Under the pieces are notes generated by a model that had not been told where the DNA came from, did not search any database, and saw nothing but the letters and a program-made list of their open reading frames with translations. From Xenorhabdus griffiniae (GTDB lineage Bacteria > Pseudomonadota > Gammaproteobacteria > Enterobacterales > Enterobacteriaceae), in NCBI RefSeq assembly GCF_037265215.1, contig NZ_CP147737.1:1706001-1770000 (forward strand): a DNA stretch of 64,000 bases, written 5' to 3'. Both the position numbers and the translations under genes were made by a program. Shown here piece after piece: positions 1-64,000 of the stretch; the first letter of the stretch is position 1; each line of letters opens with the position of its first letter.

Positions 1-621
1 ATCGAACAGGAGTTCAGGACCTGTCTGTATTAATCCGATTGGGAAGAAGATAAAGGCTGCAATAAGTGAGCCGATAGACACTGTCGCGGCACCATAGCCC
101 GCTCCAGCACGTTGTCCAAAGATAATATAGAGCGCCCAAAAAACACCGGCTCCCAGTGCATACAAAATACCGATAGGATCGAGTGTATTGACGCTATTTC
201 CGATTGGCAGCAGGAAGCTTAATCCGGCAATAACCAAGGCAATCCAGAGAAAATCCAGAGGACGGCGGGAAGAAAACATGGCTACCGCTAAAGGTCCGGT
301 AAACTCAAGTGCAACGGCAATGCCGAGCGGAATTCGGGATAAGGACATATAAAACAGGTAGTTCATCGCCCCTAAAGAAATGCCGTAGGCGAAAAGCGGG
401 AACAATGAAGAACGCTGAAACTTTAACCGCCACGGTTTGAAAATCAGAAATAGAATAATTGTGCCTAATGCAAGTCTCAGGGCTGTGACACCGGGCGCGC
501 CAATGACAGGAAATATTGTTTTAGCCAGAGAAGCCCCGGCTTGAATTGATGTCATTGACAGTAACAATAAAATCACAGGAAGCAGTGAAAAAGACGCTGC
601 CCGATGCTTGGAAAGAGACAT
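1..621 (-). CDS. rhtA: RhtA-type threonine/homoserine exporter, 3' part cut by window edge
   Basis: Inner-membrane EamA-family exporter; RhtA exports threonine and homoserine. The first 207 residues lie in the window and the reading frame runs off base 1. The start is ATG at 621. The translation carries the RhtA-typical segments GASLAKTIFP, GAPGVTALRLALGT, FKPWRL and GIAVALEFTGPLAVA, with about six hydrophobic segments visible. These match E. coli RhtA closely as remembered. In E. coli rhtA lies in the same map region as ybiT and moeBA, which agrees with the neighbours here. The C-terminal third is not visible. Confidence 0.88.
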   Translation of the reverse strand, partial: MSLSKHRAASFSLLPVILLLLSMTSIQAGASLAKTIFPVIGAPGVTALRLALGTIILFLIFKPWRLKFQRSSLFPLFAYGISLGAMNYLFYMSLSRIPLGIAVALEFTGPLAVAMFSSRRPLDFLWIALVIAGLSFLLPIGNSVNTLDPIGILYALGAGVFWALYIIFGQRAGAGYGAATVSIGSLIAAFIFFPIGLIQTGPELLFD

Positions 622-811
622 TTTAAAGAAACCTCAGTTACAACGTGTTATTTAAGGGCGCCATCTTCGCAGTGAAATGGATATAACTCAACAGTATTAT
701 CAGTTGTATGCTTGTTAGCAGACGATGCTCCCCTGATGCTTGACCATTTTAATAATTACATTATCCTGTTGGTTGAAATTTATACTAACTGAAAGTAATC
801 GAGAAAAACTG

Positions 812-1276
812 ATGATAATAAGAACGGCTACTATGCGGGATATTGAAGCTATTTTATCTCTTTATAGCATATTGTTTAGTGAAATGGTGGTGTTGCAGCC
901 GGATAGAATGCAAGCAGCTGAACAAGAGAGAGATTTTATTGTTTCCAACATCAATAACGATAAGTTTCATTTACTGGTTGCGGAAGATGGGAATGGCAAT
1001 ATTAAAGGTTTTGCTATTGCTCAGGAGCAAAAAACACCCCCCTTCAATTGCCTGGTTCCGAGAACTTATGGTCATGTTTTTGACTTAATGGTAAGTCAGG
1101 ATGCCAGAAATCTTGGTGTTGGTCAGAAGTTACTGGCTGGTATGAAAAAGTGGGCGCAAGAAAATCATTATTCACATCTTGAGCTGAGTGTATTATCCCA
1201 GAATGTTGATGCGATACGCTTTTATATCAGAGAAGGGTATCAAGAGGTCAGCAGGACGATGGCAATTATTTTGTGA
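812..1276 (+). CDS. GNAT-family N-acetyltransferase
   Basis: A 154-residue single-domain GNAT acetyltransferase; the substrate is unknown. Acetyl-CoA binding motif A is visible as ARNLGVGQKLL (residues 98-108), and a motif B-like segment NVDAIRFYIREGY lies at residues 131-143. An earlier in-frame start at 740 would add 24 residues (MTILIITLSCW...) that do not fit the GNAT fold, so ATG 812 is preferred: the protein then begins MIIRTATMRDIEAI, as GNAT proteins usually do. It stands alone between rhtA (divergent) and a convergent oxidoreductase, with a palindromic repeat 10 bases after its stop. Family call firm, function open. Confidence 0.8.
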   Translation: MIIRTATMRDIEAILSLYSILFSEMVVLQPDRMQAAEQERDFIVSNINNDKFHLLVAEDGNGNIKGFAIAQEQKTPPFNCLVPRTYGHVFDLMVSQDARNLGVGQKLLAGMKKWAQENHYSHLELSVLSQNVDAIRFYIREGYQEVSRTMAIIL

Positions 1277-1286
1277 ACAGAAATAA

Positions 1287-1391
1287 TATACGCATTAAAC
1301 TTCAAGTTGCAATTTACAACACGATATGAAACCTGATTTCTTCCCGCTTCGCGGGAAGAAATCACACGCATCTTGAAGTTAGATTGGTATA
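1287..1391 (-). repeat. Palindromic intergenic repeat, unit 1
   Basis: Full-length ~105-base unit in reverse orientation. It begins TATACGCATTAAACTTCAAG and ends GTTAGATTGGTATA, with a central hairpin TTCCCGCTTCGCGGGAA. It lies between the convergent GNAT and oxidoreductase genes. The ends form imperfect inverted repeats. Confidence 0.93.
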
Positions 1392-1410
1392 AACAGTAAC
1401 ATTAAGCCAG

Positions 1411-2412
1411 TTAGGAAATAATATTTGCAGCAGTCCGATATTCTTTTAATACTTCATCCATAACCCAACTGGTGCGGGCGGCAGATTCACCTGTGGATGG
1501 ACAATTGCCATTTACTTGTATGTTATTAATCATTGTCTGGATGAATGGCATTTGGATATGTTTTGGATTTTCGAAATGATATTGGTGTAATTGATTATTT
1601 TCGTCATAGTGTGAAATGGGGGAATCACCAAATGTGGCAAAAACGATTTTGCCTTTTGTACCGATAATTTCGACTTTATCCTCACGAGAACTGGCGACAA
1701 AATTCCAAATGCCAACTCCCTGAACATGATTTTCGAACATAAATGACATGGAAACACAGTCTTCGGCGGGATAGGCTTTTGCCTGTGAATTGGCATGTCC
1801 TTTGACTGAGATAATTTTTCCCAGCAGAAAATCCAATATATCCAGTGTATGGCACGCTAAATCAACAAATAAACCACCACCAGATATTTCTGGTTGTACA
1901 AACCAGGGTAAATTATTGGGATCTTGATAGATAGACGCCATTTCCCTAAATTGCATACAATTGACTATCCGTGGTGTACCAATTGCGCCAGAATCAATTA
2001 ATTCTTTTATTTTAATAAACCTTGGTAATGCTCTGCGGTAATAAGCGACGAACAAGGGAACTTTTTGAAATCGGCAGATAGCAATCATTTCGTTGCATTC
2101 TTCAAAGGTTAATGCCATGGGTTTTTCGACATAAACACTTTTGCCAGCTTGTGCTGCTAAAATAGTATATTTTTTGTGGGTAGAAGGTGGGGTTGCAATA
2201 TAAACAGCATCAACTTCCGGATCATTAACCAACGATTCGGCATCCGAGTACCATTTTCGGATATTATGCCGTTCGGCAAAATCTTTGGCTAAATCCGCAT
2301 TGCGACGCATGACGGCGACTAATTCTGAATTCCCTAATTTATAAAAAGCTGGGCCACTTTTTACTTCTGTTACGTCACCACAACCTATAATACCCCATCT
2401 TACTTTTTGCAT
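1411..2412 (-). CDS. Gfo/Idh/MocA-family NAD(P)-dependent oxidoreductase
   Basis: A 333-residue cytoplasmic oxidoreductase of the Gfo/Idh/MocA family, which oxidises or reduces sugars, inositols and related hydroxyl compounds. The N-terminal Rossmann fold shows GIIGCGDV (residues 7-14), and the family's catalytic-lysine motif is VEKPMA (95-100). The C-terminal domain contains GGGLFVDLACHTLDIL, the usual substrate-site segment. A TTG at 2433 would add seven residues; ATG 2412 is preferred because a GGA ribosome-binding sequence lies 8 bases upstream and the protein then starts just before the Rossmann strand. No neighbouring pathway genes indicate a substrate. Family sure, specificity unknown. 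Confidence 0.82.
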   Translation of the reverse strand: MQKVRWGIIGCGDVTEVKSGPAFYKLGNSELVAVMRRNADLAKDFAERHNIRKWYSDAESLVNDPEVDAVYIATPPSTHKKYTILAAQAGKSVYVEKPMALTFEECNEMIAICRFQKVPLFVAYYRRALPRFIKIKELIDSGAIGTPRIVNCMQFREMASIYQDPNNLPWFVQPEISGGGLFVDLACHTLDILDFLLGKIISVKGHANSQAKAYPAEDCVSMSFMFENHVQGVGIWNFVASSREDKVEIIGTKGKIVFATFGDSPISHYDENNQLHQYHFENPKHIQMPFIQTMINNIQVNGNCPSTGESAARTSWVMDEVLKEYRTAANIIS

Positions 2413-2676
2413 TGTGTTTTTCCGGTATATCAATTTGATGATTTGTAAAATATAGAGGAAAGTTTATAACAGTACCGTTTTCTATTCTATATTTCTCTGT
2501 CCAATAGATTAGTTTATTTTATGGAAAAATGATTAATATTCAGTGTGTTATTTGAGGTGATGCCCTGATTTTGAAAGTGGGTAACGCATTCTGGCGATAC
2601 TTTTCTTCTATTGTGGCATAATGCGCGGCTATCAGTTTTATCATCTCCCTTTTATTCACTTATAAGAGCAACAGTT

Positions 2677-4272
2677 GTGTTAAGTACAAACAACATCACT
2701 ATGCAGTTTGGCAGTAAGCCACTGTTTGAAAATATTTCTGTCAAATTCGGTAACGGTAACCGCTATGGTTTGATTGGGGCGAATGGGGCAGGTAAATCTA
2801 CTTTCATGAAAATCCTGGGCAGAGATTTAACCCCAACTTCCGGTAATGTCAGCCTTGATCCTAACGAGCGTATGGGTAAGTTGCGCCAGGATCAGTTTGC
2901 TTTCGAAGAATATACCGTGTTGGATACCGTCATCATGGGGCACCAGGAACTGTGGGAAGTCAAACAGGAGCGTGACCGCATTTATGCGATGGCAGAAATG
3001 AGCGAAGAAGATGGTTATCGTGTCGCGGATCTGGAAGTCGCTTATGGTGAGATGGATGGTTACAGTGCAGAAGCGCGTGCTGGCGAATTGTTGCTGGGTG
3101 TCGGTATTCCCGTTGAGCAGCATTATGGCTTGATGAGTGCAGTAGCACCGGGCTGGAAATTGCGTGTATTGCTGGCACAAGCCTTGTTTTCCAATCCTGA
3201 CGTTCTGCTGCTCGATGAGCCAACCAACAACCTGGATATCGATACTATCCGTTGGTTGGAGCAAGTGCTCAACGAACGTAACAGCACCATGATCATTATT
3301 TCCCATGACCGCCATTTCCTGAATACGGTATGTACACATATGGCCGATCTGGATTATGGCGAACTGCGTCTATTCCCTGGTAACTATGATGAGTACATGA
3401 TTGCCGCAACGCAAGCGCGTGAACGTCTGTTGGCCGATAATGCCAAGAAAAAGGCACAGATTGCTGACTTGCAGGCATTCGTTAGCCGTTTTAGTGCTAA
3501 TGCTTCTAAGTCTAAACAGGCAACTTCCCGTGCCCGCCAAATTGACAAGATCCAGTTGGAAGAGGTAAAGGCTTCCAGCCGTCAGAATCCTTATATCCGC
3601 TTTGAGCAAGAGAAGAAACTGTTCCGTAATGCGCTGGAATTGGAGGGATTAACCAAGGGATACGATAACGAACCCCTGTTTAAAAATCTAAATTTGCTGA
3701 TGGAAGTCGGCGAAAAGATGGCGGTAATCGGTGAAAACGGTATTGGTAAAACGACTCTTCTGAAGACGCTGATTGGTGAGGAAACGCCAAATAGCGGCAC
3801 CATTAAATGGTCTGAAAATAGCACGATTGGTTATTATGCGCAGGATCATGCCAGTGATTTTAACTGTGATATGACGGTGTTTGAGTGGATGAGCCAATGG
3901 AAGCGCGAAGGCGATGATGAACAGGCTGTACGCAGTATTCTTGGTCGCTTGTTGTTTGGGCAGGATGATATCAAGAAGAAAGTGGGTGTGCTTTCCGGTG
4001 GTGAGCAAGGCCGGATGCTGTTTGGCAAGCTGATGATGCATAAGCCGAATATTCTGGTCATGGATGAACCGACTAACCACCTAGATATGGAATCTATCGA
4101 GTCTTTGAACCTTGCGTTGGAACTCTACCAGGGAACGCTGATTTTCGTCTCCCATGACCGTGCCTTTGTGAGTTCACTGGCTAGCCGTATTTTGGAAATT
4201 AAATCTGACAAGGTTATTGATTTTAAAGGTACTTATGATGAGTATCTGAGAAGTCAAGGTATTGGCGAATAA
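2677..4272 (+). CDS. ybiT: ABC-F family ATPase YbiT
   Basis: A 531-residue soluble ABC-F protein: two ATP-binding cassettes joined by a charged linker and no membrane segments, a family that acts on ribosomes. Cassette 1 has Walker [10 protein letters not shown] (residues 34-42) and Walker [12 protein letters not shown]; cassette 2 has GENGIGKTT, signature LSGGEQGR and Walker [12 protein letters not shown]. Cassette 1 has a poorly conserved signature (AVAPGWKLR), which I also recall for YbiT. The start is the GTG at 2677, behind AAGAG; it gives the E. coli length (530 aa) and an N-terminus ([11 protein letters not shown]) that aligns. An upstream TTG at 2611 adds an unsupported extension. Confidence 0.93.
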
Positions 4273-4289
4273 GACTTTGATATTAACAG

Positions 4290-4326
4290 AGAAACATCCG
4301 GCTCAATTGGGCTGGATGTTTCTTTA
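4290..4326. terminator. Stem-loop between convergent ybiT and moeB
   Basis: AGAAACATCC pairs with GGATGTTTCT (10 bp), with a further GCTC/GGGC inner stem and an AATT loop. Only a weak T tract (TTTCTTTAT) follows on the plus strand. It lies between two convergent genes and probably serves ybiT. Confidence 0.6.
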
Positions 4327-4351
4327 TCAAAATAAGTTTTCAACGACATAT

Positions 4352-5107
4352 TCACTGCGACCGGCAAACTTCACATAAAGGATCTTGCCGCAACGTTATT
4401 TGGCGAAATTGCATTGTCATTGCATCAAAAAGTAATACTTTGCCGTGACAGGTTTGCCCGTATTGGGTCAGTAGCTTAATTGTTTCCATTGCCTGCAATG
4501 AGCCGATAGTTCCTACCAATGGCGCCATAACACCTGCTTCAACACAAGTCAGGCTGTTTTCGCCAAACAAACGACTCAGGCAACGGTAACAGGGGGTTTC
4601 CGGTTGGTAAGTAAAGACGGAAAGCTGGCCTTCCATGCGGATCGCAGCACCCGAAACCAATGTTATTTTACGGCCATAACACAGACGATTGAGTTGTTCA
4701 CGAATGGCAACATTATCTGTACAGTCGAGTACAATTTCATGTTGGCTGATTAACTCATCTAACGCCGGATCATCCAATAGTCCTTCAATGGGATTGATGG
4801 CGATATGTGGATTGATCTCCCGCAGGGTCAGCGCCGCGGAATGCACTTTTGCCATACCAATACGCTCATCGCGGTGGAGGATCTGCCGTTGCAAATTGGA
4901 AAGGGAAACCGTGTCAAAATCCAGCAGGGTGATTGTTCCAATACCTGCCGCTGCAAGATATTGGGAAGCAGCGCAACCCAGCCCCCCAGCTCCCACTATC
5001 AACACCTTGGCTGATTTTAATTTTTCCTGCCCGTCGAAATCGAAACCACGTAAGACAATTTGTCGGTTATAACGCAACGTTTCTTCATCAGTAAGTTCGA
5101 CTGCCAT
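4352..5107 (-). CDS. moeB: Molybdopterin-synthase adenylyltransferase MoeB
   Basis: E1-like enzyme that adenylates the C-terminal glycine of MoaD so that sulfur can be loaded for molybdopterin synthesis. 251 residues (E. coli 249). Seen: nucleotide-binding GAGGLG (39-44), the Arg/Asp-rich ATP site downstream (DRDERIGMAK region), D131 in LDCTDN, and the structural zinc pairs C173/C176 (CYRC) and C245/C248 (CEVC). Start ATG 5107. It is the second gene of a moeA-moeB pair, but here 112 bases separate them and hold a shortened palindromic repeat. Confidence 0.96.
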   Translation of the reverse strand: MAVELTDEETLRYNRQIVLRGFDFDGQEKLKSAKVLIVGAGGLGCAASQYLAAAGIGTITLLDFDTVSLSNLQRQILHRDERIGMAKVHSAALTLREINPHIAINPIEGLLDDPALDELISQHEIVLDCTDNVAIREQLNRLCYGRKITLVSGAAIRMEGQLSVFTYQPETPCYRCLSRLFGENSLTCVEAGVMAPLVGTIGSLQAMETIKLLTQYGQTCHGKVLLFDAMTMQFRQITLRQDPLCEVCRSQ

Positions 5108-5126
5108 GTTTCATTATCTTCTTAGT

Positions 5127-5200
5127 TATACGCATTAAACTGCAAGTTGCATTTACAACACTCTATGAAATCACACGCATCTTGAAGTTAGATTGGTATA
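5127..5200 (-). repeat. Palindromic intergenic repeat, unit 2 (internally deleted)
   Basis: 74-base derivative that keeps both ends (TATACGCATTAAACTGCAAG ... GTTAGATTGGTATA) but has lost the left arm and loop of the central GC hairpin. It sits between moeA and moeB, within what is normally one operon. Confidence 0.9.
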
Positions 5201-5219
5201 TTAGTTTTTCAATTACTGG

Positions 5220-6458
5220 TTATTTCAATAAATAGTTAAAAAACTCGATTTGTACCGTTTCACCAGCAGCAACATGCCCACGTTCCCGTTCCAACACAAT
5301 AAAACAGTTGCCGAGGTTATATGAACTAAAGATATGGGAACCTTGATGCCCTGTAGTTTGTACCTCTAATTCACCTTGTTCATTAAGTGAAGCAATACCA
5401 CGTTGGAAATCCAGTCTGCCAGGGGATTTTTTCAAAGGTGTTGTCGTCTTGGCTGTGAGACGCATAGGTGGTTGCCATGCAGAAAAACCCGCTAAATGGG
5501 CAATCAATGGTTGTACTAATTGGTAGAACGTGAGTACGGCAGACACAGGGTTACCTGGCAAGCCGCAGAACCAGGCATTTTCCAATTTTCCAAAAGCGAA
5601 AGGTTTTCCCGGTTTGATAGCGAGTTTCCAAAAACTAATTTTTCCTATTTCGTCTAAAATTTGTCTGGTGTAATCCGCTTCACCGACAGAAACGCCACCA
5701 CTGCTGATCACTAAATCTGCTTGTTTATCTGCTTCAATAAAGGTCTGGCGCAATGCATCAGGATCATCGCGGATTACGCCAAGATCGATAATTTCACAAT
5801 CCAGTTTTTCCAGCATCAGGCGAATAGCAAATCGGTTGGTATCGTAAATTTGGCCTGCCTGTAAGGGTTTACCGATGGCTTGTAACTCATCACCGGTAGA
5901 AAAAATGGCAACTTTCAGTTTGCGGACAACATCAATCGTTGCAATACCTAGCGAAGCAATCAGCGGTAATTGTGCTGTGGAGAGCTTAATCCCTTTTGGC
6001 AATACCACCGCATTTTGGCTGATATCTTCCCCAATGGTGCGAATATTCTGCCCTGGTTTTACCGGATGGGGGAAGCGAATGCCTGTTTCGGTAACCTCCG
6101 TTTGTTCTTGCATCACAACAGCATCAGTGCCAGGAGGAATGGGGGCACCAGTCATAATGCGGATGCAACTGCCGTTCGGCCATTCTTGCTGAAACGGCAT
6201 ACCAGCCAGCGCCTTACCTGCCACTGGTAAGATGTGGTTTTCGTGCAGATCTGCCAGGCGAATGGCATAACCGTCCATTGCTGAGTTATCAAACGAGGGT
6301 ACGTTGATCGGGGAAATGATATCAGTGGCGGTAATTCGGTTCGCAGATTCAGTCAGGTTAATGGTTTCTGTCGTGATCAAAGGGGTAGCAGTGAGGGGAA
6401 CGGTGTGTGTCAGTAATGTTTCTAGTGCTTGCTCAAGTGAGGTATGACAGTGATCCAT
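5220..6458 (-). CDS. moeA: Molybdopterin molybdenumtransferase MoeA
   Basis: Inserts molybdate into adenylated molybdopterin to give the mature cofactor. 412 residues (E. coli 411). Seen: the N-terminal segment [31 protein letters not shown], the MPT-binding core IFSTGDEL and [12 protein letters not shown], and C-terminal [10 protein letters not shown]. The start ATG 6458 is preceded by AGGGAG. It is first in the moeA-moeB transcript. Upstream, CCGCAA-A-TTGCGG forms a small palindrome (about 6476-6488) of unknown role; I see no molybdenum-cofactor riboswitch fold. Confidence 0.96.
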
Positions 6459-6667
6459 AAGAAACTCCCTATACGCCGCAAATTGCGGGCAACTGTTTAT
6501 TCTTGTAGGGGATGCATTATGGCAAAGATTGCATTGTTGGGGAATGACAGGCGATGGTGACTGCCACAGAGAGAGGTTTGTTAAGAAAAGATGTATATTA
6601 TATTCATGATTTGTTATAACTGGATGATGCCCTCCAAACTAATTAATTTTATTACTATTTAATCACT

Positions 6668-7852
6668 ATGAAAAATCAAACTGTTACATCTCTTCATCGT
6701 AATTATCAAGCTTTTCAGATTGCATTAAGTGGCTTCCTCGCTTTGGTTGTTGCAATGGGAATAGGACGCTTTACTTTTACCCCACAAGTTCCATTAATGA
6801 TCGCTGAGTCACAACTCACGTTAACGAGTGCGGGGATAGTTGCAGCATTCAATTACCTCGGCTATCTGGCGGGTTCTTATGATGCCATGCGGGCGCAACG
6901 TTTTGTAGAATACCGTTTGTGGAGCGGTTTGTGGGGATCTGTCATTATCACCTTGCTTTCTGCATTGTTGGATGGCCCGATATTACACAGTATTGCCCGC
7001 TTTTTTATTGGCTGGGCCAGTGGTTGGACGCTGGTATTGGTTGCCGCATGGACGAATGATGAATTGGCAAAATTGAATCGTCCGGGGTTGAGTGCAGCCG
7101 TTTTCTCAGGGACCGGAGTGGGGATATTTATCAGTGGCATGGTAGCAATAGGGCTCCAGTCCTGGCAGATGAGCGCAGCCAGTGCGTGGATGTTATATGG
7201 CATCCTGGCGCTGTTATTCAGCATTTATGTCAGTCGTTATCTGCCCCGCAGCGGTGAATTGCACCGTCCGCAGACGGCAATCCAAACCTTGAGTCTGACA
7301 CCGAAAATCAAGCGATTAGTGTGGTGTTATAGCCTGGCTGGATTTGGCTATATTTTGCCTGCGACATTTCTTTCCCAAATGGCGACAGTGCGTTTTCCTG
7401 ATAGCTTGTTTGCCCAGTTTGTCTGGCCAATATTTGGTGGTGCTTCGGTCATTGGCATTATGTTAGGAATTTTGTTGCGTAATGTATCAACATCCCAAAT
7501 TCGTCTGGCGGTGACGTTATGGCTTCAGGCACTAGGTATCCTGATTGCGGAAATGTTGCCGGGCATTAGTGGTTTGATGATTGGGGCATTGCTGATAGGC
7601 GGTGGATTTATGTGTGTAGTACAGCTTGCTTTGCAGTATGGCCGTGAATTGGCGCCCAATCATGCCCGTTATATGGCGGGATTGCTGACCACGGGCTATG
7701 CATTGGGACAATTGGTCGGGCCAATGTTATCCGCTACTTCGACATGGCTGACAGGCAAACTGGAACCTGCGTTGTATATCGCATTTATTGGGTTGCTCAT
7801 TGCTGGTTTGCTGGTATTTTATCGCACCAATACTCATCGTGAGCCATCCTGA
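6668..7852 (+). CDS. YbfB/YjiJ-family MFS transporter
   Basis: 394-residue inner-membrane protein with about 12 hydrophobic segments. The N-terminal segment GFLALVVAMGIGRFTFTPQVPLM, interrupted here only for description, and the following YLGYLAGS are characteristic of the YbfB/YjiJ branch of the major facilitator superfamily. The substrate is unknown. ATG 6668 begins MKNQTVTSLHRNYQ, a short cytoplasmic tail before TM1. The gene stands alone between divergent moeA and folE, with no co-transcribed partner to suggest a substrate. Confidence 0.8.
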   Translation: MKNQTVTSLHRNYQAFQIALSGFLALVVAMGIGRFTFTPQVPLMIAESQLTLTSAGIVAAFNYLGYLAGSYDAMRAQRFVEYRLWSGLWGSVIITLLSALLDGPILHSIARFFIGWASGWTLVLVAAWTNDELAKLNRPGLSAAVFSGTGVGIFISGMVAIGLQSWQMSAASAWMLYGILALLFSIYVSRYLPRSGELHRPQTAIQTLSLTPKIKRLVWCYSLAGFGYILPATFLSQMATVRFPDSLFAQFVWPIFGGASVIGIMLGILLRNVSTSQIRLAVTLWLQALGILIAEMLPGISGLMIGALLIGGGFMCVVQLALQYGRELAPNHARYMAGLLTTGYALGQLVGPMLSATSTWLTGKLEPALYIAFIGLLIAGLLVFYRTNTHREPS

Positions 7853-8026
7853 TTTGGTGCATTGATGATATACAGGTATAGTTATGCGCTTATTCGTGCA
7901 AACGATATATGCGTAGAACAAGATAATAAAGTCGATATTGTGTGGTATTACATTCGCTGATATCTGCGTAAAATAAGCGTCCCGATTTCCCGTCAAGTAA
8001 CGGAAATATTTACCTTGGAGAAACTG

Positions 8027-8695
8027 ATGTCATCCCTAAGTACAGAAGCTGCGCTGGTGCATTCGGCACTGGTTGCCCGTGGTCTTGAAACCCCATTGCG
8101 TGGACAAACTTTGGCGCCAGAGGTGCGTAAAGTACGCATTGAGGAACACATGACAGAAATTATGAAGCTGTTAAATCTCGATTTGAGTGATGACAGTTTG
8201 GCAGATACGCCCGCTCGTATCGCGAAAATGTATGTGGATGAGATATTCTCAGGGTTGGACTATAACAATTTCCCGAAAATTACGCTGATAGAAAATAAAA
8301 TGAAAGTGGATGAAATGGTAACAGTGCGTGATATTACGATGACCAGCACTTGTGAACACCATTTTGTCACTATTGATGGCAAAGCCACGGTTGCTTATAT
8401 TCCTAAAGATAAAGTTATTGGTTTGTCGAAGATTAATCGCATTGTTCAGTTTTTTGCCCAGCGTCCACAAGTGCAGGAACGCTTAACACAGCAGATCCTG
8501 ATTGCTCTGCAAACTTTGCTTGGTACAAACAATGTTGCTGTTTCCATTGATGCTGTCCATTATTGCGTGAAAGCACGTGGTATTCGCGATGCAACCAGTA
8601 CCACGACAACGACTTCTCTGGGAGGGTTATTTAAAACCAGCCAGAATACACGACAGGAATTCCTGCGTGCTGTGCGTCACCTGCATTTGTCATGA
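8027..8695 (+). CDS. folE: GTP cyclohydrolase I (FolE)
   Basis: Converts GTP to 7,8-dihydroneopterin triphosphate, the first step of tetrahydrofolate synthesis; a cytoplasmic homodecamer. 222 residues, equal to E. coli. Zinc ligands are visible as C109, H112 and C180 in TSTCEHHF and [10 protein letters not shown]. The start is ATG 8027, behind TTGGAG; an in-frame TTG at 8015 would add MEKL and overlaps that ribosome-binding site. It is followed 15 bases later by yeiB, the same pair as in E. coli. Confidence 0.96.
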
Positions 8696-8710
8696 TGAAC
8701 TTTTATTATC

Positions 8711-9868
8711 ATGAAACACAGTTGTAATGGGGTAATGTGTCAGAGAATTGAGATAGTTGATAGTGTGCGTGGTTTTGCCATTTTGGGAATATTATTGCTG
8801 AACATTTCCAGTTTTGCTTTGCCATATGCAGCCTCTATGAATTTGTTTTATAAAGATTCAGTCTCGTTCTCTGACGTGATGACATGGTCTGTATTGAATA
8901 CTTTTACTCAGGGAAAATTCCTGTTCATCTTGACGCTGTTGTTCGGCGCATCACTTGAATTGCTTCGGCAGCGGGGACGTGATTGGAATATTTCCCGGTT
9001 ACTGGTTTTGGCTGTTATTGGTTTGCTGCATGGTGTTTTGCTATGGGATGGCGACATTTTGTTGTCATATGGCGTTGTTGGTTTATTGGCATGGCGTTTT
9101 ATCAATACCCGTCAAAAGTTGTTTGGTACAGCGGCGACTTTTTATTTATTCGGCATAATGATGTTTTACCTTTTAGGACTCTTTCCTGTAGGGGAAAATA
9201 ATGCATTTTGGCAGCCGACACCGGAAGATATTTCTTATGAAAGCTACTGGAAAATGTATGGTGGATTATTAGCCATAGAATACCGTATTCGTCAGATAAG
9301 CGGTGCGATGATTGTGGTGATTGTGCAATATGGCTGGCAAATAATGGGGGTTATGCTTTGTGGCGCTATGTTACTACGCAATGGTTGGTTGAAAGGGGAA
9401 TTTAGCCATAATCATTACCGCCGATTGGCATTATGTCTGATCCCTGTTGGTATGCTGGTTCAGGGGATTGCCTTGTCGATACAATATTTATATCCCTACA
9501 GCTATTTCGCATCTTGGACCGTCCGCTACACCATTACTGAATTGGCGACACCGTTGCTAGCATTGGCTTATATTGCATTAATTTATGGATTTTGGCCTGT
9601 CATTTCACGTTGGAAAATCGCGTTTTGGCTCCGGCAGGTCGGGAAAATGGCACTGAGCAGCTACTTGTTACAAACACTGATTTGTACCACACTTTTTTAT
9701 CGCTTTGAGTTATTTGGACAGTTTAGTCGTTTGGAGTTAATGGCATTTATTCCTTTTATCTGGGCATTCAATATTTGGTTTGCTTGCTGGTGGTTGCAAC
9801 GTTATTCTCAGGGGCCGATGGAAAAGCTCTGGCGTAGCTTAACCGCAAAATTGGCCGGTAAGGTTTAG
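8711..9868 (+). CDS. yeiB: DUF418 membrane protein YeiB
   Basis: 385 residues, the length of E. coli YeiB, with about ten hydrophobic segments. Recognisable: DSVRGFAILGILLLNISSF near the N-terminus, LLFGASLELL, LLHGVLLWDGDILLSYGVVGLLAW, and the C-terminal DUF418 segment GKMALSSYLLQTLICTT. Function unproven; DUF418/DUF405 proteins are distantly related to acyltransferase-3-like membrane enzymes. Its position directly after folE matches E. coli folE-yeiB and suggests co-transcription. A repeat follows 23 bases after the stop. Confidence 0.9.
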   Translation: MKHSCNGVMCQRIEIVDSVRGFAILGILLLNISSFALPYAASMNLFYKDSVSFSDVMTWSVLNTFTQGKFLFILTLLFGASLELLRQRGRDWNISRLLVLAVIGLLHGVLLWDGDILLSYGVVGLLAWRFINTRQKLFGTAATFYLFGIMMFYLLGLFPVGENNAFWQPTPEDISYESYWKMYGGLLAIEYRIRQISGAMIVVIVQYGWQIMGVMLCGAMLLRNGWLKGEFSHNHYRRLALCLIPVGMLVQGIALSIQYLYPYSYFASWTVRYTITELATPLLALAYIALIYGFWPVISRWKIAFWLRQVGKMALSSYLLQTLICTTLFYRFELFGQFSRLELMAFIPFIWAFNIWFACWWLQRYSQGPMEKLWRSLTAKLAGKV

Positions 9869-9891
9869 TTTTGTCGCTAAACTGCAATTTT

Positions 9892-9996
9892 TATACGCAT
9901 TAAACTTCAAGTTGCCATTTACAACACTCGATGAAACCTGATTTCTTCCCGCTTCGCGGGGAGAAATCACACGCATCTTGAGGTTAGATTGGTACA
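9892..9996 (-). repeat. Palindromic intergenic repeat, unit 3
   Basis: Full-length reverse unit, TATACGCATTAAACTTCAAG ... AGATTGGTACA, central hairpin with CCCGCTTCGCGGG. The right end is one base off the usual GGTATA. It fills the convergent gap between yeiB and sanA. Confidence 0.92.
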
Positions 9997-10003
9997 TCCA
10001 TTC

Positions 10004-10774
<771 letters not shown>

Positions 10775-10846
10775 CTACTTGACTTGAAATATCGAAGCAA
10801 GTTTTGGGAGGGATCATACCGGAACTAAACTGATTCAATTTAAAAA

Positions 10847-10952
10847 TATAAGCAATCTCACTTCAAGATGCGTGTGATCTCTCCCCGCGAAGCGGGGAGA
10901 GATAAACCATCACATTGATTTGCAAGCTACAACTTGAAGTTGGATTGGTATA
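10847..10952 (+). repeat. Palindromic intergenic repeat, unit 4 (hybrid ends)
   Basis: Begins TATAAGCAATCTCACTTCAAG, has hairpin CTCCCCGCGAAGCGGGGAG, and ends ACTTGAAGTTGGATTGGTATA. Both termini are of the ACCAATC type, so it is more symmetrical than the other units. It lies between sanA (upstream side) and the 3' end of maeA. Confidence 0.85.
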
Positions 10953-11003
10953 TTGGATTATTTTTCAAGCCTGCCAATATGACTGGCAGGCTTATTACTA
11001 ATA

Positions 11004-12701
11004 TCAGAATGAAGTGCGTTTATAGACGCGATATTCTGGTTTCCAGAAATTGCGTTCAATCGCTTCATCCAACGCATCTTCCGATGTAACAATCGCTACG
11101 CCTTGAATTTGGGCCTTTTTCGCCACTTCTTTGGCTATTTTGCGGGAAACATCCTGGATGTCATCAATCGGTGGCAACAATGGGCCAGAGCCTGTTTGCG
11201 CCAGTGGTGAACAATCCGCTAATGCGCGGCTGGCAGCCATCAGCATATCATCGGTAACACGTTTGGCGCCGGCAGCGATAACACCTAAGCCGATGCCTGG
11301 GAAGATATAGGAGTTGTTGCATTGTGCGATTGGATATTCCTGACCGTTATATTTTACGGGTGCAAACGGACTTCCTGTAGCGACCAATGCTTTGCCTTCC
11401 GTCCAATTGATGATGTCTTCTGGACGAGCTTCTACACGTGAAGTTGGGTTGGACAGCGGCATCACGATGGGACGTTCACAATGTTTGTGCATTTCACGGA
11501 TGATCCCTTCGTTGAACAGACCTGATTGACCAGAAACACCAATCAGAACGGTAGGCTTGGCATTGCGAACCACGTCCATCAATGAAAGAGAATCGCTGGT
11601 GACATCCCACGATTGCAAGGTGACGCTTTTTTGAACCAAAGCACTTTGGAAGTCCAGCAAGTTTGGCAGCTTGTCAGTCAGGAGACCAAAGCGATCAACC
11701 ATAAACACGCGGGCACGAGCTTGTTCATCACTCAATCCTTCAGATTTCATTTGAGCAATGATCTGCTCTGCAATACCACAGCCAGCAGAGCCGGCACCGA
11801 GGAATGCCACAGTTTGATCTTTCAATTGGCGGCCTGCGGCACGGCTGGCGGCAATCAGACTACCTAAAGCAACCGCTGCAGTACCTTGGATGTCATCATT
11901 GAAGCAGCAAAGCTCATCGCGATAGCGGTTCAACAGTGGCATGGCGTTGTTCTGAGCAAAATCTTCAAATTGCAGCAGTACGTTAGGCCAGCGACGTTTC
12001 ACAGCCTGAATAAATTCATCGACAAATTCCTCGTACTCTTTGCCGGTAATGCGTGGATGTCGCCATCCCATATACAGCGGATCATTGAGGAGCTGTGGGT
12101 TATTGGTTCCTACATCCAAAACCACGGGCAGGGTATAAGCAGGGCTGATCCCGCCACAGGAAGTGTACAGTGACAGTTTGCCAATCGGGATCCCCATGCC
12201 TCCGATCCCCTGATCACCCAGACCAAGAATGCGCTCGCCATCGGTAACAACGATAACTTTTACATTTTGCTTGGTGGCATTTTGCAGCATGTCATCAATG
12301 TAAGCCCGATTTGGATAGGAGATAAACAAACCACGGGCACGGCGATAAATATCAGAAAAGTGTTCACACGCTGCACCAACGGTTGGCGTGTAGATAATAG
12401 GCATCATTTCGCTTAAGTGAGCATCAAGGAGGCGGTAGAACAGCGTTTCGTTGGTGTCCTGAATATTCCTTAAATAAATGTGTCTATCGATATCGTTTTT
12501 GAAATCGCAATATTGACGGTAGGCGCGTTCGGCCTGCTCTTCTATTGTTTCAACGGCCTGCGGCAATAAGCCATGTAAGTTGAAATTACTGCGTTCTTCT
12601 TCGGTAAAGGCACTGCCTTTATTCAGCAGAGGAAATTCCAACAAGATAGGGCCAGCGTAGGGAATATAGAGAGGACGTTTACTTTCGTGTTCCAGTTCCA
12701 T
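11004..12701 (-). CDS. maeA: NAD-dependent malic enzyme MaeA (SfcA)
   Basis: Oxidative decarboxylation of malate to pyruvate with NAD; cytoplasmic oligomer. 565 residues, the E. coli length. Seen: catalytic Tyr in IIYTPTVGA (Y104), catalytic Lys in [11 protein letters not shown] (K174), metal ligands in FEDFAQNNA and [11 protein letters not shown], and the nucleotide site [15 protein letters not shown]. Start ATG 12701. It stands between cdd and sanA, where E. coli lacks it, so it has been inserted into, or retained in, an otherwise conserved block. It appears to have its own 160-base upstream region. Confidence 0.95.
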
Positions 12702-12863
12702 GATGCTTACTCTTTGAACTTATCAATAACAAAATCGGCCATAGATCCTAAGAAGATAAAAACAATAAGTACAGTAAATGTTACTTAGATATGATTATTA
12801 TGAGCAAAAGTGAGAGATAACATACAGAATTCGCTAATAAAATGTTATTGGATGAAGTGCATT

Positions 12864-13748
12864 TCAAAATGTATACCGTTCTGCTTTTGTACAACCGAGA
12901 GCCGCTAATGTGCATTCTGTCGCATTCCATTGTGATAAATGGCTATTTTCACCTTCCACCAAGACTGCTCGCTTAATGGATTTAAAATTACCACCTGCCA
13001 TATTCATGAAAATCAGTGCTGCCTGTAATGGTGGTAAGCTTGGGTTGAATGCAGCATTTTCTGCATAACGGCCGGTATAAATTTTCCCTTGTTCATCTTG
13101 TAAGGCAATTCCTGCATGGGATTGGCTATAAGGCGCATGGCTGCGGTTCGCTGCATCCAATGCTGCTTGCACCAATTCGTCGCTGGTAGCTAATTGATGG
13201 CCGTGATTAACCTCATCCAGTAACAATGGTGTGTCAGCTAAATCGTGTGGGCCAAAGGCTTCTGGCAGGTAATCGGCCAGAGTTAATGAGGAATGGTTGG
13301 GGAGGCAAACTTCCAATTGTGTTCCACTATTCAGTTCATTCATAAATTGTCGGCAATGGCCACAAGGTGAATAGTTAACAGTGATGGTAACCAACTTCTT
13401 TTCACCACGCAGCCAGGCGTGTGTAATGGCCGATTGCTCGGCGTGGATAGTTTGTTGTAATGGAACGCCTACGAATTCCATATTAGCACCGAAATAGAGA
13501 TTGCCACTTTCTCCCCGTGCAATTGCGCCAACATAAAAATGGGAAACAGGAGCAAGCGAATAAGCCGCAGCAAGTGGCAATAAGGCCAACGCCAGTGCCT
13601 GATCATCCAATCCGCAAAGCTGTTTAATTGACTCCGCTTGCTCTGCTGTCAGCATGGCTGGAAAATCGTCGTTGCCAATATAAGGTAATAGCGCTTTTTG
13701 TAGTTCAGGTGTGATTTCTGACCAAATAGCGTGAAAACGAACTTGCAT
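12864..13748 (-). CDS. cdd: Cytidine deaminase
   Basis: Deaminates cytidine and deoxycytidine in pyrimidine salvage. 294 residues, identical in length to E. coli. Catalytic HAEQ gives H102 and E104; PCGHC gives zinc ligands C129 and C132. The C-terminal half is the catalytically broken second cytidine-deaminase fold typical of the enterobacterial dimeric enzyme. Start ATG 13748. yohK-yohJ lie upstream on the same strand, as in E. coli, with a 193-base gap that holds a plausible promoter. Confidence 0.96.
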
Positions 13749-13776
13749 AGAATGATCTCCAAATTAATTGAAGGTC

Positions 13777-13804
13777 ATTCTAGGACGTCTGTTCAGGTTT
13801 GCAA
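13777..13804 (-). promoter_or_regulatory. Candidate cdd promoter
   Basis: On the minus strand TTGCAA (13804-13799), a 16-base spacer, then TAGAAT (13782-13777), about 28 bases before the cdd start codon. It resembles a sigma-70 promoter. In E. coli cdd is under CytR/CRP; I see no convincing CRP box here. Confidence 0.4.
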
Positions 13805-13941
13805 TGTAATAAATAGCATATAATTAATGAAATTCGTGAAATAAAGGTGAAATTTTATTAACCTATGTCAAATTTTCACTGTTTTATGATATTTATTTAC
13901 TTTTTCGCTACGTTTTTGTAACCAGTGAAACCATAAAATGA

Positions 13942-14637
13942 TCAGCTAAACAGATGCAGCAATACCGGAAATAGAAAAGGTGCAATCAGTGAAGTAATAA
14001 TGCCGCAGGTCATTAAGGCCAGTGAACTGTATGCCCCTTCGACATGATCCAGCTCCGCACAGCGAGCCGTTCCCACCGCATGGGATGCTGTACCCATTGC
14101 CAACCCTCGTGCCGCCTGGGTTTTTATTTTCAGGGCGTTAAATAGATTGTGACCAAAGATAGCCCCCAAAATCCCTACCATAATGACACAAGCTGCGCTA
14201 ATAGCAGGAATACCGCCAATGGAGCTGGCTACAGCCATAGCAATTGGCGTTGTCACGGATTTGGGGAGAACAGAAGCGGCAATTTCAGGCGTAGCACCTG
14301 CCCATAATGCGATAGCAGTCCCTGTCACCATTGCGACAATGCTGCCCACAAAACAGATGCTAATAATAGATTTCCATTGGGCCCGGATTTGATGTAGCTG
14401 TTCATACAGCGGAAAAGCCAGGGCAACAACGGCAGGTTGCAGCAAATCGTTCAGTATCCGGCTGCCGGCAAAATAGTGTCCATATGGTGTATGTGTCAGC
14501 AACAGTAAGGGGATGATAACAGCCATTGATATCAATAACGGATTAAATATAGGCAGTTTGAGTCGCACTGACAGCTTTCTAGCGCAGTAAAATACAATCA
14601 GGGTTAGTGGTAGTGACCACCAGATATGGCTTAACAT
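13942..14637 (-). CDS. yohK: LrgB-family protein YohK
   Basis: 231-residue integral membrane protein with about seven hydrophobic segments. The LrgB signature segments LPKSVTTPIAMAVASSIGG and GTASHAVGTARC are present. The family partners LrgA-type proteins and is associated with murein hydrolase export control or small-metabolite transport. Its start overlaps the yohJ stop by seven bases, so the two are translationally coupled, as in E. coli yohJK. Confidence 0.93.
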   Translation of the reverse strand: MLSHIWWSLPLTLIVFYCARKLSVRLKLPIFNPLLISMAVIIPLLLLTHTPYGHYFAGSRILNDLLQPAVVALAFPLYEQLHQIRAQWKSIISICFVGSIVAMVTGTAIALWAGATPEIAASVLPKSVTTPIAMAVASSIGGIPAISAACVIMVGILGAIFGHNLFNALKIKTQAARGLAMGTASHAVGTARCAELDHVEGAYSSLALMTCGIITSLIAPFLFPVLLHLFS

Positions 14638-15116
14638 TTTTCTTTCTCTTCCGGTTCTTGTGATAACTGTTGTGATGGATTTGTGGGGGGAGAGGTGAGT
14701 TCTTGCTGCTTAGTATTCGTCGGGTTATGAGTGCCAATAATGATACGTTCACGATGAATATAGTGTGAACTGTAGGCAACAACGACCATCACAATCACGG
14801 TGCTAACGATGCAAGAGAGCAGAATAGGGAGCATTTGTTGGCTAAGCTGTGGGTAATAATCCATGATCCCTACGCCAATGGGTAAAAAGAGCAGTGTCAT
14901 ATTTTTCATCAACAGGCTACAGCCTGGTTTTACCCAGTGTGAGGGAATAATTTGAGATGCGAGTAAGCCAAACAAGAGCAGTAAGCCAATAATACTACCG
15001 GGGAGAGAGAAGGGAAGTTGTGCCGAAATGATATTCCCCGCGATCAGGCACAAATAAAGCAGCGCAAATGCGCGCAGGTATTGCCAACCTATTATCAGCA
15101 CATTTTGGAAAGACAT
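14631..15116 (-). CDS. yohJ: LrgA/CidA-family protein YohJ with extended C-terminus
   Basis: 161 residues; LrgA/holin-like membrane protein with four hydrophobic segments. Family segments GWQYLRAFALLYLCL, LPGSIIGLLLLFGLLA and LFLPIGVGIMDYY are clear. E. coli YohJ has 132 residues; the excess here is a hydrophilic C-terminal tail rich in Thr, Pro, Gln and Glu (NTKQQELTSPPTNPSQQ...). ATG 15116 gives MSFQNVLIIGWQ, matching the family. A TTG two codons upstream is also possible because GAGGA lies 4 bases before it and 10 before the ATG. Confidence 0.9.
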   Translation of the reverse strand: MSFQNVLIIGWQYLRAFALLYLCLIAGNIISAQLPFSLPGSIIGLLLLFGLLASQIIPSHWVKPGCSLLMKNMTLLFLPIGVGIMDYYPQLSQQMLPILLSCIVSTVIVMVVVAYSSHYIHRERIIIGTHNPTNTKQQELTSPPTNPSQQLSQEPEEKEKC

Positions 15117-15188
15117 AATCAATAATTCCTCAATATAACGAGGGTTTCATCATACGACTAACATTATAAATGTGCCATACATCACATT

Positions 15189-15216
15189 AAAAAGCGGGCC
15201 TTTTTTGGAGCCCGCC
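15189..15216 (-). terminator. Intrinsic terminator of metG
   Basis: On the minus strand GCGGGC, a 10-base loop, GCCCGC, then TTTTT; this is a classic rho-independent terminator about 50 bases after the metG stop. It isolates metG from yohJ downstream. Confidence 0.85.
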
Positions 15217-15264
15217 TTGTTATCTATTTGATAATTAATGATGTTTATCAAAAATATGCAGCTA

Positions 15265-17292
15265 TTATTTAACCTGCATACCTGGTTGGGCGCCACTATC
15301 GGGGCTTAACAGGAAGATATCTTTGCCACCTGGACCTGCCGCCATCACCATACCTTCTGAAATACCGAAGCGCATCTTGCGTGGTGCAAGGTTAGCAACC
15401 ATCACTGTCAGGCGATTTTCCAGTGCTTTGGGATCAGGATAGGCTGAACGAATACCAGAGAAGACCTGGCGAGTTTCACCACCGAGATCAAGCGTGAGTT
15501 TCAGTAACTTATCTGAACCCTCGACAAAATCAGCCTGTTTGATCAGTGCGATCCGCAGGTCAACCTTGGCAAAGTCGTCAAATGCAATGGTGTCCTGAAT
15601 GGGATCATCAGCCAGTGGACCTGTTACGGTTTTTTGTGGTTCGATACTCTCTTTGGAATCAGCGACCATCGCTTCAATTTTCGCCATTTCGATGCGGTTG
15701 AACAGTGCCTTGAATGGTGAAACGTCATGGTTCAACAGAGGTTGCTGGATGCCGTCCCAGGTCAATTCGGTATTCAGGAAAGCTTCTGCCCGTGCAGCTA
15801 AACTTGGAAGTACAGGTTTCAGGTAAGTCATCAGCACGCGGAACAGGTTAATCCCCATTGAACAGATTGCTTGCAAATCAGCATCACGGCCTTCTTGTTT
15901 CGCCACAACCCACGGTGCTTGTTCATCAACATAGCGGTTAGCCAGATCAGCCAGTGCCATCATTTCACGGATTGCTTTGCCGAATTCACGGTTGGTAAAG
16001 TCTTCTGCAATACTTTGTGCAGCATCGACAAATTTCTGGTATAGCGCAGGATCAGCGAGTTGTCCTGCCAGTTTGCCGCCAAAGCGCTTGTTGATAAAGC
16101 CTGCATTGCGTGAAGCAAGGTTAACCACTTTGTTAACGATATCGCTGTTGACTCGCTGAACAAAATCTTCCAGATTCAGATCAATATCGTCAATGCGGGA
16201 AGAGAGTTTTGCTGCGTAGTAATAACGCAGGCAGTCTGCATCAAGGTGTTGCAGATAAGTGCTGGCTTTGATAAAGGTGCCACGGGACTTGGACATCTTA
16301 GTGCCGTTAACCGTGATATACCCGTGGACAAACAGGTTAGTTGGTTTACGGTAGTTACAGCCTTCCAACATGGCAGGCCAGAACAGACTGTGGAAATAAA
16401 CGATGTCTTTGCCAATAAAATGGTAGAGATCGGCTTTGGAATCTTTCGTCCAGAACTCATCGAAATTCAGGTCATCACGTTTATCACACAGATTTTGGAA
16501 CGCGCCCATATAGCCAATTGGGGCATCCAGCCAGACATAGAAATATTTACCTGGCTGATCAGGGATCTCAAAACCAAAATAAGGTGCATCGCGGGTAATA
16601 TCCCATTGCTGTAGCCCAGCTTCGAACCATTCCTGCATTTTATTAGCCACTTGTTCTTGCAAGGTGCCGGAACGCGTCCATTTTTGCAGCATATCGCTGA
16701 AAGCAGGCAGATCGAAGAAGAAATGCTCCGTATCACGCATTTCTGGCGTTGCCCCAGAGATAACAGAACGAGGGTTAAGCAATTCCGTTGGGGAATAGGT
16801 GGTGCCACAGACTTCACAGTTATCGCCGTATTGATCTTCTGCCTTACATTTTGGGCAGGAACCTTTGACGAAACGGTCTGGCAGGAACATGCTTTTTTCT
16901 GGATCAAATAATTGAGAAATTGTCCGGTTTTTAATGTAACCGTTCTTTTTCAGCTCCAGATAAATTTTGGAGGCAAGAACTCTGTTCTCTTCGCTGTGCG
17001 TGGAGTGGTAATTATCATAGCTGATGGCAAAACCGGCAAAATCCTGCTGATGCTCTAGGCTCACCTTGGCAATCATCTCTTCTGGAGAGATACCACTTTG
17101 CTGGGCTTTCAGCATAATTGGTGTACCGTGGGCATCGTCGGCACAGACAAAGTGAACCTCTTTGCCGCGCATTCGATGATAACGAACCCAAATATCAGCC
17201 TGAATGTGTTCCAGAATATGACCGAGATGAATTGGACCGTTAGCATAAGGTAACGCACAGGTCACCAATAATTTGTTCGCGACTTGAGACAT
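15265..17292 (-). CDS. metG: Methionyl-tRNA synthetase
   Basis: Charges initiator and elongator tRNA-Met. 675 residues (E. coli 677), class I. Seen: the HIGH-type motif IHLGH (residues 21-25), zinc-knuckle cysteines in [17 protein letters not shown], the KMSKS loop in [10 protein letters not shown], and a C-terminal OB-fold tRNA-binding/dimerisation domain from about residue 573 ([10 protein letters not shown] ... [11 protein letters not shown]). Start ATG 17292. Divergent from mrp, the arrangement found in E. coli. Confidence 0.97.
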
Positions 17293-17441
17293 AGTTAGGA
17301 TCTGACTTCCATAAAGTGAAAAGGGTTTTTGATGTTACCTGATAAGGAGCATTGTCGCTAGGGTAACGCGAGATCTTCGTCACTTTTACTTGTTGCCTTT
17401 ATCCGAAGTGGTTAGCTTCTGTTATGATGGCTGAACAGTTT

Positions 17442-17474
17442 TATACCAATCTAACTTCAAAATTAATGCGTATA
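17442..17474 (+). repeat. Minimal 33-base derivative of the palindromic repeat
   Basis: TATACCAATCTAACTTCAAA is joined directly to ATTAATGCGTATA, so the left and right ends of the common unit are fused with no hairpin. It is joined to the next unit through a shared TA. Confidence 0.8.
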
Positions 17475-17577
17475 TACCCATCTCACTTCAAGATGCATAT
17501 TGTTTCTCCCCGCAAAGCGGGGAGAAACAATGAGTTATGTTTTCTTATAATGAGCAACTTGAAAGGTAACGCGTATA
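17473..17577 (+). repeat. Palindromic repeat, second subfamily
   Basis: Begins TATACCCATCTCACTTCAAG, carries hairpin CTCCCCGCAAAGCGGGGAG, and ends AACTTGAAAGGTAACGCGTATA, written here in its two halves ACTTGAAAGG and TAACGCGTATA. The termini differ from the common family. It lies in the divergent metG/mrp promoter region, ending 31 bases before mrp. Confidence 0.85.
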
Positions 17578-17608
17578 GGTTTGAGAAAGATAAATAAAAG
17601 GAGCTGGG

Positions 17609-18721
17609 ATGAACTCACAATCCCCGGAGCAGACCAATCCTGATCTGCTGAAAGAACAGGTTGCAAAGATATTAGCAACATTCAAACATCCGACTTTAGA
17701 ACAAGATTTGATTGCCCTGAAAGCATTGCATCATTGCACTATGCTGGATGGAATATTGCATATTGAATTAACCATGCCGTTTGTCTGGAAACGCGCCTTC
17801 GAAATATTAAAGCAAGAAACCACTCAGCCCTTGCAATCCGCGACGGGCGCAAAATCCGTTGAATGGCGATTAAGCCACAATATCAGCACATTACGCCGTT
17901 CCAATAATCTGCCTGGTGTTAATGGTGTGCGTAATATCGTGGCAGTGAGTTCAGGAAAAGGCGGCGTAGGGAAATCCAGTACAGCGGTGAATCTGGCGCT
18001 GGCGCTGGCACAGGAAGGCGCAAAAGTGGGAATTTTGGATGCGGATATTTATGGGCCATCCATCCCCAATATGCTTGGTACAGCCAAAGAGCGCCCGACT
18101 TCCCCTGATGGGCAGCATATGGCACCCATCATGGTTCACGGCATGGCAACCAACTCCATCGGTTATCTTGTTACCGATGATAACGCGATGGTATGGCGTG
18201 GCCCGATGGCAAGTAAGGCCTTGATGCAGATGTTGCAAGATACGCTGTGGCCGGATCTGGATTATCTGGTGATTGATATGCCACCAGGAACAGGTGATAT
18301 CCAGCTAACGTTGTCCCAGAATATTCCGGTGACAGGTGCGTTGGTTATCACGACACCACAAGATATTGCCTTGATCGATGCGATGAAAGGCATTGTCATG
18401 TTCCAGAAAGTCAATGTGCCAGTGTTGGGTATTATTGAGAACATGAGCAGCCATATTTGCAGTAACTGCGGTCATCATGAGCCAATTTTCGGTACGGGTG
18501 GGGCGGCAAAGCTGGCAGAAAAATATGATTGCCAATTACTGGGACAGATCCCGCTGCATATTTCACTGCGTGAAGATCTCGATCGTGGTGAACCAACAGT
18601 AAGCAGTCAGCCTGACAGTGAATTTGCGGATATTTATCGTGACATCGCTGCGAATATTTCTGCGAAGATGTATTGGCAGGGCGAAAAAATCCCAACTGAA
18701 ATTTCTTTTCGTGCAGTTTAA
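17609..18721 (+). CDS. mrp: Iron-sulfur cluster carrier ATPase Mrp (ApbC)
   Basis: P-loop ATPase of the Mrp/NBP35 family that carries Fe-S clusters to apoproteins. 370 residues (E. coli 369). An N-terminal MIP18/DUF59-like region (about 1-95) is followed by the deviant Walker A SSGKGGVGKS (114-123), DADIYGPSIPN, DMPPGTGD, and the cluster-binding CxxC in ICSNCGHH near residue 285. Start ATG 17609 behind AAAGGAGC. Divergent from metG. Confidence 0.95.
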   Translation: MNSQSPEQTNPDLLKEQVAKILATFKHPTLEQDLIALKALHHCTMLDGILHIELTMPFVWKRAFEILKQETTQPLQSATGAKSVEWRLSHNISTLRRSNNLPGVNGVRNIVAVSSGKGGVGKSSTAVNLALALAQEGAKVGILDADIYGPSIPNMLGTAKERPTSPDGQHMAPIMVHGMATNSIGYLVTDDNAMVWRGPMASKALMQMLQDTLWPDLDYLVIDMPPGTGDIQLTLSQNIPVTGALVITTPQDIALIDAMKGIVMFQKVNVPVLGIIENMSSHICSNCGHHEPIFGTGGAAKLAEKYDCQLLGQIPLHISLREDLDRGEPTVSSQPDSEFADIYRDIAANISAKMYWQGEKIPTEISFRAV

Positions 18722-18754
18722 TTAATGAGTTTAACCGTATGTAATCGCGGTTGT

Positions 18755-18828
18755 GTAGAAAAGGTTGGTCAATGGCTCAATTGATACAGAGTCATTGATC
18801 AGTGCTCGGTGTTTTCTACGCTTTTTAC
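18755..18828 (+). terminator. Candidate mrp terminator, two-tier stem-loop
   Basis: GTAGAAAA pairs with TTTTCTAC (18755-18762 with 18812-18819). An inner stem GGTCAATG/CATTGATC has one G-U pair. GCTTTTT follows. It is plausibly the mrp terminator; the long loop makes this less certain. Confidence 0.45.
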
Positions 18829-18938
18829 TTGCAGAATATTTTCTATCAGAGACCTAAAATCGCGGGATTTTTATGCGAAACGTATCGAAAAAAACGAGAC
18901 TTATCTTGTTTACTCTGGAATAGAAGTCATTAACTCCC

Positions 18939-18944
18939 TATAAT
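18939..18944 (+). promoter_or_regulatory. Candidate -10 element for udk
   Basis: An exact TATAAT lies 74 bases before the udk start. No good -35 hexamer is present at 16-18 bases, so this is a weak call. Confidence 0.3.
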
Positions 18945-19017
18945 CCGCCAAACATGGTATTAGCGAATACCATATTTCTATTTTATTTTTTTCTTTTTTA
19001 ACCAGGTTATTTTTAGT

Positions 19018-19659
19018 ATGGCTGATGAAGCACATAAGTGTACAATCGTAGGTATTTCAGGTGCCTCCGCCTCAGGCAAAAGCCTTATTGCCAGCACACT
19101 TTATCGAGAATTACGGGCTCAGGTTGGTGATCACAATATCGGTGTTATCCCAGAAGATTGCTATTATAAAGACCAAACTGACACCCCGATAGAAGAACGT
19201 TATAAAGTTAATTATGATCACCCAAATTCAATGGATCACAATCTACTATTTGAACATCTTCAGGCATTGAAAGCTGGAAAATCCATTGAATTGCCGCAAT
19301 ATGACTACGTTGAGCACACCCGCAAACCTGAATCCATTCATTTTGAACCGAAAAGAGTTATTATCCTCGAAGGTATTCTACTATTAACAGATAAGCGTCT
19401 ACGCCAAGAACTGGATTTCTCCATTTTTGTCGATACGCCACTGGATATTTGTTTGATGCGCCGTATCAAACGTGATGTGAATGAACGTGGACGTTCATTG
19501 GATTGCGTGATGGAGCAGTATAAGGAAACCGTGCGTCCAATGTTCCTGCAATTTATCGAACCATCAAAACAATATGCCGATATTATTGTGCCTCGTGGTG
19601 GGAAAAACCGCGTGGCCATTGATATCTTAAAAGCCAAGATTGGCCAATTTTGCGAATAA
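19018..19659 (+). CDS. udk: Uridine/cytidine kinase
   Basis: Phosphorylates uridine and cytidine to UMP and CMP in salvage. 213 residues, the E. coli length. P-loop GASASGKS (residues 15-22), then [17 protein letters not shown] and the LID-type [12 protein letters not shown]. Start ATG 19018. Dcd follows 47 bases downstream and then asmA, the same order as E. coli udk-dcd-asmA. Confidence 0.96.
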
Positions 19660-19706
19660 TCTGCTGTTTAGGCATTCATAAGTATCATCGTATTTGAGAG
19701 GAAATA

Positions 19707-20288
19707 ATGCGACTCTGTGACCGTGACATTATTAAATGGCTAGATGAAGGTAAGCTGGTAATTACCCCTCGTCCCCCTGTTGAACGTATTAATGGGGCAA
19801 CTGCTGATGTGCGCCTTGGGAATCAGTTTCGTGTTTTTCGTGGTCATACTGCCGCCTATATTGATTTGAGTGGCCCTAAGGCGGAAGTCAATGCGGCACT
19901 TGACCGTGTCATGAGCGATGAAATTACTTTGTCGGATGGCGAAGCATTTTTCCTCCATCCTGGCGAATTGGCTTTGGCAGTAACACTGGAATCTGTCACA
20001 CTGCCTGATAATTTAGTCGGTTGGTTGGATGGTCGTTCATCTCTGGCGCGCCTTGGTTTGATGGTCCATGTTACTGCGCATCGCATTGATCCAGGTTGGC
20101 AGGGGCAAATTGTCCTGGAGTTCTACAATTCAGGCAAACTGCCTTTAGCCTTGCGTCCTGGCATGGTAATAGGGGCATTGAGTTTTGAACCGCTTTCTGG
20201 CTCTGCTGAGCGACCTTATAATCGGCGTCAGGATGCGAAATATAAAAATCAGCAGGGAGCCGTAGGTAGCCGAATCAGTGAGGATTAA
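19707..20288 (+). CDS. dcd: dCTP deaminase
   Basis: Deaminates dCTP to dUTP, the main route to dTMP in enterobacteria; homotrimer. 193 residues, as in E. coli. Seen: [14 protein letters not shown], with the subunit-interface Arg/Ser pair, and the catalytic-Glu segment [24 protein letters not shown]. Start ATG 19707 behind GAGAGGAAAT. It probably shares a transcript with udk and asmA. Confidence 0.96.
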
Positions 20289-20353
20289 TCTTTTCTGGTA
20301 AAAGCCTTATGGTGAAAAAATAGTCTTCTTGTGAACATGAGACTGGGGAAGTC

Positions 20354-22210
20354 ATGAAAAGATTGTTGACGACACTCATTATTTTGTTAGTAGTCATTGT
20401 AGCTGGCCTGACGGCATTGGTTATGCTGGTTAATCCAAATGATTTTCGTGGCTACATAATCAAACAAGTACAAAAGAAGAGTGGCTACCAGCTTGTGTTG
20501 CAGGATGACTTGCGTTGGCATGTTTGGCCCAAGTTAAGCATTCTTACCGGTGAGATCTCGTTGACTGCTGAGAATGCCAAGGTACCAACCATTGTGGCTG
20601 AAAATATGCGTCTGGATGTGGAGTTGTTGCCACTGCTGTCTCATCAACTTTCAGTCAAAGAGGTGATGTTGAAAGGCGCTGTTTTGCGGTTCACGCCGGA
20701 TAGTCAGCCGCAAAAGCAGCCAGAAGCCCCAATTGCGCCGGAAAGTGATATGCATTATCCAGGCGTCACGGGAAGCCAGGCTTGGAAACTGGATATTGCC
20801 AGAATCAGATTAGTGGATAGCTTACTGATCTGGCAAACCAACGCACATGCCCAATTAAATGTTCGTGATCTCAATTTATTGCTGGAACGCGGTGATCAAG
20901 ATCACGTTAACCTTAACCTCCGCAGTAAAATCAATAAAAATCAGCAAGAGCTGTCATTTGAGCTTAATTCGTCAGTAGATATTTCTGATTATCCCCAGCA
21001 GCTATCGGCCGACATTCATTCCTTTGAATACCAATTACAGGGCGTTGGGTTACCATCTGCGGGTATCCAGGGAACGGGCAGTAGTATAGTAAAATATCAG
21101 GCGGCACCTGAATCAATTGCGCTGCAAAAAATAGCCTTGACAATGAATGATGGGAGTGAACTAAAAGGGAATATTACTGCCGTTTTGCAAGATAAACCGC
21201 AATACGCTATCAACTTGAGTTCAGCCAAATTCAATTTGGATAACTTGTTGGGGTGGGATGCCTTACCGAAAAATACGCCGCAGGCAAAACATGATTATCG
21301 GATTGAAAATAATTCCTTAAAACCGGTGATTGCAACGTCGGTTTCGCCATTGTCTAACTATGACCTTAGCTTTTTACAAGGGTTTAATGCTGATATTTCA
21401 TTGGCAGCAGATAAATTCATTTATCAGGGCATGGATATTGACCATTTTGGTCTGCAAGCTATCAATAACAGTGGCCTGGCGAAAATCACTAAATTAAGTG
21501 GCAACGTGTTTGGTGGGCATTTTGCGCTGCCGACATCAATTGATGCCACGGTTATTCCGGCAAAACTGCACACAAAGCTGTTCTTGCAACGGATTGAGAT
21601 ACAATCTTTATTAACTGCATTGGCATTGCCATCGATATTCAGCGGTCAGCTTAATGTTGATGGTGATCTTTTGGGAGAGGGTTACGATGAGTACGCAATT
21701 TCTCATTATTGGCAAGGTGATTTGAATATCGATCTAAAAAACGCGCGTCTGGAAGGATTGAATATTCCTCAGCTTATTCAACAATCTTTTGCGCGGGCAA
21801 CAGATCAAGTCGGCCAACCGACAAATACAAATGATTTCACTGAAGCTAAAAATATGTCAGTGAAAGCCCAATTGGAGCACGGTGAGGTTAAAATTAGTGA
21901 GCTTGTAGCGAATTCAGGCATATTCAATATTAAAGGGCAGGGAAAAGCTAATTTACTGAAACAGAACACCGATGTTTCATTATGGGTGCAATTAACCAAT
22001 GGATGGGGTAAGCAGAACGAGTTTGTACGTCGTCTGGCGCAGTTAAAAATCCCATTGCGGGTTTATGGTGACTGGAACAATCTGCAATATGCGTTGAACG
22101 TAGAACCCATGTTGCGTGATGAATTACAGCAGAAGGCGAAAAGCTGGCTCGAAAATAACAGCAATAATGAAAACATTAAGGCATTAGAAGATCTGCTCAA
22201 GAAAAAATAG
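20354..22210 (+). CDS. asmA: AsmA, AsmA-like envelope protein
   Basis: 618 residues (E. coli 617). One N-terminal membrane segment (about residues 5-27, LTTLIILLVVIVAGLTALVM) anchors a long periplasmic beta-rich domain. The conserved NPNDFRGYI segment just after the anchor and a C-terminal AsmA_2-type region (LNIDLKNARLEGLNI, GIFNIKGQGKANL) are visible. AsmA-like proteins are implicated in outer-membrane assembly and phospholipid transport. The last codons overlap the U-tract of a terminator that serves the opposite-strand tail-fibre gene. Confidence 0.94.
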   Translation: MKRLLTTLIILLVVIVAGLTALVMLVNPNDFRGYIIKQVQKKSGYQLVLQDDLRWHVWPKLSILTGEISLTAENAKVPTIVAENMRLDVELLPLLSHQLSVKEVMLKGAVLRFTPDSQPQKQPEAPIAPESDMHYPGVTGSQAWKLDIARIRLVDSLLIWQTNAHAQLNVRDLNLLLERGDQDHVNLNLRSKINKNQQELSFELNSSVDISDYPQQLSADIHSFEYQLQGVGLPSAGIQGTGSSIVKYQAAPESIALQKIALTMNDGSELKGNITAVLQDKPQYAINLSSAKFNLDNLLGWDALPKNTPQAKHDYRIENNSLKPVIATSVSPLSNYDLSFLQGFNADISLAADKFIYQGMDIDHFGLQAINNSGLAKITKLSGNVFGGHFALPTSIDATVIPAKLHTKLFLQRIEIQSLLTALALPSIFSGQLNVDGDLLGEGYDEYAISHYWQGDLNIDLKNARLEGLNIPQLIQQSFARATDQVGQPTNTNDFTEAKNMSVKAQLEHGEVKISELVANSGIFNIKGQGKANLLKQNTDVSLWVQLTNGWGKQNEFVRRLAQLKIPLRVYGDWNNLQYALNVEPMLRDELQQKAKSWLENNSNNENIKALEDLLKKK

Positions 22211-22231
22211 GTGATCGCCGAAGCGATCACC
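22202..22231 (-). terminator. Terminator of the tail-fibre gene, inside the asmA 3' end
   Basis: On the minus strand GGTGATCGC, tetraloop TTCG, GCGATCACC, then TATTTTTTC. The stem is a perfect 9 bp closed by a C(UUCG)G loop. The U tract corresponds to the final Lys codons of asmA on the plus strand. A T run at 22251-22258 also lies downstream on the plus strand but is too far to be the usual U tract for asmA. Confidence 0.85.
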
Positions 22232-22259
22232 CGAATTACCGAACTTACTGTTTTTTTTA

Positions 22260-25200
22260 TTAATACCCTACAACCTGGTAATAGAAGTTTGGAACCCAAC
22301 CTAATTGAGGTGTTGTGACGGATATTGTGAAGGTATCCTTCGACAAACCATCACCGTTTACATTGCCTCGCTGTGTTTTGACATCAGCCAGGTAACTGGG
22401 GCGTTGATTATCAAAATTATCTCCGACGACACTTGCCTGGCATGAGATGATGCCATTTGGCAAAGTCGTGGGCAGTTGGATCTTATAGAAATGGGTATAG
22501 TAAGTCACTCCACCGATCTCGGCTGCATGAGAATCCCCAATGGGTTCACTGCCTACAGCCACCCCATTTATCATAAGTATTTCACCCAGCTTGATGATGG
22601 TGTGCTCGTCCGTGATTCGACGTGACTCAATACCTAATCCAATCAGATTACCCAAGCCTAAATTTCTTACAAAGGCTTGTTTATCAGGAATATCCGCCCC
22701 GTTTTTGCTTTTCGCCAGTCGGCTATCAGCGTCAGCTTTGGCTGCCACCGCATTGGTATTGGCATCACTCGCTAATACCTCAATTTTGTTGATATGAGTA
22801 TCAACCTCGACTTTGCTATAAGCGCCTACATCAGAAGCGGTCAGTTTAATATCGGATAATAGTGCCTTGCCATTGACAGTGCGTGTAAGTGGCACTCGGC
22901 TATCTGCATTGTTATTAGCTTTATTTGCCAGACTCTTGATATCTTCAAGGCGATTTTCTACCTCTACTTTAGTATAGGCATTCACATCAGAGGCCGTCAG
23001 ATCAATATCGGATAACAGAGCCTTGCCATTCACAGTGCGAGTCAATGGGACTTTGTGCTCCGCAGTGTTATAGGCATTATTGGCTGTCTCCTTGACTTCA
23101 TCGATAAGGATGTTGATCTCTGCCTTGTTATAGGCATCTACATTGGCTGCGGTGAGTTCAATGTCTGTTGACAGTTCTTTGCCATTGACCTTACGGGTTG
23201 ATGGCACTTTGCTGTCAGCAAGTTGAACAGCCGAATTCGCTGTCTGATTGGCGGCATCAGCCCGTTTGTCAATTTTGTCGATACTCTCATCGAGTTCCGC
23301 TTTATTGTAAGTACCAACGTCAGCGGCATTCAGCTCAATATCCGTTAACAGCTCTTTGCCGTTTACCTTACGAGTTGATGGTACTTTGCTATTGGCATCT
23401 TTACTGGCTGTCTCAGCTTTGTTATAGGCAGATTCCGCCAGCTTATCGACCTTGCCGACACGATCATCGATTTCTACTTTGTTATAAGTACCGACATCAG
23501 CCGCAGTCAGCTCAATATCCGTTAACAGCTCTTTACCATTAACCTTGCGAATGGATGGGACTCTGTTATCAACCTTTTTAAGAGCTTCATTTGCGTTCTG
23601 ATTGGCAATATCTGCCAGGGCCTTAACATCCTTGATCTGAGCGTCAGTTTCGCCTTTGTTATAGGCATCAACATCCGCCGCAATCAGTTGAATATCTGCT
23701 GATAGCTCTTTGCCATTGATTCTGCGGGATTTGGGAACTTTTTGGTCAAGCTCTTGGATGGCGTTATAGGCATTATCATTGGCGGTGTTAGCTAATTGTT
23801 GGACATTATCAATTTGTGTTTTGACACCACTAATAAGGTCATCCGTTTCCTTCTTGTTGTAGGCATGGACATCGGATGCTGTCAGTTCAATATCCGTTAA
23901 CAGCTCCTTGCCATTGACCTTACGGGTTGATGGGACTCTATTCTTGGCATCTTGAATTGCGGTATTTGCGTTGTTATTAGCAGATTCCGCCAGCTTATCT
24001 ACCTTTCCAATACGATCGTCGATTTCCACCTTATTGTAAGTGCCGACATCCGCTGCACTTAGCTCAATGTCAGTGGTCAGCGCTTTGCCATTAACTTTGC
24101 GAGTTGATGGGACGCTGTGAGCAACCTCATTAAGAGCTTCACTTGCACGTTGATTGGCCGTTTCTGCCAGTTTATCAACCTTGCCGATGCGATCATCAAT
24201 CTCTGCTTTGTTGTAAGTATCAACATCTGCGGCAGTCAGGTGAATATCTGCTGACAGCTCCTTACCATTAACCTTACGGGTTAACGGGACCTTACTCTTA
24301 GCCTCCTGAGTCGCGGTATTGGCATTATTATTAGCGTTTTCAGCTAAGTTATTAACATTGTCGATCTGTACTTTGACATCTTTGATGATGGCATCAGTTT
24401 CTTCTTTACCATAGGCACCAACATCAACTGCGCGTAATTCAATGTCAGATAATAGCTCTTTGCCATTGATTTTGCGGGATTCCGGGACTTTTTTGCCAAG
24501 TTCTTGAATAGCGGTATTGGCGTTGTTATTGGCCGTTTCCGTTAGCTTTTCAACATTACTAATACGATCGTCGATTTCTACTTTATTATAAGTACCGACA
24601 TCCGCCGCACTTAATTCAATATCTGTTGTTAACTCTTTGCCATTGATCTTGCGGGATTCAGGGACTTTTTTGCCAAGTTCTTGAGTCGCGGTATTGGCGG
24701 TGTTATTAGCCGTGTCAGCTATTTTCTGAACTGTGTTGATTCGATCATCAATTTCTTTTTTATCGTAAGTGTCAACATCATTTGCGGTTAACTGTATATC
24801 TGTTATTAACTCTTTGTTGTTGATCTTGCGATCTGTTGGGACTTTTTTGTCCAACTGTTTCAGGGCGTCGTTGGCATTCTCATTAGCTGTGTTAGCCGAT
24901 TTCTCAACGTTTGCGATAAGCCCATTGACTTCCTGTCTGGTGTAGGCATTCACATCATGTGCGGTAATTTCGACATCGGTTAACAACTCTTTTCCGTTTA
25001 TTTTACGGGATAATGGAACCTTAGTGTTTGCCAGCTCAGCAGCTTTCTTGGCTGATTGCTTGGCTTCATCAACAAGAGTGTCGGTTTGAATTTTGTCATA
25101 AGCGCCGATATCTGTTGTTGTCAGTTCAATATCTTTGGACAGTTCTTTACCGTTAACTTTACGTGTTGATGGTACATATTTATTTGTCGAGAGTACCAAA

Positions 25201-25817
25201 TTAACCGATTCATTGGCTTGATTGGCTAATTCATATGCTGTTTTGACTGCCTTGGGCGTTGCAGCATGAACTTCGCTGTCACTGCCGACTTCATTACTTA
25301 ACGCAACAAATCCTTTTTTTCCTAAAGTGGCGCTTGGGTGATTACGGCTTTCAGCGTGTTCTTTAATTTTTTCTCTCACATAATTGCGAGAGGCAAAACC
25401 GGAAAGCAGTTCTTTTATCCACCCTGTCAGGCCATTGTTGCTAACCGTCAGCGCCATACGGATAGCTTGTTCCTGGGATTCTGGTTTGTAGAGTTCGGCA
25501 CAATTTCCTACCGCAATCAATGTACCGTCTTTATCAAATAGGCCAATTTCACGAACCCACCAATTACCTTCACCTTCAGGAAGTATTTGTTCGGCAATAA
25601 CTTGGCCAGGTGTTTGGGGGTTGACGATTAAGGCATCAAGTTCAGCGCGGTGTTTTTCATTAATCAATCCTGATTGGTTGACATTGGGTGTGGGTGAACT
25701 GCCACCACCGTCACCTACAGCCATATGGGTAATTTCAAGTTTGACACCTGATGAGGCGGCTCTTTCCAGTTTTTCTGTGCCAGCCTGTGTTAATAATGCA
25801 AAATATTTTGTACTCAT
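22260..25817 (-). CDS. Phage-type tail fibre with 14 internal repeats
   Basis: A 1185-residue protein. Residues about 1-150 are a P2/Mu-like tail-fibre N-terminus (YFALLTQAGTEKLERA, THMAVGDGGG, EGNWWVREIGLFDKDGTLIAVGN), the part that docks to a baseplate. Then come 14 tandem units of about 50-66 residues, consensus VPxxRKVNGKxLxxDIxLTA followed by DVxxYxKxExD and an Ala/Asn-rich helix with coiled-coil character. The last ~140 residues (from RLAKSKNGADIPD) are non-repetitive and presumably form the receptor-binding tip. ATG 25817 has GAGGG five bases upstream; an in-frame ATG at 25916 lacks family support. No tail, lysis, integrase or fibre-chaperone gene is adjacent. It lies between asmA and yegH. 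It could feed an R-type tail encoded elsewhere, or be a relic. Confidence 0.85.
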   Translation of the reverse strand: MSTKYFALLTQAGTEKLERAASSGVKLEITHMAVGDGGGSSPTPNVNQSGLINEKHRAELDALIVNPQTPGQVIAEQILPEGEGNWWVREIGLFDKDGTLIAVGNCAELYKPESQEQAIRMALTVSNNGLTGWIKELLSGFASRNYVREKIKEHAESRNHPSATLGKKGFVALSNEVGSDSEVHAATPKAVKTAYELANQANESVNLVLSTNKYVPSTRKVNGKELSKDIELTTTDIGAYDKIQTDTLVDEAKQSAKKAAELANTKVPLSRKINGKELLTDVEITAHDVNAYTRQEVNGLIANVEKSANTANENANDALKQLDKKVPTDRKINNKELITDIQLTANDVDTYDKKEIDDRINTVQKIADTANNTANTATQELGKKVPESRKINGKELTTDIELSAADVGTYNKVEIDDRISNVEKLTETANNNANTAIQELGKKVPESRKINGKELLSDIELRAVDVGAYGKEETDAIIKDVKVQIDNVNNLAENANNNANTATQEAKSKVPLTRKVNGKELSADIHLTAADVDTYNKAEIDDRIGKVDKLAETANQRASEALNEVAHSVPSTRKVNGKALTTDIELSAADVGTYNKVEIDDRIGKVDKLAESANNNANTAIQDAKNRVPSTRKVNGKELLTDIELTASDVHAYNKKETDDLISGVKTQIDNVQQLANTANDNAYNAIQELDQKVPKSRRINGKELSADIQLIAADVDAYNKGETDAQIKDVKALADIANQNANEALKKVDNRVPSIRKVNGKELLTDIELTAADVGTYNKVEIDDRVGKVDKLAESAYNKAETASKDANSKVPSTRKVNGKELLTDIELNAADVGTYNKAELDESIDKIDKRADAANQTANSAVQLADSKVPSTRKVNGKELSTDIELTAANVDAYNKAEINILIDEVKETANNAYNTAEHKVPLTRTVNGKALLSDIDLTASDVNAYTKVEVENRLEDIKSLANKANNNADSRVPLTRTVNGKALLSDIKLTASDVGAYSKVEVDTHINKIEVLASDANTNAVAAKADADSRLAKSKNGADIPDKQAFVRNLGLGNLIGLGIESRRITDEHTIIKLGEILMINGVAVGSEPIGDSHAAEIGGVTYYTHFYKIQLPTTLPNGIISCQASVVGDNFDNQRPSYLADVKTQRGNVNGDGLSKDTFTISVTTPQLGWVPNFYYQVVGY

Positions 25818-26011
25818 ATAAACCCTCACTTTATCAACAATAAATAGAAGTATTGCTAACTCAGCCACAAGAGACACTGCGTAAGGCTCTTGAACCCGAT
25901 GAAGGCGGTGCGACATCTCCGCTAACGACCATTGGACGGGTTTATTGTACTTAGGGTAATCATGAACAAATACTTTAAAAATTAAATTAAACTGATAAAA
26001 CTTATAGGAAT
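25818..26011. other. Unassigned DNA upstream of the tail fibre
   Basis: About 190 bases between the tail-fibre start and the yegH terminator. The inner ~100 bases stay open on both strands: the minus frame reads MSHRLHRVQEPYAVSLVAEL (in frame with the fibre), and the plus frame ends SPLTTIGRVYCT-stop. I recognise neither. It may be debris of the element that delivered the fibre gene. Confidence 0.35.
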
Positions 26012-26040
26012 AAAAAAAACCGGACTTATGCCGGTTTTTT
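26012..26040 (-). terminator. Intrinsic terminator of yegH
   Basis: AAAAAACCGG, a 7-base loop, CCGGTTTTTT, with A and T runs on both sides. It lies 22 bases after the yegH stop and could act in both directions. Confidence 0.85.
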
Positions 26041-26061
26041 CTCAGTGGGTGATATCGTAGG

Positions 26062-27642
26062 TTATATTTCTGCCGTTTCTTCCACAGTCAGCGGGGTAAT
26101 TTTCACTTTATTGATGCGGTGGCTGGTGATTTCCAGCGCTTCAAACAGATAGTCACTAATTTTCAATTGTTCGCCTTGTTGTGGAATGTGTTGCAGATGT
26201 TCCATCAACAAGCCTGCTAGTGTCTGGTATTCCCGTTTTTCATCCAATGGTAGCGGCACATAAAGCACTAAATCTTCCAGTGGCATAAATCCATTGGCGA
26301 TCCAATATCCCTCTTCCATGACCTGAATATCATGGCGGGCATCGATCTCTCCGCTACCGACAGGAAGATTACCTGTAATGGTTTCCATCACATCAGTGAC
26401 TGTAACCACCCCTTCGACAGAGCCAAATTCATCGACAACAAAGGCAAAATGCGTTTGCGCCTTACGGAATTGTTCCAACGCCTGTAGTAAGGAAAGCGAT
26501 TCCGGGAAAATCAACGGCTGCTGGACTAACTTCCTTAAATCGAAAGTGTTATGCATCAGTTGTTGATTAAGGATATCAATCACATGTACAACGCCAAGCG
26601 GTTCGTCACCACTTTGTTCATCTGTGACTACAATGCGTGTATGTGGCTTTTGTTCCAATAACTTAGTCAATTTTTCCGTAGGGGAATGGACATCAAGATA
26701 AACCACATCATGGCGTGACGTCATGATGCTGCTGACGGTACGTTGTGCCATGCTAAGAACGCGGGCAATCATTTGGCGTTCCTGAGGCTCAAAGATTTCT
26801 TTGCTATCTTCATGATCGGCAATCAGGTCAGAAGTATGGTTATCCAGCGCAGCGTTTTCACGTTTGCCATTTAAAATGTGAAGAACCGCTTCTGCGGTTC
26901 TTTCGCGCAGGGAGCGAGAAGCGCTCAAGAATTTGCGGCGATTGAACTGAGCGAACTGGTTTAGTGCTTCAATCATGATGGAGAAGCCGATGGCCGCATA
27001 GAGATAGCCTTTCGGAATGTGATAACCAAAGCCTTCTGCAACCAGGCTAAAGCCGATCATGAGCAAGAAGCTCAGACACAGGATCACGATTGTGGGATGC
27101 GCATTGACAAATTTTGTCAGCGGCTTGCTGGCCCATATCATCAGGATCATGGCAATGGTGACAGCAGCAATCATGATACCAATATGGTTGACCATTCCTA
27201 CGGCGGTGATAACAGAATCCAGAGAGAATACCGCATCTAAGACGATAATTTGCACAACAACCGCCCAGAAGCTGGCTCCTTTGCGTTGTTGATGAGTATG
27301 TAACATTTTTCCTTCCAACCGTTCATTCAATTCCATGGTCGCTTTGAACAGCAAGAAGATCCCTCCTATCAACATAATTAAATCACGGGCACTGAAACGG
27401 TGCTCCCATAAAGTAACCAATGGATTAGTCAGGGAAATGAGCCAGGATAGGCTAAATAGCAGCAATATCCTCATGACAAGGGCACAGGAAAGCCCTGTCA
27501 GGCGAGCTTTATCTCTCTCTTTTTCAGGTAGTTTATCTGCCAGAATGGCAATGAATATTAAGTTGTCTATTCCGAGAACAATTTCTAAAACGATAAGTGT
27601 GGCCAGACCTGCCCATATCGTCGGATCAGCGATCCATTCCAT
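26062..27642 (-). CDS. yegH: TerC/CBS/CorC-domain membrane protein YegH
   Basis: 526 residues (E. coli YegH 527). An N-terminal TerC-like membrane domain with about seven segments ([37 protein letters not shown]) includes the acidic intramembrane motif GIDN. A CBS pair follows (about 300-420; [31 protein letters not shown]), then a CorC/HlyC C-terminal domain (about 430-515). TerC-family proteins are linked to metal ion efflux during protein secretion; YegH itself is uncharacterised. Start ATG 27642. It keeps its E. coli position near asmA, but on the opposite strand from gnd and with the tail fibre in between. Confidence 0.92.
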
Positions 27643-27931
27643 ATAATTTGTTTTACCTTTTAGTGGGACGGCATTTGCCGACTATTCAATAATGAGGATT
27701 GAAATGCGAAATATCAATAGATGATTTATCTCAGTTGGAAATTTTTTCAGCAAAAAAACGTCACGACGATATCGGTTGCATCAATAACTATCACCGATGA
27801 CCATTCCTGAGTTAACATGTGACTTCATTAACAAATTGCCCGCTCTGTTTTGTTGCATACGGTATGTACACACTCGGTATCACGTATAGCATCTTGGGCG
27901 GGCGGCAGTCATTATTAGACGGGAGTTATTC

Positions 27932-29338
27932 ATGTCCAAACAACAGATCGGTGTTGTCGGTATGGCGGTAATGGGGCGCAACCTGGCGTTGAATATTGAA
28001 AGCCGTGGTTACTCTGTATCTATTTTTAACCGCTCCAGCGATAAAACAGATGAAGTTATTGCTGAAAATCCAGGGAAAAAATTAGTTCCAAGTTATTCCA
28101 TTGAAGAGTTTGTCGATTCGCTGGAAAAGCCACGTCGTATTCTGTTGATGGTTAAGGCTGGTGAAGCTACGGATAAAACCATTGCATCGCTGATGCCACA
28201 TTTGGATAAGGGTGACATTCTGATCGATGGTGGCAACACCTATTTTCAGGATACTATTCGCCGTAATCATGAGTTGTCTGCACAGGGCATTAATTTTATC
28301 GGGACGGGGGTTTCTGGTGGCGAAGAGGGAGCGTTGAAAGGTCCTTCAATTATGCCAGGTGGTCAGAAAGAAGCTTATGAGTTGGTAGCCCCAATTTTGA
28401 AAGAGATCGCAGCTCAGGTTGATGGCGAACCTTGTGTGACTTATATCGGGGCAGATGGTGCAGGTCATTATGTGAAGATGGTTCACAATGGCATTGAATA
28501 TGGTGATATGCAGCTGATTGCAGAAGCTTATTCTCTGTTGAAAAGCGCATTGAACCTAAACAATCAGGCGTTGGCTGAAGTATTCAGTGACTGGAACCAG
28601 GGTGAATTAAGCAGCTATTTGATCGAAATTACTGCTGATATTTTCCGTAAGCAAGATGAAGAGGGAAAATACCTGGTTGACGTGATCCTGGATGAAGCCG
28701 CTAACAAAGGTACCGGTAAATGGACCAGCCAAAGCTCGCTGGATCTGGGTGTTCCAGTAACACTTATTACGGAATCTGTCTTTGCACGCTATATCTCTTC
28801 TCTGAAAGATCAGCGCGTAGCTGCCTCTAAGGTTCTGTCAGGCCCGGACGTTCAGCTGTTCAACGGAGATAAGGCTGAATTTATCGAGAAAGTCCGCCGT
28901 GCCTTGTATTTGGGTAAGATTGTGTCTTACGCGCAAGGTTTTCAGCAGTTGAAAGCGGCATCGGATGAGTACAACTGGGATCTGAACTATGGCGAAATTG
29001 CCAAGATCTTCCGTGCGGGTTGTATTATTCGTGCGCAATTCCTGCAAAAAATCACCGATGCATACAATGAAAACCCAGCTATTGCGAACCTGCTTTTAGC
29101 ACCTTATTTCAAACAAATCGCAGATGAATATCAGCAAGCTCTGCGTGATGTTGTTTCTTACGGTGTGCAGAATGGTATCCCAACGCCAACATTCTCGGCG
29201 GCAATCTCTTATTACGATAGCTATCGTTCGGCTGTATTGCCGGCTAACCTGATTCAGGCACAGCGCGATTACTTTGGTGCGCACACTTACAAGCGTACTG
29301 ATAAAGAAGGTGTTTTCCACACTGAATGGTTGGACTAA
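27932..29338 (+). CDS. gnd: 6-phosphogluconate dehydrogenase, decarboxylating
   Basis: Oxidative decarboxylation of 6-phosphogluconate to ribulose 5-phosphate with NADP; pentose phosphate pathway. 468 residues as in E. coli. Seen: nucleotide-binding [45 protein letters not shown], and catalytic-Lys segment [18 protein letters not shown] 27932 is preceded by GGGAG. In E. coli gnd follows the O-antigen genes and precedes ugd/wzz and his; here neither set is present. Three repeats in tandem follow the stop. Confidence 0.97.
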
Positions 29339-29352
29339 TCATTAAATATCTT

Positions 29353-29458
29353 TATACCAATCTAACTTGAAGATGCGTGTGATGTCTCCCCGCGAAGCGG
29401 GGGAGACATCAAGTTTCATATCGTGTTGAAAATGGCCATTTGAAGTTTAATGCGTATA
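29353..29458 (+). repeat. Palindromic repeat, tandem array copy 1
   Basis: Forward unit TATACCAATCTAACTTGAAG ... TTGAAGTTTAATGCGTATA with hairpin TCTCCCCGCGAAGCGGGGGAGA. It carries the variant segment GTTGAAAATGGCCATTTGAAG near its right end, shared with copy 2 only; the last TA is shared with copy 2. Confidence 0.93.
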
Positions 29459-29562
29459 TACCAATCCAACTTCAAGATGTATGTAATTTCTCCCCGCGAA
29501 GCGGGGGAGACATCAAGTTTCATAGCGTGTTGAAAATGGCCATTTGAAGTTTAATGCGTATA
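29457..29562 (+). repeat. Palindromic repeat, tandem array copy 2
   Basis: Forward unit joined to copies 1 and 3 through overlapping TATATA. Its right half is almost identical to copy 1, including AAAATGGCCATTTG. Confidence 0.93.
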
Positions 29563-29665
29563 TACCAATCCAACTTCAAGATGCATGTAATTTCTCCCCG
29601 CGATGCGGGGAGAAATCAGGTTTCATATCGTGTTGTAAATTGCAACTTGAAGTTTAATGCGTATA
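29561..29665 (+). repeat. Palindromic repeat, tandem array copy 3
   Basis: Forward unit with the more usual interior (TCATATCGTGTTGTAAATTG) and hairpin CTCCCCGCGATGCGGGGAG. It closes the array 31 bases before a small minus-strand reading frame. Confidence 0.93.
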
Positions 29666-29695
29666 TAAGAAATGATGTGAAATAAAATTAAAGCA

Positions 29696-29836
29696 TCAAT
29701 CTAGAGGTTGCCACGCAAGCAATCGTTGGGCAAATCTCTCTAACCAGTGTGCTATCTCCGCATCGTGAAGATAAAGATATATGGTGAGGCAGAAGATAGT
29801 CAGGCTGAGTATTACCAGAACAAAAATATTATTCAT
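29696..29836 (-). CDS. Small single-pass membrane peptide, 46 aa
   Basis: Short reading frame with a clear membrane segment (NNIFVLVILSLTIFCLTIY, residues 2-20) and a soluble amphipathic tail (LHDAEIAHWLERFAQRLLAW). The ATG at 29836 is preceded by GGGTGA at a good distance; another in-frame ATG lies five codons upstream. It starts 53 bases after the yeaK stop on the same strand. In E. coli the small membrane protein YoaI is encoded next to yeaK, but I see no sequence likeness beyond size and hydrophobicity. Function unknown. Confidence 0.55.
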   Translation of the reverse strand: MNNIFVLVILSLTIFCLTIYLYLHDAEIAHWLERFAQRLLAWQPLD

Positions 29837-29889
29837 ATAATAATCACCCATTTTACCTGGTTAAATTATAGCAAACTTTAAATTGTCTT

Positions 29890-30384
29890 TTATTTATTGA
29901 GTATTTTCCGAAAAGCAACTAACTCCGGTGTAGCGATGCGAAGATAATCGCTTGTATTCAAAATAATCGAACGTTCCAGACTACCTGCATTAAATGCCAA
30001 TTCCTCATAACGTTCGAATAAAAACGGATCGGCAACTAATTTCAGATCTGAGTGAAAACTAAATGGAGGGATGGCACCAAAAACACAACGAGTCAATTCA
30101 GAAACTTCTTTTGGGCTTGCCAGAGATGCCCGGCTCCCGCCAACTTGTTTGGCAAGAGTAGCAAGATCGGCTTGTTGGTCAGCAGGCAAGACAGCAAGGA
30201 CATACTGTCGGTAATCCTTTCCTTTTACATGGCAAACCAGGGCCTTAGCGCCTTGCCCTAGCTGGGTTCCTCGTATTTTTGCCACTTCTTCTGAACGGCC
30301 GCCAGTCGCGTGTTCCATAACGCGATAGCGGGCATTGTTAGTGTCTAATAGGGTAGTGAGGCGTGCAAAGATGTCGTTTGTCAC
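29890..30384 (-). CDS. yeaK: YeaK, YbaK-like mischarged aminoacyl-tRNA deacylase
   Basis: 164 residues, YbaK/ProX-like editing domain. Matches E. coli YeaK in IRGTQLGQGAKALVCHVKG, VLAVLPADQQADLATLA, SLASPKEVSELTRCVFGAIPPFSFH and LVADPFLFERYEELAFNAG. The family hydrolyses wrongly charged tRNA; E. coli YeaK acts on Ser-type mischarged tRNA. The start is GTG 30384 with GGAG nine bases upstream. It is divergent from yiaY, sharing an FNR-box region. Confidence 0.9.
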   Translation of the reverse strand: MTNDIFARLTTLLDTNNARYRVMEHATGGRSEEVAKIRGTQLGQGAKALVCHVKGKDYRQYVLAVLPADQQADLATLAKQVGGSRASLASPKEVSELTRCVFGAIPPFSFHSDLKLVADPFLFERYEELAFNAGSLERSIILNTSDYLRIATPELVAFRKILNK

Positions 30385-30451
30385 TAAAATATTCTCCTAC
30401 ATAAGCTTAAAGTAAATGATACCTATTTTTTCATGCTTGCTTCGGCACTTA

Positions 30452-30465
30452 TTGATTTTGATCAA
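30452..30465. promoter_or_regulatory. FNR-type box between yeaK and yiaY
   Basis: TTGAT-TTTG-ATCAA is a perfect match to the FNR/CRP-family consensus TTGATNNNNATCAA. Its centre is 95 bases before the yiaY ATG. TGTAAT at 30493-30498 could be a -10, placing the box about 46 bases upstream of a start site near 30505, close to class II activator spacing. Confidence 0.65.
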
Positions 30466-30553
30466 AATGACGAAAATAGATAAGTGTCACATTGTAATTC
30501 CATTTTTTTACATTCATGTTTGGAATACTTCAGTAAAACTTAAGGAGTTTCAA

Positions 30554-31705
30554 ATGGCAGCATCAACTTTCTTTATCCCGCCAGTGAATAAAATCGGTAT
30601 GGGATGCATGGACGAAGCCGTCGAATTAATAAAAACTTATGGCTACAGGCAGGCTTTGATTGTCACTGACCGCGTGTTAAACGAGATTGGTGTTGTTGGA
30701 ACAGTTCAGGCTTTACTGGCAGATGTTGGAATAAAAAGTGCAATTTATGATGGAACCAATCCAAACCCAACTACGATTAATGTTGGAGAAGGTTTGGCAA
30801 TTCTGCGCCAGCATAACTGTGATTGTGTGATCTCTTTGGGGGGTGGTTCACCGCATGACTGTGCAAAAGGTATTGCATTGGTGGCAGCGAATGGCGGGGA
30901 TATTCGTGATTATGAAGGCGTCGATCGTTCAGCTAAACCACAGTTACCTTTGATTGCCATCAATACTACCGCAGGGACAGCTTCTGAAATGACACGCTTC
31001 TGTATCATTACAGATGTTGAACGTCATATCAAAATGGCAATTGTAGATAAAAATGTAACGCCTATTTTGTCAGTCAATGATTCTGCATTGATGGCAGGGA
31101 TGCCAAAAGGATTGACTGCCGCAACGGGGATGGATGCGTTGACTCATGCTATTGAGGCTTATGTTTCTACGGCGGCAAATCCTATTACTGATGCTTGTGC
31201 ATTGAAAGCGGTGACAATGATTAGCAATTATTTACGTCGCGCTGTTGAAGATGGCAATGACATGGAAGCGCGTGAAAACATGGCTTATGCCCAGTTTTTG
31301 GCTGGCATGGCGTTCAATAATGCTTCTTTGGGATATGTCCACGCCATGGCACATCAGTTAGGTGGGTTTTATGATTTGCCTCACGGTGTCTGTAATGCGG
31401 TTTTATTGCCACATGTACAGAGATTCAATGCAAAAGTTTCTGCTGCACGTCTGAAAGAGATTGCGGTGGCTATGGGGGTTGAAGTTAGTGCTTTAAACGA
31501 TACGCAAGGTGCTGAAGCTTGTATTCATGCAATCAGTGAATTGGCAAAAGATGTGAATATTCCGTCTGGTTTGACTGAGTTGAACGTAAAAGAGGAAGAT
31601 TTGCCAACATTAGCGACCAATGCGTTGAAAGATGCCTGTGGATTCACTAACCCGATTCAAGCATCACATGAAGAAATTGTTGCTATCTTTAAGGCAGCAA
31701 TGTGA
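30554..31705 (+). CDS. yiaY: Iron-containing alcohol dehydrogenase YiaY
   Basis: 383 residues, equal to E. coli YiaY. Group III iron-dependent alcohol dehydrogenase. Predicted metal ligands D194, H198 ([12 protein letters not shown]), H263 (YVHAMAHQ) and H277 (DLPHGVCN) are intact, and the NAD site GGGSPHD is at 96-102. ATG 30554 has AAGGAG six bases upstream; earlier in-frame codons run through the FNR-box region and are not credible. Its upstream FNR box suggests induction without oxygen. In E. coli yiaY is elsewhere on the map, so this placement is a rearrangement or acquisition. Confidence 0.93.
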
Positions 31706-31804
31706 TTCACTGCATGTTCTGGTCACATCACGATCCACTGACAAGTCCCATTATTTTCCAGGGGATTTGCCAGCGGGTTGAAATCTCTTAATGAAATGTT
31801 CGAG

Positions 31805-32092
31805 TTAAATCCCAACGCAACATTCTTCTTGTAAGAAGTTGATCAGGTTACCCAAATGCTGATAATCAGGTATACATACGATAGTACGGCTGTGTTTCTC
31901 CTGATGGATTAGCCCGACATTCACCATACGGTTGAGATGATGTGACAGCGTTGAAGGGGGAATACCTAGAGCTTTCTGAATGTCCCCTACCGAGGCTCCT
32001 TTATGACCTGCCTTAACTAAAAACCGGAATATAGCTAATCGGTGATAATTCCCCAGTTCCGCCAGACTTGCTGCGACTTCTTCGTGTTTCAT
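31805..32092 (-). CDS. arsR: ArsR-family arsenical-responsive repressor
   Basis: 95 residues, winged helix-turn-helix. The recognition region is GASVGDIQKALGIPPSTLSHHLNRMV. It lacks the E. coli-type ELCVCDL metal site in helix 3; instead it has a C-terminal vicinal pair C91-C92 (QEECCVGI) plus C73, as in the ArsR types that sense arsenite or methylarsenite through C-terminal cysteines. ATG 32092 is preferred over a TTG at 32110, which would add six residues. Divergent from arsP, with an inverted-repeat operator over its own predicted -10. Confidence 0.85.
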   Translation of the reverse strand: MKHEEVAASLAELGNYHRLAIFRFLVKAGHKGASVGDIQKALGIPPSTLSHHLNRMVNVGLIHQEKHSRTIVCIPDYQHLGNLINFLQEECCVGI

Positions 32093-32110
32093 ACGTGTCT
32101 CTGAACCCAA

Positions 32111-32130
32111 ATTTCTATGTTTCTAGAAAT
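32111..32130. promoter_or_regulatory. Operator 1 of the ars cluster
   Basis: ATTTCTA-N6-TAGAAAT, 7-bp perfect inverted repeat. It overlaps the predicted arsR -10 (TATATT, minus strand 32133-32128). The same motif recurs at 32171-32192. ArsR is the obvious candidate ligand. Confidence 0.75.
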
Positions 32131-32156
32131 ATACTTGACAGGAATTGTAATGGCAA
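32128..32156 (-). promoter_or_regulatory. Predicted arsR promoter
   Basis: On the minus strand TTGCCA (32156-32151), 17 bases, TATATT (32133-32128). The start site would fall inside operator 1, allowing autoregulation. Confidence 0.6.
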
Positions 32157-32164
32157 TCTATCAT
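32135..32164 (+). promoter_or_regulatory. Predicted arsP promoter
   Basis: Consensus -35 TTGACA at 32135-32140, 18-base spacer, TATCAT at 32159-32164. The start site would fall at about 32171, the first base of operator 2. It interlocks with the divergent arsR promoter. Confidence 0.7.
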
Positions 32165-32170
32165 CCGTAT

Positions 32171-32192
32171 TATTTCTATAATACTAGAAATA
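32171..32192. promoter_or_regulatory. Operator 2 of the ars cluster
   Basis: TATTTCTA-N6-TAGAAATA, 8-bp perfect inverted repeat and the same core and spacing as operator 1. It covers the predicted arsP transcription start. AAGGAG, the arsP ribosome-binding site, follows at about 32201. Confidence 0.78.
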
Positions 32193-32212
32193 TAGATATA
32201 TAAGGAGCAGGT

Positions 32213-33217
32213 ATGTCTTCGCAATTACAAGAAACCCTAAACATGTTTGTCTTCCTTGCCATAGAGTTATCAGCCTTGTTTATTGGTATTAGTTTGTTGG
32301 TTGGTATTCTCCAGCGGCATATACCTCCATCTAAGGTAGAAGCGTTACTGAGTGCTAACCGGAAAAGGGGATATTTTCTCGCTGCTGTCCTCGGCGCTAT
32401 CACTCCTTTTTGTAGTTGTTCGACTATTCCTATGTTGAAGGGACTGATCCGTGCCAAAGCTGGTTTTGGTCCAATGATGGTATTCTTATTTTCTTCCCCG
32501 CTATTGAATCCCATCATCGTTGTATTGCTTGTTGCTACTTTTGGTCTGACGCTAACCGCTATTTACGTACTATCTGCCTTTCTGATCTCATTGGGGGCCG
32601 GATGGTTGCTACAAGTATTGGGATTTGAACGTTATGTACGCTACGAAGAGACATCTGGTTGTGGAGTTTCTGGGAGTAGTTGCGACGTTAAACCAACAAT
32701 ATCAAACAGTTGTGAATCAATGAAAGCTCCTTGTTGTTCTGCTACCCAAATGACCTCGCAATCTACAGGTTGTTGCGATAGCCAAACCACTAAAGTGGTT
32801 CGCCCAAAAAGTAAATATAGCGGTTTGTGGCAGGATGCTTGGGCAGATTTTAAGAACGTACTACCTTATTTATTCATTGGTATAGCAATAGGCAGTGTGA
32901 TCTATGGCTATGTTCCGACTAGTCTGCTTGAAAAACATGCTGGCTCGGATAATCCGTTTGCTATCCCAGTTGCTGCTGTAATTGGAATACCACTGTATCT
33001 TCGCGCCGAAGCTTTGATACCGCTTTCAGCCGCTTTGATGACAAAAGGTGTCAGTGCTGGCGCGATTCTGGCATTAATTATCGGTGGTGCTGGCGCCAGC
33101 CTGACTGAGCTGATTTTATTACGTTCCCTATTCACATTTAAGCTTTTGGCTGCCTTTGTCGCAGTTATCCTTGCGATGGCAATGATTGCAGGTTACGCGG
33201 CGTTACTATTTTTCTGA
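32213..33217 (+). CDS. arsP: ArsP-type (DUF318) organoarsenical efflux permease
   Basis: 334 residues, about eight membrane segments in two halves. The permease signature TPFCSCSTIPMLKGL (C67, C69) and SPLLNPIIV are present; the second half has GIPLYLRAEALIPLSAAL. ArsP proteins export trivalent methylarsenicals such as methylarsenite. The central cytoplasmic loop is unusual: seven cysteines between residues 150 and 188 (C150, C157, C167, C174, C175, C187, C188), suggesting metalloid capture. It lies downstream of paired operators and upstream of an arsenite methyltransferase, which supports a methylarsenical role. A broader DUF318 role (other thiophiles) is possible. Confidence 0.85.
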   Translation: MSSQLQETLNMFVFLAIELSALFIGISLLVGILQRHIPPSKVEALLSANRKRGYFLAAVLGAITPFCSCSTIPMLKGLIRAKAGFGPMMVFLFSSPLLNPIIVVLLVATFGLTLTAIYVLSAFLISLGAGWLLQVLGFERYVRYEETSGCGVSGSSCDVKPTISNSCESMKAPCCSATQMTSQSTGCCDSQTTKVVRPKSKYSGLWQDAWADFKNVLPYLFIGIAIGSVIYGYVPTSLLEKHAGSDNPFAIPVAAVIGIPLYLRAEALIPLSAALMTKGVSAGAILALIIGGAGASLTELILLRSLFTFKLLAAFVAVILAMAMIAGYAALLFF

Positions 33218-33259
33218 ATGTTCATCCAATAAACGTATCAGGTCGATCATTATTAGAGT

Positions 33260-33364
33260 TATACCAATCTAACTTCAAGGTGCGTGTGATTTCTCTCCGC
33301 GAAGCGGGGAAAAATCAGGTTTCATATCGTGTCGTAAATTGCAACTTGAAGTTTCATGCGTATA
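33260..33364 (+). repeat. Palindromic intergenic repeat between arsP and arsM
   Basis: Forward unit TATACCAATCTAACTTCAAG ... AACTTGAAGTTTCATGCGTATA, written as the halves AACTTGAAG and TTTCATGCGTATA. It ends 44 bases before arsM. It stays open in the arsM frame and so creates a false N-terminal extension. Confidence 0.93.
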
Positions 33365-33408
33365 TGTCAGGACTAAGATTGGGTTTTATTAGAGGTTATA
33401 GGAATAGA

Positions 33409-34491
33409 ATGATGAAAACTAAAGAACAACAATTATCTCAGCGAGTTGAAAATGTACAAAACTATTATGGTACAACGCTTTCGAGCAAAGAAGATCTGGT
33501 AACTAATGTTTGTACTGTAGATAAACCACCTTCTGATGAGATCAAAGCCATACTAAAGATAGTCCATCCAGATGTGCAGCAGCGTTTTTATGGCTGCGGT
33601 ACTCCTTTTCCTCCTTTGTTGACGGGAGCAACTGTGTTGGATTTAGGTTGTGGTGGTGGGAGAGATTGCTTCATTTTATCTAAGTTGGTAGGGCCAGAAG
33701 GAAATGTCATTGGTGTGGATACGACTCTTGAACAAATTGAATTTGCCAAGAGTTACGTCGAATATCACCGAGAAGCCTATGGTTACAACAAAAGTAATGT
33801 ACATCTTATACACGGTAATATTGAGTCCTTGGATCTACTCAATTTACCGCCGAATAGTGTCGATGTCATAGTCTCCAATTGTGTCATTAACCTGGCGACT
33901 GCAAAATCTGATGTGCTTCAGGGAATGGCTCAATTGCTCAAACCTGGTGGAGAAATTTATTTTGCTGATATTTTTTCTGATCGTAGACTTTCCCAAGAAT
34001 TGAAAAATGATCCCTTGCTGATTGGAGAATGTATTGGTGATGTATTGTATTACGGCGATTTTGTACGAATAGCGCGTGATGCAGGTTTTCGGGATATACG
34101 AATTGTTGCAAGTCATTTAAAAACTATTTGTAACAAATCCATTGAAGAAAAGCTGGGGAATGCAAGGCTGTATTCAATGACTCTCAGGTTATTCAAGATT
34201 GAGCTAGAAGATAGTTGTGAAGATTATGGTCAAGCTGCCATATACAAAGGTAATCTCCCTGGTGCTCCCACTCATTTTATGTTTGATCAAGAACAGGTAT
34301 TTGAAACAGGGAAAGTGGTGCCAATATGTCGAAATACAGCAGATATTATTTGCAAAAGCCGATACCACAGCTTGTTTAGTGTGGTAGGTGGAGGTCGTAC
34401 ACACTATGGCGTTTTTAACGGTAAAACTACGCTAAGTAAATTTGCCGCCTCAGTTGATCCCATATATGCATTAAGCAGTTGTGGTTGCTAA
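33409..34491 (+). CDS. arsM: Arsenite S-adenosylmethionine methyltransferase, AS3MT-like
   Basis: 360 residues. Methylates As(III) using SAM. Seen: SAM motif LDLGCGGGRDC (77-87), and four cysteines at C35 (NVCTVD), C63 (YGCGTPFP), C158 (VSNCVINL) and C208 (IGECIGDVLYY). These correspond, with nearly constant offset, to human AS3MT Cys32, 61, 156 and 206. The C-terminal domain (FMFDQEQVFETGKVV ... ICKSRY) also follows AS3MT, and the tail ends SSCGC. ATG 33409 or the adjacent ATG 33412 is the start; 43 upstream in-frame codons are repeat-derived. It follows arsP by 191 bases that contain the repeat. A truncated repeat follows the stop. Confidence 0.88.
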   Translation: MMKTKEQQLSQRVENVQNYYGTTLSSKEDLVTNVCTVDKPPSDEIKAILKIVHPDVQQRFYGCGTPFPPLLTGATVLDLGCGGGRDCFILSKLVGPEGNVIGVDTTLEQIEFAKSYVEYHREAYGYNKSNVHLIHGNIESLDLLNLPPNSVDVIVSNCVINLATAKSDVLQGMAQLLKPGGEIYFADIFSDRRLSQELKNDPLLIGECIGDVLYYGDFVRIARDAGFRDIRIVASHLKTICNKSIEEKLGNARLYSMTLRLFKIELEDSCEDYGQAAIYKGNLPGAPTHFMFDQEQVFETGKVVPICRNTADIICKSRYHSLFSVVGGGRTHYGVFNGKTTLSKFAASVDPIYALSSCGC

Positions 34492-34502
34492 AGCGAGACC
34501 TT

Positions 34503-34553
34503 ATATTTCTTTTCCCGCAGCGCGGGACACGCATCTTAAAGTTGGATTGGTAT
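34503..34553 (-). repeat. Truncated palindromic repeat after arsM
   Basis: Only a degenerate hairpin (CCCGCAGCGCGGG) and one end (GCATCTTAAAGTTGGATTGG-TAT) survive. With unit 33260-33364 it brackets arsM on both sides. The other end is missing. Confidence 0.75.
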
Positions 34554-34643
34554 GATCGGACAACTAGCAGTCACTTCGTACATGTACATATAGCGTGGTG
34601 AAGTGGCTGCTACTTTTCAAGATCTCAATTCCAGTATTGAAAA

Positions 34644-35272
34644 TTACTTTTTGGCTGAGTGCCGTTGCTGCAATTGACGAATGATACTACTGAGGTCGAG
34701 CTTTTGATCCTGGAGTAAAACCAGCAGATGATAGAGCAAATCTGCGGCTTCGTTGGTCAGCTCTTCCCGATCATTGACTGTGGCGGCTAACGCGGTTTCG
34801 ACGCCTTCTTCGCCAACCTTCTGGGCGATGCGTTTTGTGCCACTGGCATATAAGCGAGCAGTATAAGAACTGTCTGGCGAGGCATGTTTTCGGCTTGCCA
34901 ATAATTGTTCCAATTCATAGAGAAAACCCCATTCGGTTTGTGCAGGCGCAAAACAGCTTTCACTGCCTGTATGACAGGTAGGACCAATAGGCTCTACTAA
35001 GGCTAACAAAGTATCGTTGTCACAGTCGGGATAGATACCGACCAAATTCAGAAAATGGCCGGAGCTTTCGCCTTTTGTCCATAATCGCTGTTTAGTACGG
35101 GAAAAAAAGGTCACTTTGCCAGAGTTGAGCGTGACATTTAGCGCTTCCTGATCCATGTATCCCAGCATTAACACGGTTCCAGAGATGGCGTGTTGAACAA
35201 TGACGGGCATCAGATTATCCACTTTTTTCCAATCCAGTTTCTCTATTTCCTGGGTTGTTAATTGTCGTTTTG

Positions 35273-35279
<7 letters not shown>
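34644..35279 (-). CDS. hisI: HisIE, phosphoribosyl-AMP cyclohydrolase / phosphoribosyl-ATP pyrophosphatase
   Basis: Bifunctional enzyme for steps 2 and 3 of histidine synthesis. 211 residues (E. coli 203). The N-terminal cyclohydrolase half has [37 protein letters not shown] and the metal-site CHTGSESCF. The C-terminal MazG-like pyrophosphatase half has [10 protein letters not shown] and [14 protein letters not shown]. It is the last gene of the operon and its start overlaps hisF by seven bases. Confidence 0.96.
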
Positions 35280-37363
<2,084 letters not shown>

Positions 37364-37385
37364 CATAGTTTCCTTTACGCCTTTC

Positions 37386-39577
<2,192 letters not shown>

Positions 39578-39610
39578 TTAATTTTTTATGGCTATCAAAC
39601 CCCGTGGTTC

Positions 39611-40921
39611 TCAGTCTGCATTCTTCAAGACTGCCATACGTAATGTAACGGCATTTTTGTGCGCGATAAGCTGTTCGGCCTGTGCCAGTGTTTCGATAGT
39701 GGGGGCGAGTTTTTTTAATCCTTGTGGCGTGATCCGTTGGACGGTCATTCTTTTCAGGAAATCAGCCAGACCGAGACTGGAATAGGTTGAAGTATAGCCG
39801 TAGGTAGGCAGAACGTGATTGGTGCCGGAAGCGTAATCTCCGGCGGATTCAGGCGACCAGTCGCCAAGAAAAATAGAACCGGCGTTGGTAATCTGCTCAA
39901 CCAGTTGTTCAGGCTGACGAGTTTGGATGATCAAGTGTTCTGGACCATATTGGTTGCTGATTGCGACGCACTGGTCGAGATCTTGCGTAATAATTATCCG
40001 GCTGGCTTGCAAGGCTTGAATTGCGATCTGCTGGCGTGGCAAGGCTATGAGTTGGGTTTCAATTTCATAGATAACTTTTTTAGCTAAATTTTCATCGGGA
40101 GTTAGCAATATCACTTGGGAATCGGGGCCGTGTTCTGCCTGTGAAAGTAGATCTGCTGCGGTAAATACGGGATTGGCTCCGCTGTCAGCGATAACCAATA
40201 CTTCGGATGGGCCTGCGGGCATATCGATTGCCGCGCCGTCAAGCTGTTGGCTGACCTGACGTTTGGCCTCTGTTACCCATGCATTTCCGGGACCAAAAAT
40301 TTTGTCTACTTTGGCAACGGATCCTGTTCCGAATGCCATTGCGGCAATCGCCTGAGCACCACCGATTTGAAATATTTCGCTGATCCCACAGAGTTGCGCA
40401 GCATAGAGTATTTCATCGGCAATAGGGGGAGGAGAACACAAGATAACTTTACGGCAACCTGCAATGTTGGCGGGCGTACCTAACATTAATACGGTTGAGG
40501 GCAGGGGAGCAGATCCGCCAGGAATATAGAGTCCAACCGAATCTATTGGGCGTGTAACTTGTTGGCAGCGAACTCCGGGCAATGTTTCGACGTCAATTTC
40601 TGCCGGTTTTTGTGCTTCGTGGAATTGCCGGATATTGTTCATAGCCTGTTGCATAGCTTGCTTAATTTCTGGGGACAGACGAGCGGCGGCTGCATCCACT
40701 TCGTTGGCAGAAATTCGGATGGTTTCAACAATGGTTTTGTCGAAACGTTGGCTAAGCTCTTGTAATGCCTGGTCGCCTCGTGTTTTCACGGTTGCCAAAA
40801 TCTGTTTCACTGTATCGGCAATATCGTCGGATGCGGCAATAGCCGGACGGGTCAGCAATATTTTTTGTTGTTCTGGCGTACATGCTTGCCAGCGAATGAT
40901 GGTTTTAAAATTAGTGTTCAT
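39611..40921 (-). CDS. hisD: HisD, histidinol dehydrogenase
   Basis: Zinc enzyme oxidising histidinol to histidine in two NAD-dependent steps. 436 residues (E. coli 434). Diagnostic stretches: [61 protein letters not shown] (zinc/catalytic) and [15 protein letters not shown] 40921 is used; a TTG one codon upstream would only add one residue. Five bases separate it from hisG. Confidence 0.96.
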
Positions 40922-40926
40922 CAAAG

Positions 40927-41826
40927 TTACTCCATCATTTTTTCAATTGGCAGCACCAGAATAGAACTGGCACCTAATGCTTTGAGTTTCTCCATTGTTT
41001 CCCAAAACAGGGTTTCACTACTGACCATATGCATGGCCACGCGATTTTGGGCGCCTGCCAGCGGCAAGATCGTGGGGCGTTCTGCACCTGGCAGCAGGGA
41101 GATAATCTCTTCCAACTTATCGTTGGGAGCATGTAGCATGATGTATTTGGATTCTCGTGCCTGAATGACGCCTTGGATACGGAGCATCAGTTTGTCAATA
41201 AGCTGCTGTTTGGCTTCTGATATCTCTCCGTCACGTTGGATCAAACAGGCTTTTGACCGATAAATAACCTCAACTTCCCGTAAGCCATTGGCTTCCAACG
41301 TGGCACCTGTGGAAACTAAATCACAGATAGCGTCTGCAAGCCCTGCTCGGGGGGCAACTTCGACTGAACCATTGAGAAGACAAGGTTTAAAGAAAATGCC
41401 TTTTTGGTCTAAATAACGTTTCAATAAGTGTGGGTAAGAGGTTGCGATCCGGGCATTTTGCAGGCATTCCACGTTGGTATAATCGCAATCGAAAGGCATT
41501 GCCAGGGAAAGCCGGCAATCGCCAAAATCGAGGCGGCGTAATATCAGATAGCGAGGATCTTCTCCTTGTGCCTGGCGAGTCAGTAGCTCTTCTTCAAGCA
41601 CGTTTGCCCCAATAATGCCCAGATCGACAACTCCATCCATCACGAGGCCCGGAATATCATCATCACGGACACGCAGAATGTCGATAGGCATATTTTCAGC
41701 GAATGCGATCAGGCGCTGTTGCTGTAAGTTAATTTTGATGCCGCAACTCGCCAGCAATGCTCTGGAGTCATCACTCAGACGGCCTGATTTTTGAATGGCG
41801 ATACGTAAGCGTGTTTTATCTAGCAT
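40927..41826 (-). CDS. hisG: HisG, ATP phosphoribosyltransferase
   Basis: First and feedback-regulated enzyme of histidine synthesis; 299 residues, long-form HisG with a C-terminal histidine-binding ACT-like domain (from about residue 225). Seen: [39 protein letters not shown] and the PRPP-site region [21 protein letters not shown]. Start ATG 41826, first structural gene after the attenuator. Confidence 0.96.
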
Positions 41827-41878
41827 GTTTTGTCCTATCTCAAGATTCAGTTAGTCATTAATTCCTAAAAAGCGGAAA

Positions 41879-41912
41879 CAAAAAACCCCCGGAAAATCTT
41901 CCGAGGGTTTTT
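41879..41912 (-). terminator. his operon attenuator terminator
   Basis: On the minus strand ACCCTCGGAA, 4-base loop, TTCCGGGGGT followed by TTTTT. A second hairpin GGAAGAC/GTCTTCC (41952-41930) lies between it and the leader stop codon, as needed for alternative pairing. Transcription past it depends on ribosome stalling in hisL. Confidence 0.9.
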
Positions 41913-41973
41913 ATCGTATTCGCACCACCGGAAGACGGGTCAAATGTCTTCCAGCACACAGCAGCCTGAAAGA

Positions 41974-42021
41974 CTAGTCAGGATGATGGTGATGATGATG
42001 GTTAAACTGAATACGGTTCAT
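41974..42021 (-). CDS. hisL: his operon leader peptide
   Basis: 15-residue peptide MNRIQFNHHHHHHPD with six consecutive histidine codons; E. coli has MTRVQFKHHHHHHHPD with seven. Stalling on these codons when charged tRNA-His is low prevents formation of the downstream terminator. It is too short for most gene finders. Confidence 0.95.
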   Translation of the reverse strand: MNRIQFNHHHHHHPD

Positions 42022-42318
42022 ATATGCGAATTCTCTATTTTTCTTACAAAAAAAGTTTTATACAAAAATATGCTGTACTGAATAATGGCGGTACGTAACG
42101 TTATGTTTGTGACTAAGGATTGGTTGCTTGTTGTTTAACCTATACGATCTTGTGTATAAAAAGCAAACTTTATTTTAAAGGAGATGTTTGTTTCTTAATA
42201 ACTCATTGTTTTTAAATAAAAATGTGTTTTGTTGCTATTAAACGAATATATGAGTAATGTTAGCCGTGGTTATGTAATAGCCTAAAAATCAAAATGGCAT
42301 TGCTTTTGGGAGGGTAGG
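42022..42318. other. Divergent his/yeeZ regulatory region
   Basis: About 300 AT-rich bases between the hisL start and yeeZ. They must carry the his promoter and the yeeZ promoter. I could not pick convincing -35/-10 pairs. No gene is seen. Confidence 0.5.
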
Positions 42319-43158
42319 GTGAGAAAAGTTTCCATTATTGGATTAGGGTGGTTAGGAATGCCATTGGCACAAGCACTACAAAGCGAGGGAATGCAGGTAG
42401 TTGGTAGCAAAACAACACCAGATGGTGTTGAAGCGGCGTGTATGTGTGGAATAGATTGTTACCAACTAAATTTGGAGCCTCAGCTTGTGTGCGGTGCAGA
42501 TGATCTTGATCAGCTGATGTCTGTTGATGTGCTGGTTTTGACATTGCCTGTTAGTGGTGTTGCTGGTGGTGGGAAGGAATATGTAAAAGCAGTACAACTG
42601 GTTGTTGATACTGCACTTTCGTATTCGGTTCCACGGATTATTTTCACCAGTTCTACTTCAGTTTATGGTTCATCTGTGGGTTATCTCAATGAAGATGAGG
42701 CTGTGTCCCCTGAAACTGAGTCAGCCAAGGCACTGGTTGAATTGGAAAACTGGCTGCATCAATTACCTAATACATCGGTCGATATCTTGCGTCTTGCCGG
42801 ACTGGTGGGAAATGGGCGTCATGCAGGGCGTTTTCTCGCTGGAAGGAAGGCACTCAGTGGAGGAGAAAGTGCGGTCAATTTGGTACATCAAGACGATGCT
42901 ATTTCTGCCATTAAGCTTCTTATTCAACAACCAAAAGGCGGGCATCTTTTTAATTTGTGTGCACCAATACACCCAAAAAGAGCCGAGTTTTATCAGTCAG
43001 CCAGTCGCCAGCTCGATCTGACGCCGCCAGAATTTTTACAGTCAGAAAACGCAGAAATCGAAAGTAAGGCAGAGAAAATCGTTGATGGTAGCCGTATCTG
43101 TCGGGAACTGGGATTTGAGTATCAGTTTCCAGATCCCGGCAGAATGCCAATGAGTTAA
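42319..43158 (+). CDS. yeeZ: YeeZ, NAD(P)-binding epimerase-like protein
   Basis: 279 residues (E. coli 274). N-terminal dinucleotide fold GLGWLGMPLA (8-17), then RIIFTSSTSVYG, NTSVDILRLAGLVG, VNLVHQDDAI and DGSRICRELGFEY. It resembles extended SDR/epimerase proteins; function unproven. The start is GTG 42319 behind GGGAGGG. In E. coli yeeZ also lies just beyond the his promoter, so this is conserved synteny. Confidence 0.92.
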   Translation: MRKVSIIGLGWLGMPLAQALQSEGMQVVGSKTTPDGVEAACMCGIDCYQLNLEPQLVCGADDLDQLMSVDVLVLTLPVSGVAGGGKEYVKAVQLVVDTALSYSVPRIIFTSSTSVYGSSVGYLNEDEAVSPETESAKALVELENWLHQLPNTSVDILRLAGLVGNGRHAGRFLAGRKALSGGESAVNLVHQDDAISAIKLLIQQPKGGHLFNLCAPIHPKRAEFYQSASRQLDLTPPEFLQSENAEIESKAEKIVDGSRICRELGFEYQFPDPGRMPMS

Positions 43159-43177
43159 TGAAATACCAGGTAAAACC

Positions 43178-43798
43178 TCAGCTTATTTCTATCATAACAA
43201 TTTTTCTGAAAGCGGGTCTTTCGGTCAGCAATTGATACCAGCGCTCTAAGTTTGGCAGGGATGGACGCTCTATTTCTACGTTTAGCCATAAATAAGCCAG
43301 TGGTGCCAGGGCAATATCAGCCATACTAAATTTGTTGCCGGAAAGGTATTGCTGAGTGCTTAGAGTGTCATCGACAATTCTTAGCCATTTTTCAATCTCT
43401 GCTAACAATTGGCTGATGATTTTAGGGTCACGTTGATCTGCCGGTGTTCTGACAAAGTTGATCATAAATTGTTTAGTCGGAGGGAAGAAGTTGCAACCAA
43501 CCCAATCCATCCATTTTTCAACACTGGCTCTTTCTTGAAGATCGGCGGGGTAAAGCGTGTCTTTGCCGAATTTCGCCGCAATATAGCGAACAATCGCGTT
43601 GGATTCCCATAAGATAAAATCGCCTTCTTGCAAACAAGGAATAACTGCATTGGGATTCATACGCAGGTATTCAGGATCGTTGAGTTTGCCAAATTTGCCA
43701 CCAACATCCATTTGTTGATATGGCACATTTAGCTCTTCCAGACACCAAAGCACTTTTTTCACGTTTGATGAATTTTTACGGCCCCAAATTGTCAACAT
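43178..43798 (-). CDS. gstB: Glutathione S-transferase GstB
   Basis: 206 residues: N-terminal thioredoxin-like domain (WGRKNSSNVKKVLWCLEEL, about 1-80, with LWESNAIVRYIA at the glutathione site) and an all-helical C-terminal domain with FSMADIALAPLAY. Closest in memory to E. coli GstB, with the shared C-terminal RWYQLLTERPAFRKIVMI. E. coli gstB is next to dacC, as here, where they are divergent. Start ATG 43798. Confidence 0.9.
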   Translation of the reverse strand: MLTIWGRKNSSNVKKVLWCLEELNVPYQQMDVGGKFGKLNDPEYLRMNPNAVIPCLQEGDFILWESNAIVRYIAAKFGKDTLYPADLQERASVEKWMDWVGCNFFPPTKQFMINFVRTPADQRDPKIISQLLAEIEKWLRIVDDTLSTQQYLSGNKFSMADIALAPLAYLWLNVEIERPSLPNLERWYQLLTERPAFRKIVMIEIS

Positions 43799-43950
43799 TA
43801 TTTTCTCCTTGAGAACAGTACACTTTTAATACTTGATAATATGACAATAAAATTGATTGAATAACAGAAAAATCTTTACGTTATTGGGTTGGAGTCTTCA
43901 TTTATAACATCCTATATTAATAGAGTTTTAGCAGAGAAAAAGGGCGAGCG

Positions 43951-45159
43951 ATGATGAAAAAAAGACAGCAGATATCGATAATTAAATTTTTTACTTTTGG
44001 CTTGGGTGTTTTTTGGTTGGCGAATATCAGTGTATATGCAATGGAACAACCCGCAGCGCCCGAAATTGATGCAAAAGCCTATGTGTTGATAGATTATGCC
44101 AGTGGAAAAATTCTGGCCTCAAATAACGCGGATGAGCGGTTAGATCCTGCCAGCTTGACGAAGATAATGACCAGTTATGTTGTCGGGCAGGCGATCAAGT
44201 CAGGAAAAATTACCACAGAAGATCAGGTAACGGTTGGTAAAGATGCCTGGGCGACAGGGAATCCAATACTTAAGGGTTCATCGCTTATGTTTCTGAAACC
44301 GGGTGACAGGGTTAAGGTGATTGATCTGAACCGCGGTGTTGTTATCCAATCCGGCAATGACGCCGGTATTGCACTTGCAGATTATGTTGCAGGCAGTCAG
44401 GATGCTTTCGTTGATTTGATGAATAAATACTCAGAAACACTAAAGTTGACGAACACCCATTTCAAAACAGTGCATGGCCTGGATGCAGCAGGGCAGTATA
44501 GTACAGCCTATGATATGGCACTTTTAAGTCAGGCCATGATCCGTGATGTGCCGGAAGAATACGCCCTGAATAAAGAAAAAGTGTTCACTTTTAACAATAT
44601 CCGCCAGCCTAATCGCAATCGTCTGTTGTGGAATAAAAACATGAATGTGGATGGTATCAAAACCGGACACACCAGTGGCGCTGGCTATAATCTTGTTGCG
44701 TCGGCAACTGAAGGACCAATGCGTTTGATTTCGGTGGTATTGGGTGCGCCTAGTGATCGCGTACGTTTTTCTGACAGTGAAAAACTTTTGTCATGGGGAT
44801 TTCGTTTTTATGAATCGGCAACACCGTTGAAGGCCAGTGATACCTTGGTGACGGAGAAAGTCTGGTATGGAACTCGTCCAGAAGTCGCATTGGGCGTGGA
44901 AAAAGATGCTTCCGTGGTAGTTCCTCGTGGACAAATAGGGAATTTGAAAGCGAGCTTTACTCTGGATAATGCTTCTCTTGAGGCGCCATTAGCACAGAAC
45001 CAAGTAGTGGGTACGGTGAATTTCCTGCTGAATGATAAAATTATTGACCAGCGCCCTCTGGTCGTTAAAGAAGCCGTGGCAGAAAGTGGCTTCTTCGGAC
45101 GTATGTGGGATCTCGTTGTAAAAACAGTTAGTGGCTGGTTTAACTCAATCTTTGGTTAA
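43951..45159 (+). CDS. dacC: D-alanyl-D-alanine carboxypeptidase DacC (PBP6)
   Basis: 402 residues. Signal sequence 1 to about 30 (ending NISVYA). Active-site motifs SLTK (S68, K71), SGN (134-136) and KTG (237-239) of the S11 peptidase family. C-terminal PBP5_C domain and a terminal amphipathic anchor (about 380-402, [18 protein letters not shown]). It trims pentapeptides on peptidoglycan. I chose dacC over dacD from sequence ([18 protein letters not shown]) and from gstB next door. Confidence 0.93.
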
Positions 45160-45183
45160 CCTGTACCGATTAATATCTAAATG

Positions 45184-45223
45184 AAAAAATGCCAGTCGAT
45201 CTTTTGATGACTGGCATTTTTTT
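45184..45223. terminator. Bidirectional terminator between dacC and sdaC
   Basis: AAAAAATGCCAGTC, an 11-base loop, GACTGGCATTTTTTT. A and T runs on both sides serve both convergent genes. Confidence 0.9.
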
Positions 45224-45261
45224 AGGTGCTGCTGTTGAAAAAATCAGCGCATGGATTTTGA

Positions 45262-46569
45262 TTACATGACGGAGTAAATCGCCGCTGAGATAGCAATTGA
45301 ACCGGTCACAATAACAAAAATATTGCTTGGTTTACCTGCATATTTGCGCATAGCTGGAACTTTTTTGATTGCGTACATTGGCATGATAAACAGGATCATC
45401 GCAATAACTGGCCCACCCAGCGATTCAATAATGTTCAGGATACTTGGATTAAGTGTCGCGACGAGCCAGGCACTCACGAGCATAAAGAGGCTAGTGATTC
45501 GATTCAGCGTTTTATGCTGAACAGTCTTACCACGCGTGTTCATCATTGCTTTGTTCACAATACCGTTAAAGCCTTCACGAGCGCCCAGATAGTGGCCGAG
45601 GAAAGACTTGGTTATAGCAATAAAAGCGATAAATGGCGCAATATACTCAATAGTTGGTACACGGAAGTGGTTAGCCAGGTAGGACAGAATAGTAATGTTC
45701 TGTGCTTTTGCTTCTGCCAGATTTTCTGGTGACAAGCTCAGTACGCAACTGAAAACAAAGAACATGACTGTCAGTACCATCATGATGTGGGCATAGGCCA
45801 GAATGCGGGAACATTTTTTCTCTGCGTGCTCACCATATTCTTCACGTTTTGCCACTGCGAATGCTGAGATGATTGGGGAATGGTTAAAAGAGAAAACCAT
45901 AACAGGGATTGCCAGCCACAGGGTAAACAGCAGACCATTATTGCTTGTCGCAGACAGGGTACTGTCTTGCAACAGGTTATCAAAAATGGCAGTGTTCCAG
46001 TGAGGAATTAAGTACAAGGCTAACAGCATCAAAACGGTGACGAATGGGAATACTAAGACACTCATGGCCTTAACGATGGCTTTTTCGCCGAAACGGATGA
46101 TGCTCATCACTCCCAGGAGCAATACTAGTGCCAGCAATGCACGTGGCGGAGCATCTATCTGTAGCTGATGCACAAGAAAGCTCTCTACCGTATTGGTTAG
46201 TGCAACACTGTACACGAGCAGAATAGGATAAATAGCAAAAAAATAGAGGACAGTGATCAGAAAGCCTGCAACTTTACCAAAATGTTCTTCTACCACGCCG
46301 GTGATATCATCACCACTGCTTTTACCAGATAAAACAAAACGGCACATTCCACGATGCGCAAAAAATGTCATGGGAAGAGCAAGAATTGCCATGATAATGA
46401 GTGGAATTAAACCACCAATACCTGCATTGATGGGAAGAAATAAAACACCGGCACCGATCGCTGTGCCATATAATCCCAGCATCCATACTGTGTCTGATTT
46501 ACGCCAGGTAGTGTGATTGCTTTTGCTGGAAGCAGAGGATGCTATCGAACCTGCTTGAGATGTGTCCAT
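45262..46569 (-). CDS. sdaC: Serine transporter SdaC (HAAAP family)
   Basis: 435 residues (E. coli SdaC 429), about 11 membrane segments; serine-proton symporter of the hydroxy/aromatic amino acid permease family. Strong matches: WMLGLYGTAIGAGVLFLPI, MTFFAHRGMCRFVLSGK, WLAIPVMVFSFNHSPIIS and FLGHYLGAREGFNG. Start ATG 46569 behind GGAGATACTT. In E. coli sdaC precedes sdaB elsewhere; no deaminase is adjacent here, so the gene has moved into the dacC-ybjG interval. Confidence 0.93.
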   Translation of the reverse strand: MDTSQAGSIASSASSKSNHTTWRKSDTVWMLGLYGTAIGAGVLFLPINAGIGGLIPLIIMAILALPMTFFAHRGMCRFVLSGKSSGDDITGVVEEHFGKVAGFLITVLYFFAIYPILLVYSVALTNTVESFLVHQLQIDAPPRALLALVLLLGVMSIIRFGEKAIVKAMSVLVFPFVTVLMLLALYLIPHWNTAIFDNLLQDSTLSATSNNGLLFTLWLAIPVMVFSFNHSPIISAFAVAKREEYGEHAEKKCSRILAYAHIMMVLTVMFFVFSCVLSLSPENLAEAKAQNITILSYLANHFRVPTIEYIAPFIAFIAITKSFLGHYLGAREGFNGIVNKAMMNTRGKTVQHKTLNRITSLFMLVSAWLVATLNPSILNIIESLGGPVIAMILFIMPMYAIKKVPAMRKYAGKPSNIFVIVTGSIAISAAIYSVM

Positions 46570-46720
46570 AAGTATCTCCGAAATAACGCGGTAAAGTAAA
46601 ATTTAAAAACTACTAAACCCGTACATTAATTAAATGCACGAGTTGGATTTTTATATGAATAATAAGTTGCCTAAAATATGTTCATTTAAAACAAAGGATC
46701 TTCAACTCATCAGCTTTGTC

Positions 46721-46825
46721 TATACGCATTAAACTTCAAGCTGCAATTTATAACATGATATGAAACCTGATTTTTCCCCGCTTCGCGGGGAGAAATTACA
46801 TGCATCTTGAAGTGAGATTGGTATA
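46721..46825 (-). repeat. Palindromic intergenic repeat upstream of sdaC
   Basis: Full-length reverse unit TATACGCATTAAACTTCAAG ... AGTGAGATTGGTATA with hairpin TCCCCGCTTCGCGGGGA, 150 bases upstream of the sdaC start. Confidence 0.93.
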
Positions 46826-47482
46826 AATCTAAAAAAACTTAACCCCTGACTTTTGGTAGGGGAAATATAGTTATTTTCAGTGAAATGTACCGTGATCACT
46901 CTCGCAATTGCAAGATTTATATAAAAAAGGAAAATTGTTACAGATATTTATCTAAATGTTGAATAAATATTAAATAAAATAAAATGCGATTTTTGTTAAA
47001 GAATATATCATTATTTTTATTTTAAATTCTAATACCTATCTGACTTATTGCTTAATAATATTTACATATTAATGAAGTTTTCTTTTTTGGTGTTTGAATA
47101 GCCTGTAATTGAATTATAAATGCCAATATTTCTATCTTGATATACCTCTATTTATAGCCTAATTTACATTAACTTTTTGATAAATAATGTGAATTTTTGT
47201 GCATGAAATATGGCATTCATTTGTTGAATGAAAATGTGTTGAGTATTGATTATGCCTTAATAAGCGTTTTAAGGGTAATCAATTGTTGTGTGTGAAATGT
47301 GTTCTTTAACTCTGTGTTTATGAAGAAACAGTAATCATTTTATGGTTATATATTGTTAAATATAACGAAGGATTTTATCCTGATATTTAAAGCTACGATA
47401 AAGCGTAGAATAAATGTTAAAAAATTTCTTGAGCAAAATAATACCACGCTTTTTTTATGGATATCAGTTACACCAACTATCA
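46826..47482. other. AT-rich non-coding stretch between two repeats
   Basis: About 650 bases, very AT-rich (runs such as AATATTAAATAAAATAAAATG), with no credible reading frame, tRNA or terminator that I can see. It is bounded by two full repeats. It may hold sdaC control sites or be gene debris. Confidence 0.5.
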
Positions 47483-47586
47483 TATACGAATTAAACTTCT
47501 GGTTGCAATTTACAACATGATATGAAACCTGATTTCTCCCCGCTTTGCGGAGAGAAATCACACGCATCTTGAAGTTAGATTGGTAT
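47483..47586 (-). repeat. Palindromic intergenic repeat downstream of ybjG
   Basis: Reverse unit TATACGAATTAAACTTCTGG ... GTTAGATTGGTATA with hairpin CTCCCCGCTTTGCGGAGAG. A 73-codon open frame read from inside this unit is an artefact. Confidence 0.92.
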
Positions 47587-47619
47587 AGAGATATATGGCT
47601 GGTGCATATTTACATTGGA

Positions 47620-48228
47620 TTAATTTTTTACCCAGCCTTTTTTGATAAAAAATGCGCAGCAAAATTGGTAGAGTCGGGTAAGTTTGTTTTGTAAATGAGC
47701 TCCGCATTGGTTCCAAAATATTTGGGAGAAAGCGCACCCCAACAGGCTGACCAAAAGTGCTCCAATCATATCGATTGGCCAGTGAACGCCCACATAGACA
47801 CGAGACCAGGCAATGGCACAGGCGATGATCATCAGAGATAAACCTAACCAAATGCGGTGCCAAAATATAAATGCCAGAGCAAAAGTAAAGACTGCTGTGC
47901 CGTGGTTACTGGGAAAGGATTCTGTAGGAGCATGATAGAGAAAATTATAGCCAAAACCTTCAACAAATGGCCGGGCATGTGGAACGATTATTCCGATGAT
48001 ATAGGAGGTCGCCATGCCAAAAGCAAAAGCAATGCAAGATTTACTGACAACAATGCGTTGAGATGTGATGGCTCTTTCTTTTCCCCAAAGCCAGCAAATG
48101 GCCAATGTGATAGGGTAAATAAATACGCAATATTTCGCTATAAAGATGGCAAGCGAGATCATTGCTGGTGGTGAATCTGGGGTTGCATTGATAAAAGTAA
48201 ACAAATTGTGGTTAAGTTGTTCTAGCAA
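47620..48228 (-). CDS. ybjG: Undecaprenyl-diphosphatase YbjG (PAP2 family)
   Basis: 202 residues, inner membrane, about five to six segments. PAP2 phosphatase motifs: VPHARPFVE, PSNHGTAVF and SRVYVGVHWPIDMIG. It recycles undecaprenyl pyrophosphate for wall synthesis. The start is taken as TTG 48228: it aligns with the E. coli N-terminus (MLENLN versus LLEQLN) and has GAGG six bases upstream, whereas the GTG at 48240 has no ribosome-binding site. It is followed by a repeat. Confidence 0.88.
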   Translation of the reverse strand: MLEQLNHNLFTFINATPDSPPAMISLAIFIAKYCVFIYPITLAICWLWGKERAITSQRIVVSKSCIAFAFGMATSYIIGIIVPHARPFVEGFGYNFLYHAPTESFPSNHGTAVFTFALAFIFWHRIWLGLSLMIIACAIAWSRVYVGVHWPIDMIGALLVSLLGCAFSQIFWNQCGAHLQNKLTRLYQFCCAFFIKKGWVKN

Positions 48229-48435
48229 AGTCAGCCTCACAAGCGAGATATTTACGTAAACAGGGTGATTTTATTTTATCAACTCATTGTTAACAATTAT
48301 AATTTCACATAAAAAAGCGAATTACATTGATTCATAACTTTATTTAATGTTTGTTGATGTTGCATGAGTAAATAATATAGGGATTGCAATAATAATGAAA
48401 GATAACCACTATCTTGCAAGTCATTCGTGACTAAC

Positions 48436-48513
48436 AAAAAACCCGATAGCCTTTAACCAAAGTGGGTGACTATCGGGCTCCTCAATATGGGGACATCAAA
48501 GAAAAGCAGTGGC
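48436..48513 (-). ncRNA. rybB: Small regulatory RNA RybB
   Basis: 78 nt. The 5' end GCCACTGCTTTTCTTTGATG continues TCCCCAT and is identical, as I recall it, to the conserved seed of enterobacterial RybB. The 3' end is an intrinsic terminator: CCCGATAG/CTATCGGG with TTTTTT. The terminator arms differ from E. coli while the seed is unchanged. RybB is an Hfq-dependent RNA made under envelope stress that represses outer-membrane porin mRNAs. The location near ybjG matches E. coli. Confidence 0.93.
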
Positions 48514-48518
48514 AATAA

Positions 48519-48547
48519 TTAAGACTGCATTATGATGTGAAAGTTCT
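48519..48547 (-). promoter_or_regulatory. Apparent sigma-E promoter of rybB
   Basis: On the minus strand AGAACTTT (48547-48540) and TCTTAA (48524-48519), with 15 bases between, six bases before the RybB 5' end. This resembles the sigma-E pattern GGAACTT / TCTGA. Confidence 0.7.
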
Positions 48548-48621
48548 CATCCTTGAGAAAAAAATCGCGAAATTTTTTCAAGAAGGTGGCATTTTTCGAA
48601 GGGCAAATATGGTTAAGGCTC

Positions 48622-48668
48622 CCGCTATCCAGGAGGGAGACAGTTTCTGGCTGGATAGCGGTTTTTTT
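48622..48668 (+). terminator. Plus-strand intrinsic terminator without an annotated gene
   Basis: CCGCTATCCAG and CTGGATAGCGG form an 11-bp perfect stem around an 18-base loop, followed by TTTTTTT on the plus strand only. grxA and ybjG, on either side, are both on the minus strand. It would terminate a short plus-strand transcript divergent from rybB. Confidence 0.65.
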
Positions 48669-48689
48669 GTCAACTGATTTTACAGCTAA

Positions 48690-48953
48690 TTATTGGTACA
48701 GTTCCAGATTGTCTTTAGCATAAGCTTCAAAATCTGTATAGCCACCGATATGTTTCTCGTCAATGAAGATCTGGGGAACAGTCTCAACAGGTTTACCCAC
48801 CGTTTTTGATAAGTCGTCTTTGGTGATGTTTTCAGCCCAGATATCGACATAGCGATAATCAAAGTCGTCGCGTACTTTTTTTAGTTTTTCAGCGAGTTCT
48901 TTGGCACGAACGCAATAAGGACAACCAGGGCGGCCAAAAATGACAGTGTACAT
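48690..48953 (-). CDS. grxA: Glutaredoxin 1
   Basis: 87 residues (E. coli 85). Active site GCPYC (C11, C14) followed by VRAKELAEKL; cis-proline segment VPQIFIDEKHIGGYTDFE. Reduces disulfides, including ribonucleotide reductase, with glutathione. Start ATG 48953. Divergent from ybjC, as in E. coli. Confidence 0.95.
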   Translation of the reverse strand: MYTVIFGRPGCPYCVRAKELAEKLKKVRDDFDYRYVDIWAENITKDDLSKTVGKPVETVPQIFIDEKHIGGYTDFEAYAKDNLELYQ

Positions 48954-49161
48954 ACAAACTCCTTAGTGGTAATGATCATGAACTTCATAGAATGTCATCT
49001 GAAGTTACTATGCTTGTAAATGTTAACAAAAAAAAGCAGGAATTACCTTTTGTTGTAATTAGCCCTGCCGATAAACGGAATTTAGATATGATAGACTTAC
49101 TCAGTAACAGAAATCTATTGAGTAACGGAAATTCTATTTTTAAGCTGGAACAGGTTAAAGA

Positions 49162-49473
49162 ATGAAAATGAACCCATCAAAAGAGATGCGCTCATTGGCT
49201 GACATGCCTAAGTTAGTCATTTTATTGGAAATATTTGGCGTGGGGCTGTTGATTCTGGCTTACTTGTCAATAACTGATAGCATAATTCTATCGCCTTTAC
49301 TAATGACGACAGAAGCACACATTGCTATGATTTTATTGGGTATCGGTTGCTTGATTCCAGCAGCTATCCATATTATCTGTCGTGCAGTCTATAATCTTTC
49401 CTTTTTGGGAATTGATCATAAGAAAGCAGATAAAAGCCATCAGATTGTCACTGATGATGAAAAAACAAAATAG
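49162..49473 (+). CDS. ybjC: DUF1418 membrane protein YbjC
   Basis: 103 residues, two hydrophobic segments (about 17-36, VILLEIFGVGLLILAYLS; about 54-75, IAMILLGIGCLIPAAIHII) and a charged C-terminus. It aligns with E. coli YbjC (MPKLVILLEIFG versus LPKGVLILEFIG). Function unknown. ATG 49162 has AGG at a usable distance. E. coli nfsA and rimK, which lie between ybjC and ybjN, are absent here. Confidence 0.85.
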   Translation: MKMNPSKEMRSLADMPKLVILLEIFGVGLLILAYLSITDSIILSPLLMTTEAHIAMILLGIGCLIPAAIHIICRAVYNLSFLGIDHKKADKSHQIVTDDEKTK

Positions 49474-49556
49474 ATTAATTATTGTACATGCGGCTGCTTG
49501 CTGGGAAGTTCCCTTAGGTAGCATGTGTAACTTCTCGGTCATATGAGGTTAATTCG

Positions 49557-50066
49557 ATGGATTCTATGGTTACTCCCGATTTGTCAATTTTGCGCACGTG
49601 GCTTGAACAGCTCAAGATCTCTTATTTTGAGAATGATTCAGGCACAGTCTTGCATTTGCCTCATATGCAGAATATTGATGGCTTGTTTGATGCCAAGATC
49701 GATCTGTTGGGTGATGTTGTATTGCTTTCTGCTTTGGCCGAAGTCAGGCCAACTGCGATAATTCCATTGGTTGCTAATTTGAGTCAGATTAATGCGTGTT
49801 CTCTGACTGTGAAGGCATTTATCGATGTTCAGGATGAAAATTTGCCTAAATTGATTGTTTGTCAGGCTTTCCCTATTGCTGCTGGCATGACATTCAGACA
49901 ATTCTCCAATTTCATGCAGCAGGGTGAAGAGCAAATTGCGAATGTAATTTTTGAAATTCACAGCAATAATCTTCTCTATGTCAATAGTGATATGGAAAGT
50001 GAGGTGGAAGTTGAAGATGAAGAATCCTTAACTTCAACGAAAACATCAACATTTACTTTGCACTAA
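49557..50066 (+). CDS. ybjN: YbjN, YbjN-domain protein
   Basis: 169 residues (E. coli 158); YbjN domain with [22 protein letters not shown], described in two parts [11 protein letters not shown] and [11 protein letters not shown], and [22 protein letters not shown], likewise [11 protein letters not shown] and [11 protein letters not shown]. Multicopy effects on motility and stress are reported in E. coli; biochemical role unknown, related to type III secretion chaperone folds. Acidic C-terminal tail ([11 protein letters not shown]). Confidence 0.9.
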
Positions 50067-50092
50067 TATTTTTTTTGATATGGTTTTTTACG

Positions 50093-51226
50093 ATGCAATG
50101 TGCGCAGTATACCGCGGGGCATTGTCACTCTTGCCAGTGGCTCGATAAGTCCTATTCACAGCAATTATATGATAAACAACAACATTTAAAGCAACTTTTA
50201 CAGGAAGGATCAGTATTACATTGGTTGCCACCAGTAAGTAGCAAAACAAGTGAGTTCCGTAATAAAGCCAAGATGGTGGTCAGTGGCAGTGTTGAACGTC
50301 CATTGCTTGGTATGTTGCATCGTGATGGCAGAACGGTGGATCTCTGTGACTGTCCGTTGTATCCAAAATACTTTCAGACGGTATTTGCAGTCATAAAAAC
50401 ATTTATCGCCAAAGCTGGTTTGGTTCCGTACAACGTTGAACGTCGGAAAGGGGAATTAAAATATATTCTTCTGACGGAAAGCCGCGCTAATGGCGAAATA
50501 ATGCTGCGCTTTGTCTTGCGTTCGGAAACAAAGCTGGCTCAATTAGCGCAGGTTTTGCCTTGGCTGAAGGAACAATTGCCACAAGCAACAGTGATCTCCG
50601 CTAATATTCAGCCAACCCATATGGCAATTCTGGAAGGTGAGAAGGAAATCATTTTTACCGAACGTAAGATGCTACAGGAAACTTTTAACGGTATTCCGCT
50701 GTACATCCGCCCGCGTAGTTTTTTCCAGACAAATCCAGATATTGCTTCAGCGCTGTATGCCACAGCGGGGCGCTGGGTTAGGGAACTAAACATTAGCAGT
50801 ATGTGGGATCTGTTTTGTGGTGCTGGCGGTTTTGGTTTGCATTGTGCAGACCAAAAAACCCGATTGACAGGGATTGAGATCAGTGCTGAAGCAATTAGTT
50901 GTGCTAGAAGTTCTGCCAAAAGCCTGGGGTTGGAGCAGGTGGATTTTCAGGCATTAGATTCCACTCATTTTGCCCTTGATAAATCACAATTACCTGAGTT
51001 AGTGCTGGTAAACCCTCCGAGAAGAGGAATTGGTAAAGAGCTATGTGAATACCTTAGCCGGATGGCACCTAAATTTGTTCTCTATTCGAGCTGTAATGCT
51101 CAGACGATGGCGAAAGATATCACGATGCTTAAACAATATCGAATAGAAAAAGTACAGTTATTCGATATGTTTCCTCATACTGAACATTATGAAGCACTGG
51201 CACTGTTAGTTCTTAATGTAAGCTAA
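50093..51226 (+). CDS. rlmC: 23S rRNA (uracil-747-C5)-methyltransferase RlmC
   Basis: 377 residues (E. coli 375). Fe-S cluster cysteines C3, C11, C14 ([14 protein letters not shown]) and C87 (CDCPLYP); SAM domain with [15 protein letters not shown]; catalytic Cys in [24 protein letters not shown] motif. ATG 50093 matches the E. coli N-terminus; a TTG at 50075 would add six hydrophobic residues. No obvious ribosome-binding site precedes the ATG, so translation may depend on ybjN just upstream. Confidence 0.94.
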
Positions 51227-51247
51227 CAATCTGATATCTTGGTTACT

Positions 51248-51272
51248 CCGTGATAATGGTAAGTTATCACGG
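51248..51272. terminator. Stem-loop between convergent rlmC and artM
   Basis: CCGTGATAA, 7-base loop, TTATCACGG. No U tract on either strand; probably an RNA-end-protecting or factor-dependent terminator hairpin. Confidence 0.5.
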
Positions 51273-51312
51273 GTAAGAATGGTGAAATCAGATAATTAAG
51301 TGTGAATGCTGA

Positions 51313-51984
51313 TTAATTGCGATGTTCAAATGATAAAGCACGCTGTTCAATTAAACGCATCAGCAGTGTCAAAAGACCATTTATGCAAAGGTAAATAATG
51401 CCTGCGGCAATAAATATTGTTGCATCGTAACTACGCCCAAATTGAAGCTGGCTGTATCCCATGATGTCTAATAAGGTGATTGTACTGGCTAGTGAAGTGC
51501 TCTTGAAAATCAACACGACTTCATTGGAATAGGAAGAGAGTGCTCGCTTAAGAGCATAAGGTAGCAAGATGCGCATAGAATGCATTTTGGACATACCAAG
51601 AGCCTGACAAGATTGCCATTGTCCGGCAGGAATTGCTTTAACAGCGCCGTAAAATAGCAGGGTTGAGTAGGCTGCACTGTTCAATGTAAGTGTGACCATT
51701 GCACAGAGCCACGGCTCTGATATAAGTTGCCAGAACCACGGATATTCCTTGAGTGATGGAAATTGCCCCGGCCCATAGTAAATTAAGAAGAACTGAACGA
51801 GGAGCGGGGTCCCGGTAAATAGTGTGATATAGCCTCTGACCAATTGAGAAAGTGCAGGCAGTTTCATTGTCAGAATCATGGTCAAGACAATGGATAGCAT
51901 GAATGCGGCCAGCAATGCTGAGAAAGTCAAACTGAGGCTGGTTTGTAAGCCAGGTAAAATTTCTTTGATATATTCAAACATCAT
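51313..51984 (-). CDS. artM: Arginine ABC transporter permease ArtM
   Basis: 223 residues (E. coli 222), about five membrane segments. The EAA loop that contacts the ATPase is [20 protein letters not shown]. HisMQ/GlnP-type polar amino acid permease. Four-base overlap with artQ. Last gene of the artPIQM cluster. Confidence 0.93.
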
Positions 51985-52697
51985 GAAGCACTCCGTTCAA
52001 AATGGGTGGCGCGTATTTCAAGCTGTTTGAGAATAAATTGGCTTACCAGGGTGATGATCAGATAGATAGCAGCAACAATCATATACCATGTGAACGGCTC
52101 CTGAGTTCGGGTAGCGATACTTTTGGTTTGTAACATTAGATCATTAACGCTGATTAACGAAACCAGGGCAGTATCTTTTAATAAAACCAGCCATTGATTA
52201 CCAAGCCCTGGCAAGGCGTGGCGCCACATTTGAGGCATAATCAAGCGAAAAAAGATACGGCGTTGGCTTAATCCCAGAGCTTGACCCGCTTCCCATTGCC
52301 CTGTCGGAACAGCTTTTAATGCTCCCCGCAGCGTTTGTGAAGCATAAGCAGAATAGAGCAGAGACAGCGCAATAACACCGCACAGAAAAGGGCTGACATC
52401 AAAGTTGTCAATTTCCATCTGTATTCTAAAGTGCCAAACAATGAGATTGATATCAAAACCATCCGACAGCGTAATGAGGAGTTGGGAACTGCCAAAATAG
52501 ATGAAGAGAACAACTAAAATTTCAGGCAATCCTCTGATCAAGGTAACCCAACAGGAGCCTAAAAAAGCAATCGGTTTCCAGCGAATGGATTCCCATGCAG
52601 CAAAAAACATTGCCAGAACCAAACCGACGACAAGCGAGGAAATAGCGAGGCCGACGGTGACTCCGGCGGCACTGATTAAAGAGAGAAGTTCATTCAT
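51981..52697 (-). CDS. artQ: Arginine ABC transporter permease ArtQ
   Basis: 238 residues (as E. coli), five membrane segments. EAA loop [21 protein letters not shown], split here as [12 protein letters not shown] and IFFRLIMPQ. It pairs with ArtM to form the membrane channel. Start ATG 52697, 11 bases after artI. Confidence 0.93.
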
Positions 52698-52708
52698 TAG
52701 AATTGAGT

Positions 52709-53446
52709 TTATTGTTTAAACCATTTTTTGTAGATGGTATCGTAAGTACCGTCTTGTTTAACTTCCGTTAATGCTTTGTTCAGTTTATCCAGCAACTCAG
52801 TATTGCCTTTGCGAACCGCAATACCTAAACCGATACCAAAGTAGTTTTTGTCTGTCACTTTTTCGCCAACCGTACTTAATTCTTTATTCTTTTTCAGCCA
52901 TTCATTGACGACAGCTGTATCACCGAACAACGCATCAATACGACCATTTTTTAAATCAAGGATTGCATTTTGGTAGCTATCATAAGGTACGGTTTTCAGC
53001 TCTTTATGTTGCTCCATCAAATACTTCTGGTGTGTAGTACCATTCTGAGTACCGACTTGTTTACCTTTGAGATCGGCAACTTGAGCAAACTTCCCTTTGA
53101 TAGCAACGAAAATGGCAGAGTTATCATAATAAGTTTGGGTGAAATCAACTTGTTTTTTCCGATCCGGTGTGATGTCGATACCCGCCATCAAAACATCAAC
53201 TCGACGGAATTTTAAGCTGGGAATGAGGCTATCAAAAGCCTGGTTGGTGAATGTACATTCTGCGTTGAGCTTTGCACATATGGCATTCGCCAAATCGACA
53301 TCGAATCCTTGAATCTGATTATTTGCATCAATAAATTCAAATGGAGGGTAGGTTGCTTCCGTCGCAAAACGGAGCGTTACTTTCTCTGCTGCGGTTGCTG
53401 ACAAGGTCACTACACTCAATAAAGCGGCAAACAATAATTTCTTCAT
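52709..53446 (-). CDS. artI: Arginine-binding periplasmic protein ArtI
   Basis: 245 residues; signal peptide 1-19 ([19 protein letters not shown]). Type 2 periplasmic binding protein for basic amino acids: [54 protein letters not shown] and [11 protein letters not shown]. It resembles ArtI more than ArtJ ([13 protein letters not shown]). Only one binding-protein gene is present here; E. coli also has artJ. Confidence 0.92.
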
Positions 53447-53582
53447 AGCAATATCCTGTTGTTTATGAATGTCACGGTTGATAACTGCTTTAATGTTTTT
53501 TTGTAATCAACTATCGATATCTCTGCGTCATCTTTCAACCTGCTCCCTTATAGGGAAGTAGTAGATTGAAATTTATCGAATA

Positions 53583-53650
53583 TATACCCATCTCACTTCA
53601 AGATGCTCATTGTTGTCTTATAATGAGCAACTTGAAAGGTAACGCGTATG
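53583..53650 (+). repeat. Palindromic repeat, second subfamily, short form
   Basis: 68-base unit TATACCCATCTCACTTCAAG ... TAACGCGTATG, without the GC hairpin of the unit at 17473. Its interior instead has CTCATT/AATGAG. It separates artP from artI. Confidence 0.8.
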
Positions 53651-53668
53651 TAGATCCAATATGGTATT

Positions 53669-54397
53669 TCAGTGTGATAAATAGTGAGCAAAGGCTTCTG
53701 TTTGAGGATGCATAAAATGAGTTGCATCACCTTTTTCGACAATGTGCCCTTGTTCCATATATACAACCTGACTTGCTGTTTTGCGAGCAAATTCTACTTC
53801 ATGAGTCACGATAACCTGAGTGATACCGGTTTCTGCTAGCTCTTTAATAATGTCAATGACTTGGGAAGTGATTGCAGGATCGAGTGCAGCAGTGGGTTCA
53901 TCAAACAATAGAACCTGAGGTTCCATCATTAATGCGCGTGCAATGGCAACACGCTGTTGTTGTCCACCAGAAAGGTGCAGTGGAAAACGGTTGGCGAATT
54001 CACCCAAATGAAGTCGGGAAAGGAGTTTGGCCGCTTTTTCCCGTGCTTGTTGCTTAGATTGCTTTAATACTCGGCAAGGTGCTTCAATCAAATTATCCAT
54101 CACGGTCAAGTGTGTCCATAAATTATATTGCTGGAAAACCATGCCAACTTTTTGCCGCAATGCGAGAATTTCTTTGTGGTTAGGTTGCTGTTTGAAATCA
54201 AACTGGTGCGTTGCCACATTGAGTAATCCAGAACGAGGCAGTTCCAGTAAATTTAAGACACGCAGCAAAGAACTTTTTCCTGCTCCACTGGGACCTAGCA
54301 ACACGACAGTTTCTCCCGATGTACATTCAAAATTGATATCGAATAGAGCCTGTTGTGAGCCATAGAAACAATTTATGTTTTTTAATTGAATGCTCAT
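53669..54397 (-). CDS. artP: Arginine ABC transporter ATP-binding protein ArtP
   Basis: 242 residues, as E. coli. Walker [10 protein letters not shown] (35-43), signature [15 protein letters not shown], Walker B VLLFDEP, His switch [11 protein letters not shown] 54397 gives [13 protein letters not shown], the family N-terminus; an upstream frame to 54442 is unsupported. artP heads the cluster but lies 222 bases from artI, with a repeat in between. Confidence 0.94.
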
Positions 54398-54629
54398 GCG
54401 AAAAATGTGAATAGTTAATTGACTGGTCGATATTAATCCCACAAGAATAACTATGCAATGATATTTGCATAAAATTGTTGTTTTAATCGAATTTGTTAGT
54501 TAACTAATCAATTTTTCGGCATTTTTTAGATCTTTTTTTGTTTTTTATATTAGTTTGGTAGATTGATTTTTATATCGAAAAATCTTTTTTATTCAGTTTA
54601 TGCATTAAACCAGGATAGCTTTTATTGTA
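54398..54629. other. artP upstream region with a 7-bp inverted repeat
   Basis: AT-rich. TATGCAA-TGATAT-TTGCATA (54452-54471) is a perfect 7-bp inverted repeat about 55 bases before the artP start. Position suits an operator; ArgR is the natural candidate, but the match to the ARG box (TGAAT-N4-ATTCA) is only partial. No gene is seen here. Confidence 0.5.
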
Positions 54630-54735
54630 TATACCAATCTAACTGTAAGATGCGTGTGATTTCTCCCCCGCTTTACGGGGAGAAATCACGTTTCATATCG
54701 TGTTGTAAATTGCAACTTGAAGTTTAATGCGTATA
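54630..54735 (+). repeat. Palindromic intergenic repeat between artP and lysO
   Basis: Forward unit TATACCAATCTAACTGTAAG ... CTTGAAGTTTAATGCGTATA, with a slightly mismatched hairpin (CTCCCCCGCTTTACGGGGAG). It ends seven bases from the lysO stop. Confidence 0.93.
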
Positions 54736-54741
54736 AATAAT

Positions 54742-55644
54742 TTACCGGGTAAACAATGCGATGAATAAAGGGGTTAATAAACTCAATATAAAACCATGAA
54801 CGATAGCTGCGGGTACGATACTGATACCACCACAGCGTTGTAAGATCGGTAAGGTAAAGTCAATTGAAGCCGCTCCGGTCAAACCCAATGCGGTTGAACG
54901 ATAACGATTTATTAGCATGGGAATAAGCATGATGGATGCCAATTCACGAGCTAAGTCATTGAAAAAGGCGGTACTGCCAAGCACAGGTCCGTAAGCATCG
55001 GAAATTAAAATGCCGGAAAGGGAATACCAACCGTATCCTGATGCAATGGCAAGACCCGTTTTGGTCGGTAATTCCAACAAAAATGCAGCCAGTACGCCAC
55101 CTAGCAGGGAACTGATGGCAACCACGATGGCAATAATCATACCACGGCGATTCAGCAGGGTTTGCTTTAGGCTCATGCCGTTATTGCGCAGTTGAATACC
55201 CACTAGAAATAGTAAAAAAATCAAGGCAATTTCGCTGGCTCGGCTAGAAAGATGAAACCCTGACCAGCCTATTAATCCAATAAGAAACCCCAATACTAAT
55301 GCACCACATAATTTGACGGAATCCAGAGCCATATGTAATCGGGAAGGCGGTTTTTCCTGTTTGTGTGCACTAATAATCCACGGATTTCGCTTATCTAAAA
55401 GGAAAAGCGCTAGCATATTAATTATAAAGGTGCATAGGAAAAATGTTGTTGCATACAGCAAGATAGAAAGTAAGTGACTACCCAAGTTTTCCAGCATCGC
55501 AAGGCTTATCCCCATCAAAATGAGAATGATATAGACCATGACATTGAGTAGCTGATGCACGAAGGTTAGCATCGATTTATCACTCAGATGAATAAGGTAG
55601 CCCAAGGCCAAAGGCAGGAGAATAATGATTAATCCTGAATACAT
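54742..55644 (-). CDS. lysO: L-lysine exporter LysO
   Basis: 300 residues (E. coli LysO/YbjE 299), about eight membrane segments, DUF340 family. Matches: ILLFLVGIQLRNNGMSLKQ, NRRGMI, GYGWYSLSGIL, GSTAFFNDLARE and the C-terminal AAIVHGFILSLL. Exports lysine and the toxic analogue thialysine. ATG 55644 (MYSGLI, E. coli MFSGLL) is preferred over 55653 because AAGG lies nine bases before it, whereas the earlier ATG abuts that sequence. Confidence 0.92.
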   Translation of the reverse strand: MYSGLIIILLPLALGYLIHLSDKSMLTFVHQLLNVMVYIILILMGISLAMLENLGSHLLSILLYATTFFLCTFIINMLALFLLDKRNPWIISAHKQEKPPSRLHMALDSVKLCGALVLGFLIGLIGWSGFHLSSRASEIALIFLLFLVGIQLRNNGMSLKQTLLNRRGMIIAIVVAISSLLGGVLAAFLLELPTKTGLAIASGYGWYSLSGILISDAYGPVLGSTAFFNDLARELASIMLIPMLINRYRSTALGLTGAASIDFTLPILQRCGGISIVPAAIVHGFILSLLTPLFIALFTR

Positions 55645-55704
55645 GATCCACATCCTTATCCAATAAAAAAACGTTTTTTTATCTTAATCTTAATAACGAA
55701 AACT

Positions 55705-55809
55705 ATACCAATCTAACTTCAAGATACATGTGATTCCTCCCCCGCGAAGCGGGCAGAAATCGCGTTTCATAGAGTGCTGTAAATTGCAACTTGAAGTTTA
55801 ATGGGTATA
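55705..55809 (+). repeat. Palindromic intergenic repeat upstream of lysO
   Basis: Forward unit TATACCAATCTAACTTCAAG ... AAGTTTAATGGGTATA; the hairpin has diverged (CCCCGCGAAGCGGGC). 61 bases upstream of the lysO start. Confidence 0.92.
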
Positions 55810-55965
55810 GACACAAAAACCAGCGAACATAAAGAAACAAAAAAGTTACATTGAAATAACAAGTAGGATAAAGGGAAACATACTGAAATTCAACGCATTT
55901 TTAAATCTCTGATAGGACGGATGTTATAAATAAAATTAAGTAAATTTGTATGGAAAAGAGAGGAA

Positions 55966-56369
55966 ATGTATGTGATTACCATTCGTACTTGACGAAAATA
56001 CGATTCTGATTGGTGAAAATGCGCAGGACAAATCCAGCCTCTTAGCCAGCTTTACTAATCCCCTGTCATTTTATAAGCTGAGTTTTTAATCGCTCGGTTT
56101 GTGCAATCCGTTTTGCGTATAACAAGGCGCTGCATATTAATCCCATATATACCAATCTCACTTCAAGATGCATGTAATTTCTCCCCGCGAAGCGGGGAGA
56201 AATCAGGTTTCATATCGTGTTGTAAATTGCAGCTTGAAGTTTAATGGGTATATACCGCAAGCATAATGTCACGTTAAATCTTAAAAAAGGAATTAAGGCT
56301 CTGCTTGCCTTACCTGTATTGGACATGGAAAGTTTTTTAAAAGAATACATATCAGAAATATCCCGTTGA
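55966..56369 (+). pseudogene. ybjD: Relic of ybjD, interrupted by a repeat
   Basis: Two fragments of the OLD-family ATPase YbjD. Fragment 1 (55966-56089) begins with a plausible start (AGAGGAA then ATG) and, after a frameshift/deletion, reads LDENTILIGENAQDKSSLLA, matching the YbjD N-terminal P-loop region (I recall LEQNNVLIGENAWGKSSLLD). The Walker A glycine is changed (NAQDKSS). Fragment 2 (56253-56369) contains ALPVLDMESFL, like YbjD ALPALDMEHFM. A palindromic repeat separates them. E. coli ybjD lies between lysO and macA, exactly this position. Most of the ~550-codon gene is gone. Confidence 0.75.
56148..56252 (+). repeat. Palindromic repeat inside the ybjD relic
   Basis: Forward unit TATACCAATCTCACTTCAAG ... 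GCTTGAAGTTTAATGGGTATA (last part GAAGTTTAATGGGTATA) with a perfect CTCCCCGCGAAGCGGGGAG hairpin. It lies between the two ybjD fragments. Confidence 0.93.
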
Positions 56370-56447
56370 TAGGGTTTGTTTATGTTTTATACAGTAAAGT
56401 TCAAGTTAAGTCATTAGATTGCATATTTTAATGGTAGGTATTTGTTG

Positions 56448-57593
56448 ATGAAACTTCTTTTTGCCAAGTATCGCTGGATTGGAGCAGGGCTTGTTCTCAT
56501 AGCTATTGCTTCTGTGTGGTCCTATTTTTTCTATCTGCCGAAGCCTGTCTCGTATCAGACGAGTGCAGTGATAAAGGGCGATTTCCAAAGAAATGTCCTG
56601 GCGGTGGGTAAATTGGATGCGGTCAGTAAAGTTGACGTCGGGGCTCAGGTTAGCGGTCAGTTGAAAGAGCTTTATGTGAAACTGGGGGATAAGGTTAAGC
56701 AAGGCCAATTATTGGCTTTGATTGATCCACAGACAGCAAAAAACACAGTGGCTGAAATTCAGGAAACAGCAAAATCATTGGAGGCTAATCTCCGTGGAGC
56801 GCGGGCTGAACTAAAACTTGCACAGCTTAAAGTCAATCGTTTGAGGCATTTGTTTAAATTACATGTTATTTCTCAGCAAGAATTGGATTCAAGCGTAACA
56901 GATATGCAGTCTAAGGCCGCCAGAATTGACGACTTGGTGGCGCAAATTAAGCAAAATAAGGCTAAACTTGATACGGCAAAAACGAACTTACAATATACCA
57001 GAATTACTGCCCCAATTGAGGGCATAGTGACAGATATTAAAACATTCCAGGGACAAACCGTGATTGCTGCACAGCAAGCACCGACTATTTTGACACTCGC
57101 AAACCTTGATACCATGATTGTTAATGCAGAAGTATCGGAAGCCGATGTCATCAATTTAGCACCTGGACAGAAAGTTTCATTTACCATCTTAGGCGCACCA
57201 GGAAGGCAATTTCACAGCGTCCTGAAAGATACCCTGCCAACACCCCAAGCTGAGAATAACGCGATTTTCTACTATGCACGCTTTGAAGTACCTAATCCCG
57301 AACATATTTTGCGTTTGCAGATGACTGCGCAAGTAAAAATAGCACTTCAGACTTTGCATAATGTATTGATGATCCCCATTTCAGCTTTGGAAATAGCTTC
57401 TCGTCAATATACGTCTTCAACTCAGCATGTACTTTCTACGCAATATGAAGTGAGTGTTTTACATAATGGTAAAGCAGAAAAACGTAAAATCACAATCGGG
57501 GCCTTTGATAACGCGAATGTTCAGGTGCTCTCTGGATTGAAGGAAAACGAACGTGTGATCACCAGTCGCAGTGATAGTAGCGTAGAGGAGTAA
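56448..57593 (+). CDS. macA: MacA, periplasmic adaptor of the MacAB-TolC pump
   Basis: 381 residues (E. coli 371). N-terminal membrane anchor (about 8-28), biotinyl-lipoyl segments (VSGQLKELYVKLGDKVKQGQ and ITAPIEGIVTDI), a helical hairpin between (about 85-165) and beta-barrel region. Couples MacB to TolC for export of macrolides, enterotoxin and peptides. ATG 56448; two TTG codons precede it in frame. Two bases separate it from macB. Confidence 0.93.
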   Translation: MKLLFAKYRWIGAGLVLIAIASVWSYFFYLPKPVSYQTSAVIKGDFQRNVLAVGKLDAVSKVDVGAQVSGQLKELYVKLGDKVKQGQLLALIDPQTAKNTVAEIQETAKSLEANLRGARAELKLAQLKVNRLRHLFKLHVISQQELDSSVTDMQSKAARIDDLVAQIKQNKAKLDTAKTNLQYTRITAPIEGIVTDIKTFQGQTVIAAQQAPTILTLANLDTMIVNAEVSEADVINLAPGQKVSFTILGAPGRQFHSVLKDTLPTPQAENNAIFYYARFEVPNPEHILRLQMTAQVKIALQTLHNVLMIPISALEIASRQYTSSTQHVLSTQYEVSVLHNGKAEKRKITIGAFDNANVQVLSGLKENERVITSRSDSSVEE

Positions 57594-57595
57594 TA

Positions 57596-59554
57596 ATGGG
57601 TACCTTACTGGAACTAAAAGGCGTTAGTCGTAATTATCCCGCTGGAGATGGACAAGTCACCGTTTTGGATGATATTTCGTTATCTATACAGGCAGGGGAA
57701 ATGGTGGCTATTGTTGGCGCTTCCGGTTCAGGTAAATCTACTTTAATGAATATACTTGGCTGTTTGGATAAACCCAGCAGTGGAGAATATTGGGTTGCGG
57801 GAAGAAATATTGCTGATTTGGATAGTGACCAATTGGCTGAGTTACGCAGGGAATATTTTGGCTTCATTTTTCAGCGCTACCATTTATTGGCTCATTTAAC
57901 CGCCGAGCAAAATGTTGAAATTCCGGCAATTTATTCCGGTGTTTCCAAAATACAACGTCGTGAGCGGGCTATTGAATTGCTAAAAAGCCTTGGATTGGGA
58001 AACCGGATTGATTATCGACCAACCCAGCTTTCAGGTGGACAGCAACAACGGGTTAGTATTGCCAGGGCTCTGATGAATGGTGGTCAGGTCATCCTGGCTG
58101 ACGAACCCACCGGCGCATTGGATAGCACTTCCGGCCAGGAAATGATGGATATCTTGAAGAAACTCTGTCAACGAGGACATACGGTTGTTATTGTTACCCA
58201 CGATCCTAACATTGCTGCACAGGCTCAACGGGTGATCGAAATCAAAGATGGACGTATCATGAGAGAGGTGCGTTCTTCTGAACATCAAAAATTACCTCAT
58301 ATCTCTTCGTCTGTAGATACAAAAACTGTCAATGTAAAAACCTCCTCAGTGCAAAAAATCTGGGGACGTTTTAATGAAGCTTTATTGATGGCATGGCGTG
58401 CCATGAATGTGAATAAGCTACGGACTCTGCTGACAATGCTTGGAATTATAATCGGCATTGCTTCTGTCGTCACGATCGTAGTGATTGGCGATGCGGCAAA
58501 ATCGATGGTGTTATCACATATTAAATCGATTGCCACTAACTCTATATCAATCTATCCAGGAAAAGATTTTGGCAGTGATAATGCTTTGGATATGCAGGCA
58601 CTGAAACTTACTGATATTACAGCAATAAAATCTCAGCCTTATGTTTTGGCTGCTTCTCCCGAATTTATAAATAGCGGGCGTTTGCGTCAGGGCAATATGG
58701 ATGCTAAAGCACAAATATTGGGGGTAGGAAATGACTTTTTTCAGGTATATGCAATGAAGTTTTCCCAAGGCATTCCTTTTACTGCAGACATGATTGAACG
58801 TCAGTCGCAAGTGGTTATCATTGATGATAATACACGTAAGAAATTCTTTCCTTACCAGGACAATGTGGTAGGCAAAGAGTTACTGTTAGCAAATATGCCC
58901 TTGACGGTGATTGGTGTAATTGCTAGTGGGCAAACGCTTTATAGCAGTGATACGTTACAAGTTTGGGTGCCTTACAGTACGATGAATAGCCGTTTGATGA
59001 ATCAAAATTACTTGAATTCGATTGTTATTAGGTTGAAAGATGGCTATGTATCCAACGAAGCAGAAGAAAAACTTAATCAATTGTTGATATTTCGTCACGG
59101 CAAAAAAGATTTTCACACTTATAACGTGAATAAGACCATTAAAATAATGGATAAAACAACCCGGACGATGCAAATATTTTTAACGTTAATTGCAGTAATA
59201 TCCTTGGTTGTCGGGGGGATTGGTGTCATGAATATCATGTTGGTATCTGTCACCGAACGTACAAGGGAAATTGGTATTCGTATGGCAGTAGGGGCCAGAA
59301 CCAGTGACATTATGCAGCAATTCCTTATTGAAGCTGTTTTGGTTTGTTTAATTGGGGGGATATTGGGGATTATTCTGTCATACAGCATTTCTTTTATGGT
59401 GCAATTGATGTTACCGAACTGGAATTTCGTTTATAGCTTCATTGCATTTATCATTGCATTTGGCTGTTCAACGGCAATAGGGATAATTTTCGGTTTCCTA
59501 CCGGCAAGAAATGCAGCTCACCTCGATCCTATAGAAGCATTGGCAAGGGAATAA
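57596..59554 (+). CDS. macB: MacB, ABC exporter of the MacAB-TolC system
   Basis: 652 residues (E. coli 648). N-terminal ATPase: Walker A GASGSGKST (41-49), signature [15 protein letters not shown], Walker B VILADEPTGALD. Then the first TM segment (about 283-305), a large periplasmic domain, and three C-terminal TM segments with the FtsX-type motif TERTREIGIRMAVGAR. A mechanotransmission-type exporter driving TolC from the periplasm. Confidence 0.95.
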   Translation: MGTLLELKGVSRNYPAGDGQVTVLDDISLSIQAGEMVAIVGASGSGKSTLMNILGCLDKPSSGEYWVAGRNIADLDSDQLAELRREYFGFIFQRYHLLAHLTAEQNVEIPAIYSGVSKIQRRERAIELLKSLGLGNRIDYRPTQLSGGQQQRVSIARALMNGGQVILADEPTGALDSTSGQEMMDILKKLCQRGHTVVIVTHDPNIAAQAQRVIEIKDGRIMREVRSSEHQKLPHISSSVDTKTVNVKTSSVQKIWGRFNEALLMAWRAMNVNKLRTLLTMLGIIIGIASVVTIVVIGDAAKSMVLSHIKSIATNSISIYPGKDFGSDNALDMQALKLTDITAIKSQPYVLAASPEFINSGRLRQGNMDAKAQILGVGNDFFQVYAMKFSQGIPFTADMIERQSQVVIIDDNTRKKFFPYQDNVVGKELLLANMPLTVIGVIASGQTLYSSDTLQVWVPYSTMNSRLMNQNYLNSIVIRLKDGYVSNEAEEKLNQLLIFRHGKKDFHTYNVNKTIKIMDKTTRTMQIFLTLIAVISLVVGGIGVMNIMLVSVTERTREIGIRMAVGARTSDIMQQFLIEAVLVCLIGGILGIILSYSISFMVQLMLPNWNFVYSFIAFIIAFGCSTAIGIIFGFLPARNAAHLDPIEALARE

Positions 59555-59558
59555 ATAG

Positions 59559-59595
59559 CACGCCACAAATAAGCTTATTGTCTATTTGTGGCGTG
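59559..59595. terminator. Long perfect stem-loop between macB and cspD
   Basis: CACGCCACAAATA, 11-base loop, TATTTGTGGCGTG: a 13-bp perfect stem in a convergent gap. No U tract follows on either strand. Confidence 0.55.
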
Positions 59596-59618
59596 GAAAT
59601 TACGAATTTATCGGGCCA

Positions 59619-59846
59619 CTATTTTTTTGATTTTGAACCATCTTCCAGAGGTACAATAAGACTGGCGTGGTTACCTTTGGGGCCTTGATGAACGTTAAAG
59701 TTCACTTTTTGCCCCGCTTTCAGCGTCCTATAACCATCCATCTGAATGGTTGAATAGTGAGCGAATATATCCTCGCCCCCGCTGGCTGGGCAAATAAATC
59801 CAAAGCCCTTTGCATTATTGAACCATTTAACAGTACCTGTTTCCAT
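59619..59846 (-). CDS. cspD: Cold-shock-like protein CspD
   Basis: 75 residues (E. coli 74). RNP motifs KGFGFICP and DIFAHYSTIQMDG; identical to E. coli CspD over VKWFNNAKGFGFICP. Inhibits DNA replication in stationary phase by binding single-stranded DNA. Divergent from clpS, as in E. coli. Confidence 0.95.
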   Translation of the reverse strand: METGTVKWFNNAKGFGFICPASGGEDIFAHYSTIQMDGYRTLKAGQKVNFNVHQGPKGNHASLIVPLEDGSKSKK

Positions 59847-60171
59847 ACTTCTCTATCCCTCGTATCACGATTTCGGGTTTAGGAGTCACTAAAAATTTCA
59901 AAATATGAACAAACGCCCAGACAGAAAGCGGTGTTCATAAAATATACTGTAGTGAAATTCATTACGTCGTCAAGCATATAAGCAACGTCAGGCTGTCTCA
60001 AATGACTAAAGTTTGATATAGATAACGGTATCCGATTTTTAGGCAAGATCCTGATCTGCTAATCAAGGAAGGGGTAAGCAGAGTGCTTTATGAAGTGATA
60101 AAATATATAGCAGTAGAATGAATTAGTTCATACTAAAATCCTGCGGACAGTGAATACCCAGCGGAAGAATA
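59847..60171. other. cspD/clpS divergent control region
   Basis: 325 bases, no gene. Two inverted repeats stand out: TATGAACA-N20-TGTTCATA (59904-59939), upstream of cspD, and ATGAA-TTAG-TTCAT (60118-60131), upstream of clpS. I cannot assign a regulator. Confidence 0.45.
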
Positions 60172-60492
60172 ATGACTGAGTTTTATAACGATTTGAAAGT
60201 TGAAGAATTTATTGAGGATGATGTAAAACAAAAACTACAACCACCATCAATGTATAAGGTTATTCTTAACAATGACGATTATACCCCTATGGAGTTTGTG
60301 GTTGACGTATTGCAAAAGTTCTTTTCTTATGATGTTGAACGAGCAACGCAACTAATGCTGGATGTCCATTACAAAGGGAAAGCAGTTTGCGGAATTTATA
60401 CGGCAGAGGTCGCAGAAACTAAAGCTGCGCAAGTGAACATGTATGCTAAGGAGCACGAGCATCCGTTACTTTGCACGCTGGAAAAAGTCTGA
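60172..60492 (+). CDS. clpS: ClpS, N-degron adaptor of ClpAP
   Basis: 106 residues, as E. coli. Flexible N-terminal extension (1-25), then the substrate-pocket segment [16 protein letters not shown] with N34, D35, D36, T38, M40, V43 and H66, all conserved. Delivers proteins with N-terminal Leu/Phe/Tyr/Trp to ClpA. 32 bases before clpA; Aat, which adds Leu/Phe, is encoded in the same window. Confidence 0.96.
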
Positions 60493-60524
60493 TCTGGCTT
60501 ACTGAAATTTAGGAGGAGGTGCTT

Positions 60525-62810
60525 ATGCTCAATCAAGAACTGGAGCTTAGTCTCAATATTGCTTTTGCCAAAGCAAGGGATAACAGACATGAATTTATGA
60601 CTGTGGAGCACCTGTTGCTGGCGTTGTTAAGTAACACATCAGCGCGAGAAGCACTGGAGGCTTGTAAAGTCGATTTGGCGATGTTACGCCAAGAATTAGA
60701 AAGTTTTATAGCACAAACCACCCCCTTGTTATCTGAAAATGATGACAGGGATACACAACCTACATTAAGTTTTCAGCGTGTTTTGCAACGTGCGGTATTT
60801 CATGTTCAATCTTCGGGGCGTTCGGAAGTCTCGGGAGCGAATGTCTTGGTTGCCATTTTTAGTGAACAGGAATCGCAGGCTGCTTATTTATTGCGTAAGT
60901 ATGACGTCAGTCGTTTGGATGTTGTGAACTTCATCTCTCATGGAACGCGCAAAGATGAATCAGACCATGATGCTCACCACAGTATCAATCCAGTTCAGGA
61001 AGAACCGGTAATTAGTGAAGATCGATTGGAAAATTTCACGACCAATCTGAATCAATTGGCACAGAAAGGACAAATTGATCCGCTTGTCGGCCGTCAGAAT
61101 GAATTGGAGAGAACGATTCAGGTACTCTGCCGTCGCCGTAAAAATAATCCTCTGTTTGTTGGCGAATCGGGTGTAGGTAAGACGGCCATTGCTGAGGGGC
61201 TTGCATGGTGTATCGTGCAAAAGAATGTCCCTGAAGTGATGAAGGATTGTACCATCTATTCTCTTGATATTGGCTCATTGTTAGCGGGAACAAAGTATCG
61301 CGGTGATTTTGAGAAGCGCTTCAAGTCTTTGTTAAAAACATTAGAGCAGGACAGTAAAAGCATTCTCTTCATTGACGAAATCCATACTATTATTGGTGCA
61401 GGCGCCGCATCAGGTGGCCAGGTGGACGCAGCTAATCTCATCAAACCGTTGTTGTCCAGTGGGCGTATACGGGTAATTGGCTCAACGACTTACCACGAGT
61501 TTAGCAATATTTTTGAAAAAGATCGGGCTTTGGCTCGTCGATTCCAAAAAATTGATATTCTTGAGCCTTCTTCTGAAGAAACGGTACAAATTATCAATGG
61601 ACTACGTGCTAAATATGAAGCACACCATGATGTTCGTTATACAGCGAAGGCCATTCGAGCGGCGGTTGAGTTATCTGTGAAGTATATTACCGATCGTCAT
61701 TTACCGGATAAAGCCATTGATGTTATTGATGAGGCTGGAGCAAGGACCAGATTAGTGCCTGCTAGCCGCCGTAAGAAGACGATCAATGTTGCCGATATTG
61801 AAACTGTTGTTGCTCGCATAGCCCGTATTCCAGAAAAAACGGTGTCAGCCAGCGATAAAGATGTATTGAAGTCACTGGATGAACGTTTGAAAATGTTGGT
61901 TTTTGGTCAGGAAAAAGCGATTGCTGCTTTGACGGAAGCCATCAGGATGAGCCGTGCTGGATTGGGACAAGATCATAAACCTGTGGGATCTTTCTTGTTT
62001 GCAGGGCCAACGGGAGTGGGGAAAACCGAAGTCACGGTCCAACTTGCTAAGGTCTTGAATGTCAAATTATTGCGATTTGATATGTCAGAGTATATGGAAC
62101 GTCATACTGTCAGTCGTTTAATCGGTGCTCCTCCGGGGTATGTTGGATATGATCAGGGAGGATTATTGACCGATGCAATCATCAAACATCCTCATTCTGT
62201 ACTGTTACTGGATGAGATTGAAAAAGCCCATCCTGATGTTTTTAACCTGCTGTTACAGGTTATGGATAATGGTACATTGACTGACAATAATGGCCGCAAG
62301 GCGGATTTCCGCAATGTTATTTTGGTGATGACAACCAATGCAGGAGTGCGTGAAATACAGCGTAAATCCATTGGATTCACTGAACAGGATAACAGCCCGG
62401 ATGGTATGGAAGAGATAAAGCGGCTTTTCACACCTGAATTCCGCAATCGTCTTGATAGCATCATCTGGTTTGATGCACTCTCTCTTGAAGTTATTCAGCA
62501 AGTTGTTGATAAATTTATCGTTGAGTTACAAGCCCAACTAGATGAAAAAGGCGTTTCTTTGGAAGTCAGTGCAGCTGCACGTCAATGGTTATGTGACAAA
62601 GGTTATGATAAGGCGATGGGAGCACGACCTATGGCCCGTGTCATTCAGGACAACCTCAAAAAACCACTGGCGAATGAATTGTTATTTGGCTCTTTGGTGC
62701 ATGGAGGCTCAGTCAAGATTGAACTTGATAAAGCTAAACAGATATTGGTATATGATTTCAAGAGTGCCCAAAAATCGAATAATAAGAAATCAGAAGATGC
62801 TGTATTGTAA
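60525..62810 (+). CDS. clpA: ClpA, ATPase subunit of the ClpAP protease
   Basis: 761 residues (E. coli 758). Double Clp-N domain (1-~145); AAA D1 with [20 protein letters not shown]2 with [20 protein letters not shown]; ClpP-docking loop IGF in [10 protein letters not shown] (E. coli IGL). Class I Hsp100, no middle coiled coil. ATG 60525 with AGGAGGAGG upstream; a GTG six bases earlier lies inside that sequence. Confidence 0.96.
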
Positions 62811-62823
62811 CCATTAACAGCTA

Positions 62824-62863
62824 CACCACAGGTGACTTTTGAAAAATATGATCACCTGTGGTG
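62824..62863. terminator. Stem-loop between convergent clpA and infA
   Basis: CACCACAGGTGA, 16-base loop, TCACCTGTGGTG: a 12-bp perfect stem 14 bases from both stop codons. No U tract. In E. coli tRNA gene serW lies near here; none is present in this gap. Confidence 0.6.
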
Positions 62864-62877
62864 CTAAGGTATCTTAA

Positions 62878-63099
62878 TCAGCGGCTACGGAAAGTAATGC
62901 GTCCTTTTTCCGGATCATATGTAGTTAGCTCAACTGTAACCTTGTCTCCTGTCAGGATGCGGATATAGTTCTTGCGCATTTTTCCTGAGATATGAGCAGT
63001 GACAATGTGTCCGTTGTCTAATTCAACGCGAAACACAGTATTTGGCAGTGTTTCTAAAACAGTACCTTGCATTTCAAAATTAGTGTCTTCTTTGGCCAT
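62878..63099 (-). CDS. infA: Translation initiation factor IF-1
   Basis: 73 residues; E. coli has 72. OB fold: [48 protein letters not shown]. The extra residue is near the N-terminus ([12 protein letters not shown] versus MAKEDNIEMQG). Binds the ribosomal A site during initiation. Same strand as aat, upstream, 163 bases away. Confidence 0.96.
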
Positions 63100-63262
63100 C
63101 TAATCCTCTAAATGTAACAACCATAGTTTTTAACCGGCAAGATAATGCCGAAAAACCATCACTATGTAAAGGAATGTCGTATTTTAAGCCATCATTTTAC
63201 ATACGGTAATATGATGGCTAATGACATTCCCACCATGAACAGCATTTATTTCTAAGAGACGA

Positions 63263-63952
63263 TTATAAATCCAGCTTTTGTACAGACCAGCAGCCTGATT
63301 GCAATGACTGCTTTCTCAATTGATAAAGATGCTGGAGAAACTTTTCTCTCGGAATATTTTTAGCACCCAATGATTCTGTATGGTGATTTAATACCTGACA
63401 GTCAAATAGTTGGCCACCGTGACGTAAAAAATGGTGATAGAATGCGACAAAAGCACATTTGGAAGCATTCTCCATTTTGCTAAACATCGATTCACCACAA
63501 AATAGTGTACCGACACAAACGCCGTATAAACCACCTACAAGTTGATGGTCATGCCAGACTTCAATTGAATGAGCTAATCCTTCTTTATGTAAGGTTTGAT
63601 AACCTTTTTGAACGTCTGGTCCAATCCAGGTACCTTCTTGTCGTTGAGCGCAATGATATATCACTTCATCAAAAGCATAGTTTACCGTAATTTGGTAAGC
63701 ATGTTTGTGAATAAATCGACGTAGCGTTCGGCCAATATGCAATTCTCCTGGGATCAGCACGGCCCTTGGATCGGGAGACCACCATAAAGGCGGTTCATCA
63801 GGCGAATACCACGGAAAAATTCCCTCATGATACGCTACTCGCAAACGTTCTGCACTTAGATCTCCGCCAAATGCCAATAAACCATTGGGTTCAACCAGCG
63901 CATTAGTGGGATGGGGGAATTCATATGAGTTACCCAATTGAGCTATCGACAT
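63263..63952 (-). CDS. aat: Leucyl/phenylalanyl-tRNA-protein transferase
   Basis: 229 residues (E. coli 234). Adds Leu or Phe to proteins with N-terminal Arg/Lys, creating ClpS substrates. Seen: [85 protein letters not shown] 63952 has AGGTGA eight bases upstream; a GTG at 63964 does not. It lies with infA and clpSA as in E. coli. Confidence 0.94.
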
Positions 63953-64000
63953 AAGTTGAATCACCTTTGCTCAGGATAGCTCTGTAGCTGATAAAATTGT

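Follow-up and report, generated by a model that had tools for sequence, protein, structure and literature searches.

The window, a 64,000-nucleotide stretch of the Xenorhabdus griffiniae genome, contains a three-gene unit at positions 31805–34491 in which arsR is oriented divergently from arsP and arsM. The first-pass annotation had described this unit as self-contained; coordinates, translations, Pfam matches and solved relatives bear out the three genes and their arrangement, and the sequence upholds both the gene identities and the ArsR-ArsP-ArsM logic. As also claimed there, arsB, arsC and arsH are all missing nearby, and the unit is flanked by genes for an Fe-alcohol dehydrogenase and for hisIE. 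The features of the locus are as follows.

31805–32092, minus strand: arsR, ArsR/SmtB-family repressor, 95 residues (translation, Pfam and AlphaFold model)
31817–31822, minus strand: codons of ArsR Cys91-Cys92, a vicinal pair located where the last helix ends and aligned with the CC of 6j05_A
31874–31876, minus strand: codon of ArsR Cys73, a candidate third arsenic ligand on the last strand of the winged helix
32111–32130, no strand assigned: putative operator 1, ATTTCTA-N6-TAGAAAT, exact match, 18 nt upstream of the arsR start
32128–32156, minus strand: candidate arsR promoter, TTGCCA-17-TATATT, overlapping operator 1 (10 of 12 consensus bases)
32135–32164, plus strand: candidate arsP-arsM promoter, TTGACA-18-TATCAT, between the operators (11 of 12 consensus bases)
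32172–32191, no strand assigned: putative operator 2, ATTTCTA-N6-TAGAAAT, exact match, 21 nt upstream of the arsP start
32213–33217, plus strand: arsP, ArsP_1 permease, 334 residues
32405–32431, plus strand: codons of the PFCSCSTIP motif, ArsP residues 65–73, fitting PXCSCXXXP
32633–32821, plus strand: Cys-rich, probably disordered loop of ArsP, approximately residues 141–203, with seven cysteines
33260–33365, no strand assigned: interspersed repeat of ~106 bp between arsP and arsM, unique to this strain at this position
33409–34491, plus strand: arsM, predicted arsenite S-adenosylmethionine methyltransferase, 360 residues, with Cys35, Cys63, Cys158 and Cys208
34527–34553, minus strand: 27-nt sequence resembling the repeat end, downstream of arsM in the opposite orientation, 89% complementary to 33261–33287

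Gene products of the arsRPM unit

The start of arsR is most likely the ATG at 32092, rather than the TTG of the listed open reading frame. ArsR scores above the cut-off for both Pfam HTH_20 and HTH_5, and the top PDB match of its AlphaFold model (pLDDT 95.0) is 6j05_A (TM 0.90), a chain from published work on ArsR structures responsive to As(III). Its membership of the ArsR/SmtB family is indicated by the winged-helix domain and the fold, with a score narrowly under the cut-off of NCBIfam NF033788 (53.7 against 55). The C-terminus reads EECCVGI, in agreement with the vicinal cysteines previously noted, and Cys91 and Cys92 are retained in 116 and 117, respectively, of the 120 relatives listed. 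Cys73 (residue 74 in the P0001 numbering of the model) lies on the model strand 71–76 and is a cysteine in 119 of these 120 relatives.

The AfArsR-type arsenite site consists of Cys95, Cys96 and Cys102. The ArsR of the window has the cysteine pair, and no cysteine after it; a cysteine somewhere after the pair is found in 29 of 121 ArsR sequences, query included. Since no cysteine occupies the position of the third AfArsR ligand, Cys102, ArsR could be entirely unresponsive to arsenite. SpArsR of Shewanella putrefaciens 200, which is reported to be methylarsenite-selective (PMC13236881), resembles it by description in having two C-terminal cysteines at the positions of AfArsR Cys95 and Cys96 (PMC12124457, PMC13236881, PMC11868830). 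The window ArsR has such a site in its sequence, with two C-terminal cysteines, without the third cysteine of AfArsR, and with Cys73 as an additional conserved cysteine. With respect to the inducer, the cysteine pair would fit methylarsenite selectivity of the SpArsR kind, and the conserved Cys73 could make a three-thiol arsenite site. The SpArsR gene and arsP have consecutive locus tags in S. putrefaciens 200 (PMC12124457); unlike that pair, the unit in the window has arsM after arsP, and its repressor the extra conserved Cys73.

The permease had been assigned to DUF318/ArsP, and it does match PF03773 (ArsP_1) with 187.7 bits against a cut-off of 32.3. Together with this domain, ArsP contains the PXCSCXXXP motif used to define the family (PMC5552862), whose Cys67 and Cys69 are present in all 120 relatives listed. 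These relatives share 52–94% sequence identity with it, and those that are named are mostly called "permease". The score is under the cut-off of both NCBIfam models matched. A search for solved relatives by sequence returned one chance hit (E 0.73), and the model gave no PDB fold match at E up to 0.001; its pLDDT is below 50 at residues 146–197. Trivalent methylarsenicals are described as being exported by ArsP (PMC6205960).

The arsM start is most likely the ATG at 33409, with AGGA located 5 nt upstream, because the longer open reading frame beginning with GTG at 33280 runs through the repeat element. A homology search, which had been proposed as a check for a non-arsenic methyltransferase family, favours ArsM: among solved proteins, the closest are the ArsM structures 5evj (E 1e-86) and 4kw7/4fr0 (E ~8e-79), with 5evj and 4kw7 (E 8e-79) both matched over the chain. 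Cys35, Cys63, Cys158 and Cys208, which we take to be the four catalytic cysteines attributed to this enzyme, are invariant in all 18 aligned sequences, and Cys35 aligns with position 44 (Cys) of chain 4kw7_A. Among the matches listed (25 of 26 families), all NCBIfam arsenite-methyltransferase models were under their curated cut-offs (NF008823, 149.5 against 263; NF040538, 137.5 against 500; NF038099, 92.4 against 400), and ArsM belongs outside these narrower models. Arsinothricin-type biosynthesis (arsQML) was rejected on the NF040538 score and on the neighbouring genes, neither of which is arsL.

Control region and interspersed repeat

Only two exact copies of ATTTCTA-N6-TAGAAAT exist in the genome, and both are located in the 120-bp gap between arsR and arsP. 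The operator-like sites are kept in outline, with changes, in all nine carriers of the module (this genome included), and are also found, with up to three mismatches, in three distant arsR-arsP pairs. Both candidate promoters should be viewed with caution, as promoter-like sites in the whole 3-kb region do not exceed those in shuffled sequences (6 against a mean of 7.2).

Within the genome, at least 51 matches to the ~106-bp repeat were reported, from 401 first-look candidates of which 40 were scored. The eight other carriers have no match to it between arsP and arsM. The arsP-arsM gap is 191 bp here, versus 66–150 bp in the seven other intact carriers. With this repeat between the two genes, co-transcription of arsP and arsM in this strain is putative. 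A mobile arsM cassette bounded by the 27-nt inverted repeat was considered and rejected: the left arm belongs to the genome-wide repeat, and the inverted repeat is therefore no evidence for such a cassette.

Distribution and related systems

The module is found at one site, between the Fe-alcohol dehydrogenase and hisIE genes, in nine of 30 genus genomes, this one included, and is intact in eight. An arsP of this type adjoins arsM in all nine. The module is missing from a genome of the same species, in which the flanking genes abut, and arsM has decayed in two species, being broken in one and reduced to a remnant in another. Median dN/dS values of 0.08 (arsR), 0.13 (arsP) and 0.15 (arsM) indicate purifying selection on each of the three genes. 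Strict vertical inheritance was assessed by Mantel tests against the neighbouring his genes, which gave r 0.42 for arsP (p 0.034, nine genomes) and r 0.23 for arsM (p 0.25, eight genomes); the history of the module may be one of old presence with losses, or of exchange at the same site.

ArsB and Acr3, the two arsenic pumps covered by the inventory, have no match anywhere in this genome. ArsH has no genome-wide match above the cut-off, the single one (20.9 bits against 292) containing an internal stop. The ArsC family has two matches in 26 of the 30 genus genomes, this one included. The number is lower (one) in an incomplete genome and higher (three or four) in three others; the usual pair has the look of housekeeping relatives. 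ArsB is present in one of ten genomes with an intact arsM versus ten of 20 others (Fisher p 0.049, nominal). The case for replacement of ArsB by arsRPM is weak, as independent pairs on the tree give it no support.

The arsR-arsP half of the unit has counterparts on mobile elements. ISPst2, an ISL3-family insertion sequence of Pseudomonas stutzeri, carries two divergent passenger genes, for an ArsR-family regulator and a permease that are 81% and 73% identical, respectively, to those of the window. Operator-like sites lie in the gap, as here; in the window, arsM is added downstream. The ISPst2-type copy used for comparison, from E. coli plasmid pU12A_D, has both terminal repeats exact and is 2,985 bp end to end, and ISPst2 isoforms are described with that length and those repeats (PMC6305408). 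The available text of the same source gives no function for the passenger genes. An ISPst2 copy at the present locus was rejected, as the window has no ISL3 transposase match and neither ISPst2 terminal repeat at up to three mismatches. The ISPst2-like half is widespread on plasmids, where arsM hardly ever accompanies it: plasmid relatives of ArsR (80–90% identity) were found in 114 records, of ArsP (60–80%) in 137 and of ArsM in two. ArsRM-type operons, such as Noviherbaspirillum arsRM and Arsenicibacter arsRMC, combine a repressor with ArsM and are arsenical-inducible (PMC12124457, PMC11868830); unlike the unit in the window, these operons as named are without ArsP, and the Arsenicibacter ArsR uses a different set of cysteines.

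A second arsP-arsM module, with a PadR-family regulator (PF03551), is found in X. indica, X. budapestensis and Photorhabdus caribbeanensis. It shares the effector pair with the window (ArsM 63–66% and ArsP 40–42% identical), whereas its permease is short and without the Cys-rich loop, and it is located away from the Fe-alcohol dehydrogenase/hisIE site. The PadR regulator has three conserved cysteines in a C-x4-CC motif and is plausibly a new kind of arsenical sensor. A weak earlier hint of such a link is the interaction-network prediction in PMC6016940 that connects a PadR-like protein to an arsenic-resistance-related protein of Exiguobacterium. Otherwise, the literature matches listed for PadR and arsenic genes were, in the text available, chance word matches in reference lists and one chrA-padR integron; among those listed for Xenorhabdus and arsenic, no title was on the subject.

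Proposed function and alternative readings

Taken together, arsRPM is probably an arsenical-inducible detoxification module that senses, methylates and exports. Without arsenic, an ArsR dimer would bind the two identical-type operators and shut off both arsR and arsP-arsM. On binding a trivalent arsenical at Cys91-Cys92, with or without Cys73, ArsR would be released; ArsM would then methylate arsenite using S-adenosylmethionine, and ArsP would expel the methylarsenite, which air would oxidise to the far less toxic methylarsenate. As the strain lacks ArsB and Acr3, arsenic may leave it mainly by being methylated and then exported. Since arsR and arsP often occur together with no arsM beside them, the ligand of the pair may have a source other than the ArsM of the unit. 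More tentatively, and with slightly less than even confidence, the ArsM-ArsP pair may have come, inside a single genus, under thiol sensors of two unrelated kinds. One would be an ArsR whose unusual cysteine set (Cys73, Cys91 and Cys92) is possibly a three-thiol, intersubunit site; the other, at a different site and in other species, would be PadR as a new class of arsenical-responsive repressor.

It is also conceivable, if unlikely, that the module mainly protects against methylarsenite made by other microbes, with ArsR sensing methylarsenite only, ArsP exporting it and ArsM methylating what leaks in to less toxic species. The SpArsR-type cysteine pair, with no cysteine following it, is consistent with this reading, and the abundance of ArsR and ArsP relatives on plasmids nearly devoid of ArsM suggests a stand-alone unit facing an outside arsenical. 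However, the near-invariant Cys73 could complete a three-thiol arsenite site, and every Xenorhabdus copy of this arsP type is adjacent to arsM, including the one in which arsM is broken.

The first-pass annotation went further and suggested, as an idea beyond the gene calls, a chemical weapon; its gene identities, unit and logic are upheld, and this part is not supported. That arsenite of soil or prey origin is converted to methylarsenite, which is then exported against competitors in the insect cadaver, is very improbable. Methylarsenite has been proposed as an antibiotic (PMC11653729), including for ArsM hosts (PMC5552862, with ArsP; PMC6205960, in soil communities), and the methylarsenite producer Paraclostridium bifermentans reduced the growth of co-cultured E. 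coli under anoxia unless the latter had arsP (PMC11653729); the support for a weapon here does not go beyond this general literature. Against it, the module is confined to a minority of the genus, is absent from a conspecific genome with abutting flanks and has lost a working arsM in two species. Moreover, its build is that of inducible resistance: a thiol-bearing ArsR regulates it, and it is therefore presumably off without arsenic. The proposal is also tied to anoxic conditions, as methylarsenite is oxidised in air (PMC11653729, PMC5552862), although PMC6205960, in its available text, sets no such limit.

Export of a metal such as copper, zinc or cadmium by an SO_0444-like permease, with arsM adjacent by chance, is equally improbable: the Cys-rich loop could bind thiophilic metals, a Nitratiruptor group of ArsR-type regulator, permease and arsC rose under cadmium and copper (PMC10092412), and the best NCBIfam match of ArsP is the SO_0444 Cu/Zn efflux family (NF033936), but membership was rejected at 129.9 bits, far under the cut-off of 300, the partner is ArsR rather than the ZntR-type regulator of SO_0444 (PMC3219624), the arsM adjacency is fixed and the ArsP motif is present.

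Read as an inducible detoxification module, arsRPM would represent a complete methylate-and-export arsenic unit in insect-associated bacteria, in a genome without ArsB or Acr3. Its clear operator-like sites offer a direct test of what ArsR senses and, if the pair is indeed under two thiol sensors, the inducing arsenical would be directly testable with both regulators. The comparison also ties the ISPst2 passenger genes, common on plasmids, to arsenical resistance, and points to PadR as a candidate sensor of arsenic in sister species.

Gene assignments at the arsenic locus

The source genome is a single contig of 4.77 Mb, and the nearest named relatives at its arsenic locus are from Xenorhabdus. 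An Fe-type alcohol dehydrogenase gene (FeADH) and hisIE flank the arsR-arsP-arsM genes. The first-pass annotation was correct in the identities and positions of all three genes; for arsR and arsM, the start alone had to be moved inward relative to the mechanical ORFs.

30554–31705, FeADH, Fe-type alcohol dehydrogenase, scoring over cut-off with the NCBIfam L-threonine dehydrogenase model
32092 leftward, minus strand, arsR (start ATG)
32213, plus strand, start of arsP
33409, plus strand, start of arsM

A repeat of ~106 bp is also present in the window, as three head-to-tail copies (29352–29666) in the interval from gnd to a ybaK-like gene.

The solved proteins nearest to ArsM are arsenic methyltransferases (5evj, 4kw7, 4fr0, 5eg5 and 8xt7), and ordinary methyltransferases score far weaker. 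Four cysteines, which we take to be the catalytic ones of the family, are invariant in all 18 aligned sequences, drawn from the 120 relatives listed. With the NCBIfam ArsM models among the models listed, the protein scores under each curated cut-off, and it is therefore assigned to the broad ArsM family, not to those models.

ArsP scores far over the cut-off of PF03773, and its PFCSCSTIP sequence fits PXCSCXXXP, the motif used to define ArsP according to PMC5552862; both motif cysteines are kept in all 120 relatives listed. The loop joining its two helical halves (residues 146–197) is disordered in the AlphaFold model, with pLDDT below 50. Across the family, cysteine accounts for 8.4% of this loop versus 0.8% elsewhere, and 98 of 121 sequences have at least four loop cysteines. 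These are conserved in a mean of 0.60 of the 120 relatives, compared to 0.27 for other loop residues (permutation p 0.00085, with positions treated as independent), while dN/dS is higher in the loop (0.29) than in the remainder (0.085). The loop may be a thiol-rich arm for capturing trivalent arsenicals, which would account for the retention of its cysteines despite the higher dN/dS. The ArsP proteins of the PadR-type module, a second arsP-arsM unit of sister species with a PadR-family regulator, do not have this arm: of the three examined, two hold no cysteines besides the motif pair, and one has a further cysteine near the N-terminus.

Repressor thiols and candidate operators

The ArsR model (pLDDT 95) matches 6j05 with a TM score of 0.90, and the matched chain is presumably AfArsR. 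The 6j05 entry belongs to a study of two ArsR repressors that respond to As(III). Cys91 and Cys92 of ArsR align with the CC pair of 6j05, and no cysteine is found at the position of AfArsR Cys102. SpArsR, reported to respond to methylarsenite and not arsenite, has no cysteine at this position either (PMC11868830, PMC13236881). Cys73, however, is kept in 119 of the 120 relatives listed, of 247 found. In ArsR/SmtB dimers, as in SmtB, the last helix of one subunit can begin close to where its counterpart in the partner subunit ends, so that a three-thiol site shared between ArsR subunits is possible. Loss of one of three cysteines converted an Arsenicibacter ArsR from an arsenite/methylarsenite sensor to a methylarsenite sensor, although its cysteine set differs from that of the window ArsR.

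Two exact ATTTCTA-N6-TAGAAAT sites, the candidate operators, lie 18 and 21 nt ahead of the arsR and arsP starts, and these are the only exact matches genome-wide; with up to one mismatch, the genome holds four matches versus six for a reversed control pattern, and thus no excess. Candidate promoters were placed between these sites or overlapping them, and the promoter scan found no excess of promoter-like sites in the region over shuffled sequence. The candidate operators are kept in outline in all nine module carriers, and related sites adjoin distant arsR-arsP pairs at L102, L103 and L110, the last on an E. coli plasmid.

Distribution and mobility

Window-type ArsP (82–100% identity) occurs in nine of the 30 Xenorhabdus genomes, including the window genome, always at the same site between FeADH and hisIE. 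The arsM gene is intact in eight of these nine and broken in X. yunnanensis (G029); X. japonica (G014) has an arsM remnant of 57 residues. At the decayed loci (L039 and L040), X. yunnanensis keeps arsR-arsP, and the X. japonica remnant adjoins hisIE. In 16 of the 20 genomes with neither window-type arsP nor a remnant, FeADH was placed no more than 1.5 kb past hisIE; it was not seen in the other four, in one of them owing to the end of the contig. G009, of the same species as the window genome, has neither arsP nor arsM, and ~90 bp separates the flanking genes; two of the 20 (G006 and G011) carry the PadR-type module at another place. Judged from the low median dN/dS of arsR (0.081), arsP (0.131) and arsM (0.148), the surviving copies look functional. 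ArsB is present in 11 of the 30 genomes, one of them with intact arsM; the apparent avoidance of ArsB by arsM carriers was lost in a tree-based check.

Outside the genus, close arsR-arsP relatives among the matches listed include those of Halomonas, Marinobacter, Chromohalobacter and Microbulbifer. The insertion sequence ISPst2, of the ISL3 family, also carries such relatives as its passenger genes (PMC6305408). The copy on an E. coli plasmid is 81% (ArsR) and 73% (ArsP) identical to the window proteins and is framed by both ISPst2 repeats, 2,985 bp end to end:

L110:883–3867, complete ISPst2-type element of an E. coli IncN plasmid, with regulator, permease, ISL3 transposase and both terminal repeats

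DNA at least 95% identical to its regulator-permease part occurs in 116 plasmid records. The source was pigs, pork, chicken or turkey in 19 of the 60 records listed, a count without a base rate; organoarsenicals have served as animal feed additives, at which these sources only hint. ArsM relatives (E ≤1e-40) are found in only two plasmid records, one of which, from Acinetobacter portensis, also carries the arsR-arsP pair ~130 kb away. At E ≤1e-30, the permease is present in four of 369 sampled genomes of the class, counting the window genome; the other three contain four permease loci, two with arsR alongside and none with arsM within the stretch examined. The spread on ISPst2 and plasmids, together with these arsM-less loci, indicates that arsR-arsP is a mobile unit able to stand alone. 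In Xenorhabdus it is joined to arsM, and ArsP and ArsM matches in Chromohalobacter nigrandesensis, each on a contig of 129,971, suggest that the two share one contig there.

PadR-linked modules and arsenical toxicity

All six loci read have a PadR-family regulator with an ECSTxGCC motif ahead of arsP/arsA-arsM; they come from X. indica, X. budapestensis, Photorhabdus caribbeanensis, Pseudothauera, a Rhizobiaceae bin and Stutzerimonas. The motif is also present ahead of a permease on a Cupriavidus plasmid; two Roseomonas plasmids keep CC alone, there ahead of genes for a flavoprotein and for an ArsK-like transporter, the latter with 242.5 bits, under its cut-off of 400.

L037:6443–6823; L038:779–1159; L032:6414–6794; L034:5314–5688; L035:6150–6524; L036:2189–2566; L113:6001–6378, PadR-family regulators, ECSTxGCC in seven of seven
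L034:5314–9911, Pseudothauera row of PadR, ArsA ATPase, ArsM and MIP-family channel

The seven regulators are followed by arsP-arsM, arsA-arsM-aquaporin or a permease alone, and the Pseudothauera ArsA scores over the TIGR04291 cut-off. L035 and L036 contain close copies of the downstream part, with conjugation-like genes predicted from ORFs. Full-text literature searches found no experimental PadR arsenic sensor among the papers examined; for Exiguobacterium, one network analysis predicts that a PadR-like protein is linked with arsenic resistance (PMC6016940). The PadR-family regulators with ECSTxGCC are a candidate new class of arsenical repressor.

The module is probably an arsenical-inducible detoxification unit. 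The first-pass annotation had raised the idea that methylarsenite could serve as an antibiotic against competitors, and nothing in the window, or in the regulation or distribution of the module, points to such use. Under air, methylated arsenicals would be an exit route. In anoxic conditions, methylarsenite is reported to be more toxic than arsenite, and the genes of the arsenic module could then harm neighbours (PMC11653729, PMC5552862).
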